DNA of 64,000 bases from Cordylochernes scorpioides (taxonomy: Eukaryota; Arthropoda; Arachnida; Pseudoscorpiones; Chernetidae): NCBI GenBank assembly GCA_030710605.1, contig CP092886.1:162734000-162797999 (forward strand), written 5' to 3'. Numbering within the stretch: the first letter of the stretch is position 1; each line of letters begins with the position of its first letter. The position numbers were made by a program, and so were the translations under genes. The notes under the pieces were generated by a model. It saw nothing but the letters and a program-made list of their open reading frames with translations, was not told the origin of the DNA and made no database searches. This document shows, one piece after another, positions 1 to 64,000 of this stretch.

Positions 1-274
1 TTCAAATCTTTGTGGCTTCACAGTTTTTGAAATAAGAGATACCATATGGCCTGAATATAGATGTGGAATGAAAAGTGTATTGTTATTGATCCAAAAAAAT
101 TATATTATATAAAAATCATACTAATATATTAAGAATATACACACTCTTCTCTAATGAGTCTTCACAACCAAAACGTTGATGAGAGAATATGTAAATGTAA
201 AAATGCTTTTAAAAAAGCTACATATATATGTATGCTTTTTGAAAATAGAGCAATCCAAAAATAAATCTTTAAAT
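1..274. other. AT-rich DNA without recognised gene
   Basis: I see no coding signal. A short word around 240-270 (gaaaatagagcaatcc) recurs in reverse near 30945 and 37535, beside other repeats, so this is probably a repeat tail. Confidence 0.4.
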
Positions 275-441
275 AAAAAATATATATATTGGATCAAAAT
301 ATTATTTATTTTACCAATATTTCAGTTGGCTGAACGCCAATCAATATGATATAATACCCTGAAAAAGGTTGGCGTTCAGCCAACTGAAATATTCGAAAGA
401 TAAATGATATTTTGATCTATTATATGCCTTTTTAATTAATA
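275..441. repeat. PLE-type inverted repeat
   Basis: Two inverted copies of a terminal sequence meet here. The right half (353-441) contains the hairpin ggcgttcagccaactgaaat; the left half is its reverse complement. Related single copies lie at 20150-20245, 29813-29895 and 37428-37525. The order 'tgataaagg - stem - gaaat' resembles the hammerhead-derived terminal hairpin of Penelope-like elements, but the CUGANGA core is absent. Assignment to PLE is inference. Confidence 0.5.
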
Positions 442-499
442 ATGTATACCTTTGAAATTATCTCAAACTCTTATCATGTCAAACATCTCTAATCAACTA

Positions 500-975
500 T
501 ACAATTTGGAGTTACGTATGACTGAGGAACAGTGTCAGTGCTGTATTTGCCTAAACATGATGAAGATAAAAGAAAACGATCGACTGGAAGAATAAGGAAA
601 TAACTAGCGATGAAACTTGGGTTTATGATTATTTTCTGTAATCAAAACCGCAATCAAGGAGTGAATCAAACGAAATGTATCATAACTCTAGAAAAAAAAT
701 AGGATGGCAAAAACCAAAATTGAAGTTCAACTTATAAATTTCTTCGATGTCAAGGGCCTGGTCTATAAAGAGTTTATTCCTGAAGAGTCCACAATAAACT
801 GTGAAGTTGATTTGAGCCATGTACGATGAGAGTCAGTCAGGAAATCAAGATCAGAAAGGTGTAAAAACAAAGATTGATTTACCATTAATAATACCTGCTC
901 ACACAAAATTCCGTCATCTCCTTTAACCTCCATATTCCTGCGACTTAGCTATCAACGGATTTTTCTTATTAATAT
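500..975 (+). pseudogene. Degenerate mariner-family transposase relic
   Basis: Conceptual translation in shifting frames gives blocks typical of a mariner transposase in the right order. These are a SDETWVYD-like first catalytic block near 603-630, FFDVKGLVYKEFIPEE near 741-790, a PAHTKF-like block near 890-905, and PPYSCDLAINGFFL (family: PPYSPDLAPCDFFLF) near 925-965. Stops and frameshifts interrupt it throughout, and the third-aspartate block reads N where the family has the catalytic D. No terminal repeats were found. It is a dead fossil of a different mariner lineage from the 21.4-kb element. Confidence 0.65.
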
Positions 976-1254
976 CAAATTACATTTAAAAATACAAATA
1001 TATGAATCAGTTGTGATTCAGAAATTAATTTTAAAAATAATAATACGAATCTTATATAGCGAGCTTTCGAACCATGACGCTCTTCTACTGGCTTATCAGC
1101 GTTAAGTGGAGAAATACAGACTGTTTAACAAAAAAATATTATTATTAATTTTTAATTATTATTAATTTGAATAACAGTATTTTGCAGAAATTATATTGTA
1201 TAGTGGCTTCAAGATTGAATTATGGCATGTTTAGCGAATGTTAGCTTTACATCT

Positions 1255-1425
1255 AGATAGCGTTTACCAGTTGGTCTCGAGGACCACGCCATCACCATCT
1301 CCTCAGCGGCGACACACGTGATCTACGTTTTCTTCGTGGACCACGAAATACGTGGTGTCGCTGGAGACCCGCTGGCGATTCTCTATCAAACTCTGCAGCT
1401 GTGGCAGAGGCTTCATATTCATTGT
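1255..1425. repeat. Dispersed GC-rich repeat, copy 1
   Basis: This block (ctcgaggaccacgccatcac ... gacccgctggcgat) recurs at 26605-26725 in the same orientation with moderate divergence. Read on the minus strand both copies give partly open, similar peptides (xRQRVxSDTTxFxVxE), so it may be the coding tail of an unidentified retroelement. The 26-kb copy is longer and ends in an A-run on the minus strand. Confidence 0.5.
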
Positions 1426-1438
1426 ACATGGTGGTATG

Positions 1439-1815
1439 CATATATATGTTATATTTAATAAAGATGAATGAGATTTTCTGCTTGAATTTAGATCATGTTG
1501 AGGATTATGGTAATGCAGTCATGGTTATAAAATCTTAAAAGTATAATACTAAATTTAATTGAACTTGATTTAATTGAACTAAAAGAATATATATAAAAGA
1601 ACATAATTTGATAAAAGTAATGCCTGGCTTAAGGCGAGTAGAATAAGGAAAACAAAAGATTATTTACATAATGTACAAAGATTTGAGCCGGCCATTGAAA
1701 TAAAACAACAACGAGTTTTTATAGGAGAAGAGTGACCTCTGGCGGTCGATTTAGCAGAGTATTTGAATCTATGAAATTATAATTTTTTAAACTAAAATAA
1801 TATCTTTATATAACA
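1439..1815. repeat. Dispersed ~375-bp repeat, copy 1
   Basis: The segment shares its whole length with 19285-19650: the same order of motifs, including 'gcctggcttaaggcg', 'ttatttacataatgtacaaa' and 'ggtcgatttagcagagtatt'. Copy 1 stops exactly where the Helitron at 1816 begins, while copy 2 continues, so the Helitron jumped into this repeat. Family unknown. Confidence 0.6.
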
Positions 1816-2655
1816 TCTACTTATATATTTGCCATATTCTGTCTGTTTGTCTGTTTGAAGCTCACGGATGGGATTTTTCATAACCATCGGTGGTTCAGTG
1901 GTAGAATGTTCGCCTGCCACGCGGGCGTCCCGGGTTCGATTCCCGGCCGATGCATTTTTTTTTTTTTACAATTTTTAAAACTCATTTATATATTATACAA
2001 GAATGACATCCACGGCGCCAATTTATAATTGTAACGAATAGTATTTGAATAAAAGCATTTAATCGGGTAAAACCCGGGCGTTGCCCGGGTCATTCGTATA
2101 TAATAATTGTATAAACGAATGCAAGACAAAATCACCGCGAATGTTTCTTTTTTTTTAAGGCAATTTCTTTTTAAGGCAATTATCGTTATTTATCGTTAAT
2201 TTTTGTTTCGATTTTATTGAAAAAAAAAAACGATATGGTGCCTTTAAAAAATGATCTTTATTACTATGCAGTTTTCTATTTAGTCAATATACCTAAGTTC
2301 ATGTTGCAAATGTAATTATCTCTATCGATTTAGTAGGTGAAATGCAAAAAAAAAAAAATCGACATGATGAAATCTTTATGAAAATTCACATTTTTATTTT
2401 TATATTTTCAAGACACACACAGTTTGGGGCGGGACGTTTCACAAGAGAGACATCCACGGCGCCAATTTATAATTGTAACGAATAGTATTTTAATTAAAAC
2501 ATTTTTAAAACACACAGTTTGGAACGGGACGTTTCACAAGAGTGACATCCATGGCGCCAATTTATAATTGTAACGAATAGTATTTGAATTAAAACGTTTT
2601 TAAAATATATACGCACTCGGGTAAAACCCGGGCGTTGCCCGGGCCATTCGTCTAG
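1816..2655 (+). mobile_element. Helitron (non-autonomous) carrying a tRNA-Gly sequence
   Basis: The element starts with TC after an A (A|TCTACTTATATATTTGCC) and ends in a GC-rich hairpin (acccgggcgttgcccggg) followed by cattcgtCTAG|T. This is the hallmark TC...hairpin-CTRR end structure of Helitrons, inserted between A and T. An internal, slightly different copy of the same terminal hairpin lies at 2068-2095, so the element looks like a short unit extended to a second terminator. It contains a tRNA-Gly sequence at 1884-1954. A near-identical element lies on the minus strand at 29900-30930. It encodes no Rep/helicase, so it needs an autonomous helper. Confidence 0.8.
1884..1954 (+). tRNA. tRNA-Gly (GCC), Helitron-borne copy
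   Basis: The 71-nt cloverleaf has A box (tggttcagtgg), anticodon arm cgcctGCCacgcgg and B box (ggttcgattcc), with a long T-run right after it (pol III terminator). Position 1 is C instead of the expected G, giving a C-C mismatch at the top of the acceptor stem; the other two copies in the window share this. This copy also has a G-to-T change just before the T arm. Because it sits inside a Helitron it is more likely a transported, possibly defective gene than a housekeeping one. Confidence 0.75.
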
Positions 2656-2663
2656 TATATATA

Positions 2664-2756
2664 TATTCAAAAAAGATGCATATATTGGATTTATAATTAT
2701 TTTATTGTTCCAATATTTCGAGGGGCAACTCGCCTCTCTTTATAAGGATGTTTGCG
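2664..2756 (-). repeat. PLE-type terminal hairpin fragment
   Basis: On the minus strand this reads ttataaagagaggcg-agtt-gcccctcgaaatattgg. It has the same stem-loop followed by 'cgaaatattgg' found in the repeats at 275-441, 20150 and 37430. Single truncated copy; PLE assignment is inference. Confidence 0.4.
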
Positions 2757-3194
2757 TTTTTTACTAAAACATGCTAGCACGCGTACACCACTCTCGTTCT
2801 ACAAGGCCAATGAAAGAATTGTATCTTTGATTTAAATATTACATTCAGTATATATATAGCTAACAATTATATATAATATTATACAGATCAAAACCATTAT
2901 TATTATTTTGTCCACACTCCGTATATATATACTTATCTTTTTAAAATAGTGCAGACTGTGCACTTCTGCATGTATTGACAAGATGACAATAAAATTATTT
3001 TAATTGTCAAATTTTCTAGATAGCGCTCTATATATATAACCGCGAAAGCTTCAATATCACAATATGATATGCGCTTTAAGTGCATCTATGAATGATGAAG
3101 AGAGAGTGAGAATGTGCATTACTCTCACACGAAAGAGTTTTGAGAAGAAACAACATTTAAAGAAGAGAGAACGTAGTAAATACACCTGTGTCAT
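2757..3194. other. No recognised feature
   Basis: AT-rich sequence. I see no supported ORF or clear repeat match to the rest of the window. Confidence 0.4.
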
Positions 3195-3300
3195 TCCTTT
3201 TTTGAAGAAAAAATAACTCTGAGGAAGGTCAACAGCCTGACAACGTTAGCGGTTGAAATTATTTATTAAAATTAAAGCTTTTTTTCTCACAACGTTAACT
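3195..3300 (+). repeat. PLE-type hairpin fragment (ctgagga ... gaca)
   Basis: The sequence ctgaggaaggtcaacagcct followed by gacaacg has the hammerhead-like order CUGANGA - short stem - GAxA, but the second core block is altered (gaca for gaaa). It lies directly upstream of another hammerhead-derived repeat at 3319. Probably a decayed PLE end. Confidence 0.35.
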
Positions 3301-3318
3301 ATGATCTATTTCTAAACA

Positions 3319-3550
3319 CATTTATATGACGAGGGCTAACAGCCCGAAGCGCGTGGCTACTTCTTCTTGATTAATCAAGGATGGGTATTCGGCCAATTCT
3401 GGAATAATTAAAAATAAACAGAATAGTTTATATTTATTCCGACAGATGGCGCAAGCCATCAGCAACTTTCAGTTGCATTATAAGAGGATGCCTTTTTCTG
3501 AATTTATCCACCTTATTCAGTGAAATTTCACATTTGTACTATTTTTCACA
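3319..3550 (+). repeat. PLE terminal repeat with decayed hammerhead
   Basis: At 3326-3349 'atgacgagggctaacagcc' followed by cgaag keeps a hammerhead layout with an intact stem II (GGGC/GCCC). It has lost C3 of the core and A15.1 (GAAG). Then follow a ttcttgattaatcaag hairpin and a terminal part (agatggcgcaagccatcagc ... gatgcctttttc) shared with foldback copies at 31592, 37810 and 43238. Confidence 0.6.
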
Positions 3551-3589
3551 TATTTTATGTTTAAAAAAGACATATCGTTTTTATTATTA

Positions 3590-3800
3590 TTATCCCTAAA
3601 GCAATCAAGATACAAGCCATGATAATCATGATGGGTAGTCGTCGACTGCATTTAATGTAAGTGCACCACATGGCTATACATGTATAAAGCAGTTCGACTT
3701 TTGTACTTACAAATGTGTCAAGACTCCGTTTTGTTTTATTGCAATCACTGGTAGGGTTGGACTTTTGCAATAATCGGGAGACATTGGAGCAATTTATTAA
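3590..3800 (-). repeat. tRNA-derived SINE, body fragment
   Basis: Reverse-complement match to the body of the SINEs at 11502 and 12133: 'gataatcatgatgggtag', 'agcagttcgacttttg' and the cactggtagggttggac segment. The tRNA-like head is missing, so this copy is 5'-truncated. Confidence 0.6.
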
Positions 3801-4754
3801 AAAACTTAATATTGCTAATGCCTAAATATCTTTTCGCGCGCAGTAATAAATATGAATTAAAATTATTATTAATTTTTATTCTAGTTATCCTCCTGCTCTT
3901 CATTCAATGCCTTCCTCTACTGAGGATGAATGGCCACATGGTCTCTCCATACTTCCTCCGCCATCCTCTTCATCATCTCGTAGGTGTGTCGTCCAGTCCA
4001 CTGTTTTAGATCGGCTGTGTATCCCGTCGTCTCCTTCCCCTCGATTTCTTCCCCTGGAGCTTTCCCTCCAACACTCTGAGCAAAAATAGGACGTTCAGCC
4101 AACAGTATTGTTCAGCTGCATGATCACGAGTTGTCTTTTTTATAATTTGACCGTCTGATATTCTTCTATAAGTTTTACTTGAAGAAAAAGGTTATTGCTT
4201 AAAGTGTATAGCATGCGAAAAAAAAAAAAACAGTGAGTCATTTACTGGTAAAGGATGTTATTTTAAAAATTATAACCTCGCGCTATATTATTTTGGAGAA
4301 AAAGCATTTAGGGATGTGATTCTCACATACTATCACATAGAATTCTTAAATGGAATCACATCCCTGAAGGTCAATTCAAGCCGAGAATGTGCACATGATA
4401 AAGTGGAGAGTTGCCATCCAGACCAAATTATCGCTAATTCAATACTATGGAAATAATTAGACTCTAACCGTGGTTCCCGTAGAAATCCAAGGGTGATCCC
4501 GAGTAATTTCAGTAATTTTTACATTTTATATTTTATTTTAGGTGAAAATTCATTCCTAAGACTGGCGTTCTTCCTCAATTAAGCTCCTTCAAAAAAAAAG
4601 ATGATCGAATCATAACCATGCTTGATTTAATTTTTTCACTTCCAGTCTAGAAACATCAGTCGTTATTCCAAAGTGGGAGCTTTGTGGGCAGACGATCGGG
4701 GACTTCTCTGTCGGGCATGAGGTTACTGCCAGGTTTTCTTGTTTTGCATTCAGT
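3801..4754. other. No recognised gene; short inverted repeat
   Basis: The only local structure I see is a hairpin-forming pair at 4310-4322 (agggatgtgattc) and 4353-4365 (gaatcacatccct), separated by about 30 bp. Short overlapping ORFs around 3812-4102 have no recognisable domain. Confidence 0.4.
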
Positions 4755-6130
4755 TTATTAGGTGATTTTACTAGATGCAGTTATCAAGGTAGTTTTAGTG
4801 AATGCAGTTTGCTAAGTGCGGACAAGAGAGTTTACCAGGGGGTTTTACTAGAAATAATTTACTAGGTAGCTTCACTAAATGAAGTTTACTAGGTGTAAGT
4901 TTTACTAGATGGTTTTACGAGATGCAGCTCACAAGGTAGTTTTACTGAATGCAGTTTACTAAGTGCGGACAAGAGAGTTTACTAGGTGGTTTTACTTGAA
5001 ATACTTTACTAGATAGCTTCACTAAATGAAGTTTACTAGGTGGTTTTACTAAATGCAGTTTACTAAGTGAGGAGAAGAGAGTTTACTAGGTGGTTTTACT
5101 AAATGCAGTTTACTAAGTGAGGAGAAGAGAGTTTACTAGGTGGTTTTACTAAATGCAGTTTACTAAGTGAGGAGAAGAGAGTTTACTAGGTGGTTTTACT
5201 AGAAATACTTTACTAGATAGCTTCACTAAATGAAGTTTACTAGATGGTTTTACTAAATTAAGTTTACTAAGTGCGGACAAGAGAGTTTACTAGATGGTTT
5301 TACTAGAAATACTTTACTAGGTAGCTTCACTAAATGAAGTTTACTATGTGGTTTTACTAAATTTAGTTTACTAAGTGAGGAGAAGAGAGTTTACTAGGTG
5401 GTTTTACTAAATGCAGTTTACTAAGTGCGGACAAGAGAGTTTACTAGATGGTTTTTTACTAGAAATACTTTACAAGATAGCTTCACTAAATGAAGTTTAC
5501 TAGGTGGTTTTACTAAATACAGTTTACTAAGTGAGGAGAAGAGAGTTTACTAGGTGGTTTTACTAAATGCAGTTTACTAAGTGCGGACAAGAGAGTTTAC
5601 TAGGTGGTTTTACTAGAAATACTTTACTAGATAGCTTCACTAAATGAAGTTTACTAGGTGGGTTTACTAAATTCAGTTTACTAAGTGCGGATAAGAGAGT
5701 TTACTAGATAGTTTTACTAGAAATACTTTACTAGATAGCTTCACTAAATGAAGTTTACTAGGTGGTTTTTTACTATAAATACTTTACTAGCTAGCTTCAC
5801 TAAATGAAGTTTGCTAGATGGTTTTACTAAATTTAGTTTACTAAGTGCGGAGAAGAGAGTTTACTAGATGGTTTTACTAGAAATACTTTACTAGGTAGCT
5901 TCACTAAATGAAGTTTACTATGTGGTTTTACTAAATGCAGTTTACTAAGTGAGGAGAAGAGAGTTTACTAGGTGGTTTTACTAAATGCAGTTTACTAAGT
6001 GCGGACAAGAGAGTTTACTAGATGGTATTTTACTAGAAATACTTTACAAGATAGCTTCACTAAATGAAGTTTACTAGGTGGTTTTACTAGAAATACTTTA
6101 CTAAGTAGCTTCACTAAATGAAGTTTACTA
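4755..6130. repeat. Tandem satellite array (block 1)
   Basis: Repeats built from two kinds of unit: about 50 bp (gtttactaggtggttttact + aaatgcagtttactaagtga + ggagaagaga), and a variant with agaaatactttactag + atagcttcactaaatgaa. Both share gtttacta sub-repeats. Units alternate in higher-order patterns with many point differences. The array is interrupted at 6131-6309 and resumes. Confidence 0.85.
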
Positions 6131-6309
6131 TAAACAATACTTAAAGTTACACCGCATAAGTTTCTTTTTTGTGAAAAATCAATATTTATTTCAAAGAGAA
6201 ATATTTACTATTTCTAACTTTTTTGAATGAAGTATGAGAGGGTGAAAATATGAAGAGTAATGGCGAACGGAAAAATAAAAGTGTCCAGAGGCGGGGATTA
6301 TAATGTATT
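6131..6309. repeat. Non-satellite insert inside the array
   Basis: This segment lacks the satellite motif. It resembles the sequence at 36485-36610, sharing 'gtttctttt...gaaaaatc', 'tttatttyaargagaaat' and 'tgaagagtaatgrygaacgg', which lies just upstream of a LINE tail. It is therefore probably an inserted repeat fragment that splits the satellite. Confidence 0.5.
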
Positions 6310-6620
6310 AGAAGTTTACTAGGTAGCTTCACTAAATGAAGTTTACTAGGTGGTTTTACTAAATGCAGTTTACTAAGTGAGGAGAAGAGAGTTTACTAGG
6401 CGGTTTTACTAGAAATACTTTACTAGGTAGCTTCACTAAATGAAGTTTACTAGGTGGTTTTACTAAATGCAGCTTACTAAGTGAGGAGAAGAGAGTTTAC
6501 TAGGTGGTTTTACTAGAAATATTTCACTAGGTAGTTTCACTAAATGAAGTTTACTAATTGCAGTTTATACTAGGTGATTTTACTAGATACAGCTTACTAG
6601 ATAGATTTAGTAGCTGCAGT
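6310..6620. repeat. Tandem satellite array (block 2)
   Basis: Same unit types as block 1, becoming more divergent towards 6620, as expected at the edge of an array. Confidence 0.8.
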
Positions 6621-6859
6621 TTACTTGGCGTGTTGCTGTAATGTATACATTGCAAATTTCATTTTGAAAAACAGATAAGAGTGTAAATAACTGTTTTCTC
6701 CGCTTATACATATTTTTATCACAGTAGATCATGTATAAATAATAATTCGTTCCCTCAAATTTTCCAAATTGCTGGCGGATGAAAGACCTTCTTAATCCCG
6801 TGGCAAAAAAAAAAAGGCAAATTGTACATATCAGATCACCATTATATATAAAAATGGAT

Positions 6860-7080
6860 GGAAATCGTGAAATCAAAGCTCGTCCTAGACTAATGAAGGT
6901 CATTATCCCGAAATCATGGTCTCCAGCTGGACGTTCGGAATTTGCTAAGGATGGTGTTGCGGCTTTGTCGCTGACCCGATTCTGTTAGTTTTCAGAACCA
7001 GTCGATAGATGCGCATAGTTTTTGAGTCTATTTTGACGGGAGAGGTGACATTTGTCTTTATGGATCTATATTAAAATGTT
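6860..7080 (+). repeat. PLE terminal repeat, decayed hammerhead copy
   Basis: Reverse-complement relative of the repeats at 47580-48285 (shared: catggtctccagctggac, gctttgtcgctgacccg, tttgacgggagaggtgac). At 6882-6930 the hammerhead layout is still readable, with GAAAT-CATG-GTC and stem I arms. The core reads CTAATGA, losing the essential G5, and stem II is broken, so it should be inactive. Confidence 0.6.
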
Positions 7081-7439
7081 GAGGTTTCTATATATATCCA
7101 TAGGATTGTGTTAGATATAGTCAAAAACAAAGTTTTGCAGTTTACACACACACACACATAATCCCTCACACTCGCAAACACACAGCTGATTCCTATCACT
7201 TTAATGAAATAAGTGCCAGAATTTTGTCTTGCTTGGCATCTTATGGCAAGTGTTTTTTCTAACAGGAATAAATTCCATTTCTCAAAAAAGGATATATTTA
7301 AACGAAAATACAGGGGGTGTATCAATTAGATTGGAAATAACTTTAACAGTTCATAAGAAAAATACTACTTTTGATCAAATAATTTGCTTTTTTTATTCCT
7401 TAGCCATATTCAAGTGAAATGTAACAATACATGTGTATG

Positions 7440-7850
7440 CAGTGTAGTGATGAACAATAATTGAGAATTCGAAAGTCGAGCAGCCATCATTATTTCCCTA
7501 CACGACAGAAGGAGTCCCAAAGAAATAGTGGACTTTCTTAAGTTGCCCAAAACCACTGTTTATTGTGTCAAGAAGGAGTTTAATGAAGCCGAGAGTGAAA
7601 AAGATAGAATGGCTGCAAGGAAAAATCCCTCGCGTCGATCGGACAGGGTAAGAGTCGAAGAATTTGTCAAAAATGTCAATAAGATTGGTAGAAACCCTGG
7701 GAAGAGCATAAGGGTCAAAGCCAAGGAAATGGACGTTCGCCCTATGACAATTGTAAGCAACTATCCATGAGGACCTTGGTATCAAGTCCTATTACCTTCG
7801 GAAAGGTCAGCTGCTGACTGAGAATTCATCTCCTTTATATTTGAACAAGG
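7440..7850 (+). pseudogene. Tc1/mariner-superfamily transposase, N-terminal fragment
   Basis: Translation in one frame over 7472-7770 gives a helix-turn-helix-like start (RAAIIISLHDRRSPKEIVDFL, then LPKTTVYCVKKEF), a basic linker (RKNPSRRSDRVRVEE), and a second HTH-like part (NPGKSIRVKAKEMDVRPMTI). This is the paired-type DNA-binding region of Tc1/mariner transposases. A stop follows at 7768-7770 and similarity continues briefly in the next frame. The catalytic DDE/D part is absent. Confidence 0.65.
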
Positions 7851-8153
7851 GTGCTCAGCACCGTATAGCGTTAAAACATTTTCAGTTGAAACCATATACA
7901 CAACAATGTAAATTAAATTCGTATATGTGTGTTCAGCCGAGGAAATAACGTTCCAGCTATATACACGAAAATAAAACTTGTTAAGCACTAATTTTACCCT
8001 TTGAATAAAATAAACTTGCTTCTGTTTTTACTGCGATAATAAAAAATATTGGGATGGCTCATCAGACACTGCAGGGTTGAATCTTTATGAAAGAATAGAA
8101 AAATTGGTTTATTTGAAGGAGAAATTCGCTTATTAGTTTTATTTTAGTATGTA

Positions 8154-8368
8154 CACTCGCGGACGAAAAGGAAGTAGAAAGTCTATGATGACTCCCGGCA
8201 TCTATTTTTTTATTTTTTTTATGGACAGAGGCATTTTTTTTACACTTGGTTATCTCGTGTGTCTTCAATAAAGGTCACTGTCTATCAAATATATTTCAGA
8301 GTTATTGTCTGAATCCCGATATATATGCTAATAAGTACAACTTTCTTAAGTTTTGTCCGTTTAGGGTG
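8154..8368 (+). mobile_element. Tc1-like MITE, family 'cactcatgg'
   Basis: Flanked by TA. Ends are cactcgcggacgaaaaggaag and its partner ttaagttttgtccgtttagggtg. The interior has the family motif 'gtgtcttcaataaaggtcactg'. Other copies: 13788, 26209, 45114, 48351 and 62393. TIRs plus TA duplication indicate a non-autonomous Tc1/mariner-type transposon. Confidence 0.7.
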
Positions 8369-8472
8369 TATATATATGTGAAAATAAATTTAAAATATTA
8401 ATATTTATATATGTTTGCAAATATATATTTATAGAGGTTGTTGATATTATAATACCTTCGATAAAATATATA

Positions 8473-9381
8473 TCTATATATATAAAATTGAATGTCTGTC
8501 TGTCTGTACTCTATAGATTCAAAAACCATACATCCAATCGCCGTGGAATTTTGGGATATTATTAGCTATATTCCCGGGAAAGTTTTTGAAAAATAATTTC
8601 TTGAATATCTTGAATATCCTTAGAGTTATTTGCAGATTTGTAGATTTAACTCGAAAGCAGCGCCCCCATTGCGACGATGATAACAAGTTTTTTTATCTAT
8701 TAATTTTCTTATCACTAAGTTTATTATCTTAAAGATTATTTATCAAAAGTAAGATTTTCTAGCTATTAATTGCGCAAAAGTCAAAGTTAGTTTTATCATT
8801 TATCTACAACATGTATATATGGGGAGAATAGATAAAATGATGATTTTGTAATGTAGAAAATCAGGAAAGACAAAATTCAGGATATCGTGGCAATTTATTT
8901 GAGACAAGAATAATGATACAATTCCAAGGTAAAGATACTATTCCTTTAACTTCCAATTACCGAGGGAACCAATTAATATTGATTTTATTCAACTTATCGA
9001 GTATTTTTCAAGGGACCGGGAAAAAATGTTCACTAGATAAAACGATGATTTTGTAATGTAGAAAATTAGGAAAGACAAAATTCAGGATGACACGGCAATT
9101 TATTTGAGACAAGAATAATGATACAATTCCAAGGCAAGATACTATTCCTTTAACTTCCAATTACCGAGGGAACCAATTAATATTGATTTTATTCAACTTA
9201 TCGAGTTTCAAGGGACCGGGAAAAAATGTTCACTTTATCGAAAGATTCAAATTTACGAGTTTCGAATTATCAAAATATATCTTTTTTTTTAAATGAGTTT
9301 ATAGAGAATTGTTTTAACAAGTGTTCGTTAGACAAACCTTTACTCGGGTAAAACCCGGGCGAAGCCGGGTACATCCGCTAG
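8473..9381 (+). mobile_element. Helitron (non-autonomous), tandem copy 1
   Basis: Starts A|TCTATATATATAAAATTGAA with a (tgtc)n stretch, and ends in the hairpin acccgggcgaagccgggt followed by acatccgCTAG. Directly followed by the TC of the next copy. Internally it contains a doubled segment (gatactattcctttaac ... gggaccgggaaaa) that is shared with the pogo-like element at 18220-18694. No Rep/helicase coding. Confidence 0.8.
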
Positions 9382-10047
9382 TCTATATATATAAAATTGA
9401 ATGTCTGTCTGTCTGTACTCTATAGATTCAAAAACCATACATCCAATCGCCGTGAAATTTTGGGATATTATTAGGTATATCACCGGGAAGGTTTTTGAAA
9501 AATAATTTCATGAATATCTTGAATATCCTTAGAGTTATTTGCAGATTTGTAGATTTAACTCGCAAGCAGCGCCCCCATTGTGACGATGATAACAAGTTTT
9601 CTTATCACTAAGTTTGTTATCTTAAATATTATTTATCAAAAGTAAGATTATCTCAGGATGACACGGCAATTCATTTGAGACAAGAATAATGATACAATTC
9701 CAAGGCGAAGATACTATTCCTTTAACTTCCAATTACCGAGGGAACCAATTAACATTGATTTTATTCAACTTATCGAGTATTTTTCAAGGGACCGGGAAAA
9801 AATGTTCACTAGATAAAACTATGATTTTCTAATGTAGAAAATTAGGAAAGACAAAATTCAGGATGACACGGCACACAGGGACCGGGAAAAAATGTTCACT
9901 TTATCGAGAGATTCAAATTTACGAGTTTCAAATTATCAAAATATATCTTTTTTTTTAATAAGTTTTTAGAGAATTGTTTTAACAAATGTTCGCTAGACAA
10001 ACCTTTACTCGGGTAAAACCTCGGGCGAAGCCGGGTACGTCCGCTAG
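9382..10047 (+). mobile_element. Helitron (non-autonomous), tandem copy 2
   Basis: Begins TCTATATATATAAAATTGAA immediately after the CTAG of copy 1 and ends ccgggtacgtccgCTAG. Same internal segments as copy 1 with deletions. Confidence 0.8.
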
Positions 10048-10746
10048 TATATATATAAATGAATGTATGTTTGTGTGTCTGTCCTTTATGCCTGACCAAA
10101 CCACTCATTGGAACGCCATGACACTTTGGGGAGTTATTTAGTATAGTACTGGGAAGGTGTCTGAAAAAGAATTTCTTGAATATCTTGAATATCCTTAGAG
10201 TTATTTGCAGATTTGTAGAGTTAACTCGCAAGCAGCGCCCCCATTGCGACGATGATAACAAGTTTTTTTATCTATAAGTTTTATTATCACTAAGTTTATT
10301 ATCTTAAAGATTATTTATCAAAAGTAAGATTTTCTACCTATTAATTGCGCACAAGTCAAAGTTAGTTATCGAGTATTTTTCAAGGGACCGGGAAAAATTT
10401 TTCACTAGATAAAACGATGATTTTGTAATGTAGAAAATTAGGAAAGACAAAATTCAGGATGACACGGCAATTTATTTGAGATACAATTAGAAGGCAGGAT
10501 ACTATTCCTTTAACTCCCAATTACCAAGGGAACCAATTAATATTGATTTTATTCAACTTATCGAGTATTTTTCAAGGGACCGGGAAAAATGTTCATATTA
10601 TCGAGAGATTCAAATTTACGAGTTTCAAATTATCAAAATATATCTATTATTTTTTTAATAAGTTTATAGAGAATTGTTTTAAAAAATGTTCGTTAGACAA
10701 ACCTTTACTCGGGTAAAACCCGGGCGAAGCCGGGTACATCCGCTAG
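10048..10746 (+). mobile_element. Helitron (non-autonomous), tandem copy 3
   Basis: Follows copy 2 directly. Its first bases (tatatatataaatgaatgta) lack a clear TC, so the 5' end is altered; the 3' end is ccgggtacatccgCTAG|T. Interior is homologous to copies 1 and 2. Confidence 0.75.
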
Positions 10747-10767
10747 TTATAAATAAAAGACAATACA

Positions 10768-11229
10768 TTGAAAGAAGAGTTTAGTTTCTATCACGGCAAT
10801 ACAAACTTTCGGGCGTAACAGCTCTTCGACAGGTTGTTATTGTCGTGTCCAACGAAGAGCCTCTGATGTCTCCATGCATCTCTATCACAGCAGTTGCAAT
10901 GTCCTCTATCTTGGGTGTGTAAAGCTGCTGCTCTGGGTCTATGTCAATTTTCTGCAAGGCTGCGAACATTGCTGGGCATGAGAATATATGTATAGGGGTT
11001 AATTCAACACTATAACCATTGTTGCATATCCTGTAGGTTCTCTCTCTTGTTCCATCTGGATGTATAATCATTCCTTTGTAGTGTTTCGTTCTGAGTCTTG
11101 TTATTGTTTTTTTTTTCGATAGATATAATAACGATAATAGAATTACGATTTTAATATCATAATCATACCTGTCGAAGAGCTGTTACGCCCGAAAGCTTGT
11201 ATTGTCGTGATAGAAAAAAAAAGCTCTTC
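10768..11229. repeat. PLE-type inverted repeat flanking a LINE scrap
   Basis: Arms of about 62 bp (10768-10835 and 11168-11229) contain the pair cctgtcgaagagctgttacg / cccgaaagcttgtattgtcg, in inverted orientation. The motif order CTGTNGA - stem - CGAAAGCT recurs at 33064, 49878, 54581, 58117 and 63395. The 58-kb copy joins it to a PLE endonuclease tail, which is why I assign it to PLE ends. The spacer holds the LINE fragment below. Confidence 0.6.
10840..11071 (-). pseudogene. LINE ORF2 C-terminal fragment (zinc-knuckle tail)
   Basis: The minus-strand peptide begins at 11071 and has C-x15-HIFSCPA-like spacing, followed by LYTPKIEDIATAVIEMHGDI. This pattern is typical of the cysteine/histidine tail after the reverse transcriptase of Jockey/R1-type LINEs. 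Only the tail remains, trapped between two inverted PLE arms. The reading frame runs on into the left arm, so the natural stop is lost or displaced. Confidence 0.5.
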
Positions 11230-11501
11230 CCTCATCGAGAATTGTCTTTAATTCATAATTTATAGAGGTCAACAAAAGCGCCATATTCTATTTACACAAA
11301 ATCATTTGTATATTATAGATATAATTTCGTAATGTGTTAAAGAATATAACATAAAATTGAGGGAAAATGTGAAAATAAAAGCATAAATTTTAAAACCTAT
11401 AAATAATTATAATATAAAAACATATAAAAACTATCATGCTTGAACGATATTAATGTGCGAAAAGAAATTAGAGCAACTACTTTCATTCATTTATCTTCTC
11501 G
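11230..11501. other. No recognised feature
   Basis: AT-rich sequence between repeats. Confidence 0.4.
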
Positions 11502-11810
11502 GGGGGTCGGTGGAAGGCTAGTTAAACCGTTTGGTTTTCGACCACTAGGACCCGGGTTCGATTCCCGCATTGGACACTTTTTTTCTGTTGAAAAAAAATT
11601 GCTCCAATGGCCCCCGATTCTTGAAAAAGTCCAACCCCACCAGCGAGTGCAAGTAACCAAACGGGTCTCTAGCACATTTGTAAGTGCAAAGTCGAACTGC
11701 TTTTCACATGTGTAGACATGTGGTTCGCTTACAGTAAAAGCAGTCGCTAACTACCCGCCATGATTATCATGGCCTGTACCACGTGTACTAGGGGTAAGCA
11801 AAAAAAAAAA
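11502..11810 (+). repeat. tRNA-derived SINE, near full length
   Basis: The head (gggggtcggtggaaggctag ... gggttcgattcccgcattgg) has a pol III A-box-like and a perfect B-box-like sequence, so it derives from a tRNA. A common body follows (gcccccgattcttg, ccaccagcgagtgcaagtaa, aaagtcgaactgcttttcac, gattatcatggcctgtacca) and an A-rich end. Same family at 12133, 34735, and truncated at 3590 and 32230. Confidence 0.75.
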
Positions 11811-12132
11811 TTATCTTCTCTAAGCAAACGTTCTTGATTCCTATATCACTAACCTTTCGGAAAAATGTAAAAAAGCCCGTATATATACCATAGATCCGTT
11901 GCTCGATAAAACTACATATTTTTTAAAGAAACTTTTTCGAAGAACTTTCTGGAATCACACACACGTTTGCTTTATAAAATAAATTCGAAAAAAGGGGCTT
12001 GTGGGCCAAGGTCGATTTATATATTATTTAAAAGCTTAGAATATGAAGATTAATATTTCGCAACATTTATATTGTCTTACTTCCATTATTTTTCAAGATA
12101 CAGCGTAGTTTCCCTACTTAATGATCACACCT

Positions 12133-12430
12133 GGGGGTCGGTGGAAGGATGGTTTAAACCGTTGGTTTTGGAATGCTACGACCCGGGATCGAATCCGCAT
12201 TGGGCACTTTTTTCTGATTAAAAAAAAATGCTCCAATGGCCCCCGATTCTTGCAAAAGTTCAATCCCACCAGCGAGGGCAAGTAACTAAACGAGGCTCTG
12301 GCATATTTGTAAGTGCAAAAGTCGAAATGCTTTTCACATGTGTAGATATGTGGTCACTTACAGTAAAAGTTTTCGCTAACTATCCACCACGATTATCATG
12401 GTCTGTACCACGAATACTAGAGAAAATTTT
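12133..12430 (+). repeat. tRNA-derived SINE, near full length
   Basis: Second + strand copy of the same SINE, 320 bp downstream of the first. Head gggggtcggtggaaggatgg, B box gggatcgaatcc, body and A-rich end all present. The short ORF across it is an accident. Confidence 0.75.
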
Positions 12431-12554
12431 AAAAAATGATCAAACCTTGAAAAAAAAATTACAATAACGCTAAATTAAAATATATTACACACAATTGCTA
12501 CTTTACATTAAATCATTACCTATATTCATCATCATAAAACTCTGAAAAATAATA

Positions 12555-12841
12555 CACCTATCCCCCGATTTACACGGTACTTGTTTTACACGTTTTCGCT
12601 TTCACACGGTTTTCCAGATAAGTTTTTTTTTTGTTTTTATCGCACTATACTAAATGCTACTGTGATTGAACACATGCGCTGTGTACACATCTCACGAGGA
12701 ATCCCGAGCTTATGTGCTGACTTGCTGCACACGCACACTGTGTCTGTATTTCTTCGCATAAAAATTTCGCGAAAATTTTTAATTTTCTATTTACACGTTT
12801 TTCTCAGAAACGTATCTACCGTGTAAATCGGGGGATAGGTG
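12555..12841. mobile_element. pogo/Tigger-like MITE
   Basis: Perfect 25-bp terminal inverted repeats begin cacctatcccccgatttaca and are flanked by TA on both sides. Size (287 bp) and TIR style fit a non-autonomous pogo/Tigger element. No transposase. Confidence 0.8.
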
Positions 12842-13296
12842 TATAGGTATTTGAAGCATAAAGTGTATTTCGAATGAGTCAAATTATTTATTTAAAGCGA
12901 AAAAGGTGAGCTTTTGGAAAATCTCTTGAATCTTTGTGTCTTCCACTACTGGTCATTGAAATTTCTCGACCTGGAATAAATTCAAATTACCAAATGATAG
13001 TTGATGATCAACATATATACAACACTTTACCTAATTAAACACATGAAGTTTAGATTGAGTCAAATTCTTTTATTTCTCTAAAAAATGAAATATATATATA
13101 AAAGAGAGAAAGATATTGAAACTTCTTTATTACATCGTTCATATAAGATAAGGTTAAATACAAATTGAATAAATATGAATAAATAAGGATACATATAAAT
13201 AAATTTATTTATAAAATATATAATTGATAAATATACATATATAATATATAAAAAAAACAATAGAAAAAAATAATTTGTGGGTCAGGTGTTGATATT
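12842..13296. other. No recognised feature
   Basis: AT-rich sequence with a TA-rich stretch near 13085-13255. No supported ORF. Confidence 0.4.
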
Positions 13297-13690
13297 AAAA
13301 ATAAAAAGGCATATCCTGACCAAGAGCACATGTGCTTTTCAGAAGGCAGAGCGCCACCTGGTGAAATAGATATCAACTATTCATTGATTTAACCTGTTCC
13401 CTAAAAGTTTGGCCTTAAATACCCATTTCTTGGTTTTTCAGGAAGCCACTAGGACCAAAAATCGTTTTCGTCGCACTAGTACAGCCTACTCCACGCTGAC
13501 GAGCGCCAACAGCGCGAAACGGGTTCGTGGATGGCTTTTCTTGATTTATCAAGAAATTGGGTTGGCCAAATATCAGGGAACAGGTTAAATCAATGAATAG
13601 TTGATTTCTGTTCCATCAGATGGCGCTCTGCCTTCTGAAAAGCACATGTGCTCTTGGTCAGGATATGCCTTTTTTATTTTTAATATATAA
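13297..13690 (+). mobile_element. PLE foldback element with hammerhead ribozyme
   Basis: Long inverted arms (13297-13410 and 13560-13690; shared ggcatatcctgaccaagagc, acatgtgcttttcagaaggc, agagcgcc) enclose a hammerhead ribozyme motif and a ttcttgatttatcaagaaat hairpin. The right arm is in the same order as the 17.5-kb copy, so the left arm is an inverted, truncated second terminal repeat. Inverted terminal repeats and hammerheads are both known features of Penelope-like elements. Confidence 0.65.
13490..13531 (+). ncRNA. Hammerhead ribozyme motif (type I, minimal)
   Basis: Stem I TCCACG pairs with CGTGGA (13490-13495 with 13526-13531). The core CTGACGA is at 13496-13502. Stem II GCGC/GCGC closes a CAACA loop (13503-13515). 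GAAA is at 13516-13519. A two-pair stem III (A13519-T13524, C13520-G13523) precedes the cleavage position after T13525 (GUU). All invariant core bases are present. The very short stem III is typical of PLE hammerheads, which are thought to work better as dimers. Activity is not shown by sequence alone. Confidence 0.7.
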
Positions 13691-13787
13691 TATATATACG
13701 CGGTCTTCGTTGGTAGAGAGAGAGGGATAAGGTTTCTCCTTGATATACGCCATTACAATATATTAAACTATTTATCTGATGGAATAT

Positions 13788-14003
13788 AGACTCATAGACA
13801 ATCCTTAAGGAAGTTTTACCTTTTAGCATGTATATCGGGAATCAGACAATAATTCTAAATGATATTTGATACACAGTGATCTTTATTGAAGACACACGAG
13901 ATAACTAAGTGTGAACAAAATTGCCTCTGTCTACTTTTTAAAAAACCACAGACTACCCGCGATATCAAAGACTTACCACCTTCTCAAGGTTTGCCAATGT
14001 GTG
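13788..14003 (-). mobile_element. Tc1-like MITE, family 'cactcatgg'
   Basis: Degenerate ends (ctcatagacaatccttaagg ... ttgccaatgtgtg) enclose the family interior in reverse ('cagtgatctttattgaagac'). Confidence 0.6.
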
Positions 14004-14099
14004 TAAATATATAAATTGTAAGATATGTGCAAATATAGCTGAATTAATATATATATAATTGTTATACTATTTAATATATATATTTATATGATAAGATTT

Positions 14100-14410
14100 T
14101 GAAATAAGGTAAAAAAGAAGTGTGATATTTGGTGGTGGTGTCTTGTCCACTCCATGGAAAGAGGGAGTGCCATTGCCCCGTTAGTCAGCCACATTTCAGA
14201 GTTCCCTGTTCACGGTTCCCGTAGCGGCTCGAGGCTCACGACACCGTACTTCGCACTACAGGGCAGTCCCTTACTTGTGCTGCTTCTCCCGCCCGCCACG
14301 TAGAGGAGGGGTTAGACTTCTGGGCAGGAGGACTACTGTCCTTGCAGCGATGAAAGTATACTAGGAGGGCTTGGCTCATCAGTGGTGAACCCTGTAGGTC
14401 AGGATGTTTA
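14100..14410. other. GC-rich block upstream of caudal, ending in foldback-family fragment
   Basis: 14140-14335 is clearly GC-richer than its surroundings and matches nothing else in the window; it could be a promoter-distal regulatory block or a single-copy repeat. 14336-14400 (gcagcgatgaaagtatacta, then ggagggcttggctcatcagt) is a fragment of the 'ctcatcagtggtgaaccc' foldback family. Confidence 0.45.
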
Positions 14411-15040
14411 ATAAATAGAGAGATATAAAACGGAAATAATTTTCGTTTACAATAAATAACACAATAGCATTTTGAACCCTTGTTCGTTGAAGATAAAAAT
14501 GAAAATGTAAAAAATTTCGAAAACAAACTGAACTCAAAGAACTTTTTAACAGGCTTTCTTATTAACACCTAATTACTAAAAACTTGTAGAGTTCGTCACA
14601 GGGACCGTAATTGCATCTGCTGATGTGTTTGGGAAGGTATTCCACATTGTGTTTACTATAGAAGGAAAGTGATCATTGCTCTGTAATTTGTTATTGAAGG
14701 AATTATTTCGGTGCATAAGTTTGTCGCATTGTGGGGACAATATCCTCAAAGAAATAGCCGTTCAGTGTAAAGAAGGAAGCGAAAAAACTCCCTCTAGTTA
14801 ATAGCGTTCCTAAACTTGTATAAAACAAGAAAAAAACAATCTCTAACAAAAGTAAAAGTGCCTTTTTAGGTCATATAAAACGTATTTTAAATAGCCATAT
14901 AAATATTATATAAAAATTGTAAATAATACCATTATATAAATTATTGAAACCGTAATAGTAATTTATTCGCACGGGATTCTCATCTCGAGAGAGAATGAAC
15001 ATAATACAAATATGACGTTGACAATATAATGAGGTGTGAT
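14411..15040. other. 5' flank of caudal, no recognised gene
   Basis: AT-rich, no supported ORF. It becomes CpG-rich only from about 15040. Confidence 0.4.
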
Positions 15041-15146
15041 GTGAGCAACAAACGAGCCTGATGGGCGGAGCGCGAGCGCCCACATAAATGCGATTGGTTA
15101 TCTGCGCGGGAGGCGGGACGAGGTAGGCTGGACATCAGTCGGTACG
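15041..15146 (+). promoter_or_regulatory. cad: Putative caudal core promoter / 5'UTR
   Basis: A CpG-rich stretch contains GC-box-like words (gggcggagc at 15063, gggaggcgggac near 15109) and a CCAAT box in reverse (attggt near 15093). A TCAGTC at 15136-15141 matches the arthropod initiator. I see no TATA box at the expected distance. If TCAGTC is the start site, the first ATG at 15147 would have a very short leader. All inference from motifs. Confidence 0.35.
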
Positions 15147-15486
15147 ATGCACTTGTGCTTTACACAGGGAATGCTCCCGAAGATGTCTCAGAGCTATTTC
15201 AAGAATTATCCTCCCGCCACAGCTCCAGCGCAGAGCTCCCGGCCTCCCGAGTGGTCGCAAGGTTATTCCTATATCGGCGCCCCATCCTGCGCCCACCAAT
15301 ATGAGGACTGGACGCAAAACTTCCCCGCCGTGGATTTCCAGGCGACCGCCCCTCCAATCGAGCCTGACTGCCTAGCCGACGTGTACGAAAGCCCTCTTGC
15401 CCTCGTCAACAATCCTAGACCGCCTGCCACGCGCAGTCCTTTCGAATGGATCAAGAAACCCTCTTACCAGACCCAGCCAAATCCAG
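15147..15486 (+). CDS. cad: Caudal/Cdx homeobox protein, exon 1 (partial)
   Basis: This exon encodes the N-terminal, non-homeodomain part of a Caudal/Cdx ParaHox transcription factor, a nuclear DNA-binding regulator of posterior body patterning. Residues 97-108 (SPFEWIKKPSYQ) contain the FEW[MI] hexapeptide typical of Cdx, and residues 111-114 (PNPG) lead to the conserved G-K junction. A donor CAG|GTAAGA at 15486/15487 splits the glycine codon (phase 1), as expected just before the exon that encodes KTRTKDKYRVVYTD-type homeodomain sequence. That exon is not visible in the window. The rest is Pro/Ser/Tyr-rich (YPPATAP, SRPPEW, AVDFQATAPP). In-frame ATGs lie at 15147, 15171 and 15183; MSQSYFKNYPP at 15183 is also a credible start. 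GC- and CpG-rich compared with the flanks. The frame runs on to 15524 only by read-through into the intron. Confidence 0.85.
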
Positions 15487-16600
15487 GTAAGATTGCTTTA
15501 TCTTGGCTTGTCATGTTTGCGTAACTGTCTAGCGCCCATTCTTTCGCCCTTGTTGTTGAGATTCTTATATAACCGCTTTGGGTTTCCAAGTACCCGACTG
15601 TTTAGAACCAAATTTTCGAGATTTTACACCAATCAATGTATAAGTGAGCAATGAGTTATTTACACGTCTATGTGAACGCAGATAAAGAACAAGAGTACGT
15701 ACAGCTGGTTATATCTCCTCCATCCATCAATGCAGTAAAACTTACATAAAAACGCCACACACTTCAGCTAACAAATAAATGACATGGTCACCTAAGACTT
15801 AGCCATCTTGTTCAGATAAATAGGACTCAGTGTAAATCCAAGTCCATATTTATTTCCATCTATAGAAGTATTGAGCATAAAAGCCGTCCTATTCCACGAA
15901 AAACATTTTATTTTCTAAAGTTGTTTTCTTGCGTTTTCTACAGACGATACAAAAGCTAAGTTAATTTCTTCCATCATTGCGCTTTACGATGTGTTGAGTC
16001 GGATAATCTTAGATTTCCCATTTACCATAATTTTTTTACTTTTGATTTATTAATAGTTTTATGGGTTCTCTCTCACACACAATACAAGAATAACAAAATT
16101 TCTCTCTAAGTATAGATAATTGGTAATATATAATACTAAAATATCAACAGAATTAGATGATTTCCTTATTACACAATACATATATAAATGGGCCTATAGT
16201 TTATATATAAAGAGCATTTATACACAAGTTGTATTCTACTTGCGTGTGTGAAATTTTATAACTTAAGCTCATTTTCCTGATAGCAAGAGAGATGATGACG
16301 AATAGGTTATCTTTGAAAATATTTAAAGAATACAAGTTATTATTATCGAGTTTGAACTGATTCACTGACCCGACGTCTGAACAGTACCATATACGTATAA
16401 ATCATTAACAAGAGAAAAACTCTAAACCGATGAATTCAGAAGATTGGAAAACAATTTCGTTAATCAAAAGTAAAATATGCCACGAGTTTTTTTCAATAAT
16501 ACCATTTTCTATAATCGTTTCCCCGAAGAACTAAAAGAATAATGATAATAATAAAACCATATTTCAAGGAGTAATAGTATGGTGAACTCAACTTTTTTTT
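15487..16600 (+). other. Start of presumed caudal intron 1
   Basis: Begins with the GTAAGA donor. AT-rich, with no homeobox, no other exon signal and no repeat match that I can support. Confidence 0.5.
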
Positions 16601-16690
16601 AACAACAAAACGCTTTATTAAGACCTTTTAGTCTTATACAGATTCTCCAAACAGAAATGTAGAGTTCATGCAGGAAAGAATGTTGGTGAA
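16601..16690 (-). repeat. Retroposon 3' tail (TTG-repeat end), copy 1
   Basis: The word aacaacaaaacgctttatta, then agtcttatacagattctcca and acagaaatgtag, recurs at 18872-18945. Read on the minus strand it ends ...aataaagc-gtttt-gttgtt, a simple-repeat LINE/SINE tail. A related + strand tail is at 55555-55595. Confidence 0.45.
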
Positions 16691-16914
16691 CTCAATTATT
16701 ATAAGGCAATAACGCGCCATTTTCATATATAAGAAATACAAACATTAAGGCGCTGATGTTTCTTTTGAACAGAAAACAAATATATTGCTTTATAAAAACA
16801 GAACCTGGGTTCCAAATCTGCATTCAGGAAGTTTACAAAAGACAATAAATTGCTTCGATATCACATGATTTTTTCACAAGTAGAATTTCAACAGTGAGTA
16901 CAAATATTTAAAGG

Positions 16915-17050
16915 GGTTTTTGCCTTTTTTCAGTGAAAAGGTTCAAATTCTTCTACATGGGTAGAGGAGCGGTTCACTTATAATATATGCGGTGGCAAAC
17001 TCACCATGGTTATCATGGCGTCTACCATGTCTAGTGAGTATAAACACAAT
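16915..17050 (+). repeat. Possible SINE tail
   Basis: The words 'ggtggcaaactcaccatggttatcatgg' and 'taccatgtctagtg' resemble the 3' part of the tRNA-derived SINE (gattatcatggcctgtacca), but divergence is high. Confidence 0.3.
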
Positions 17051-17510
17051 CATTTGGAATTAATACATGGATTTGAAATATATATTGTGAGTGTTGTGAA
17101 TTGAATTGGATTAACTTATTTCAATCTGCCTGATTTTCATGTTCAAACTCCAATGAAATATCTATTATTTAGCTTATTAATTGGTAATGCTTATGCACAA
17201 AATACCTTGCTTTGGTAAATTCTTTATAATTCATTAGGTTTAATATATGTTTAATCACGAGCACTCACCATTTGTTTAATTCAGTTGAATGCTTTCAGAT
17301 GCTGGTTATATAAAATCTCTCTCCGTACAGAAATGTTTGAGTTATTAAATATTTTTCCCCGGATGATTGACATCAAGAAGAGCAATCTAGATAAATAACA
17401 TGTATAAAAAACCCACAATAACCCAATAATAGAAATATATTTTAAAATTATTTCACATTCTATAATTATTTTTAGTTTTTAATTTTTCACATCACATATA
17501 TACATAGTCT
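17051..17510. other. No recognised feature
   Basis: AT-rich intronic sequence. Confidence 0.4.
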
Positions 17511-17512
17511 GC

Positions 17513-17554
17513 ACCACGCTGACGAGAACCAACAGCCCGAAACGCGTTCGTGGT
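17513..17554 (+). ncRNA. Hammerhead ribozyme motif with damaged stem II
   Basis: Stem I ACCACG/CGTGGT (17513-17518 with 17549-17554), core CTGACGA (17519-17525), GAAA (17539-17542) and GTT cleavage triplet are intact. Stem II reads GAAC against GCCC and keeps only its outer pairs: two G-to-A changes relative to the GGGC/GCCC form. Probably weak or inactive. Confidence 0.55.
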
Positions 17555-17700
17555 TCACTCTTCTTGATTTATCAAGAAATTAGTTTGGCTAAATATCACG
17601 GAACAAGTTAAATAAACGTTTAGTTTATTTTTGTTCCACTAGATGATGCTCTGCCATCTAGAAGTGAGCCTGGTCAGGAATGCCTTTTTTGTTTTTAATC
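17513..17700 (+). repeat. PLE terminal repeat with hammerhead
   Basis: Single-orientation copy of the terminal repeat seen at 13490-13690. It has the hammerhead, the ttcttgatttatcaagaaat hairpin, then 'gttccactagatgatgctct' and 'ggtcaggaatgcctttttt'. This copy shows the natural order of the repeat without foldback. Confidence 0.65.
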
Positions 17701-18219
17701 TATACATACACCTGCATTTGGCAAGAGGCATTTAATTCCTTATTAAATCGTTGTAACATATGTATTGAATCCGGAGGGGATTATTTTGAATAAAAAAATA
17801 GTAGAAATTAAATTAGCTTGTTTCTGTTTTATTTTACAAACCCATTCTTAAAAATTATTTGCCACACTGTGTATATAAGCTTTTTTTAGAAATCTCCAAT
17901 ATGACCCAAATTTTCTGACTTTTTTTTCAGTATAGTACATTCTTTTGTGTGGGATAACTAACCATCAAAAACCCTCTATATATCATTTTTAGAACTTTCA
18001 ATAAAACCTTTAAAAATTTTCTAAATAAAAATAATTAATTCAAAATTTATTATATCTAACAAAAAGTATCACGAAAATAAGCCAAGAAATGATGTCACGA
18101 AAATGCATTAGAGGTTAACCATACAGCTATAAAAATGAGTTAGCCCCAGATTTCCAACCTGGGATCTTCTGAACCACAACCAGGCGCATTACCCGTTGTG
18201 GTCACAACAAAACTATGTA
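17701..18219. other. No recognised feature
   Basis: AT-rich intronic sequence without supported features. Confidence 0.4.
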
Positions 18220-18694
18220 CAGTCAATTCTCGATAATTTGAAACTCAAGGGACCAAAGAAAATTTTTAATTCATCAAGAGCTCAAAATAACAAGAGTTTA
18301 AACAATCAAGAGGGAGGGAAAAATCAAGTAAACACGAGTTTGAAGTTTTGGCAGTTTCGGGATATACATACTATGTTGATACAAGATTAAATAAGTGACT
18401 TACCGTAAGTTTTTAATGTAATACATTTATTGGGAGCTTTCGGGTCTTGCCCTTTCTCAAACAAGTGTTTGATCTTTCTCTCAAAATTCATGATTTATTA
18501 TTTTAAACCTTTGTACAGTTATTCAAAAATGTTCATTTGTGGAAAGATACTATTTCTTCAACTCCAAATTAACGAAGGAACCAATTAATATTGATTTTAT
18601 TCAACTTATCGTGTATATTTCAAGGGACCGGGAAAACATTTCAAATTATCGAGAGAATCAAATTAACGAGTTTCAAATTATCGAGAGTCGACTA
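18220..18694. mobile_element. pogo/Tigger-like non-autonomous transposon
   Basis: Imperfect terminal inverted repeats (cagtcaattctcgataattt at the left; the right end reads attatcgagagtcgacta) flanked by TA. TIRs of the form CAGTC...CTCGATAA...GAAACTC are typical of Tigger/pogo elements. Its right half (gatactatttcttcaactcc ... gggaccgggaaaa) is shared with the interiors of the Helitrons at 8473-10746. Confidence 0.7.
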
Positions 18695-18871
18695 TATATA
18701 TATAACAATAACCTCAGCATATAGTTTAATGTAGCAAATAGACAAATATGCTTTAAGTGGATTAGAAGCTACAAGTCGAAAAGAAATAGTCAAATATATA
18801 TTTACAAAAAATAGAAATACAAGAAATTCAGGTTACGCACAGAACAAGATAGCATGCCATATTTTATATAC

Positions 18872-18960
18872 AACAACAACAAAAAGCTTTATTAAAACCT
18901 TCCAGCCTTATACAGATTCTCCGAGCAGAAATGTAGGGTAATACAGGAATAACAGTAATA
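18872..18960 (-). repeat. Retroposon 3' tail (TTG-repeat end), copy 2
   Basis: Close match to 16601-16690 (caacaacaaaaagctttatt, then ccttatacagattctccgag). Same minus-strand orientation. Confidence 0.45.
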
Positions 18961-19284
18961 ATACCGTTAATAAAAAAGCATTGTTATTATTATAATTTTT
19001 AAAGCTAATCGCATATAATGGTAATATGAAATTTATATACAGGACAACTTAATTAAGACAATCAAGCTATTAAATAGATTAATCTGGGTAAATTGGAGGA
19101 AAAGAAATTTCTTATACCTTAAATTTACCCCAGAGTCTCTGCAGTGAAAAAAATTGAAGTTAATAATTTATTTAATATTATTAGTTAAATTTATATATAC
19201 AAGAAAAACCTAATTAAAACAATTGAACTGATAAACAGATTGGTCTGGGTAAACCCGAAGAAAAGGATAAAAAGATACAATATA

Positions 19285-19650
19285 TATGTTATAAATAAAG
19301 ATGAATGAGATATCTGTTGTATTTTAGAATTGTGAGATTATGCTATGGTGATGCAGTCGTGGCAAAAATATTTAAAAGAGTTTTAATTAGTGATTTCTTT
19401 ATTTGAGCTAAGGAATATATATATATATATAACATAATTTGGTAAAAGTACTGCCTGGCTTAAGGCGTAAGAATAAAAAAATGTAAAGCTTATTTACATA
19501 ATGTACAAAAGTTTTGAACCGGCCAACGGGGAACAACAACAACGAGTTTTTATAGTGAAAACGGCGACCTTTGGTGGTCGATTTAGCAGAGTATTTTATC
19601 TATGAAATATATTTGAAAAACATATTTTTATATAACATATATATATGCCA
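19285..19650. repeat. Dispersed ~375-bp repeat, copy 2
   Basis: Same family as 1439-1815 and in the same orientation, uninterrupted at its right end. Confidence 0.6.
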
Positions 19651-20145
19651 TATTTTATATTTTCAAACATTATATGTAAATGAAAGAGTCTGGGGGGTAA
19701 AGGGTCGCTTCACTTTCTATCATGGGGCTGAAATCTTGGAGCAAATTAACGTTTTTTAAACGCCAATTTACATATTCATAACACACTATCTAAAATTCAC
19801 ACTTGTTTCTGATTAAAAATAAGACAATAACGCGCCATTTATATACAAGAAACAGAACTACAAAACTAGAAGGCCTATTTTAAACTCAACTAAAATACAC
19901 CTTCTACTGTTCTAACTGTGATGGAAAATATTGGGATTTAATTTATGTCCAACTGGCCTTGTTCTTATTGCTTGCGGAAGAGAATTGCTTGATGCAAACA
20001 TGTATGTTATTCTACTGTCCTTAAAGCTAATGTCTATAGTTTGTTTGAATACCGTAAATTATATCATCATTGCTGCATATATAAGCAGATTCGTTCAACA
20101 CAGTATTTGCCATGCGTTATGTGGCGCTGAGTTTGTTGTTAACAC
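19651..20145. other. No recognised gene
   Basis: A 73-codon open frame at 19931-20152 has no recognised domain, and its surroundings are repeats. I do not support it as a gene. Confidence 0.35.
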
Positions 20146-20245
20146 ACTTTAAAATGTTATAACACCTTGATAAAGGTTGACGTTCAGCCAACTGAAATAT
20201 TGGTAAAATAAATGATATTTTGATTCAATATATGCCTTTTTAATT
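20146..20245 (+). repeat. PLE-type terminal hairpin fragment
   Basis: Contains taacaccttgataaaggttg, then the hairpin gacgttcagccaactgaaat and the tail 'atatgcctttttaattaaag'. Almost identical to 37428-37525. Confidence 0.5.
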
Positions 20246-20275
20246 AAAGTATGATAACTGTAAAAGCTGTCTTGT

Positions 20276-20400
20276 GGATTAAATTTTGGAAATCGCTGGA
20301 AGGGTTCCCCACTGATGAACCAAGCCCTCCCAATATTTTTCATAGCAATAAGAAGAGTAGAAGGTGTTTTATTATTTGGTTTTAAAAGAGACATTAGTGC
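20276..20400 (+). repeat. Foldback-family fragment (ctgatgaaccaagccctccc)
   Basis: One arm of the family found as full foldbacks at 36143, 43470, 51455, 59585, 61120 and 61845. Confidence 0.55.
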
Positions 20401-20788
20401 TTTGTTGTTAATTTTTATTTCTAATTATATTCCTTCTTTTCATTCCAAATATTCCATAAATCTGTATTTGAGCGCAGAACAGGACGCTTTGCCTAAATTT
20501 CTTGAAATGTACTTAGTATCAGGGGATGAAATGATATTGAAGAGGGTTATGTAATAATTGATATTCTATGTTTTCACTTGTAGACGAGAGTGAAATGCAG
20601 TCTGATTGTGGGTGTGTACATTTAAAAGGTTTATTTTGCTGAAGTTAGTTTGCTGTTTGTCTGATTCAGATTGTCGTGTGAGCACTTTCAGACTTTATGG
20701 ATTGTCACCTGACCGAGCTACGACTTAGAGCTTAAGTCTGGACTCAAATCAACTTTGTGACATAATATATTAAAAGAACAATAGTTTA

Positions 20789-20862
20789 ATAAAAAGCACG
20801 AGATCGTAAGGCGAAAAATTTCTTTCGATCAAAGAAACCTTTCGCCATATGAACTCGCGCTT
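20789..20862. repeat. Short imperfect palindrome
   Basis: taaaaagcacgagatcgtaa / ggcgaaaaattt pairs with ctttcgccatatgaactcgc / gctttttata. A strong hairpin; possibly another PLE-end derivative. Confidence 0.45.
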
Positions 20863-21442
20863 TTTATAAATTTGCTCCAGGGGATTATATAACTCAAGGT
20901 ATAGAACAATATTTTACAGAATAACTTAAAACCTTTCTGCTCTTAATTTATGAAAGTATAATCTCTATCACAAACACAAGAACATTCCTAACATGAGTAA
21001 ATCTATAAGTTCCAAGATTCTTTTTTGAAACCTCCGCAAATTTGTGATGATATTTGAAACTTGTGCTGGATAATAGGAGAGCTATAAAACTCATCACAAT
21101 TCAGAACATATGATGAAGAAGCTGATAGTGGTATGAAGATGTAATTAACTTTTCTCTCTCCCTCTTTGGCTCTATGTCCAAAATCGTAAATAAAATTTAC
21201 CAGAAGAATATGAAAGGTTTTTATTCTTATCTCCATAATAACGTTTTTACCAATTTGACATGGACATGACACCACCACCACCAATTTGACATTCAAATAA
21301 AATACTTGGATTATAAAAAAAGAAGTTTATTCAATTAATAATTTTTAAAATTGCACTCTTATTTACATTTTATATAAATGCATCGTTATCTCATTCTATT
21401 ATTCATTAAACTATTCTTTAAAATTTATTTATTCACAAAATA
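20863..21442. other. No recognised feature
   Basis: AT-rich; a 97-codon frame on the minus strand (21003-21296) has no recognisable domain. Confidence 0.35.
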
Positions 21443-22731
21443 TTAGGAGTACAAATAAGTTTTGAGGGATTTTTTTTATAAATTCGAAGCTTTATTCAGA
21501 GAAATCAGTACAATATATTTCATTCAAAGTATTGTCCATCTTTAGCTACGACTTTTTCCCATCTTTCAGGCAGCATACGGATTCCGTGTCGAAAAAATTC
21601 CTCGTCTTTTGAGGCGATCCAAACATTGACCCAATTTTTCGCCTCTTCGTAAGAAGTGAAGTGCTGCTCGGCCAGGCCATGTGTCATCGAACGGAACATG
21701 TGGTAGTCTGAAGGAGCAATGTCTGGTGAATACAGCGGGTGGGGTAGGACATCCCATTGAAGCGCCTGCAAAGTATCCTTGACAACCTTTGCAACATGTG
21801 GCCGAGCGTTGTCGTGCTGATAGATCACCTTGTCATGTCTTTTGGCATATAGTGGGCGTTTAATCTTTAATGCTCGGCTTAATCGCATCAATTGTTGTTG
21901 GTAACGTTCTCCAGTGATGGTTTCGTTAGGCTGAAGTAGCTCATAGTAGATCACTCCGAGCTGATCCCACCAGATGCACAGCATTAGCTTCTTGCCATGA
22001 ATATTCGGTTTGGCCGTTGAAGTTGATGCATGACCGGGCTTAACCCACGATTCTCTGCGCTTTGGGTTGTCGTAGTGAATCCACTTTTCGTCTCCCGTCA
22101 CGATTCGATGCAAAAAACCCTTCCGATTTTGTCTTTTGAGCAGTAGTTCGCACGTGCAAATATGGCGCTCGATGTTTCCTGGCTTGAGTTCATATGGAAC
22201 CCAATTTCCTTGTTTTTGCACCATACCCATGACCTTGAGACGGTTCGAAATCGCTTGTTGAGTCACTCCCAAGGTTTCAGCGAGCTCCTCTTGAGTTTGG
22301 CTTGAATCTTCGTCCAATAAAGCCTCCAACTCAGCGTCTTCGAACTTTATTGGCCTCCCTCCGCGTTCTTTGTCTCTGGTGTCAAAATAGCCACTTTTGA
22401 AACGCCGAAACCAGTACTCACATGATTTTATTGATGAGCATGTTTACCATATGCCTCACACAGCAATCGATGTCCATCAGTTGCACTTTTCTTCAAATTA
22501 AAACAAAAAAAGCAGCGCTTCCCGCAAATTGTGTTTTGTTGGCAAAAAGGTTGACATGGTTAGAGCACCAAAAAAAAAAGTTCCTTACACTTGAGTGAAA
22601 AGACTTCTTCTGATTTTTTTGGGGAAATGATGAAGCCTTAACATGAAACCTTACACAAGGTCCGATGCTATTTATATAATATTTGTTGTGGCTTCTTTTG
22701 CAAATCCCTCAAAACTTATTTGTACTCCCAA
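21443..22731 (-). mobile_element. mariner transposon, near complete
   Basis: Terminal inverted repeats of about 28 bp (ttaggagtacaaataagttt... / ...aaacttatttgtactcccaa) differ at one position. TA lies on each side (21441-21442 and 22732-22733). Length 1289 bp, close to the usual 1.3 kb of mariners. It carries one transposase frame on the minus strand. Confidence 0.92.
21520..22557 (-). pseudogene. mariner transposase, two N-terminal frameshifts
   Basis: Cut-and-paste transposase of the D,D34D mariner family, similar to the Mos1-type subgroup. The frame from 22443 down to 21520 is open: CEYWFRRFKSGYFD, a DNA-binding HTH (TQEELAETLGVTQQAISNRL), WVP linker, first catalytic D in TGDEKW, second in HDNARPH, third 34 residues later in YSPDIAPSDYH, and the RWEKVVAKDGQYFE end. 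Upstream, an ATG at 22557 starts MSTFLPTK..., but one frameshift in the T/A-rich stretch around 22495-22500 and another near 22435-22445 break the N-terminal HTH. There is no ATG in the main frame above the breaks, so it is probably inactive, though young. Confidence 0.88.
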
Positions 22732-22733
22732 TA

Positions 22734-23340
22734 AGTGCGTAACCATATTTCGAAACCAACCAAAATGGACGTAAAAGAAAGTTGGCTGCTTAAAGAAAGA
22801 ATCTATGAAACTTATAAAAAAATGTAGTAAATTTAAGTTCCTCGTTCAGTAAAATATAAAATAAGGCATTTATACTACTGGAGTAAAAAAGAACGATATT
22901 TTAGTATATATAAAACTCTCTATATAATTACTATTACTAAATTACTCTCTATTAATACTACTAACTATAATATTAAAAACTATAATACTAATATTACTAT
23001 TACTAATTACCCACACGTTTAATGTTTAATTAACAACTATTACTAAAAAACCACAACGAGCAAGGAAATGCCTCTTAAAATAAGTGCTCAATGATCACTA
23101 AACATCTCTGATGATAAAAATAAAATAAACTTGGGAATCACAAAAGCAAATGCAAAAGACTTTGATGATAGGTAAGCCGGCCAGTTAGCCGTGTGTGATC
23201 CAATATATGCCTTTTTAATTAAAGAAAAAATATGTATAATATAGATATATAAAATGCGTAAACTAGGGGTGAAATAGAATCATAATATATTTTTTACAAA
23301 ATATCATTTGATTAAAAAATATAATAATTTTATTTTATAA
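22734..23340. other. No recognised gene
   Basis: AT-rich with (TTACTA)-like low-complexity sequence around 22920-23010. A short 'atatgcctttttaattaaag' at 23205-23225 is the tail of the PLE-type repeat. Confidence 0.4.
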
Positions 23341-23344
23341 ATAA

Positions 23345-24000
23345 ACTTTCTAGTAAACTCGAGTATTACCCGGTTCATTCGGATTGTTAAAATAAAAATT
23401 CCAAACGATATTATTAACATTTTTTAAAACATTATTTTTTGGGCAAACATACATTCCAACAGAACCCGTACATATTTTAAAATTTATTCAAAGCTATGGT
23501 GATGTTTAATAATAATGAATTAATGCCATCACAATTATCTTTACTATCCATGATAATTTTGAAAATTGTATTTTTCCACGAAATAAATACGAAACTACTG
23601 CATATGTTCTTCCAAACTACATTGTTGTTTGCTACTATTCTCCATCAAAGCTACTAGTAAAACCATTGGAAAATTTTGCAAGCATAGATTAATATAGATT
23701 AACTTAAAAGCCATTGTGCATATTTTGGCTCCGCCCGTGTTCTGTTCAAGTGTATGTTTCGCTAACAAAAATTTATTTCTGCCTACTAAAAATGATGGTC
23801 TGGCTCCCCCCATGTTCTGCTCGAGTGAATATTCCCTGAAAGGATTTTTAGGTTGGTTGAAAATGTGACAAAACATTATTCCAGACATACTCTATATTCT
23901 GTTCAAATTTCAGCAAAATTTGTTAAATAATGAGCGAACGTAGAGGAAACAAATAAATAAACCTATAAACGCTGACTTTTATATATTGTTACCTAGAAAA
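23345..24000. repeat. Helitron-related fragment (tentative)
   Basis: 23340-23385 has a decayed 'acccggttcattcgg' end. The words cataataattt/ctggctccccccatgttctg and 'gctgacttttatatattg' at 23970 resemble the Helitron at 39156-40015 (tgaactggtttcacccgtgg, actgacttttatatatatag). Orientation of the two ends does not agree, so it may be a composite. Confidence 0.3.
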
Positions 24001-24283
24001 TTAAAAAAGACAAGCATCAGAATGAAACGGAAACTTATTTGATGCAAAACAAATTATTATTTATAAAATACCAGTGAGGAAAAAAAAAATAAGGGAGTTT
24101 AAAGAGTAGTAAAATATAATTAAAAATTCTAAATCTGTGCACGAATAATTAATCTTTTTCTACAATGAAAAATTCTTCAACATGCCCATATTTCATTTTA
24201 CCTTTCAGTTTCCTACGAGTTTGAGATAGCCATTAATAAGATTATTATATGTAAGGATTCCATCAAAGTTGCTACAGGATAAT

Positions 24284-26110
24284 AAGCCTGACACACTCTA
24301 AGGTAAACCTGACATACTGTAAGCTGAAACTGACCTAGTGTAGGCTAAACCTGACCTAGTGTAAGCTAAACCTGACATACTGTAAGCTGAAACTGACCTA
24401 GTGTAGGCTAAACCTGACATACTGTAAGCTAAACCTGATATACTGTAAGCTAAACCTGGCATACTGTAAGCTAAACCTGACATACTGTAAGTTAAACCTG
24501 ACATACTGTAAGGTGAACCTGACATACTGTAAGGTGAACCTGACATACTGTAAGCTAAACCTGACATACTGTAAGGTGAACCTGACATACTGTGAGCTAA
24601 ACCTGACATACTGTAAGCTAAACCTGACATACTGTAAGTTAAACCTGACATACTGTAAGGTGAACCTGACATACTGTAAGGTGAACCTGACATACTGTAA
24701 GCTAAACCTGACATACTGTAAGGTGAACCTGACATACTGTGAGCTAAACCTGACATACTGTAAGCTAAACCTGACATACTGTAAGCTAAACCTGACATAC
24801 TGTAAGTTAAACCTGACATACTGTAAGCTAACCCTGACATACTGTAAGGTGAACCTGACATACTGTGAGCTAAACCTGACATACTGTAAGCTAAACCTGA
24901 CATACTGTAAGCTAAACCTGACATACTGTAAGTTAAACCTGACATACTGTAAGCTAACCCTGACATACTGTAAGGTGAACCTGACATACTGTAAGGTGAA
25001 CCTGACATACTGTGAGCTAAACCTGACATACTGTAAGCTAAACCTGACATACTGTAAGTTAAACCTGACATACTGTAAGCTAAACCTGACATACTGTAAG
25101 CTAAACCTGACAAACTGTAGGTTAAACTTGACATATTATAACCTAACCCTGACAAACTGTAAGCTCTAAACCTGATATACTATAAGCTAAACCTGACAAA
25201 CTGTAGGTTAAACCTGACATATTGTAAGCTAAACCTGACAAACTGTAAGCTATAAACCTGACATACTATAAGCTAAACCTGACATACTGTAAGCTAAACC
25301 TGACATATTGTAAGCTGAACCTGACAGACTGTAAGCTAAACCAGACATACTGTAAGCTAAACCTGACATACTGTAAGCTACACCTGACATATTGTAAGTT
25401 AAACCTGACAGACTCTGTAAGCTAAACCTGCCATAATGTAAGGTGAACCTGACATACTGTAAGCTAAACCTGACATACTGTAAGCTAAACCTGACATATT
25501 GTTAGCTAAACCTGACATACTGTAAGCTAAACCTGACAAACTGTAGGTTAAACCTGACATATTGTTAGCTAAACCTGACAAACTGTAAGCTATAAACCTG
25601 AAATACTATAAGCTAAACCTGACATACTGTAAGCTAAACCTGACATATTGTAAGATAAACCTGACAAACTGTAAGCTATAAACTTGACATACTATGAGCC
25701 AAACCTGACATACTGTAAGCTAAACCTGACGGACTGTAAGCTAAACCTGACATACCTGTTAGCTAAACCTGACAAACTGTAAGCTATAAACCTGACATAC
25801 TGTAAGCTAAACCTGACATATTATAAGCTAAACTTGACAGACTGTAAGCTAAACCTGACATACCTGTTAGCTAAACCTGACAAACTGTAAGCTATAAACC
25901 TGACATACTATAAGCTAAACCTGACATACTGTAAGCTCAACCTGACATACTGTAAGCTATAAGCCTGACATACTGTGAGTTATAAACCTGACATACTGTG
26001 AGTTATAAACCTGACATGCTGTGAGTTATAAACCTGGCAAACTGTAGGTTAAACCTGCCATACTGTAAGGTAAACCTGACATATTGTAAGCCATAAACCT
26101 GACATACTGA
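24284..26110. repeat. 21-bp minisatellite (aagctaaacctgacatactgt)n
   Basis: About 87 units of 21 bp. The left and central parts are regular; the right part (from about 25140) contains unit variants with insertions such as 'aagctataaacctgac' and 'catacctgttagc'. Higher-order copies (for example ggtgaacct and gttaaacct variants in fixed order) show expansion by multi-unit duplication. Because 21 is divisible by 3, long stop-free frames arise on both strands (24298-25155 minus, 24513-25169 plus); these heptapeptide frames are not genes. Confidence 0.95.
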
Positions 26111-26208
26111 ATGATTGCAGTAAGAGAAACATGCTCTATGAATTTGGTCGGATATTCGTATGTAAATGTTGTGGTGAATTTCTGAAAGATATTTACTCGC
26201 TGTATATA

Positions 26209-26414
26209 CACCCATCGACAAAACCTTAAAAAATTTCATAGTTTGTGTCGCCGGTAGTTTTTTTTTTTTTTTTTGAAGGAGACATAAGCAATTTTGTTCA
26301 CACTTGGTTTTCTCCTATGTCTTCAATAAAGGTTATTGTTATATTTTTCATAGTTATTATTTGAATACATATATACATCCTAAAAGGTACAATTTCTCAA
26401 GAGTTGTCTATGTG
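26209..26414 (+). mobile_element. Tc1-like MITE, family 'cactcatgg'
   Basis: Ends caccca-tcgacaaaacctta and ttgtctatgtg with TA flanks. Interior motif cttcaataaaggttattg. Immediately follows the minisatellite region. Confidence 0.6.
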
Positions 26415-26427
26415 TATAGTCTCTCTC

Positions 26428-26760
26428 TCTCTTTTTTTTTTTTTTTTGGCACCAGGCGCCAAACCAGTCTGTCTGCATTGCCTGCTACTTCAGTGAACTG
26501 TCGCTGGTCATCGCTACTGGTCCTGTAGCGCCGTCTGTCTTCTCATCCGAGAGGCATTCTTCATCATCAGACGGCCGCCGGACCTGCAGTCCTGGATATT
26601 TGCGGTGGGCCTCGAGGACCCCGCCATCACCATCTCCTCAGAAAAATGCACGCGATCTACGTTTACTTCGTAGACCGTGAAATGCGTGGTGTCACTGAAG
26701 ACCCGCTGGCGATCTTCACGAAGTCATTACAACGGTAGCAGAGATGCCTTGTATATAATC
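26428..26760 (-). repeat. Dispersed GC-rich retroposon-like repeat, copy 2
   Basis: Longer copy of the repeat at 1255-1425. On the minus strand it ends in an A-run (T-run at 26430-26449) after ggcgcctggtgcc, like a poly(A)-tailed retroposon. A minus-strand frame at about 26725-26530 reads DRQRVFSDTTHFTVYEVNVD... without stops for some 65 codons before TAG, then about 100 nt to the A-run. The family is unknown to me. Confidence 0.5.
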
Positions 26761-26769
26761 ATTATCAAA

Positions 26770-26905
26770 ATTCGAAACTATTTTAGATCCGTATGATTCT
26801 ATTTTTTTTTTATAAACAATTTCTACTGTCTTTACTGAAATGGAAAAATTAATGGGAGGTCCTGGCTCATCAGTGGTGAACCCCCCAGAGGTTTTGCCAG
26901 TTTAA
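26770..26905. repeat. Foldback-family arm
   Basis: Contains attcgaaactattttagatc, then tactgaaatggaaaaattaa and 'tggctcatcagtggtgaacc'. Single arm of the large foldback family. Confidence 0.55.
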
Positions 26906-27559
26906 TCTACCATACCGCTGTTATATTTCAATTTTCGATCTTCCTTTTATAGTGATACTGATGCTAGACTCTTAGAATGGGTATTTTAAATGAACTATGG
27001 ACATAAGCTTTGAGGACAGCAGAATTATCTAAAATAGTTTAGAATTTTGATAACAGATAGCGCGCTAATTTATAATCATTATGTATAACATATATTAGTT
27101 TTAAATTTTATTGCCCTCTATCGTTAAAATTTTACACAAATAAATGATGAGCCAAACCCTCTCATTCATTAAATCATATCATTGCAGTAAGGTCTGTAGA
27201 GATTTAAAAGAAACGCATTGCCAGAAAATTTATTTGTGTAAAATATATTAGTTTTAATCATATAATTGTTATACTATACTGAGTATTACCTCATCATTAA
27301 CTAACTGTGAGAAGTGGTCTCCTTGATAATTGACTGAAGGTCAATAAAATTATGTTAATTGTCTCTCTCTCTGTTTGAATAATGATTCCCTACGTGACCT
27401 TTGTGTTTTAAGTCCACAAATACAAATATTTCTGAAAAATAGGAATAATAAACCGCTGCTTCTAACATGAAATCAATCATAATTTTGGCTATGAAACTTA
27501 GAGAACAAGAGATTTCCAATTTCATCAATCTGTCGAGCACTTAAACAGAATGTCAACTA
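26906..27559. other. No recognised gene
   Basis: 26930-27010 (cttccttttatagtgatact ... gacataagctttgagga) is shared with 43620-43710, the outer part of a long foldback. The rest is AT-rich without signal. Confidence 0.4.
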
Positions 27560-27703
27560 TAGTTAATCCTCTCTATAGCGCCTGATTTTAAACATTAAAG
27601 TGTAAATATTTTACATTAAACGTGACCTGTCTATAGCACCCCCTCTTTATAGCACTCTATTTTGGCGAATCCCAAGAGGGGGCGCTATAGACAGGTTTAA
27701 CTG
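27560..27703. mobile_element. Tigger-like MITE
   Basis: Right end agagggggcgctatagacag followed by gtttaactg/TA; left end TA/tagttaatcctctctatagcgcc. TIRs of the form CAGTTAAACCTGTCTATAGCGCC are typical of Tigger elements. Only 144 bp, no coding. Confidence 0.7.
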
Positions 27704-28112
27704 TATATTATATATTATTATATTATATTTTTAAAAATTAGAATACATACAACTGCTTTTAATACATTAAATGTGCATAAAATGTTTAATAAAAACATAA
27801 GACATACACAATCTGTGTAATATCTAATACATACATAGATTGTTCCAAAAGTAATACCTGTTTGGCTATAACTCGAAAAGTAATAAGTATTTTTTATCCA
27901 AATCTTGTTCCACAATGAATAAAATATTCTACAAGAATGTGGTATTATTCAAAATATATAGATCATGTTGGAGGAATGTCGTTCATTCAAACCAAGTGTG
28001 TGGAGACCAATAGAATTTAGTTATACAGAAATTGCGCTTTGATTTTATAAAATATCAAAAAACCTTTCGCAATATGTTTATTTATTACAAAAACAGCGCG
28101 AACTCGAGCTCT
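27704..28112. other. No recognised gene
   Basis: AT-rich. 27840-27885 (attgttccaaaagtaatacc) looks like a mariner end but I see no partner. 28040-28105 (ctttcgcaatatgtttattt) may be the 3' end of the PLE fragment that follows. Confidence 0.35.
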
Positions 28113-28397
28113 TCAACGGACAAAGTGACAAATAAGAGTGAGCACGGGAGGGAGATGAGGTATACTAAATGATGGTTTTTTAATCTTGTGTGTGTGTGAT
28201 TTGGAGTATGACAGAATATTTCTGGGATGTCTCCTGTTGATACTGTTCATATGTTTGTATATGAGGGATTCGAGGATCAATCTTTCTGACTGGGACGGTA
28301 TATTGCAGTAGTGACAGGTAGGGTTTTCTAGATTGAATGTATGGCTTGTATTCGTCATATGCTGGTATATTAATGATCTTGGGTCTTTGGGTTTCAT
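28113..28397 (-). pseudogene. Penelope-like element, GIY-YIG endonuclease C-terminal fragment
   Basis: The minus-strand peptide has H-MTNTSHTFNL near residue 13, then CHYCNI, SERLILESLIYKHMNSINRR, and a low-complexity tail. The order H..TGH.FN - R.L.ES - N.INR is that of the end of the GIY-YIG endonuclease domain of Penelope-like retroelements. The same pattern occurs at 58471-58719. No reverse transcriptase is left, and the frame is cut upstream close to the U6 insertion. Confidence 0.65.
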
Positions 28398-28459
28398 ATT
28401 GTATATATGTTCTTTTATTCTTGTTTCAATTTTTCTATTGAATTGTAAACAGTTTTTCT

Positions 28460-28476
28460 ATTTAAACAGATTTGTA
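28460..28476. repeat. Target-site duplication, left (U6 retrocopy)
   Basis: atttaaacagatttgta, identical to 28579-28595 on the other side of the U6 sequence. Confidence 0.85.
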
Positions 28477-28480
28477 GTAC

Positions 28481-28578
28481 ATGCTTGTTCGGCGGTACAT
28501 ATGCTAAAATAGGAAAGATACAGAGAAGATTAGCATGGCCCCTGCGCAAGGATGACACGCAAAATCGTGAAGCGTTCC
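28481..28578 (+). pseudogene. U6 snRNA retropseudogene
   Basis: About 98 nt match U6 spliceosomal RNA. This includes the central block with acagagaagattagcatgg (ACAGAGA box and the start of the stem), 'cccctgcgcaaggatgacac' and 'gtgaagcgttcca'. The 5' hairpin is altered (atgcttgttcggcggtac), there are scattered substitutions (taggaaagatac), and no T-run follows. Perfect 17-bp direct repeats flank it, the mark of LINE-mediated retrotransposition, so it is a pseudogene and not the working gene. Confidence 0.9.
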
Positions 28579-28595
28579 ATTTAAACAGATTTGTA
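28579..28595. repeat. Target-site duplication, right (U6 retrocopy)
   Basis: Second copy of atttaaacagatttgta; see 28460-28476. Confidence 0.85.
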
Positions 28596-29637
28596 AATTA
28601 AACGATGATGATTAAAGACAGTGAAATTTTTTACTTATAAAATGTCCATTAATAATCTGCAAGGTAGAAAGCAAAAAAAAGTCATATGAATATCATTAAC
28701 TAATTAGAGAGTTTAAACGGAGAGAAACTCTTGCGCCTTACATTACACCAATGGCGGCAAGAGAGGGAGGAGGGAAACAGGGTTTCAAAGTATCATAAAT
28801 CATATAGAGATAACGATATTTAAATTTCAATAACATCTTTCGTCGTCAGATTTTTCTTCTAAATTGACAAAAATGATGCGTCATCTATAAAAATATCTTG
28901 AAAACCTTGTAAAGCCGTCTACATGGTGGAAACCATTTTCTTAAGTATGAAGATTCAATTAACATAAATACTGCTTAGAAACATCACAAAACCCTACATC
29001 ACTGCTCCTCGATTTCACCATTAGTCATATTTAAGATTTTGGTCAAGTAACCATTATACAGGTCAGACGATAGTCCTCGATGATATGTGAGGCAGAAAAC
29101 TGAGGGAAACACTTCTCCTTGGTTACCTCAATTCTACACAGTCATTATACTGTATATATTTTTAATATTAATGAACAATACGGCCGCTTGAATATTTCTG
29201 GAAAGCTGTTTTTCAATAGAAGATAAAATATAATTAAAACGACTCGCCATATATATATAGTTCGAAACAAGTCTCTCTCTCTCTGACGAGACAGGTCTGT
29301 CTTTAACAAATTATCATAGGTCTAATCTTGTAACGGATTTCACGACAAATTTTCGTAGAAAAATGTGTTTGTCATTCAGTCATTGCATTAGCTAAGTTAA
29401 TTTGAATTGGGGGTGCATATATGGGTAATTTGGTTCGAAAACATGTCGTGTAAATCTCCGTTACGAGATATAGACCTATGACAATATGTAAAAAGCTGAC
29501 CTGTCTTGTCAGACCTGATTCGAACTTTGATCTTGCGATCCATAATCAGATGCGCTAGCTGTAGCGCTCCATGATAGCTCTATAAAATAATATATATTCA
29601 GCATATTAACCAAATATATATTTTTCATTTCAACACA
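28596..29637. other. No recognised gene
   Basis: AT-rich with a moderately complex stretch at 28720-29150. No ORF with a recognisable domain. Confidence 0.4.
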
Positions 29638-29700
29638 CAAAACACGCGATATCCCGGCTAGGGATAATTGCGTCGATTTACATTTTTAAAAAGAAGCATT
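29638..29700 (-). repeat. LINE 3' end fragment
   Basis: Reverse complement of the extreme 3' end shared by 36925-36985 and 46730-46790: aaatgtaaatcgacgcaatt, then 'ctagccgggatatcgcgt' and 'tgtgttgaaat'. Confidence 0.6.
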
Positions 29701-29812
29701 TATAAATATGCAAAAAAAGAAACAATAAGATATAAGATAATAAAAGGCATAAAAAAAGGATAACAAAAGAAATATCTTATTAAATCCAATATATGCAATA
29801 CAAAAATGTAAT

Positions 29813-29895
29813 GCCTCGATAAAGGTTGGCGTTCAGCCAGCCGAAATATTGGCAAAATAAACATTTTATTAAATCCAATATTAGCCTTTTATTAT
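29813..29895 (+). repeat. PLE-type terminal hairpin fragment
   Basis: cctcgataaaggttggcgtt + cagccagccgaaatattggc + 'aaaataaac'. Directly abuts the Helitron end at 29900. Confidence 0.5.
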
Positions 29896-30502
29896 CTAAC
29901 TAGACGAATGGCCCGGGCAACGCCCGGGTTTTACCCGAGTGCGCATATATTTTAAAAACGTTTTAATTCAAATACTATTCGTTACAATTATAAATTGGCG
30001 CCGTGGATGTCTCTCTTGTGAAACGTCCCGCCCCAAACTGTGTGTGTCTTGAAAATATAAAAATAAAAATGTGAATTTTCATAAAGATTTCATCATGTCG
30101 ATTTTTTTTTTTGCATTTCACCTACTAAATCGATAGAGATAATTACATTTGCAACATGAACTTAGGTATATTGACTAAATAGAAAACTGCATAGTAATAA
30201 AGATCATTTTTTAAAGGCACCATATCGTTTTTTTTTTCAATAAAATCGAAACAAAATTAACGATAAATAACGATAATTGCCTTAAAAAGAAATTGCCTTA
30301 AAAAAAAAGAAACATTCGCGGTGATTTTGTCTTGCATTCGTTTATACAATTATTATATACGAATGACCCGGGCAACGCCCGGGTTTTACCCGATTAAATG
30401 CTTTTATTCAAATACTATTCGTTACAATTATAAATTGGCGCCGTGGATGTCATTCTTGTATAATATATAAATGAGTTTTAAAAATTGTAAAAAAAAAAAA
30501 AA

Positions 30503-30573
30503 TGCATCGGCCGGGAATCGAACCCGGGCCGCCCGCGTGGCAGGCGAACATTCTACCACTGAACCACCGATGG
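30503..30573 (-). tRNA. tRNA-Gly (GCC), Helitron-borne copy
   Basis: 71 nt, complete A and B boxes, GCC anticodon, T-run after the gene on the minus strand. Has the shared C at position 1. One difference (gaatgttcgcc for gaatgctcgcc) groups it with the copy at 1884. Confidence 0.75.
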
Positions 30574-30786
30574 TTATGAAAATTCCCATCCGTGAGCTTC
30601 AAACAGACAAACAAACAGACAGAATAAGGCAAATATATAAGTAGATACGAATGACCCGGGCAACGCCCGGGTTTTACCCGATTAAATGCTTTTATTCAAA
30701 TACTATTCGTTACAATTATAAATTGGCGCCGTGGATGTCATTCTTGTATAATATATAAATGAGTTTTAAAAATTGTAAAAAAAAAA

Positions 30787-30857
30787 TGCATCGGCCGGGA
30801 ATCGAACCCGGGCCGCCCGCGTGGCAGGCGAGCATTCTACCACTGAACCACCGATGG
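30787..30857 (-). tRNA. tRNA-Gly (GCC), Helitron-borne copy
   Basis: 71 nt. Closest of the three to a canonical tRNA-Gly (gaatgctcgcc retained), but with the same C1-C72 mismatch. Sits in unit A of the tandem Helitron, 213 bp from the other copy. Confidence 0.75.
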
Positions 30858-30954
30858 TTATGAAAATTCCCATCCGTGAGCTTCAGACAGACAAACAAAC
30901 AGACAGAATTAAGGCAAATATATAAGTAGATGAATTAAATATGGATTGCTCTAT

Positions 30955-31440
30955 TTTCAAAACAATAAGATATATTAGGAATCTGATTCTTTCAGGTTAG
31001 AAAGATAATCATAACTATATTTACAAAAATGATTAAATCTGTGACAATTATCTCTAGTATTTACAAATTGATATAGATTTACAACATTATTTACTGTCTG
31101 TTGTCTAGCGCTAAAGATGAATGGGCATTACAGCAGTAGGTGTCTCGAGTCCTGTATTTCCTTGCCACAGTGACAGCTAGAGTCCTCAATCGCTCCAATT
31201 GTTGCTAAAAATCTCTTAAAATTTCCATGAATCGTTGTAAACTGGTTATTATAAAAGTTAAAACGGAAAAATGATGGAATTCCAAACGGGAAAAAGCTTT
31301 GGAATATTCGATTTATTTTTACAAATAATTCATCCATTTTTGCACTTAAAAATAATCTAATTATACTTGGAGCATGTGGTCTAAAAGCATTTTGGTCCTT
31401 TATAGAAAGTTGAGCCGAATCATATTTAATTATTTTAGGT
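30955..31440 (-). pseudogene. LINE ORF2 C-terminal and 3'UTR fragment
   Basis: The minus-strand peptide (31337 to 31128) reads ...NNQFTTIHGNFKRFL, IGAIEDSSCHCG, DSRHLLL: a CxCG...RHLLLECP zinc-knuckle tail as found after the reverse transcriptase in R1/Jockey-type LINEs. The adjoining 'gggcattacagcagtaggtg' and 'tgctctattttcaaaacaat' belong to the same 3' region as 36590-36990. 5'-truncated. Confidence 0.65.
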
Positions 31441-31591
31441 TCAATATAGATGTGTGAAAAAATAAGTGGCAGGGAGTGGCTGATCAGTGGTGAACCCTTA
31501 AATGGTAAATTTATTTATGTAAAATAAGCATACGCGTCATAAACACGCACACACACACACACACAAAAACACAAACCAATACATAAACAAT

Positions 31592-31840
31592 GAAAAAGGC
31601 ATCTCCTTATCGTGCAACTGAAAGTTGCTGATGGCTTGCGCCATCTATCGGAATATCAAATTATTAAATGATATTTATTCCGATAGATGGCGCAAGCCAT
31701 CAGCAACTTTCAGTTGCACGATAAGGAGATGCCTTTTTCATTATTCATGGACCTTATCCCAGTACAATATCACATTTGTACTATTCTTTCACAATACATA
31801 AATAGTTCAAATTTCCAAAATAGATACATTATAAAATTTA
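31592..31840. repeat. PLE-type foldback ('gcgccatctatcggaata')
   Basis: Near-perfect arms (31592-31650 and 31678-31743; aaaaaggcatctccttatcg, tgcaactgaaagttgctgat, ggcttgcgccatctatcgga) with a short spacer. The right arm continues into ccttatcccagtacaatatc, the end of the family whose longer copy (3319) has a hammerhead. Confidence 0.65.
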
Positions 31841-32229
31841 AAGCAGATTATTTAATTGTAACAGATGCTTATCTTGCTTTTTGACAGTTTTTTTTTTGCT
31901 TATAATTCAAAGAATGCTTGAGATAGAAGCCTGAATATTAGGATTTTTTCCTATTCTTTGGTAATAAACAATCGTTGAAAAAAATCCTGTCTCAACTCCC
32001 AGCAGTTTCCGAGTTAAAATGGCTCAATTTCAAACACACCGTATTTATACATAAAATACATTTAATGGAATCTATCTGTGAATAAATATGAATACTAATA
32101 ATTTTACTCTTCTGTGGTTTATAGTTTTATTATAGCGTGTAGTGAATGGTAAACGTATGGACTCGGTTTTCTTTCATGGTGGTCATCAACGGTTATTGAT
32201 ATCGACACCAAAGTTCTTGTTTTTTTTTC

Positions 32230-32396
32230 TTATCCCTAGTACACGTGGTACAGGGCATGATAATCATGGTGGGTAGAAGTAGGCAACTGCTTTAACTATA
32301 AGTGAAGTGCACTCCATATCTACACATGTGAAAAGCAGTTCGACTTTGCACTTACAAATGTGCCAGAGCCCCATTTGGTTACTTGCACTCGCTGGT
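32230..32396 (-). repeat. tRNA-derived SINE, body fragment
   Basis: Reverse complement of the SINE body: tagtacacgtggtacagggc, atgataatcatggtgggtag, aaagcagttcgactttgcac. Tail retained, tRNA head absent. Confidence 0.65.
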
Positions 32397-33063
32397 AGTG
32401 AATTATGACTTAGCAGATAATTTTGATTTTATTCTCTCTCTTTTGAATATTACGAACATCAATTTAATTCCTGGCAAGAGTCATACTAATATTCTAATGT
32501 CTCCAAGATTTTATTTAAGCAATGATGTGTAATCTAAAAGCTTGCTCGTGAAGCGCTATTCTATACCGAGATCATAGCTGGAATTGATTAGTGTAGACAG
32601 CCGACCTTCAAAGCCCTCAGCAACACCATCGTAAAAAGATAAGGGAGCTGAAATTGTCAGATAAACTCGCAATCAAACCAGATTTAAAAAGACTCGAAAA
32701 CGTGTATCGCGAACCAAATATTGTAATATATATATTTGAAAAATTATTCTTCTAAATTATCATAAGAAATTTTTATTGGTTAAAATGATAAGGCTGTGTA
32801 CTGCTAAAATATTTTTTTAACAAATAATTAAAAAATATATAATAAGCTTCTGCGCCCCTATGTGCAACAACTCATTTATAAACTACTCAGATTGTACAAC
32901 TTGTGTGAGTGCGGAATCCCTTAAGCATGCGAGAAAGGAAAATCTGGTATCCAACACAAGACCCCCCCCTTAATAATCGTTCGCAAAAGACGTCTGCAGC
33001 AAGTTAGTTAATATAACAAGTTTCCTGAACATAGAAGACATGTTGTTACTATAATCCCTTGGG
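32397..33063. other. No recognised gene
   Basis: AT-rich, with no supported coding region. 31841-32229 is similar. Confidence 0.4.
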
Positions 33064-33252
33064 TATAAATATTATTAAAAGACAATTCGCTGAGAGAAAA
33101 GTTTCTTTAATGTTTATCGGCAATACAAGCTTTTCGAAAAACTTCAGTAGCGTAGTTATACCTGTCGAAGGGCTGTTGAGCCCGAAAGCTTGTATTGTCG
33201 ATATACATAAAAGAAACTTTTCTCTCAGCGAATTGTCTTTTATTAATAGAAG
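33064..33252. repeat. PLE-type inverted repeat
   Basis: Arms aaaagacaattcgctgagag + aaaagtttctttaatg (left) and the reverse at 33205-33245. Centre: cctgtcgaagggctgttgag + cccgaaagcttgtattgtcg. Same terminal module as 10768-11229. Confidence 0.6.
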
Positions 33253-33304
33253 ACATGTTTCATTTATCATCGTGTGAAGCGGATATTCTTCCAAAGAAAC
33301 CTTA

Positions 33305-33440
33305 ATATTAAAATTCGAAACTATTATAGACGCGTATGATTCTTTTACAAATTAAACAATTTCTACTGCCCTTACCGCAATGGAAAAATTAATGGGAAGG
33401 CCTATCTCATCAGTGGTAAACCCTCCAAAAGTTTCGCCAG
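33305..33440. repeat. Foldback-family arm
   Basis: aaattcgaaactattataga, then 'cgcgtatgattctttt' and 'ctatctcatcagtggtaaaccctcc'. Single arm. Confidence 0.6.
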
Positions 33441-33654
33441 TTTAATAAACCTTAATATAGCGTGTTGAATGATGATAAATATAAATCAAGTATCTGGTTT
33501 AAACCCAAACAAACAACCTAGCACATAAAAAGTTTCAACTTCCTTCCCCTGATAATTCTTGATCAAAAACGGTATTTCATCTAGGATTTTATTTAAAAAT
33601 GAGTAGAATGTGAAGTATCTTACTTTATTTATCAGAGACATTATATATTAAACA

Positions 33655-33900
33655 ATTTTTACTTTTTTCATTGAAGAATATCAGGTTCGCGCCCACTCGG
33701 TACCCTAGATGTTTTCCGGTTTTTTTTTGGACAGGTACGAGTATATGACGTGTAAAAGCCGATTTAAATCGGTTCCCTTGTTAAATATTGGTGTTACACA
33801 TTTTAAATATTTATTGAAACATTCAAAATAATCACCCATGGAAGTAAAAGTAACTTCCTTTACTTAATGTTTTTCTTTCTCTTTATTATTTGATATATAT
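33655..33900. repeat. Dispersed repeat, pair with 40745-40960
   Basis: Shared words in the same order: ttgaagaata-cctggttcg, 'acgtgtaaaagccgaat', 'ggttcc', 'acattttaaa(a)atattyat'. Function unknown; copy divergence is high. Confidence 0.4.
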
Positions 33901-33952
33901 TGAAGCCAATTTTTCTCTCATAAAATAATCAAATATATATATATATATATCA

Positions 33953-34190
33953 AAAATAAAAATGGCATATTCTGACAAGGAGCACATGTGCTTTACAGAA
34001 GGCAGAGCGCCATCTGGTGGAACAGAAATCAACTATTAATTGATTTAGCCTGTTCCCTGATATTTGGCCAACCCAATTTCTATCAAGAAATTCTATCAAT
34101 GTTTAGTTATTTCTGTTACACCAGATGGCGCTCTGCCTTCTGTAAAGCACATGTGCTCCTGGTCAGGATATGCCATTTTTATTTTTGATT
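33953..34190. repeat. PLE foldback, family of 13297, no ribozyme
   Basis: Arms: aaaaatggcatattctgaca, 'ggagcacatgtgctttac', 'agaaggcagagcgccatctg', and the inverse at 34110-34190. The hammerhead-bearing centre is deleted. Confidence 0.65.
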
Positions 34191-34734
34191 TCAACACCTG
34201 ATCTTTTTATCTTTCATTTTTTCTTTCGTTTTTCATATATATATATATATATATGAAAAATATATAAATAAAAATATATGTCATAATATATGCTCTTACA
34301 GGAATAATAAAGTAAATCTGCAGCCGACCAGAGAGAGAGAGACGTAGTCGATTCGAAGATAACTAACTTGCGACCCTTTGTTGACCACATTCCTGAGGGG
34401 GGCGTCAACACCTGGCGACTAATCTTTTGTTTGCCCCGCTTGTGTACACAGGGAAAAAACAGTGGTTCAGTAGATAGCACACTCGCCACCTCTTGCTCTC
34501 TCGGCTGGCTGCCTGGATTTTTAGCTCTAACAACTCGTCGTGTGATTATTTCTCAACTCACCACATCATTACCACTATATTGTCACATATATATTAAAAT
34601 AAATGCATATTTTGAATCAATCTTATATATTTATTAAAACAAATTTAGACATATATATTTCTCACATCATAGTACTTATAGTTTATGGTAAAATATATTT
34701 GACTTCCAATCCTCTACCATAGATATATTTTTTA
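34191..34734. other. No recognised gene
   Basis: (TA)n at 34236-34255 and a moderately GC-rich stretch at 34360-34520. Its 89-codon frame (34371-34637) has no recognised domain. Confidence 0.35.
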
Positions 34735-35013
34735 TCATTTTGATAATCATGGTGGGTAAAAGTTGGGGACTGCTTTAATTGTAAGTGCACCACATGCCTA
34801 CACATGTGAAAAGCAGTTCGACTTTTTCACTTATAAATGTACCAGAGCCCCGTTTGGTTACTTGAACTCGCTGGTGGGGTTGGACTTTTGCAAGAATCAG
34901 GGGCCATTGGGGCATTATTTTTTTATTAGAAAAAGGTGCGAATGCGGGATTCGATCCCAGGTTGTAGCGGTGGAAAACCAACGGTTTAGACCACTCTTCC
35001 ACCGATCCCCTAC
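34735..35013 (-). repeat. tRNA-derived SINE, near full length
   Basis: On the minus strand: gggatcggtggaagagtggt (A-box-like), then 'ctaaaccgttggttttccac', B box gggatcgaatcccgc, and the common body down to 'gataatcatggtgggtaaaa'. Best preserved tRNA head of the family. Confidence 0.75.
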
Positions 35014-36140
35014 TATAAAGACTATATTTTTATATACAAATTCGTTTAAAATACTCTCTTTCTTTCTTATTTTTGATGTGAAAAGATAACTTTAGGAAAG
35101 AAAATGCTCTTGTTTTCTATTTTCTTGATATGACGATCATTTTCTTATCTTAACACTAGCTTTTCACGTGCTTGATTACGCAACTAGATGTGACAGACAA
35201 ATGCACAAACACACACAACTATACATATTCTGTCCTGAAATATACTTGACTTACGCTAATACTCTATTGACTTCTATATAATTGCTACATTAGGCATATT
35301 GCAGATGACCTTTCTTGCTACCTGTTGGCATCTGTTGATTGGATTTTTTTAAGACTAACTTTCGTGACAATTCTCTGCTGAATCGTAATTCTTAGGGCCA
35401 TTTAGATCGATGGATTCATCACGTATTCAATTTTATGTGCAAAATCGTATCGGAAGCGTTATTTGCGATCAATGAATTGGCAACAAATAAATCTTGTGAA
35501 AAAAAAAGGTTTCTTTGAAAAGGACAGCAGACGGTCGCCGAAACGTCGAAATAAAGGAAATAAAAAAAGGTTACAATAACTCATTTATAATTAAACAATT
35601 AAAAAGGTTTCTGGATATGAGTTTCTTTTTATTTTATTATAAAACCCTTCAACCTATATGATAATTTCCAAAATAAATCAAATGATAGTAAATATGAAAG
35701 TACATTAATTAAATAAGAATATATTCTAACTAAAAACAATATGCAAAAATATTCTAATGTATATATTGTTACACCAAGTTGAAGCTTTGCAGGGTCGTCG
35801 ACCTTGGTTTCTTCCTTCTTGGTGTTATACACGTTTCCCGAGCGGGTTTCCATATTAAAAGTAAATAAATAAAATTAAATAAAAATAAATTACCTTTTAA
35901 AGTTATTGTGTTTATTTATTCTTGTCTTCCTCGTAGGTTGCGATCCGCAGTCTTCGTCTAGGTCCTCTCCCGCTCCAATAAGCAATAAAGATATATGTAC
36001 AATAAATATTACAAAAGGAGTGAAACTATAAAAAGGAATGATGCTAATCTAAATATTCTGTTTTAAATAAATATTAAATATCATAGAATATTTTGAATAA
36101 ATGTAAGGCGCATTAAAATTGATGTAACAATATGTGTGTA
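35014..36140. other. No recognised gene; PLE-like scrap at 35520-35575
   Basis: 35525-35560 reads gacagcagacggtcgccgaa + acgtcgaaataaagg. The 'GACGG-stem-CCGAAACGTCGAAATAAA' ending is typical of PLE ends. The rest is AT-rich; a 74-codon frame at 35629-35853 has no known domain. Confidence 0.4.
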
Positions 36141-36142
36141 TG

Positions 36143-36425
36143 AAAATTCGAAACTATTATAGACGCGTATGAATCTTTTTAAAATAAAACAATTTCTACT
36201 GCCCTTACTGCAATGGAAAAATTAATGGGAGGGCCTGGCTCATCAGTGGTGAACCCTCCAAGTGGTTTCGCCAGTTTAATCTACCGCTGGGAATGTTCAC
36301 CACTGATTAGCCAGGCCCTCCCATTAATTTTTCCATTGTAGTAAGAGCAGTAGAAATTGTTTTATTTAAAAAAGAATCATACGCGTCTATAATAGTTTCG
36401 AATTTTCATAACAGATGGCGCGCTA
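36143..36425. repeat. Foldback element (family 'ctcatcagtggtgaaccc')
   Basis: Arms about 135 bp: aattcgaaactattatagac, 'gcgtatgaatctttt', 'tactgcaatggaaaaattaatg', and 'gggcctggctcatcagtggtg', repeated inverted with a short spacer ('ctaccgctgg'). Outer edge 'aacagatggcgcgctattgc'. No coding sequence. At least six such foldbacks and several single arms occur in the window. Confidence 0.7.
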
Positions 36426-36479
36426 TTGCATCATTATATATGTGTGTATATAGATTTGTAAGAACGACGTTTAACAAGT

Positions 36480-36990
36480 TTTACTGAAAATGTTTCTTTT
36501 GAACGAAAAATCGTAATTTATTTTAAGGAGAAATAACGACTATTTCTATCCTTAGGGATGGAGTATGAAAGGATGAATTGTGAAGAGTAATGATGAACGG
36601 AAAAATGAAGAATTTTAAGGGATTTTTATCAAAAATTGGCGCGATTGAAGACTCTAGCTGTCATTGTGGCAACGAATTCCAAGACTCGAGACACCTACTG
36701 CTGGAATGCCCACTCTTCTTCACCGCTAGACAACAGACAATAAATAATGTTGTAGATCTATATAAAATTGTAAATAGCAGAGAGAATTATCATAGATTTA
36801 ACTATTTTTGATTTTCATTCAAACCTGAAAGGTTCAGATTCCTAATATATATTATTTTTTTCTCTTTTTATTTCGATTACTTTTTTTTTGTAAAATTTTA
36901 TTACTGTTTTTGTTTAAAAAAAAATGTAAATCGACGCAATTATCACTAGCTGGGATATCGCGTTTGTGTGTTGAAATAAATAAATAAAGG
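36480..36990 (+). pseudogene. LINE ORF2 C-terminal fragment with 3'UTR
   Basis: 36590-36811 encodes KNFKGFLSKIGAIEDSS, CHCG, DSRHLLLECPLFFTAR and QTINNVVDLYKIV, then a stop. The CxCG-x8-HLLLECP tail is that of R1/Jockey-type LINEs. The 3'UTR continues through 'cctgaaaggttcagattcc', a poly(T/A)-rich part and the conserved end 'ctagctgggatatcgcgt', followed by (aaat)n repeats at 36975-36990. Confidence 0.7.
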
Positions 36991-37427
36991 TGCAGTCGTG
37001 ATACAAGAAAAGTACTAAAAAATAATTATTTACTATCAAATCGTTTTTATTTTTAATTATTTGAAGAAAATTACACATTAACTATTTTCACACAGTTATA
37101 TAGAATTTATAAAATTAATTCTATTTTAGTGATTTTAAAAAATAGGTAAGTTTACTATACATATTTACAACAATAGTATGTATATTACATACAACAATAT
37201 ATATTTAATTGAAATTTACACATTGTACAAATAATTTTAAAATATAAAATAGGCGTTATTGTTAATTTTCGAAATATTCACACCTATATTTTACAAAATT
37301 TATTCTGTCCATAATATAAATATAAATATATATATATAAATGTTTCTTCCCATTGAATATAACAAAATATTTTTAAAAACTTAATGCTGTTGACGTTACG
37401 TGGCGTTGTGTTTGTTGTTGACACACT

Positions 37428-37525
37428 TTAAAATGTTATAACACCTTGATAAAGGTTGGCGTTCAGCCAACTGAAATATTGGTAAAATAAATGATATTTT
37501 GATCCAATATATGCCTTTTTAATTA
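37428..37525 (+). repeat. PLE-type terminal hairpin fragment
   Basis: aacaccttgataaaggttgg + cgttcagccaactgaaatat, ending at 'atatgcctttttaattaaag'. The upstream word 'gcgttgtgtttgttgttgac' is also shared with 20120-20145, so the shared unit begins near 37395. Confidence 0.55.
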
Positions 37526-37814
37526 AAGATTTATCTATGGATTGCTCTATTTTCAAAACAACAATATATATATATATATATATGTAAAATAAAATATATA
37601 ATATTACTGTTAATTTTCGTTAATTAACAACATGTTATCAAATCATTATCAATTTACCTCGAGAGTGTTTAATTAGTATATAAAATATATTTATATATAT
37701 AAATATTGTCCTTTAAAAAAAATGATTTATTAAAAATTATTCTATGAATATATTATAAATTGTGAAAAAATAGTACAAATGTGATCTTTTTCTGGGATAA
37801 GGTGCATAATTATG

Positions 37815-38050
37815 AAAAAAGAGCATCTCCTTATCGTGCAACTGAAAGTTGCTGATGGCTTGCGCCATCTATCGGAATATATTGCCCGAAACGCTTCCGT
37901 GGTTAGCTTTTCTTGATTAATCAAGAATGGGTGTTTGGCCAATTCTGGAATAATTAAAAATCAACGAGATTAGTTGAAATTTATTCCGATAGATGGCGCA
38001 AGCCATCAGCAACTTTCAGTTGCACGATAAGGAGATGCTCTTTTTTCATA
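37815..38050. repeat. PLE foldback with half a hammerhead
   Basis: Arms: aaaagagcatctccttatcg ... tgcgccatctatcggaatat, inverted at 37980-38045. The centre at 37880-37905 keeps 'gcccgaaacgcttccgtgg', the 3' half of a hammerhead (stem II strand, GAAA, stem I strand). The CUGANGA half has been lost at the junction with the left arm. A ttcttgattaatcaag hairpin follows. Confidence 0.65.
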
Positions 38051-39155
38051 TTATAAATTATCTATTTTATATCATATATTCTTTCTCTCTCATCAATTTC
38101 TCATATTTGGTTCTAATATAGTCTAATGCACGCCTGCATGTGTTTACGCCAATATTTATTTTTTCTTTTGTAAACAATTTCAATTTTTCTCTGTCATATT
38201 TGTTATTTGCCCATAGATGAGAAAACTTGCTTGAAGCTTGCATAACTTCAATAAAAAAACAACTATTTTTACTTTAATAACTACTGGAACAAATGAAAGA
38301 TAGAGAGGGCGATCTATATAAACACACGTGGCTATATAGACAACGGCCTTCAAATGATGGAGTCAATTTAAAGCTGAAAAAACGGGTCTGTTCTGTGACA
38401 ACACACGTCTCTCGGTTAATGTAAATTTCGTCCATCGTCAACCACTTGGTTATATCTTCCCTGGCCTGGGGAATCTAACCTATTTGAACAACCATGGTTG
38501 CGTGCAGCACCTTGGTACTTTGACATAGGCCCCTCCAACAGTGTTTTTTATATATTCCGCTTTATGCGTCCATCGGGGCTCAAAAATCATTCATTCTGGT
38601 TAGAAGCCCGGCAAATAAAGATATTTCCAGACCACTTGGTTATAGGAAGATAAATAATTAAAGACGTGAAAATTCAAATTGCTTGGGAAGTCAAAGTGGG
38701 AAGTCTTGGATAGAGTGAGATAGATATTGAGAGAGAATAGAACATCTCATTAGCAAATAGTACATTAACAAAATGAAGATAATGTTGTGCTATCCACAGA
38801 TGAACGATATCGGAAAGAGATTAGTTCAAGATATAGACTATCAAAACTCCATAGTTTATTGTTTAATCTTTCGGCGTTTTAAACGATGTTTGTGTTCGAT
38901 TAAAAGCTCTCCACTTTAAAAAGGGCGACAGTTTTGAGGCTTAATAAGTCTACATCTTTATTTTATCATCCCCCAGTTTACAAATATTGCAGTCTCTATA
39001 GAAACAAATTAATAAAAACTTACTTAGAGAGTGTGACAGTTCGAGGAGAAATTCGAAAAGTAAATATGATAAGAAATATGTGAGAGTGCGATGTAAAAAT
39101 ATGGATTTGGGAGAAATGGATAAGCGTTATGGAGACAAATGAAATTTATAGCAAA
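38051..39155. other. No recognised gene or repeat
   Basis: About 1.1 kb of more complex sequence than its surroundings, with no frame carrying a recognisable domain and no match to other parts of the window. Probably single-copy intron. Confidence 0.4.
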
Positions 39156-40015
39156 CTAGCCGAATGACCTGGGCAACGCCCGGGTTTTACCCAATTAAAT
39201 GTTTCTATTCAAATACTCTCCGTTACAATTATAAATTGGCACCGTGGATGTCATTTTTGTGAAACGTCCCTCTCCAAACTTTGTGTGTTTTAAAAATATA
39301 AAAATAAAAATGTAAATTTTCACAACGATATTTGAAAATTATATTAATTTGATTTTCAAATACTATTCGTTACAATTATAAATTGGCGCCGTGGATATCA
39401 CTCTTGTGAAACGTCCCGCTCCAAACTTTGTGTCTGAGAAGCAATATTTTTATAGAAAGATGATCTGGCTTTTGTTTCTACTCGAATGAATGTTTTTCTG
39501 TTGGAATTTTGTTCCTGCGTACAAAAAAATGAACTGGTTTCACCCGTGGTCTCTGCTTTTTGGAATTTTTCCCGATATAATTTTGTATCTGATAATCAAA
39601 CATAATACAGCAATATTGTTATCATCATTTTCTGACTAAAAAAACAACTATTTTTTGCCCAGAACCTGTCAATTTTATTTTTTATTGGCTAAAAATCCGA
39701 TAAATATCTTTTCCAGATTTTTCTCTATGTCCTGTCAAAACACGTTTTACATGTACATTAGGTCAGCTCATATTACCTACCTCCCATCTTCACCGCTAGA
39801 GGCGCTGCTTGCGAGCGAAAAGGCAAATTTGCAACGTAATTTTAAAATAACTCGAAGAATATTCGGGATAGAGACCTGAAATTTTCACTATAAGTTTTTC
39901 CAGATTCTATTCTATATACTGTTAAAATTTCAGTCAGATTAGTTACGTATTGTGACGTGTATAGCCGACATAGATACACACATACATACCTACACTGACT
40001 TTTATATATATAGGA
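39156..40015 (-). mobile_element. Helitron (non-autonomous)
   Basis: 3' end CTAG at 39156-39159 with the hairpin 'acctgggcaacgcccgggt' on the plus strand. The probable 5' end is the minus-strand tcctatatatataaaagtca near 40015. The interior repeats the 'gttacaattataaattggc' + 'accgtggatgtca' module seen in the tRNA-carrying Helitrons. It lacks a tRNA and has other sequence instead. The base before TC is T, not A, so the 5' boundary is uncertain. Confidence 0.55.
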
Positions 40016-40304
40016 ATAAATTCTAAGAATTTCCGAAAGGGAGAGATGAAAATATATAAAAGCATACATAAGGAAAACTTGCATGATACATTGTGTCGTG
40101 GAACATGAATGCCCCGAAGAAGGAGGATTTAAAATTAGAGATTTAAAGAAATAACAATGGGATCAACCATATATGCAAATTGTATATTTGATTTTAAAAT
40201 AACATGGTTGGAAGGCGGCTATATATTTTAGCTAACTTCAAATGCTAAACGATTTCATATTTTTAAAAATATCTTGGCCTTTCTAATTATACGAGTATAT
40301 ATAT

Positions 40305-40700
40305 GAGGGTCACTCCAAAAGTTTTTGCAATCAATAATAAATAATTGAAAAATAATAATAATAAATTATACCGTTAAATTCTACATGCATTTTTTACCTA
40401 ACATAAATTTTTTTATAAAATAATAACAAAGTTAAACTTGTCATCTTGGGGGATGGAATTTACGGCATTGATAAAGGCTTGCAGTGCTTCATCATCAAGC
40501 GTCAAATTTATCCCTTTCAACAATACCTTAACTTTTGGAAATAAAAAAGTCACAAGGTGCTAGGTCTGGTGAATATGGTGGATGAGTGACTAATTGTCAC
40601 TAAAAAGTCTAATGTTTGGACTGAAGTGTGCTGTCTTGCATTGTCATGGTGAAGAAGGACTCCTCTAAGTTGAGTTCTTTGAGTTCTTGGTCTGCTTTGC
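40305..40700 (-). pseudogene. mariner-family transposase relic, C-terminal part
   Basis: Minus-strand translation with frameshifts gives LHHDNARQHTS (second catalytic D, near 40660-40630), THPPYSPDLAPCDFF (third D, near 40590-40540), then LLKGINLTLDDEALQAFINAVNSIPQ. It ends toward a possible terminal repeat (gagggtcactccaaaagttt at 40307). N-terminal half missing. Confidence 0.65.
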
Positions 40701-40744
40701 TTGATTTTTTTTTAATACTGCTGGAAGGCATTTTGTTACCTTTT

Positions 40745-40960
40745 TAGATTACAACCTTTTTACTTTTTTCTTTTTGATTGAAGAATACCTGGTTCGTTAC
40801 CCCAGTTGTTGTTTTTTTTGTATTTAGGAAAAGCGTAGAACGTGTAAAAGCCGAATATATAATCTTGGTTCCGTTTTTAAATCTTGCCGTTAAACATTTT
40901 AAAAATATTCATCGATACATTCAGAATATTTACCTCAAAATTAATAATATAAAATTCCTT
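40745..40960. repeat. Dispersed repeat, pair with 33655-33900
   Basis: See 33655-33900; same orientation. The 84-codon frame across it is not supported as a gene. Confidence 0.4.
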
Positions 40961-41035
40961 ATATTAATGTTGTTTCTCTCTTACTCTTCTATATATATAT
41001 ATATTTTTTTTTTTAAAGTAAAATATAATTAAAAA

Positions 41036-41707
41036 ATCGCACAAAGTAATTCACATTTCTAATGACAGATGGCGCGCTAATACATCAGGTTTAGTTTAAG
41101 TTATGTCAATACATATTTTGAAGTTAAAAGAATGATTAGGATTCAAATACCATCTTTATTGTCACTCTCTTTATTGTAATCTATCGCCCTCAACAGTTAG
41201 GAATCTTGAAGCTCAGAAATATTCGGGCGCTTTAGAAAAATATTTCAGAGTTTAGCAAAGACATAATATTCCAATTAATATTTTTACATTCTAAACAAGT
41301 AACATATTTAGAAATAGCCCTTTAGCCCTATCTATATTTATAAAATTGTTTAGATATTTGTCATCGAAAAATAAATCCTGAAATATATCAAATGTTGGAA
41401 AGCAAAAGTCGTCCTTTTCCCGCTCTAGTCTCCAATATTGATCAAATTGATATCTTCAGCGGAACGATGGGAAAGTAAATTAGCGGCCACTCATCCAGTG
41501 GCTTCAATTAGAGGCCCTCCCCGTTTGTATATTATAGGAACTCGTAAAACTCGGTTCTCTCGGTGGGCCCCAGGTTTCCCTCTATTCTCTTCCCCACGTT
41601 ACTCTCTCTCTCTGCTCATAGCCTGGCTGGTCACTTGATGCTGTGTTCGCTATTACCGCCGTCTTCTACACTTTTCTCCTCTTCGTTTGACAAGAGCTCA
41701 ATCAATT
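41036..41707. other. No recognised gene
   Basis: 41060-41085 (atgacagatggcgcgctaat) is the outer tip of the foldback family. 41400-41640 is more GC-rich; its 66-codon frame (41438-41638) has no recognised domain. Confidence 0.35.
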
Positions 41708-42335
41708 AATTGTCAATTGTCTCTCTATTTGACTTCGGTCCTTTGTTCTATAGGATACCCATCTCGATATGCTTTCTTATTTAATCTCATTCTAGCCAGG
41801 GTACTCTCTTTCTAATGTTTTTCTCACTTCATAACATTCTTTTCCGATATTCCTTAGTTTTTAATTATCAATTGTCTCTCTATTTGACTTCGGTCCTTTG
41901 TTCCATAGGAAACGCATCTCTATATGCTTTATTCTTTAATCTCATTCTAGCCAGGTCACTCTCTTTCTTATATTATGTTTTTCTTACTTCATAACATTCT
42001 TTTCCGATACTCCTCAGTATTTAATTATCAATTGTCTCTCTATTTGACTTCGGTCCTTTGTTCCATAGGAAACTCATCTCGATATGCTTTCTTATTTAAT
42101 ATCATTTAGCCAGGTCACTCTCTTTCTAATGTTTTTCTCACTTCATAACATTCTTTTCCGATATTCCTTAGTATTTAATTGTCAATTGTCTCTCTATTTG
42201 ACTTCGGTCCTTTGTTCCATAGGAAACTCATCTCTATATGCTTTATTCTTTAATCTGATTATAGCTAGGGTACTTTCTTTCTTATATTATGTTTTTCTTA
42301 CTTCATAACATTCTTTTCCGATACTCCTTACGTTA
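41708..42335. repeat. Four-copy ~155-bp tandem repeat
   Basis: Units start near 41712, 41868, 42028 and 42181 with 'tcaattgtctctctatttga'. Each contains 'cttcggtcctttgttccata', 'gccaggtcactctctttct' and 'cataacattcttttccgata'. CT-rich on the plus strand. Open frames within it are by-products. Confidence 0.85.
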
Positions 42336-42414
42336 ATCTTATGTACCTTAGTTAAGATTTCATCTATTTCTACTTAGATAATTGTGAGCTGAACATATTA
42401 AAACAACACGAATG

Positions 42415-42535
42415 ACATCGCCGTATGACCGCCGGTTTGTTCCACACCGAGCGTCTCTAGGGACACCTCGACACAGCCATTGACGCAACCGGGATGACGT
42501 CACCCAGGGTTCACGTTACATCCCAGGTTTTATAT
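42415..42535. promoter_or_regulatory. GC-rich island with CRE site
   Basis: About 120 bp of GC-rich sequence (cgccgtatgaccgccggttt ... ccattgacgcaaccgg) contains a perfect CRE palindrome tgacgtca near 42494. It differs from the AT-rich surroundings and has no repeat match in the window. Candidate intronic regulatory element; inference only. Confidence 0.35.
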
Positions 42536-42954
42536 GTAGGAGTCAGGCAGTTGGAATATTGTCCATACGTCATCTGAACATCTGCCTCTTGCGAGACAGA
42601 GACATTTTGGCATTAAACCATTTGGGCAAAATTAGCCAAATTAAACAAATTAAGAATACTTACTTTGACAGTACCGACGTTTTATTATATTTATCATATT
42701 CACAACATGACAGAGAAATGAAACCTACGCCACGGTGTTTAGGTTGATATCGTTGAATCTTCACACTAAGAGAGGTATTTTATGATGCCGATATTTTATG
42801 AAAAGTATTTAAACATCCTAATCGTTTATACAAAATAATAAATTGCTATTACTATAGGGTATCATTTTATTCAAAGTTGACTCGAAAAAAATATTTGTAT
42901 ATTGTGAAACGCGGAAATTTCATAATTTTATAAAGTTATAATACGTATATATAT

Positions 42955-43030
42955 TGCACGATAAGGAGATTCTCCTTTTTTTCTTCATTTATGCACCTTA
43001 TCCCAGTACAATATCACTTTTGGATCTAAA
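42955..43030 (+). repeat. PLE-type terminal fragment
   Basis: gcacgataaggagattctcc then ccttatcccagtacaatatc: the end of the family at 31592/43238. Confidence 0.5.
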
Positions 43031-43237
43031 ATAAAACATTTTACTTATTACCAAATGCCAATATTTGACTAGGCTGTACGCCTAACTTCGTCAGGGCTTT
43101 TCCTTAATTTTAAATTGTTTTATTGATTACAAAACGCACTCTGTGGTTAAAATTTACAATATATACACATAAATTTAAATAAGTATAGACTTGTATATAT
43201 ATATATGAGAAAACGATAGAATTATATATATAATTAA

Positions 43238-43450
43238 GAAAAAGGCATCTCCTTATCGTGCAACTGAGAGTTGCCGATGGCTTGCACCATCTAACGGAAT
43301 AAATATCAACTAATCTCGTTGATTTATATTTATTCCTATAGATGGCGCAAGCCATCAGCAAGTTTCAGTTGCACGATAAGGAAATGCCTTTTTCTTAATT
43401 TATGCACAATATCCCAGTACAATATCACATTTGTACTATTTTTCATATAT
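43238..43450. repeat. PLE-type foldback ('gcgccatctatcggaata' family)
   Basis: Arms 43238-43305 and 43330-43395 (aaaaggcatctccttatcgt ...). The right arm continues to 'acaatatcacatttgtacta'. Confidence 0.65.
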
Positions 43451-43469
43451 ATAATTATAAGGAATGCAA

Positions 43470-43995
43470 ACTATTTTTGACGCATATGATTCTCTTTCAA
43501 ATAAAACAATTTTCTACTGCCCTTACTGAAATGATAAAATAATGAGAGGGCCTGGCTCATCAGTGGTGAACCCTCCCAGCGGTTTCGCTAGTTTAACCTA
43601 CCATACCGCTGTAATATTGCATTTATCTGTTTTCCTTTTATACTGATACTTAAGGTAGACTCTTTGAAAGGGTATTTTAAATGAAATATGGACATAAGCT
43701 TTGAGAACATACATAGTATACATACAATTATAAATATGTGAAGATTATGTCCATATTCCATTTAAAATACCCTTTCCAAAAGCCTACCTTTAGTATCGGC
43801 ATAAAAGGAAAACAGACAAATGCAATATTACAGCGGTATGGTAGATTAAACTGACGAGACCGCTGGGAGGGTTTACTACTGATGAGCCAGGCCCTCCCAA
43901 TATTTTATAATTTTAGTATGGGAAGTAGAAAACTGTTTTATTTCAAAAAGAACCAAACGGGTCAAAAATAGTTTACATTTCTCATAACAGATGGC
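43470..43995. repeat. Large foldback, family 'ctcatcagtggtgaaccc'
   Basis: Longest copy: arms of about 250 bp extend beyond the usual arm through 'taccataccgctgtaatatt' and 'atggacataagctttgag' to a small spacer near 43710-43745. Shows that other copies are trimmed versions. No ORF. Confidence 0.7.
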
Positions 43996-44061
43996 GCGCT
44001 AATGAATCATATATATAATTGATACATAGCAAATTTATCGGGTTGCCGCTTTATTCTTTTA

Positions 44062-44297
44062 CTAGCCGAATGACCCGGGCAACGCCCGTGTTTTACCCAA
44101 TTGAATGTTTTGATTCAAATACTATTTGTTACAATTTTAAATTGTGGTCATGTGGCCTAGTGGTCATGGCATCTGCCCGGTAAGCGGAAGGTCGTGGGTT
44201 CGATCCCCATCCCTTGACACTTTTTTATTTTATCCATTCTGACCAAAATCTATCCGTGAACTTCACACAGACAGAATAAGGCAATTATATAAGTAGA
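44062..44297 (-). mobile_element. Helitron (non-autonomous) with a second tRNA-like sequence
   Basis: 3' CTAG at 44062-44065 (followed by T on the minus strand), terminal hairpin 'cgggcaacgcccg', 5' TC at 44297. Its ends match the tRNA-Gly Helitrons ('gttacaattttaaattg', 'acacagacagaataaggcaa', 'ttatataagtaga'). The cargo between them is a different tRNA-like sequence in the opposite orientation. Confidence 0.75.
44146..44220 (+). tRNA. tRNA-like sequence, isotype uncertain
   Basis: A-box-like tggcctagtggtcatgg and B-box gggttcgatccccat are clear. The anticodon arm can be folded as TCTGC-CCGGTAA-GCGGA, which would give GGT (Thr), but position 33 is C instead of U. The acceptor stem is imperfect (GTCA/TGAC plus mismatches). 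Six T follow. Probably a decayed tRNA gene moved by the Helitron. Confidence 0.45.
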
Positions 44298-45113
44298 TTT
44301 TTTCTGGATCATTTTTCTGGATCGAAATAAATTGTTTAATTAATTTTTCTATTTGACAATATGTAGTACAATGGTACGTAGGCAAAGCTCTGAATATTGC
44401 CACGTGGAAATTAGGAAAGACAAACTTCAGGATGACACAGAAATTCATTTAAGGCAAGAACAAACTATGAATGATAAAAAAGATAAGCAACGAGGGAAGG
44501 TTACTAAGTAGCAAAATATAAATATCAAAAATGTCACTCTGTTAATAAAATAATAAAAACTTTGCTACATAGCTCTTTCTCTATGAGAACTGTGACCCAA
44601 AGCTTGAAATTATTGTAGATACTGACATAGATCTGACGTGCCTCTACCAAGGATTCCATTGAAGTCTTGGAACTCTGTTCCTACTACCATTGCATCCTTT
44701 TTCTTTAGGTGTGAAGAGCGGCTTTGTCGTCGTATCGTCTATAGGGACATTGTCATCTTGGAGGGAAGGAAGTCTTGGCTTTGACACGGCGGTGGAATCC
44801 TGGAGTCAGTCTCGGAAAATGTAGATAACAGCACCCATGGCCTCTAGGTCTTCTCGGCGATCTTCAGTTTGTCTTCCCTAATCTACCCAGCATCTCCACC
44901 AAAATACCAGTTTATTCATTTAAGTGACGTAACAGTTTATAGAATTTCATTCTTTAGCCAGAATTTACCATCGTTTGTAAAATGGCATTGTGTTGAAGGA
45001 AAATATTCGTATTGAAGTTTTCCTTCTGTCTATTTGTGTGGATGAAATGTGTGGGAATTATATTTTTATGATAAACTACTGTGTGTGTGACACAACACCA
45101 TGTTATCTATATA
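44298..45113. other. No recognised gene
   Basis: 44395-44440 resembles Helitron interior (aaattaggaaagacaaact, caggatgacacagaaattc). 44600-44900 is more complex sequence, with no coding frame I can support. Confidence 0.35.
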
Positions 45114-45322
45114 CACTCATGGACAAAACTTAAGGAAGTTGTACCTTTAAGCATGTATATTGGGATTGAGACAATAAATCTGTAAGATATTTGATACACA
45201 GTGACCTTTATTGAAGACACGATAGGCCAAATGTAAAAAAAATTGCCTGTCTCCTTCAAAAGAATAAAATAAACGACCGGCGACACAAAGACATTCCACT
45301 TCCTTAAGTTTTGTCCATGAGT
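45114..45322 (-). mobile_element. Tc1-like MITE, family 'cactcatgg'
   Basis: Best preserved ends: TA/cactcatggacaaaacttaa ... ttaagttttgtccatgagt/aTA. Interior in reverse orientation (cagtgacctttattgaagac). Short frames inside are not genes. Confidence 0.75.
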
Positions 45323-46179
45323 ATAAATAACAATAGTTAACCTCATATATGTAAATTAAATGCACATATTAAAAAATCACGAAAGATATTAAGACTTAGA
45401 ACAAAACATCATAGAGGAATGAAGATTGGTCTAAATGTCACCACAACCTATAGCCACTGCCCAGACAGAACTTATCTCTTCCATGTTATTTTTTTCACCT
45501 GTCCAGAAATGTGTGTTTCGATAGCATTAAAAACATACCTAGATTTGTAAAATACAACTACAAACTGAACTATTGGCGGATATAGCAGAAGCAGCCAAAA
45601 GAGCGCTTGAATAAAACTGAAGAATAATTGTGAATAGGGTATAACAATAGCAGATCTAAACTGTCCATATCTTGAGTTGCAGTGAGTAATCTTGAGTTGA
45701 AGTGTCCAAAGCTTTTTCAATATAACAAAGTTTACTTTTATATTATACAACCTCCCTTTTGGCGCGCATTACGAATTTCAACATGATGATGTGAAGGAAT
45801 AAATTATTCTAAAATAGCTTTAGGAAAGGTTTTGTAATCTTGGTTTCAAAAGTCATACCAATTTATATCTAATTTATAAACCAATTTGATCCCCAAGATC
45901 TCACACTTTTAAAAAATTGATATCTGAATTGAATAGCCATGTTTGAAGAGTGTTAAATAAATGTATACATTCATAGAATCAAAAAGTAATCTGCCACCAA
46001 GTATATATTAAAACCTTTGTGTAAAGAATATCTTAAATTGCCTGTTTTAAAAGCCATGCTCGTTAATATACAGTAGCTAATTAACGACTAGAGTTGAATT
46101 TTATGTGAACATACAAAGGACCCGATTGAAATTATAATAGATTAATAACAGCATATATATAGACGTTTAGCAGTTGGAA
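45323..46179. other. No recognised gene
   Basis: Intronic sequence. Minus-strand frame 45472-45750 (92 codons) has no recognised domain. Confidence 0.35.
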
Positions 46180-46325
46180 TTCCATATGTGATGTCGCTAG
46201 GAGGGTGTACCACTGATGATCTCGAGCTTTCAAGAAAAATATGCATTATTATACATACAGAAAAATAATAAAACTATATACAAAAGGTGCTATTAATAAT
46301 TTTTCCGAACTGAGTGTATTTTTGA
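46180..46325. repeat. Foldback-family relative, copy 1
   Basis: tgtcgctaggagggtgtacc + actgatgatctcgagctttc, ending 'aataatttttccgaactga'. Paired with 47005-47130. The last part looks like a mariner terminal end. Confidence 0.45.
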
Positions 46326-46484
46326 TTCTTTCAACAGGGCCGATTTAAGAAAAAAATGTTTTGTTTTTCAAGAAAGTAGTTTTCTCAAGGAGAGGTCCTT
46401 TCACCTTCTTTCTCTAGACCTTGAGTTTCAAAGTGTGAACGAAAAGGCTCTTTCTCTTCTTTGCACCAAAAGATATTTATAAAT

Positions 46485-46800
46485 CATAATGCCCACTCTT
46501 CTTCACCGCTAGACAGCAGACAATAAATAATGTTGTAGATCTATATCAATTTGTAAATAGCAGAGAGAATTATCATAGGTTTAACTATTTTTGTATATAT
46601 ATATTTGTGATTATCTTTCTAACCTGGAAGGTTCAGGTTCCTAATATATATTATTGTTTCTCTTTATAATTTTTAAAAAAATTACCTTGTCTTGTATAAT
46701 ATGTTTATAACTGTTTCTGTTTTAAAAAAAATGTAAATCGACGAAAGTGTCCCTAGCCGGGATAACGCGTTTTGTGTGTTAAAATAAATATTGAATTATC
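46485..46800 (+). repeat. LINE 3'UTR fragment
   Basis: Follows 36715-36990 closely: atgcccactcttcttcaccg, 'gtagatctatatcaatttgt', 'aacctggaaggttcaggtt', ending 'ctagccgggataacgcgttt'. No intact coding part. Confidence 0.65.
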
Positions 46801-47004
46801 ATAATACTTTTAGCTGCTCTAACTATTATCTAGAACTAACCTCAATGTCGATAAGATTTTAAAATATTTTTTATATTGAATATTTAATTAAAACTTTATA
46901 TAACACTCAAAGTGGGATCAATCATATCCAGGAATGCTAAATATTCAGAGAAATATAAAAATAGATTATACATTTTTAATAAAAATTCCTCCTTTTGGAA
47001 AAAT

Positions 47005-47530
47005 AATGGTGGTGTCGTTAGGAGGGTTCCCTACTGATGAACCCGAGCTTCCAAGAAATATATTCATTATTATAATCGGGTGAAGTAAAACTACATACAA
47101 GGTGCGATCAATAATTTCCCGAACTGACCGCATAACTAAATTTTGCAATATATAAACGATCTTCGAAATATGATCATTTTACATCAATAAATCGCTTCCA
47201 TATTTTTTTCCAGCGAATGAAAGAAGAAGAAAATGCGAATTTTCCAACGCTCCTTGAGATCATGAGCGATTTTATTTTGTTTGATTGATTTTTCATTCCA
47301 AAAATATTCTCCGTCGTGATCATTTTCAAATTGAGGTAAAGATAAATAGTTTGAGAATAAATATAGAAAATAGGGAGGTTGGGTATGAAAACATTTTTCC
47401 CCCGAGGAGAGTGACAGGGATTCACTAACACGTCGGGAACTAAATAAAAAAATGCTTGATGTAGCCATATATTCTTTCAACGAACTTCCAATCAACAAAT
47501 AACCTTCATTGAACATATATACTTTCAATA
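47005..47530 (-). pseudogene. Probable mariner relic with foldback-family end
   Basis: 47008-47130 matches 46180-46325 and ends in 'caataatttcccgaactga'. On the minus strand 47184-47420 can be read, with frame changes, as a mariner-like C-terminus (PPYFLYLF, FENDHDGEYF, KIAHDLKERW, SLEKNMEAI). Highly degraded and tentative. Confidence 0.35.
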
Positions 47531-47579
47531 ACTTTTATTGATTTATATTTTGTAATAATATATATATCCATAGAAGCAT

Positions 47580-47935
47580 AAGGCGCCTCTCCAGTCAAAA
47601 TAAACGTTAAAACCTGACGCCATCTATTGACCGTCGCCGCAAACTAGCGGCCTCGGGTCGGTGACAAAGCCACAACACCAGCTTTGGCAAATTTGAAAGC
47701 GTCCACCTAGAGACCATGGTTTCGGGCTAATGGCCCTCATCAGCCTAGGGCGGACTTTATTACATGAGATCCAAACGAGATCTAATGGAATCTTCACAAT
47801 CTACCAAAGAGGTGTTTTGCTGGCAAGGTGGCTGAGCCCAATCTATGGCTAGAATATAGATAGAAAAAATAGATGGCGTCAGGTTTTGACGGGAGAGGCG
47901 CCCAATGCTTCTATGGATCAATTTCCTCCCGACAA
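47580..47935 (-). repeat. PLE terminal repeat with intact hammerhead, copy 1
   Basis: Shares its whole length with the copy at 47958-48285 and with 6860-7080: 'gcgcctctccagtcaaaata', 'ctcgggtcggtgacaaagcc', 'gagaccatggtttcgggcta', 'accaaagaggtgttttgctg'. The two copies are in direct orientation, 22 bp apart, as expected for PLE terminal repeats in tandem. Ends are short inverted repeats (gcgcctctcc.gtcaaaa / ttttgacgggagaggcgc). Confidence 0.65.
47701..47755 (-). ncRNA. Hammerhead ribozyme (type I), apparently intact
   Basis: Read on the minus strand. Stem I has 10 pairs with a 2x1 internal loop (47744-47755 with 47711-47701). The core CTGATGA is at 47743-47737. Stem II GGGC/GCCC has a CATTA loop (47736-47724). 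GAAA begins at 47723. Stem III is ACC/GGT with a 2-nt loop, and GTC forms the cleavage triplet with cleavage after 47712. Every invariant core nucleotide is present, including the G10.1-C11.1 pair. Hammerheads with short stem III are known in Penelope-like element terminal repeats; whether this one cuts is untested. Confidence 0.82.
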
Positions 47936-47957
47936 ATATATCCATATATATATATGG

Positions 47958-48285
47958 ACACCTCTCCCGTCAAAATAGACTCAAAACCTAGGCGTCATCT
48001 ATCGACCGTCTCGGAAAACTAGAGGACTCGGGTCGGTGACAGAGCCAAAATGCCATCTTTGGCAAATCCAGAACGTCAACCTGGAGACCATGGTTCCGGG
48101 CTAATGGTCCTTCTCAGTGCAGAGGGTAATTTTTGACTTCAAAAGACCCTCAAGGGATCTAATGGAATCTTCAGAATCTACCAAAGAGGTGTTTAGCTGG
48201 CAAAGTGGCTAGGCTAATTCTTCAACCGATATAGGGAAAGACATATAGTATTCATGTCTATTTGATGGGAGAAGTTACCTTTTTT
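47958..48285 (-). repeat. PLE terminal repeat, copy 2 (hammerhead decayed)
   Basis: Second direct copy. The corresponding hammerhead at 48066-48125 reads CTGAGAA in the core and GGAA for GAAA, so catalysis should be lost although the GTC triplet and stem arms remain. Confidence 0.65.
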
Positions 48286-48350
48286 TGAATATATGAATAT
48301 ATTCCCAGAAAAATTTACACATATCCATCAACTTCACAAATACACATTTA

Positions 48351-48554
48351 CACGCATGGACAAAACTTAAGGAAGTGGAAAGTCTTTGATTTCGCCGGTT
48401 GTCTATTTTTTTAAGGAGACAGAGGCAATTTTGTTCACACTTGGTTATCTCGTGTGTCTTCAATAAAGGCCACTGTAATATATTTCAGAGTTATTGTCTG
48501 AATCCCGATATACATGCTAAAAGTTACAACTTCCTTAAGTTTTGTCTATGAGTG
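48351..48554 (+). mobile_element. Tc1-like MITE, family 'cactcatgg'
   Basis: TA/cacgcatggacaaaacttaa ... cttaagttttgtctatgagtg/TA with interior 'gtgtcttcaataaaggccac'. Confidence 0.75.
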
Positions 48555-48659
48555 TAGACAATTAAGTTGAATAATAAACAGGGAGAATATTATAAACACC
48601 AAAGAATTAAAAGAATTTAGTGAAATAAAAGATAATATAAACCAAAGGATTAAAGCGTC

Positions 48660-48980
48660 CCACGAAACTTTATGGATGTCTGGGCGGCGGCTCGGTTCCA
48701 GGAAGAAGGATCAGAGGCGGGCAAACAATCCACCGTGGGGGAGATAAGACGTCTGGGCGGCGCACTTACATGTCTGACGCCGCGCGCGAATATATTTGGA
48801 CCGAAACTCGGGTTTGCAAGGAACAACAATCTCCGACGTATTCTGTCAACATCTCTCGACAGCTACAAAATAACCACTTTTTATTTTCCATTTTGAAAAG
48901 AAAACTTGAAGAGAAAGCTTTAAAAACAATAGGAATGGTAGTAAGAAATAACGCGTTTGGGATCTTGGGAATTCCTTAAT
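48660..48980 (+). other. GC-rich island with overlapping open frames, unknown
   Basis: 48670-48860 is strikingly GC- and CpG-rich (gtctgggcggcggctcggtt, cgccgcgcgcgaatatattt). Two overlapping + strand frames cross it (48672-48896 and 48770-48979); neither shows a domain I recognise. It is not the caudal homeobox exon. It could be an unrecognised exon, an alternative promoter or a conserved regulatory element. Confidence 0.3.
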
Positions 48981-49129
48981 GTTAAGAAATAAGGAACTTT
49001 GATATAGGTTGATTTTAAACATATATATCTTGATTGAACAAAGTTGATATTGTGAAAGGTATAAAAACTATTGTTGAAAGTGTAGTAAAACTGTTAACTC
49101 GTAGAAGTAGAAAGTTCTTTCTTCTTCTT

Positions 49130-49235
49130 CTTTCTTATCTCCACTCAATCATATTAGGGTGTCAAGCTTGAAAAGCTTGAGACTTTTGATGGTGTCTGCT
49201 GGAGATGAGTAGAGCTCATCAATGGATGAGTCAAT
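49130..49235. repeat. Retroposon fragment, pair with 50740
   Basis: cttcttcttctttcttatct, 'ccactcaatcatatt', 'tcaagcttgaaaagcttgag'. Same start as the element at 50740-51130. Confidence 0.5.
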
Positions 49236-49269
49236 ACAGTCAATAATGTAAGTTCTTTCTTAAATTCGC

Positions 49270-49485
49270 GTATGAAGTGAGTCCCGGTGGGAAGAGTGGA
49301 TTTCCAAAAAAGGAAACGACGAGGCGGTCTCGAGAAAAGGGCGGTCGTTTACTCGGGAAAAATGTCTGGAGATAACTCTCAAATCTTATCACGTGGTTCT
49401 GCGTCGACAGCTCCGTCTCAGGTTATTTACCGATCAACACATGAGCGGCCCGAGTCATCAAGAAAGACATAAAGGAAGATTCCAA
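49270..49485 (+). other. GC-rich island with 61-codon open frame, unknown
   Basis: 49287-49472 encodes a basic, Ser/Arg-rich peptide (RVDFQKRKRRGGLEKR..., SRGSASTAPSQVIYRS). Composition stands out from the intron. No homologue that I can name; could be an exon of an unknown gene or a regulatory island. Confidence 0.3.
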
Positions 49486-49877
49486 CCTTGGTGATGATTT
49501 CTAATGGATGATGGTTTCTCTCTCAAATATTTAGAATCCAATATTTTGGTCACATTTTTCTCTCTAGCCATAAAATGTAAATTGATATATAAAACTATTT
49601 CAAACACTTATATAAGTAGAAGGTTCTTGAATCTGTGTCTTCCTCTAAGAAAGAGAGAGCCTAGATTTGAAATTTCTCTCTATAGTTGGAAGATGATGCT
49701 GTATGTAATGCTTTGTTTTCCTTTATATTGCGCATGGAGTATGTCAGAGCACAAATGTTTCCAGATTCCGCTGACCAATCCGGGACGAGTAGACAAAACG
49801 CTGGGGAGTTAACTTCTCACACACTGCGGCAGTATTACAAGTTAACTGTATTTAATTTGCTTTAAATAATACAACAG
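49486..49877. other. No recognised gene
   Basis: A 102-codon + strand frame at 49504-49812 has no recognisable domain. Confidence 0.3.
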
Positions 49878-49990
49878 GTTTCTGAAGAAGAGTTTTTTTT
49901 TCATTTTATTAATGTTAGCTCAAAAGCTTTCGGGAATCTCTGCCTTCTACAGGAGAGTACAGGAAACCTTTTGTATTATTTGTATCCAGG
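49878..49990. repeat. PLE-type inverted repeat
   Basis: Outer arms aataatacaacaggttt and aaaccttttgtattatt. On the minus strand the centre reads ctcctgtagaaggcagagat + tcccgaaagcttttgagcta, the CTGTNGA-stem-CGAAAGCT module. Confidence 0.55.
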
Positions 49991-50479
49991 ATATTTAAAT
50001 CAAGTAAATTGATATGTTTGCGTCATCCGCAGTACTGCTGCTCACTTACACATTCCGTCAATTTCCTCAAGTTCTAAATTGGTACAATTTGTATTATAGA
50101 TTAAAATAACAAGGTAAAAAGTCCGGTTCCAAGTAAGTAATTCGTACATGACGTTTTGGTGTGAGGATCTAAACTCCAAATGACTCTTTAATCTTAAATT
50201 TTCATTTTAGTTTACACCCATTGCCTAATTGTCTTAATTGATGAAAATTGACATTTTAATATTCAAGTTGAATCTAATTTATTGGATTGTTGCTTGCTTA
50301 CTGATTAACAGGAGAATTAAAAAATCGTTAGGACCATCGTACACGATGTCATTGAACTTGTTCAATCACCAGAGTCAGTTAACTACACAGCTGAAACCGC
50401 TGCTCTGTAATGCACTTCAACTTGATGTTGGATGAGGATATCTTTCGTTTTATGTAGAAACTGACTTCATCAAATAATT

Positions 50480-50700
50480 ATTTCGAACTATGAAATCGAT
50501 TTATCACAAAGTGGATCTTCCTCATTCTACCATTTCAGACAAATCACCGAAAATATTCAGACAAAACGGTCAACCTATATACCATGGCTTAGAGCTATGA
50601 CCCTCATCAGTGCAGGAGCGGCTTCAATTGTCTACCATCCTACGAGAGAAGTCATAGAATTGGCCGAATATGTCTAAAAGATATTTAACAGATTAATGTC
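50480..50700 (-). repeat. PLE terminal repeat, decayed hammerhead
   Basis: On the minus strand 50625-50565 reads cactgatgagggtcatagct, then 'ctaagccatggtatatagg'. The CTGATGA is intact, but GAAA has become TAAG and stem II is weakened. Same family as 47580. Confidence 0.55.
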
Positions 50701-50739
50701 TGAACTTTTGAATGCGATTTTTGAAAATTTCAAAACTAT

Positions 50740-51130
50740 TGTTTTCTTCTTCTTCTTCTTTCTTATCTCCATTCAATCATATTTGGAGTATCAAGCTTGT
50801 AAAGCTTGAGATCATAATGACTGGGTGAAGTAGAATGCGTCTGCCTTGGTCTCATTAAGACTAGGAGCACTACTCAGTGGCAGGCCGACTTAGCTCCAAA
50901 AGAAATGGCTGCCTCTGACATGAGGAACAGACGCCATGTGCAGCCGCTCCTAACATGGAGTACAAACGCTGCTCCTCCTGTATCCCTGGATTAGGAGTCC
51001 TTACAGGGTACTATCAGCCGGAGCAGCTGAACTCAGGTTTTTTAGCGAGCTTGTTACTGCTCCCCTCCTCCTTTTTCATCCGGGCTTGGGACCGGCAAAG
51101 GCGGAGTTACTAGTGTTATGACTTATTGAT
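50740..51130. repeat. Retroposon-like element with (TTC)n edge
   Basis: Starts with cttcttcttcttctttctta at the left and runs through a GC-rich body (ggcaggccgacttagctcca, cgctgctcctcctgtatccc, gggaccggcaaaggcggagt). Its left edge is shared with 49130. Probably a SINE or LINE tail with a simple-repeat end on the minus strand; family unknown. Confidence 0.45.
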
Positions 51131-51454
51131 CTGAATCTGTGAGTTATTCACGGAGAATATCTAAAAATAAATTTGATTAATGAATTATTTTTTAAAATGT
51201 ATATTTTTTTTTAAGAAGAAGAAGAAGAGAGAGAGGGGCCTTTTATTAATCTATTTTATATGCTGAATGTGTGTATAGAAATATCATATTCAGTCATAAC
51301 CATTTACATTATGTTTTCGTGGTGTAATACAGTGCATTCACTTTGTTAGGTGGGACGGGTAACTGACCAAAAATTGAGACAATATTAAAATGATGGAAGC
51401 GCAATATAGAAGAACTATGAAAGAGATAATATAAAGTTCTATAAAGCAATAATG

Positions 51455-51745
51455 CGCCATCTATTTATAACAAATGAAAACATCTAGACGCGAATCTTTC
51501 TTTCACACATATATCAAACTTCTACTGTCCTTACTGCGATGAAAAATATTGAAAGGGCTTGGCTCTTCAGCGGTGAACCCTCCCAGTGGTCGTGTAAAAT
51601 AAATTGGCGAAACCGCTGGGAGGGTTCACCACTGATGAGCAAAGCCCTTCCAATATTTTTCATCGCAGTAAGGACAGTAGATGTTTAATTGATGTGTGAA
51701 AGAAAGATTCGCGTCTAAATGTTTTCATTTTCTATATAAAGTTCT
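51455..51745. repeat. Foldback element, family 'ctcatcagtggtgaaccc'
   Basis: Arms run from 'gaaaacatctagacgcgaat' to 'ggctcttcagcggtgaaccc' and back. The spacer includes 'ttggcgaaaccgctgggagg'. Outer part differs from the 36-kb subfamily. Confidence 0.7.
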
Positions 51746-53807
51746 TTCGAACACTAGAAATATAGTTTACCCTTTTTTTTCTCACGTGGAATCTTCATGA
51801 TTCAACGCCCAAATGTACGTTCAGAAAGATTTCGGGGTTTAGCTGAAGAATTGGGATTATAACATATTAAAGATATATAATTATTATGAAATTTAAAATC
51901 GTATTGAATAATAGTGAAGTGGATCGTAGAAAAAATTAAAGCATTTTATTTACAATGACTTTAGAGAACTCGTCTGTTGCAGGCGGGAAAGAAACCATGG
52001 TTTCACTTAAATTTTATTATTAGCCATAGACTATTGAAGCTGAAATCATACATATCGAATGAAAACATCAACCAGAATAGAATCGCGTGTTTAAAGTCAA
52101 ATAGAGATTCAATATAGAGAAGCACATTGGATGTTTTTGTGTAAGTGGTCACCGGGGCGAGAGATTTCATGATATTAATAAACTTTTAATCACCTTACAG
52201 AGTCGTTAGATGGAGTCTTGTACTTCTGTACCCGCCTTATTATTCACTCGCAGAACGCTAATCAGCCTCAGGTCTTTCTTTCAATTTGTAGCCTTTAATT
52301 TCTCCTTACCATCAAAGTTTTTTTTTTTTTTAGTCCAAGTTTCATCAATGTATTGTGGTCTAGGCCGGCTCGTTCACCCACTGAACACGCCTGGTCGGTG
52401 ATTAATGAACGGTTTTAACTGGGTATTCATTATAGAACGACTTGGCCAGATGAACTTTTCCAATGTGAGAAGCAGCACATGGTCTGACATACCTCAAACA
52501 CAAATTATCCTCACTTTCAAACTTAACCGTGCTTCAGAAGTTATTACTAATCGTGTTGGCTGCGCAATATACATGACTTTCTATTTTTGCTGGAAAATAT
52601 GGTATTTGCCCTTTAAATACGGTATTTATTATACTTTGTGTTTTCTTTATCTTGAAAAGTCAGAGGTATATTGTGCGTATTTGTATGTAAATATATCTAT
52701 TGAAGGTTCTCGGAACTTATAAAGTGCGTTTATATAAGTTCGACATGCTATGCATTCATGAGATTTTTTAAAGTTCTGAGTGATCACTTCAACTTTCTAG
52801 TAGGGTTCTGGGGGCCTTTGATAAGAATGTACAATTGGTAAAAATGATTCATGATAGATAATCTAGGCAATATGCGCTTTAGATTTTAAAAAGATTATCT
52901 ACAACATTTTAATATTAGAATATAAACATTTTGAAAAATATTTAGAAAACATCCTATCGCTTTGAAGAAATTTCGTGGTGTAGAAGCAACGAAATAAGGT
53001 CTACTTTACCGTCCAAGATTAGAATGTATTTAGGACTTTGTACCAAGAAATATTCTAAGGGCTGAAAGCAGCTTTGGAGGATGGCGCAATAAAACAAATA
53101 CTATGTACAATGATCAACGTTGCTAGAGAAAACCTTTTGACTACCTTTGCAAGCCAGCATAAGGAAATGATCAAACTTATAATTCATCGTGGTGTGTTCT
53201 TCAATCTATGTGTGAAGGAATAGCTGGAGCATTAAATGGCGAATGGGTGAAGAGATCTGCTGTTAACTCAAAGCCCTGGAAGACAAATAGATTATCACGA
53301 AGAAAGGGAAGTCCAAAGTAACGAGATAGGAGGGAAGATAAAGGATTTACGACCTGCGTGTGCAATGAATAAGAGGAGATGAGATTAAAGAATCTGAAGA
53401 ATTATGGACCTCATTTTTCTCGTCTCTTCCTTTTTCAGAGTTCCCATCTTCACAAAAGTAATCAAGAAAATATTAGCGGTCAATTTTACAATGAGACAAT
53501 AGACACGTTCCGCTTGATCAGGCACATTCCCATTTGTTGAAAGCTAGAAATACGCTGATAGATGTGAGTCAATTTATAGGTTTAGTACAGAATATATTAA
53601 GTACTTTCATTAACGTAGCATTTTAAGTGGGAATTTGTGTGACCTGCTTGAAAGAAAGAAGAAAATTAAAGAAAAATATTTCCTACCTTAAACTCGAAAG
53701 AGTTACAGCCTGAAAACTATTTACGAATAATTGTTGGGTCTCGCGTCCAAAATTATCCTTCAAATATAGCCGGAAGCTCTCTGAACGGCTATTATTATTA
53801 TGAAGAT
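51746..53807. other. ~2 kb without recognised gene or repeat
   Basis: More complex sequence than the repeat-rich parts. Open frames at 52210-52401 and 52405-52722 lie next to each other on the plus strand but have no recognised domain and no good codon signal. Probably single-copy intron. Confidence 0.4.
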
Positions 53808-53960
53808 GAGGTTGCCTCTGGACAGCATTCATAGTTTTAAAAATTAAAGATACTTCGGACAGTAAATTTTTATTAATCTCGACGTTTCAACAAAACACCT
53901 TTTGTCCTCGTCAAGAGCAAATAAAAATTAAAGCATTCGGCAAGGCGTTAAAAATTATTC
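53808..53960 (-). repeat. PLE terminal fragment with hammerhead-like end
   Basis: Minus strand: ttgacgaggacaaaaggtgt + tttgttgaaacgtcgagatt. It has hammerhead order with GAAACGTC intact, but the core begins TTGACGA instead of CTGACGA. Shared with 55675-55885. Confidence 0.5.
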
Positions 53961-54290
53961 TAAGATTGCAAGGTTATACTCACGCGATATTTTAAATTTT
54001 GTACATCTAAAGAAAGATTCAAAAAACAAATATTTAACTCATAAAACACTATGATCTTGTTATTTATGAAATTAATTCAGTTTAGAACCGTTTTTATAAA
54101 GTTCTTCTTCTACAGCCGTCATTGTTGGACAGTACGGGTGAGGTTTTTATCCAGACAGTCTCTGTAGGCTAACATGGGAAATATTTCATCCATATATTTG
54201 GTGCTTGGTTCTTAATTCTGTACTTTTTATAACTGCATCTTGTTCACATACACGAAGTTTTATATTATTCTTTTATATGATATATATATA

Positions 54291-54335
54291 CTAGCGGATG
54301 TACCCGGCTTCGCCCAGGTTTTTCTCGAGGGAATG
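54291..54335 (-). mobile_element. Helitron 3' end, rest unresolved
   Basis: Plus-strand ACTAGcggatgtacccggct + tcgcccaggtttt is the reverse complement of the CTAG-ended hairpin of the 8.5-10.7 kb Helitrons. I could not locate its 5' end. Confidence 0.6.
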
Positions 54336-54580
54336 TTTGTAGTCTAGTAATAAGAAAATATACTACACCTAAAAACTATCAGAGAAAAGAGAAACCACGG
54401 AAGGTGAACAGAAAAATGCTTACAATGGATGTATATGTTTACGATATCAAGTTAAATAAAAACAAAGATAAAATTTGCATATGTTGGTCACTATAAATTT
54501 GTATATTTGTTAGGCGAAATTAGAAACATGATAATTATCTTAAAATTGCTTGTTTAAGACGATTAATCCTTTCAAAATAT

Positions 54581-54744
54581 TATAATAACGATTAGATTCG
54601 ATAAGGATAAGTTTCTTTATTTGTAAAATTAATTCGAGCTTTCGGGCGCAAGCTGCCCTTCTACAGAAGCAGCTTGCGCCCGAAAGCTCGAATTAATTTT
54701 ACAAATAAAGAAACTTATCCTTATCGAATCTAATCGTTATTATA
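54581..54744. repeat. Near-perfect 164-bp palindrome (PLE-type module)
   Basis: tataataacgattagattcg ... gagctttcgggcgcaagctg, 12-bp spacer, then the exact reverse. Each arm holds the 'GAAAGCTC' end and the centre 'ccttctacag' (CTGTAGAAGG reversed), the same module as 10768 and 33064. Confidence 0.75.
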
Positions 54745-54759
54745 AAATTGCTTGTATTG

Positions 54760-55674
54760 AATATTTTTTAGATTGAGATTATTAGCTAGTATGTAAAAAA
54801 ATTAACTCTGTTGAAATTTAATTTTGTATTTATATATAAATGAAATTAACTCTGTTGATTTTTTTTATTTAATCGATAACAGCGAAGTTACGCATGTTAA
54901 TGTTAGGAAATATATTTTGATGTTAAGCAAAACCTGCTCCATCTCGTTTTACATAAATGTTGAAAATTTGGTTGAAATTGATGCATTGTAACGAAAGTTT
55001 TTAGTGATGTCCACTTATGAAATTTCCATTTTATTAATATAGATGCTTGCACACACATATACACCCACCACACAGAATTTATCATCAAAAATATAAAATA
55101 AGACCGAGAGTGATAATACAATAAGCGGTAGAGCGTTATATACGGGAAATATGAAACGACAAATTGAAATCGAGACCGAGGGAGTAGCACAAAAACGAAA
55201 TAGTTTCTTAAGTGCTAAAACGAAATTATTCTGCATTGTGTGTATATCTATTTAATATCATAGAATGCCAATATTTAGGTGAAGAAAGAGAAACACTCTT
55301 AAAAACACCTTCTGGGGACTTAGCAACCCACTGAAGACGATGAGAATTATTTCAGAAAAGAAAAATATAGCAATAGAACTCTATAATTTCTACAGATCAA
55401 TTGTAAATAGATTCATACACAAAAGAGGTAATGGGGAAAGTTTTAGAACAGATGTGTAAATAAATCCATTTTCAAACAAAGACTCGCGTGCACAAGGGGA
55501 AAGGGAGAGGAATTTCTGTATTGTTTTGTTGTTGTGTAGCGAATCCATACAGGGCAATTGGCCCTAATAAAAGCCTTTTATTGTTGTTGTTGTATACCTG
55601 TTTAATAACATGACATTTTTAAAATTGCAATATATTCATTTGAAATGTATTTAATTTGTATATCGTAAAGATAG
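54760..55674. other. No recognised gene; retroposon tail at 55540-55595
   Basis: 55545-55595 (acagggcaattggccctaat + aaaagccttttattgttgtt) is a + strand TTG-repeat tail related to 16601 and 18872. Minus frames around 54903-55236 have no recognised domain. Confidence 0.4.
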
Positions 55675-55885
55675 AGGCTGCCTGGCCGGCATTCATAGTT
55701 CTTCAAATTAAAGATACTTCGGCCAGTAAATCTATTTTATTGTCTTGAAGTTTCGACAAAAATCTTATGTCCTCGTCAGGAGCGAACAAAAATTAAAACA
55801 TTAGGCAAAGTGTTAGAAATTATTTTTATCGAAACGTCGAGACAACAAAAAAATTTACTGGCCGAAGTGTCTTTTATTTGAAGAA
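55675..55885. repeat. PLE-type foldback with hammerhead-like core
   Basis: Arms 'acttcggccagtaaatctat' and 'tttactggccgaagtgtct'. On the minus strand 55790-55745 reads cctgacgaggacataagatt + tttgtcgaaacttcaagaca: CTGACGA and GAAAC are intact, but the stems are imperfect and the cleavage triplet is TTC. Confidence 0.5.
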
Positions 55886-56227
55886 ATTAATTTGTATAAT
55901 TAATTAATCCACAGAATAATTTATTATTCATAGAGTAATTAATATTTATGACTCATCATCTCCTGTACATAACTTTCATTGTTTAATATATTTTGATGTG
56001 AATAAGCGCTCCGCAATAAATGGAATTTATATAGTCAAGGTATTGCAATTGGCGACGAGGATAAAGTAAGTACCCACTAATGTCATTTCTATCCCATTTC
56101 TATTATTATCCTTTAACATGCAGTGTGGGATTGCGCTAATGAGAGAATTATGGAAAATATCACCTGCCATATAAAGCACATATGTAGCGATCTAGCTAAA
56201 CTTAATCAATCATTGATTGCATTGATA

Positions 56228-56293
56228 GCACTTAAGTCCCTATTTATATTCGCCATTCGAATGCGGTCTCCCCGATCGGCCCCCTGGGGCAAA
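56228..56293. promoter_or_regulatory. GC-rich 66-bp block, copy A
   Basis: gcacttaagtccctatttat ... gcggtctccccgatcggccc, ending 'cctggggcaaa'. 63 of 66 positions are the same as 57484-57549. Not part of any repeat family seen elsewhere in the window. Candidate duplicated regulatory element in the presumed caudal intron; it contains a TTTAT Caudal-type word. Inference. Confidence 0.45.
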
Positions 56294-56299
56294 TTTGTT

Positions 56300-56506
56300 G
56301 TTAATTTGTTACAAACCACGGAAATTTCAAAAGTTTTTTCAAATAGAATAAAGGCAGTGGAGGATTCAAGTTGCTATTGTGGTATTGAGGAACAAACCTC
56401 AAGACATCTACTGATCGATTGCCCAGCATTTCAAGATTATAGAATGAAGAATGAACTAGTTGTTTGTGAACTTAACGATTTGATTTCCGATAAAAATCAT
56501 ATTTAA
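56300..56506 (+). pseudogene. LINE ORF2 C-terminal fragment
   Basis: From 56345: RIKAVEDSSCYCG, then TSRHLLIDCPAFQDYRMKNELV and a stop at 56504-56506. CxCG...RHLLIDCP matches the zinc-knuckle tails at 31128 and 36590, but the lineage is different. It abuts the 66-bp block directly, so the apparent longer frame from 56123 is a chance fusion. Confidence 0.6.
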
Positions 56507-56509
56507 AGT

Positions 56510-57180
56510 TCAATTCATTTTGTAAATACATTCTAAACTTTCTACAAAATCTGGATCTCTAATGTTTTCATGCGTTGAATAATGTAAATAACTTAGTATC
56601 CCTTGCGGAATATAGCGCTTTGGAAAAAATAAAATAAAATCTATGCTCTGTGTTTGATCAAACGAAATAAACTTTATAGATAATTTTAGAAAAATATACT
56701 CAATTAGCATGGTTATATAGGCTTGAGCATAGTGTGTAGTACAATCGTAACAATACACCATTTGAACTCGCCCTTCTAATTCAGTGCTCAAATTTCAAGC
56801 AATATGTCTCATTTTTCGAACATATATTGCCATATATATATGTTTATATGGCTGGCTTCTAGAAACAATTTCTAAAGTTTAAAAATAAATATAGCACTTT
56901 AAAAATTATACATATATTGACATCTTATCTCATTAGTTTATTTAAAAATTAACAACTCTAAATGAAGGAAAAACACGATTAAAAGTGAAATTAAATTCAA
57001 TATGCAATGTTATTATTTTATAAAATAGTTTTGTGTATGCCTGTGAAAATAAATCATTTTTTTCAAAAATCATATACATGTATATGCCATTTCATTATCT
57101 AAATATTTTATACAATTTAATTCTTATTTTTCAATACATATTTATGAATTGAGACTACGCCCTCAATGTGGGTCTGGGTG
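56510..57180. other. No recognised feature
   Basis: AT-rich sequence without support for genes. Confidence 0.4.
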
Positions 57181-57289
57181 TGTATTCCTAATTCGAAGAG
57201 AGAAATTGTGTATAAGATAATATACATTTTATTATATATTTATCATTACATTTTAAATATAAGGATATCACAAAGATCTTGAAGAATTT

Positions 57290-57790
57290 TAAACAATCTG
57301 AAGTTTGTGTCGCACACGCCTCCCTAGATGCACGACGCATGTCTCTCCCTCCATTTAGCACGAAGACGCTCCGAGTCTGATATTCGTGTTGCCGGGGGGA
57401 ATTGCGCGCTATGATTACGGCAATCGTTCCCAACAAACAATTTGGCGCAGACAAAGATTGAGCTTCAAATAGCGAGCATCGGCGCACTTAAGTCCCAATT
57501 TATATTCGCCAATCGAATGCGGTCTCCCCGATCGGCCCCCTGGGGCAATAATTCGTGGCCCCGCGGGCGCCTTCCATCGCGGCCGCGATGACTAACTCCA
57601 TGACATTCCCAGTAATCGCCTCGGTCTTGATTAAAACGTTTTCTCCTCTCGTACAAATTGTGGCGCACAAAAAGTGAGATTAACAATTGACCTCCCGCTA
57701 TTGTGCACGGACGGGGATTGCTTTCTTTATGCGGATAGCGGCCGAGATGCACATAGAGGGTTATAGCATATTGTTCGGGGGAAAACATCT
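57290..57790. promoter_or_regulatory. ~500-bp GC-rich, motif-dense island
   Basis: The most GC-rich non-coding stretch of the window. It contains the 66-bp block copy B (57484-57549), 'ccgcgggcgccttccatcgc' and several homeodomain-type words (gattaaaacg, gagattaaca, agtaatcgcc, ctttatgcgg). The minus-strand frames across it (57188-57487, 57465-57788) show no known domain. Pattern is that of a conserved developmental enhancer; alternatively an exon on either strand. Confidence 0.45.
57484..57549. promoter_or_regulatory. GC-rich 66-bp block, copy B
   Basis: See copy A at 56228-56293; same orientation, 1256 bp apart. Confidence 0.45.
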
Positions 57791-58116
57791 CTTATAATTA
57801 TTCAAATACAGTGTTGAGATAAAGTATTTCAGGTCAACTCTATCGTTTTCTAAGAGAGTGTATCTTAGGTTAAATATCTCCCTACTCCCTTTCTCATCTT
57901 TATCATCATCATTTATTTTACACACGTGTAAAAAAAAAAACGAAAACTATAAACTATTCTTAAATATCTGCCAATCTGGTTGACCTGAATGTTCATCCAA
58001 TTTGTCTGTCCTGTGGATAACTGCATGTGATGGGCTGTTGATATGTAAGAACTGGCCGATGTCATGATAGAAAGCCTATAATTATTTTAATATTAGACAA
58101 AAGAATTGCTATAAAT

Positions 58117-59353
58117 TTATTAAATAAAAACAAACGATAGCATTGCGTCTCTTTATACATGAAATTTATTATGCTAGCTTTCGGATCTTATCGATCCTTC
58201 CACAGGCTAAGCTGTAAGTTGAGAGAAAGAGTATATATAGTTGTACAATATTATTTATATACACCTAACGAAGATAGAAAATAAAATATAAAATAAAATA
58301 AATATAAACACATTTCACGAGTTCACGTTTTCTCGTGGCCAGGCTGCAGTTGTTTCATCTTGTCCAAAGCTCAGTTTGTTTTCTATTCATAGTCAATTGG
58401 TCCCTTTATTCCATTTACCTGTTGAAGGGCGTATATCTATCTACATGCGAACAAAACATGGTGTATGGGGTTATGGGTGTGAATTTGAAACTGGGGAAGA
58501 TGAGGAAGGATCTGGTGAAAAGGAAGGGCTGGGCTGTTTTTTCTTGAATGAGTGGTACTGAGATGGTAGTTCTATACGCCTGTTGATACTGTTTAAATCA
58601 TGAGAGACAAAGGATTCTATTAATAATCTTTGATATTTGGATTTGATGTTATGGTAATGACAGGTTGGGTCGGAAAGGTTAAAGGCATGGCCGGTTTTTG
58701 AGGTATGCTGAAAGATCAAAGATTTGGGATCTTTGTTTATTATATTTCTGTTGTGCTCGGAAATTCTGTTGTAAACCGGCCATGCCTTTAACCTTTCCGA
58801 CCCAACCTGTCATTACCATAACATCAAATCCAAATATCAAAGATTATTAATAGAATCCTTTGTCTCTCATGATTTAAACAGTATCAACAGGCGTATAGAA
58901 CTACCATCTCAGTACCACTCATTCAAGAAAAAACAGCCCAGCCCTTCCTTTTCACCAGATCCTTCCTCATCTTCCCCAGTTTCAAATTCACACCCATAAC
59001 CCCATACACCATGTTTTGTTCGCATGTAGATAGATATACGCCCTTCAACAGGTAAATGGAATAAAGGGACCAATTGACTATGAATAGAAAACAAACTGAG
59101 CTTTGGACAAGATGAAACAACTGCAGCCTGGCCACGAGAAAACGTGAACTCGTGAAATGTGTTTATATTTATTTTATTTTATATTTTATTTTCTATCTTC
59201 GTTAGGTGTATATAAATAATATTGTACAACTATATATACTCTTTCTCTCAACTTACAGCTTAGCCTGTGGAAGGATCGATAAGATCCGAAAGCTAGCATA
59301 ATAAATTTCATGTATAAAGAGACGCAATGCTATCGTTTGTTTTTATTTAATAA
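58117..59353. repeat. 1.24-kb palindrome of PLE 3' ends
   Basis: Arms 58117-58697 and 58773-59353 (581 bp) are symmetric about 58735 without indels: open frames 58335-58547 and 58376-58561 translate identically at their mirror positions 58923-59135 and 58909-59094. The spacer is 75 bp. Each outer end carries gctagctttcggatcttatc + gatccttccacagg, the CTGTNGA-stem-CGAAAGCT module. Each arm also holds a PLE endonuclease tail pointing outward. Confidence 0.9.
58471..58719 (-). pseudogene. PLE GIY-YIG endonuclease C-terminal fragment (left arm)
   Basis: The peptide has H-TSKTGHAFNLSDPTCHYH, then KYQRLLIESFVSHDLNSINRR and a Ser/Pro-rich tail, then a stop at 58471. H..TGH.FN...R.L.ES...N.INR is the end of the GIY-YIG domain of Penelope-like elements. 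Mirrored on the plus strand at about 58773-58999. No reverse transcriptase remains. The outward-facing + strand frames in this arm are the antisense shadow. Confidence 0.7.
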
Positions 59354-59584
59354 TTATTTTAATACTAAATATATGCAATATTAACTGGCTTAATAACGGG
59401 AACTCATTCTATTCGAGGATCAAGTTCTTACTCATTCTGTTCAGACAGTTTGTAGAATGACCTTCAAGGTTATCGCACAATGCTTAACTATTATCATAGT
59501 TTTAAAAAGTTTTATAGCAAATATCTTTACACTTACATTTATTTTTGTAGAAGTAATATACAGTGGACAACATACTTTAATGAA

Positions 59585-59835
59585 TATTCGAAACTATTAT
59601 AGACGCGTATGATTATTTTGAAAATTAAACAATTTCTACTGCAATGGAAAAATTAAAGGGAGGGCCTGGCTCATCAGTGGTGAATCCTTCCAGCGGTTTC
59701 GCCAGTTCACCACTGATGAGCCAGGCCCTTCCTTTAAATGTTTCATTGCAGTAAGGGCAGTAGAAATTATTCAATTTGTAAAAGAATCATACGCGGCTAT
59801 AATAGTTTCGAATATTCATAACAGATGGCGCGCTG
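59585..59835. repeat. Foldback element, family 'ctcatcagtggtgaaccc'
   Basis: Compact copy: attcgaaactattatagacg ... ggctcatcagtggtgaatcc with a 'tttcgccag' spacer, then inverted. Outer tip 'aacagatggcgcgctgatgc'. Confidence 0.7.
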
Positions 59836-61115
59836 ATGCATCATAATATACTTTTATTGACATCTTGTCCATACAGGTCAAAGTGCACAGTCCGCTCAAT
59901 TTATGAGAAATTTACAATAACGAAGTTGATGATTATAATGCGAAAATAATTGAAGTATAAACTATGTACAATGTCTATGTACATGCCACCTCAGCCACCG
60001 CTGTAGAACTTGATGGAAGATCGCTAGAGTTACATCTGCCAATTGTGAACCTTTTGTTGTCCCGACGTTTCGGTGACTCGCTGCCACTTTCCTCGATATG
60101 TTCTGGAAATCCAGCTTCTAAGACAATTTTCTAAAATACATACAGAACGTCATATATTTATATGTACCGAGTAACGTTCGAATGGGAAATTAAAAGTTCA
60201 AATATTTTTGTAAAATCAAATAATATATCTATCGCGCGAGATCGTTAAAAAAAATAAGGTGTCCAGATCAGCACATATCGGAATACATTCTTTGGTGGAA
60301 TATCGAAGAATATATGAAATTGCGATTAGCGGTCGTATTAAAGTTTTGAGCCTTATAAAATATGAAAATTAAGGGCTGAAAATATAAAAGGGAACTCTAA
60401 AAAAAGTAATGTTTCTTGTGTCTCTGGAGCCCTGCTGGTCCTTTGCTAGTGTTCTTTTAGTTTCTCGCCAATGTACTTTTTTCTCATTCTAAACAGTCGT
60501 TAAGTATAGTATGCTCTCTATTTTTATGAGGTTTAGTTTTTTAGTTTTCAACCTTAGATTTTTCGCTTAGGTAGTGGTTGGTGGGGGTGGAGTGCTATGT
60601 ACATTTTATCCTTTCTGATTTAGAATTCACTTGATTCAGGTCATTGTTCTTATATATGGGATATTAGAGATTGTTTTTATAGATGTTTGTACCAAAGAGA
60701 GAGTTAGGATTGATTTCTTGTTTCTTCCCTTCGTTTTATTCATTTATCTACGAGGCTAGTCAGTTAATAGAGCATTAATAGTCTGTTAATAGAGCGCATT
60801 ATAGTCGCTATTGTTGGCCTAAGTGGACGGTGCTCGGTCTACCATGGCGATCGCTATAGTCTTCTTGTGCTGAAGGAAGGCTTGATGTGGAATCTTATTT
60901 CATGTCCTTTTTCTGTAAGTGTCCCATAAATCGTTGTTTTTTTATTGATTCATTTCATTCCTAGATATTTGAATGTCCAAGAAGGCGTTTTCCTTAGTAC
61001 TCTGCGTTTATTGTATAAATTGTCTTCATTTATGCGCTGCCGATTCAAAGTTCGGTCAAAAATAATGCCTAATCGGTAATAGATTTTTTATTAGAACATT
61101 TATAATATGATGAAC
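59836..61115. other. ~1.3 kb without recognised gene or repeat
   Basis: Possibly single-copy intron; no frame with a recognised domain. Confidence 0.4.
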
Positions 61116-61117
61116 TA

Positions 61118-61360
61118 GCGCGCCATCTGTTATCAAAATTCAAAACTATTTTAAAGGCGTAAGATTCTTTTTGATATTAAACAATTGCTACTGCCCTTAC
61201 TGCAATGGAAAAATTAATGAGAGGGCCTGGCTCATCAGTGGTGAACCCTCTCAGCGGTTTCGCCAGTTTAATTTTTCCATTGCAGTAAGGGCAGTAGAAA
61301 TTGTTTAACATCAAAAAGAATCTTACGCCTTTAAAATAATTTTGAATTTTGATAATAGAT
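61118..61360. repeat. Foldback element, family 'ctcatcagtggtgaaccc'
   Basis: Left arm complete from 'agcgcgccatctgttatcaa'; the right arm lacks the inner 'gaaccctcc' part, so the foldback is asymmetric. Confidence 0.65.
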
Positions 61361-61429
61361 TTTTTATTGACAAACTATAAACTGAAACTCTCTGTATATA
61401 AAAACTCCTAACAGTCCTCTATATATTAG

Positions 61430-61720
61430 AATCATTTAATATATCCACCTTCCTTCTGTACACATTTGGTACAAGGTTATTGCCAACTTGCAAAAGCACT
61501 TTGGTAAAATGCCTTATCCAACTCTCTGAACCACCCTTTACCAGCTTGGAGTAAATTGCATCACACACTCAAATGTTTTACCACATAAAAAAACTCTTAA
61601 ATCTTTCAAACAAGTAGAAGTCTGAGGGTGCCTGGTCAGGGTGCAGGGTGAGGCATCAAAGTCCACCCATACCCTGCAATCTTAGACAAAGTCAGGTAAG
61701 ACGTGTGATGTCTCTCATTA
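61430..61720 (-). pseudogene. Probable mariner-type transposase C-terminal relic
   Basis: On the minus strand: LHPDQAPSDFYLFERFKSFF, then with stops and frameshifts CDAIYSKLVKGGSESW...TKVLLQVGNNLVPN. 'SDFYLF' followed by a short helix and an F-x-G-x2-LVPR-like end is a typical layout, but it is heavily degraded. Confidence 0.4.
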
Positions 61721-61844
61721 TACTGATGAAATTTGATTTGGATGCTTTCTAGTTAGGGGTCTTTTTGTTTAAATTTATCTTTATTATTATTATTATTTTA
61801 TTTTCTAACGCTACCTAATAATTATATTATGATGTATTAGCGCG

Positions 61845-62095
61845 CCATCTGTAATCAAAATTCGAAACTATTATAAACGCGTATTATTCTTTTTAAAATA
61901 AAACAATTTCTACAATTTCTTACTGCAATGAAAAAATTAATGGGAGGGCCTGGCTCATCAGTGGTGAACCCTCCCAGCGGTAGATTAAACTGGCGAAACC
62001 GCTGGGAGAGTTCACCACTGATGAGCCAGGCCCTCCCATTAATTTTTCAATTGCAGTAAGGGCAGTAGATTTTTTTTTATTTTAAAAAGAATCAT
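61845..62095. repeat. Foldback element, family 'ctcatcagtggtgaaccc'
   Basis: Both arms well preserved. Contains the consensus centre ctggcgaaaccgctgggaga at 61990 and 'ccactgatgagccaggccct'. Confidence 0.7.
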
Positions 62096-62392
62096 ACGCT
62101 ACCTAACAATATATTTTCTTGTTGATAGACAATTTTCTTTCAAGAGTGTCCATGAATATCAGCCCTCTTGGTCTAAAAATACAATGATCATGATTTTGTC
62201 ATCGGAAAGCCTTGGTTTTTTTTTATATAATTTTTTATTGTATAATTGAATTGACAGGGCAAAGTATATTGTGCACATATCTCTTCTATATGTTCCATTT
62301 AGGTTTATTTTGATCGCCATACAGTCTATCACCATTGAAGCCACATATACGCTGAATGGACAGCCTACTTGGAGGTTCTGTTCATCATTCCA

Positions 62393-62600
62393 CACTCATG
62401 GACAAAGTTTAAGAAGTAAAAAGTCTTTGTTGTCGCCAGTCATTTGTTTATTTTATTTATTTATTTAGGGAGCCAGAGGTAATTTTGTCCACACTTGGTT
62501 ATCTCGTGTTTCTTTAATAAAGGCCACTGTGTTATTGAGTTATTGTCGGAATGATTTTCATGCTAAAAAGTACAACTTCCTTAAGTATTGTTCATGAGTG
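62393..62600 (+). mobile_element. Tc1-like MITE, family 'cactcatgg'
   Basis: cactcatggacaaagtttaa ... cttaagtattgttcatgagtg/TA. Interior 'gtgtttctttaataaaggcc'. Confidence 0.7.
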
Positions 62601-64000
62601 TATACCAATTGTTTTTCTCCTTAAAGTAGGCCTTACCCAAGCATATGTAGAACGCTTGTTCCGGCTATTCCCATGTATTTTGTGAGTGTTTTCCATGTTT
62701 CTACTTCATTCAATAAAGTATTTTATTGATTCTCTTTTGCTATTTAAATTGAAAAGCTTGTAGATAAGAAGAGAGATCCCGTCAGACGATATCATTATAT
62801 CTTCTTTAAACTTAACTTTCCTAAGACCTATTCTCTGTTCTTTATCTCATAATTTCCAACGTATTCTGTCATATGAATGCTTCTTTTCATCCAGTCCGCT
62901 GCCATTCATGCTGGAAACCTTTTACAGAGATTGCGGGTTTCACGGTGGGATGCCTTCTTTAGGTCTTTGGGATTTCTCTTATAAACGGAGGTTCTCAGTA
63001 TTTTTTATATATGATTATGTTATTTTGTCTTATTGTCCAAAGATGAGAGTATTCCCGTTGACCGATTTCTTAATGTGTTCCGTGAGGTGTTTTTTAATGG
63101 AAGGTATGCTTTCTCGTCCTCAAGACGTTAATCTTCTCTGTCAATGTTGACACATATATATTATTTGTCCAAGTATGAAATTATCAGGCCATTTATGTTT
63201 TTAAGGGTTTCACGAGATTTTGCCTATATATTTGTGTAGAGAATATTTTGTTCCTTAAGGACATTATAATCAAGTTGCTTATTTTCTTTCTTATTTCATT
63301 CGCCTCGGCGTCAACTATCTATTTCATTTAAGGTGAAAACATCAGGCTTCTATGGATACGTTTTTAAAACCGTTTTATTTCTCAAATCGTTAGCTTTTGG
63401 GTACGAAATTCCTTCTACAGGAGAAAACACGCAAAAAAATCGTCAATAGGACAAGAGTAAATATAATTAATGGCAGAGGACGCTTAAGTTTATTTGAATG
63501 CCAATTTAACGCAGGCCTCTACTATGAGATTTGTTAATTAAAATGTTTAAAATAAACCAATCTCCTAAAGCCTGATATTTTCACTTTAATATTGATACAA
63601 GGGATTTCATTATTGAACATACAATTCGATGTTAGTTCGATACTTGCTAGTGTATGGTGTTCTTGAAGGTGCTGTTCTCTATTTTATTCCTTTAGTAGTA
63701 AATTCAACATTCCTCAGGAGTTAGCTTTTGATTGATTTATTATTTAATTCTTTTTTTGAATGGAGTGTTTGTTTACACGCTTTATCTCAAATATTTACCA
63801 CGTGTTATAATTTTATTTTCATTTTTATGCTTGTGGTTCTGCTTTGAATATCGGAAAGAGTTCTGTAGTTCGGTCAATTTATTTCTGAAGAGAATCTTGC
63901 CAAATGAAGAAAAATTCTCATTTGTGGCTTCAATGGTGAATAGACAGGATTAATAAACATAAATGGGATATATCACTATATGTGATATAGTGATATGTTC
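62601..64000. other. No recognised gene; PLE-type module at 63385-63430
   Basis: 63385-63425, minus strand: ctcctgtagaaggaatttcg + tacccaaaagctaacg, a decayed CTGTNGA-stem-(C)AAAAGCT module. Three short + strand frames (62908-63150, 63732-63953 and neighbours) have no recognised domain. The window ends in a small palindrome (tatcactatatgtgatatag). Confidence 0.4.

What the first reader, a model, noticed from the sequence alone, without database searches (positions are those of the whole stretch)
47701..47755. Apparently intact type-I hammerhead ribozyme in a repeated element
All invariant core nucleotides, a GUC cleavage triplet, a four-pair stem II, three-pair stem III and a ten-pair stem I with internal loop are present on the minus strand. 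A second direct copy of the whole repeat 22 bp further on (47958-48285) has core substitutions, and two more copies (6882, 50565) have other lesions. So one element family shows active-looking and dead versions side by side. Hammerheads are known in Penelope-like elements; a ribozyme copy inside the presumed intron of caudal could cut the pre-mRNA only if transcribed from the minus strand.
Basis: partly seen in the sequence, partly recalled or inferred. Interest (0 to 1): 0.72.

Follow-up and report, generated by a model that had tools for sequence, protein, structure and literature searches.

The report
Hammerhead retrozyme with Penelope-type insertion marks
The ribozyme is real by sequence and belongs to a tiny self-copying RNA element present in thousands of copies, and the insertion scars of the copies examined match those of Penelope-like retrotransposons, which points to the enzyme that moves such elements in animals.

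Summary
The motif is real. Window 47700-47755(-) carries an intact type-I hammerhead core. Rfam scores it below threshold, but a covariance model built only from a second ribozyme family of this genome finds it (35.5 bits, E about 2e-8, rough). Stem III (ACCATGGT) is a palindrome with a 2-nt loop, so it should work as a dimer. Its unit is a 319-nt tandem repeat, best filed as a metazoan non-LTR retrozyme. The unnamed 2.62-Gb genome holds 12,093 exact matches to an intact family-1 pattern and 34,272 to a family-2 pattern (family 2 is also in the window); reversed patterns gave 0. The main result is insertion architecture. Of 62 family-1 elements examined, 35 are head-to-head with both RNA 3' ends outward, in AT-rich DNA, mostly with target duplications. 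In 33 of these 35 one end is at site S and the other at site T, 36 nt on; two are unclassifiable; none is SS or TT. Family 2 gives 5 of 6 (sixth unclassifiable), and coding GIY-YIG Penelope-like elements of this genome 3 of 3. This is the published Penelope tail and inverted-repeat signature, and it supports the proposal that Penelope-like enzymes move animal retrozymes. Cleavage, circles and mobilisation are not shown.

The parts
47566..47948 (-). Family-1 retrozyme insertion, head-to-head: long arm 47566-47867 and inverted short arm 47868-about 47948
   Evidence: Inverted arms 47566-47600/47884-47918 (91%) and 47605-47628/47868-47891 (96%); in other loci the unit continues past query position 302 as a direct repeat
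47700..47755 (-). Intact type-I hammerhead; predicted cleavage between 47712 and 47711
   Evidence: Core by inspection; R1 model 35.5 bits; HH9 26.7 bits, below cut-off
47713..47720 (-). Palindromic stem III ACCATGGT, predicted to form 8 intermolecular pairs
   Evidence: Cofold of two 55-nt family-1 ribozymes gives a double hammerhead, -51.6 against 2 x -22.2 kcal/mol
47566..47572 (.). Outer end of the long arm, class S (u1-u5), next to (AT)n
47919..47948 (.). Outer end of the inverted arm with the tail (class T), next to (AT)n; last bases diverged, so the boundary is approximate
   Evidence: Read by eye against the T ends; not counted among the 35
47936..48285 (-). Older adjacent family-1 insertion, about 79% alike, ribozyme core broken, own short inverted right end by eye
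6859..7071 (+). Older family-1 copy, ribozyme core broken (G5)
   Evidence: 75% alike; sequence
50569..50610 (-). Family-1 ribozyme remnant, GAA broken
13250..13690 (+). Family-2 retrozyme, head-to-head, T2 end with tail (left) and S2 end (right)
   Evidence: Self-inverted match; ends
13484..13537 (+). Family-2 hammerhead, core intact, one change in the stem III palindrome (ACGGGT)
   Evidence: in the R1 training set
17507..17705 (+). Family-2 copy, ribozyme with two broken stem II pairs
33934..34235 (.). Family-2 insertion, head-to-head, S2 left and T2 with tail right

Best explanation
The element is a non-autonomous, non-LTR retrozyme. Inferred cycle: (1) tandem units are transcribed on the ribozyme strand; (2) palindromic stem III lets two hammerheads pair and cut, giving 319-nt monomers that a host ligase circularises; (3) a Penelope-like protein (reverse transcriptase plus GIY-YIG endonuclease) loads the circle or multimer, makes a staggered cut in AT-rich DNA, and uses both 3' ends as primers, one starting at RNA site S, the other at site T 36 nt away; (4) copying runs round the template, giving tandem units; (5) the two cDNAs are joined in the middle by end joining, which leaves a head-to-head element with a target duplication. 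Shown by sequence: the ribozyme fold, tandem unit, head-to-head order, S/T end pairing, AT-rich targets, duplications, and the same end pattern in coding Penelope-like elements. Inferred: cleavage, circles, the enzyme and the order of steps.
For: 319-bp tandem units, four full direct copies, a partial fifth and an inverted part in L020. Of 62 non-duplicate family-1 elements, 35 have outward 3' ends on both sides; 33 of 35 have one S and one T end, 0 SS, 0 TT, 2 unclassifiable. Split: 21 of 21 in BLAST-ranked loci, 12 of 14 in pattern-picked loci in genome order; stricter bins 29 of 35, the rest with one (5) or both (1) ends outside the bins, still no SS or TT. Equal independent choice would give 33 of 33 with chance about 1e-10. 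Family 2: 5 of 6, the sixth (L073) unclassifiable. PLE-B: 3 of 3 readable at both ends. Shared flank words mean 10.8 nt in own pairs against 5.9 in mismatched pairs, 0 of 10,000 permutations as large; at least 9 nt in 25 of 35 against 154 of 1190. Flank AT 0.83 against 0.64 background. GIY-YIG neighbours within 10 kb: 11 of 11 divergent, among 146 listed matches. Neighbouring hammerheads within 700 bp on opposite strands: 15 with 3' out, 1 the other way. Arms of one element share private variants (0.072 against 0.126, 33 elements, 0 of 10,000 permutations). Circular fold z -7.2. Frangieh 2024 (PMC11167929, parts 1-2 of 4 and passages read): a purified PLE extends both strands at AT-rich DNA from two internal sites matching the genomic tail. 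Arkhipova 2013 (PMC3846280, passages): inverted pLTR, optional 31-bp tail on one of them, head-to-head order.
Against: No transcript, cleavage or circle data. Rfam scores are below cut-off. A single ribozyme folded alone does not give the hammerhead as its best structure. The PLE-B and PLE-C hammerhead-like motifs were seen by eye or by a motif script only: neither R1 nor Rfam reports them, and PLE-B failed the stem test. S/T sequences of the retrozymes and of PLE-B are not alike; a hairpin around S is predicted for families 1 and 2 but is weak (z -1.3 to -1.4; window arm -2.2), and PLE-B's best fold differs. No PLE with the family-1 tail was found; only 150 of 17,015 GIY-YIG candidates were scored, 31 loci read. 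Inner junctions show no pile-up at the ribozyme cut, so copying from a circle is not separated from copying an uncut multimer. L025 and L041 have arms of different subfamilies, so one template does not serve always.
Confidence: 0.78

Rival explanations
1. The motif is a piece of the pseudo-LTR of a coding Penelope-like element with a minimal hammerhead.
For: PLE-B and PLE-C of the same genome carry hammerhead-like motifs with palindromic ACGT or AGCT stem III.
Against: Family 1 occurs as its own 319-bp tandem unit, and the unit matches none of the 31 GIY-YIG loci read.
Confidence: 0.08
2. A MITE or foldback DNA transposon whose terminal inverted repeats are moved by a transposase; the ribozyme is a passenger.
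For: Inverted ends and target duplications.
Against: The inverted portion varies from tens of bases to whole units, arms can consist of tandem units, the two ends differ by the 36-nt tail, and many copies show one arm only.
Confidence: 0.03
3. A retrozyme moved by a LINE-type enzyme with twin priming rather than by a Penelope-like one.
For: Twin priming also primes from both target ends (recalled).
Against: Ends fall at two fixed internal sites; coding PLEs in the same genome show the same S/T pairing.
Confidence: 0.08
4. Head-to-head order arises by self-priming (snap-back) of one cDNA or on an antisense template, as suggested for Penelope (PMC3846280, passages), not by priming from both target ends.
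For: Arms of one element usually share variants; full units within L006 and L053, inverted ones included, differ by 0 to 0.3%.
Against: It does not predict that one end is S and the other T; L041 and its copy L042, and L025, have arms of different subfamilies; inner junctions are scattered with short overlaps or filler, one of 74 nt.
Confidence: 0.12

Closest known systems
Metazoan non-LTR retrozymes (Cervera and de la Pena 2020, PMC7229834; parts 1-4 of 6 read)
   Same: Type-I hammerhead, tandem unit of 170-400 nt, thousands of copies, target duplications above 4 bp, highly self-paired predicted circle, weak palindromic stem III as in the axolotl ribozymes that act as dimers
   Different: Head-to-head insertions with paired S/T ends and a tail are not described in the parts I read; GC of one unit is 0.498 (the paper's legend says below 45%, its text below 50%)
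Penelope-like elements (Arkhipova 2013, PMC3846280, passages; Frangieh 2024, PMC11167929, parts 1-2 of 4 and passages)
   Same: AT-rich targets, inverted head-to-head arms, optional 30-40-bp tail on one arm, two RT start sites, type-I hammerhead upstream of the start sites
   Different: The retrozyme unit is 319 nt; its longest stop-free frame is 78 codons, also in tandem
PLE-associated small hammerheads that cleave as dimers (Lunse 2017; seen only as a citation in PMC7761336 passages, paper not held)
   Same: Short palindromic stem III
   Different: Here the palindrome is 8 nt (family 1) or 6 nt (family 2), against 4 nt in PLE-B and PLE-C of this genome
Newt/axolotl hammerhead repeats (as told in PMC7229834)
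   Same: 330-350-bp tandem units, dimer-dependent stem III
   Different: Other sequence and host; S/T insertion ends of those repeats not examined by me

Membership tests
Hammerhead ribozyme, type I | Invariant core CUGANGA...GAA...UH with three stems, open stem I | tested here: met
Hammerhead ribozyme, type I | Rfam gathering score | tested here: not met
   No RF00163 hit; RF02275 26.7 bits against 52. The genome-wide RF00163 search rang nowhere, controls included
Hammerhead ribozyme, type I | Stems vary between families while keeping pairing | tested here: met
   Stem I CCTAGA/TCTAGG against CCACG/CGTGG, stem III ACCATGGT against ACGCGT, stem II GGGC/GCCC against GCGC/GCGC
Hammerhead ribozyme, type I | Self-cleavage after H17 | not testable with these tools
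   Bench assay needed
Hammerhead ribozyme, type I | Loop I - loop II tertiary contact | not tested
   Stem I has an internal loop and stem II a CATTA loop, but no contact was modelled
Metazoan non-LTR retrozyme | Tandem unit of 170-400 nt carrying the ribozyme | tested here: met
   319 bp in family 1. Same-strand neighbours under 700 bp: family 1 319, 319, 539; family 2 338-350 in 13 of 15, 114 in 2
Metazoan non-LTR retrozyme | No coding capacity | tested here: met
   Longest stop-free frame 78 codons in one natural unit and in its tandem
Metazoan non-LTR retrozyme | Low GC (<50% in text, <45% in legend) | tested here: inconclusive
   0.498 for one unit
Metazoan non-LTR retrozyme | Target-site duplications longer than 4 bp | tested here: met
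Metazoan non-LTR retrozyme | Linear and circular RNA in tissue | not testable with these tools
   No RNA data
Penelope-like element | ORF with reverse transcriptase and GIY-YIG | tested here: not met
   Unit of 319 nt, longest frame 78 codons; so it is not a PLE
Penelope-like element | Inverted arms, tail on one of them, AT-rich target (insertion signature) | tested here: met
   same in PLE-B
MITE / TIR transposon | Fixed terminal inverted repeats at both ends | tested here: not met
   Variable inverted extent, asymmetric ends, one-arm copies

The most novel reading that the evidence does not exclude
Animal retrozymes are the SINEs of Penelope-like elements. Insertion uses both 3' ends of a staggered cut, one primed at RNA site S and the other at site T, on circular ribozyme-made templates, so that every two-armed insertion is S/T and never S/S or T/T. 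The tail rule noted for Penelope would then be a fixed division of labour between two copies of the enzyme.
Probability: 0.6. Interest if true: 0.75.

Novelty: new variant of a known kind. Interest (0 to 1): 0.6.

Why it matters
Which enzyme spreads animal retrozymes is open; PLEs were proposed because the two co-occur and share type-I hammerheads and tandem order (PMC7229834, parts 1-4; PMC8969392 and PMC11722881, passages). Here the copies examined carry the PLE insertion mark, beside coding PLEs with the same mark, so the idea can be tested directly. The S/T rule also constrains how PLEs insert: in vitro no difference of start site between strands was seen (PMC11167929), while in these genomic copies the two ends of an insertion were never found at the same site (41 classifiable cases over three families: 33, 5 and 3).

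Tried and rejected
Rfam Hammerhead_1 over the genome: nothing rang anywhere, controls included, so no conclusion. HHR cleavage site as the end of copied RNA: inner junctions are scattered, no pile-up at u145/u146. L091/L092 as a PLE with both outer ends: the inverted arms run past the fetched DNA, so the ends could not be read; L091 has an N-terminal GIY-YIG. A shared hairpin around site S: weak, kept as a lead. Unit uniformity within arrays as proof of a circular template: within-locus 0.024 (20 pairs) against between-locus 0.035 (21 pairs), L002 and L005 each holding two separate insertions; not decisive. Microhomology at inner junctions: 19 of 36 overlap, but no chance control was run. Species: a genome-note search returned only mammals, not pursued. 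Literature. 'Retrozyme' with 'head-to-head' gave 0 papers; 'retrozymes' with 'Penelope' and 'target-primed reverse transcription' 0. The other lists were partly capped (20 of 31, 15 of 31, 15 of 152, 12 of 170 shown). Cervera 2014 and Lunse 2017 were not held, and the Naiad paper did not come up, so 'not in print' is limited to what was shown.

Rows dropped before counts: loci L040, L054, L055 (overlap L039, L053); one of 67 clusters, at the end of L031; L005 (two rows), L038, L042, near copies of L002, L037, L041. That leaves 62. Two of 35 were left out of the arm comparison. Of the 100 places listed for family 2, 99 were used (one lost in transcription). The window's own element was not among the 35, because its short inverted arm was lost in the overlap filter; it therefore stands among the other 27. 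One of the three PLE-B cases (C1:106705) shares its left flank with L088 and may be a duplicated region.

Full report
Observation. Rfam does not reach its cut-offs: no RF00163 match, RF02275 at 26.7 bits against 52. I therefore built a model (R1) from six ribozymes of another family of the same genome only, two of them from this window. It finds the given site with 35.5 bits, E 1.8e-8 over the window (calibration is short). A pattern for the intact family-1 ribozyme occurs 12,093 times (6,027 + 6,066), one for family 2 34,272 times (17,115 + 17,157), and both reversed controls 0 times. So it is not chance.

Dimer. Stem III of family 1 is ACCATGGT, of family 2 ACGCGT; both are palindromes, as are the short stem III motifs read by eye in PLE groups B (ACGT) and C (AGCT). 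Among the 75 motifs that passed the script, 72 have a palindromic stem III; this set includes loci picked by a pattern that fixes it. Folding two family-1 ribozymes together gives the double hammerhead with an 8-pair stem III, -51.6 kcal/mol against 2 x -22.2 for single ones; a single one prefers another fold. Dimer cleavage is reported for newt, axolotl and PLE hammerheads (PMC7229834 parts read; PMC7761336 passages). In the window copy the first pair of stem I is G.U where most copies parsed have A-U. PLE-B motifs carry one extra base at the foot of stem II (my reading), and neither R1 nor Rfam reports them, so their activity is doubtful.

Unit. L020 has four direct copies of 319 bp, a partial fifth and an inverted part. 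One unit, closed to a circle, folds with -122.8 kcal/mol against -86.7 +/- 5.0 for 200 shuffles, z -7.2. Its longest stop-free frame is 78 codons, alone or in tandem. By these features it is a metazoan non-LTR retrozyme (PMC7229834).

Architecture. I mapped the unit on 60 loci: 30 ranked by similarity to the window copy and 30 picked by the ribozyme pattern in genome order, all on C1. After removing overlaps and duplicates, 62 elements remain, 35 of which begin and end with arms whose RNA 3' ends point outward. End positions cluster at two sites of the unit: S near u5 and T near u288, 36 nt apart. In 33 of 35 one end is S and the other T; none is SS or TT; two cannot be classed (L032, L046). 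By source: 21 of 21 and 12 of 14. Stricter bins give 29 ST, 5 with one end outside the bins, 1 with both. The other 27 elements (nearly all one-armed as mapped) have S (12), T (8) or other (7) at the outer 3' end, so each site can serve alone. The reversed order (3' ends inward) is rare: among neighbouring intact ribozymes within 700 bp on opposite strands, 15 point outward and 1 inward, against 36 and 46 for neighbours more than 5 kb apart (first 100 places listed for family 1, 99 of 100 for family 2).

Target. Flanks are AT-rich (0.83 for two-armed elements, background 0.64), often (AT)n. Left and right flanks share words of 10.8 nt on average against 5.9 for mismatched pairs (0 of 10,000 permutations as large); clear non-repetitive cases include L002, L008, L024, L029 and L039, while 10 of 35 share fewer than 9 nt. 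The exact length is blurred because targets and ends share A and T.

Junction and templates. Where the two arms meet, positions are scattered over the unit: 19 of 36 junctions overlap by 1-46 nt, 2 are flush, 14 have 1-20 extra bases and one has 74 (no chance control). Arms of one element share private variants (mean distance 0.072 against 0.126 over 33 elements), so most insertions seem to use one RNA species; gene conversion between arms could also make them alike. L025 and L041 join arms of different subfamilies; L042, a duplicate of L041, shows the same.

Second family. Six two-armed family-2 elements were read (window 13250-13690 and 33934-34235, L018, L041, L073, L088). Five have one short end (...TTTTTAATAT or the like, next to (AT)n) and one end with a tail of about 45 nt (...CAACACCTGACC...GTTTTTTCAT), also next to AT-rich DNA. 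In L073 the tail runs on into another unit, so that element cannot be classed.

Autonomous partner. GIY-YIG matches, 146 listed of 150 scored out of 17,015 candidates, have 11 neighbour pairs within 10 kb, all divergent. Group B carries a hammerhead-like motif, then, about 45 nt on, ends either at an S-like site or after a 32-nt tail. Three two-armed group-B insertions were read at both ends: L062, C13:66283 and C1:106705; all three are T plus S, and the C13 case shares ATACATAATACAAT on both sides. These are the published PLE features: tail on one inverted pLTR, head-to-head order (PMC3846280, passages) and, in vitro, both strands extended at AT-rich DNA from two internal sites (PMC11167929, parts 1-2). 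The retrozyme and PLE-B tails are not alike in sequence by eye, so PLE-B is not shown to be the partner.

The second copy at 47936-48285 is an older insertion, about 79% alike, with its own short inverted end; the two lie side by side in AT-rich DNA.

Verdict. Ribozyme and repeat: confirmed by sequence. Class: retrozyme, a known kind. New, as far as the papers shown to me go: the PLE insertion signature, with an S/T rule that had no exception among 41 classifiable cases, on retrozymes. What is not shown: cleavage, circles, transcription and the enzyme.

Noticed in passing
window 51060-51113 (-): Twister-P1-like ribozyme, 44.5 bits (Rfam cut-off 67.2), model matched end to end; a review passage (PMC7761336) mentions twister ribozymes at the 5' end of RTE retrotransposons.
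   Followed up: partly
window 33070-33248, 11165-11257, 10748-10834: Repeat, palindromic at 33070-33248, with a hammerhead-like motif CTGTCGA...GAAAGCTT, similar to the motif of PLE group C (L079, L086) but with a changed core base.
   Followed up: partly
L091 (G000:C1:8984700-8993700): Two long, about 99% identical inverted arms, each with PLE coding sequence bearing an N-terminal GIY-YIG (permuted, Naiad-like as recalled); outer ends lie beyond the fetched DNA.
   Followed up: partly
L088 2188-2673: Family-2 retrozyme inserted in the (AT)n at the tail end of a PLE-B copy.
   Followed up: no
window 47618-47625 (-) and 13618-13625 (+): Both retrozyme families carry AGATGGCG some 45-60 nt upstream of site S in the RNA sense.
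   Followed up: no
window 28477-28586; 30503-30857; 1884-1954; 44147-44219: U6 snRNA gene copy and four tRNA-like genes, three of them near-identical.
   Followed up: no
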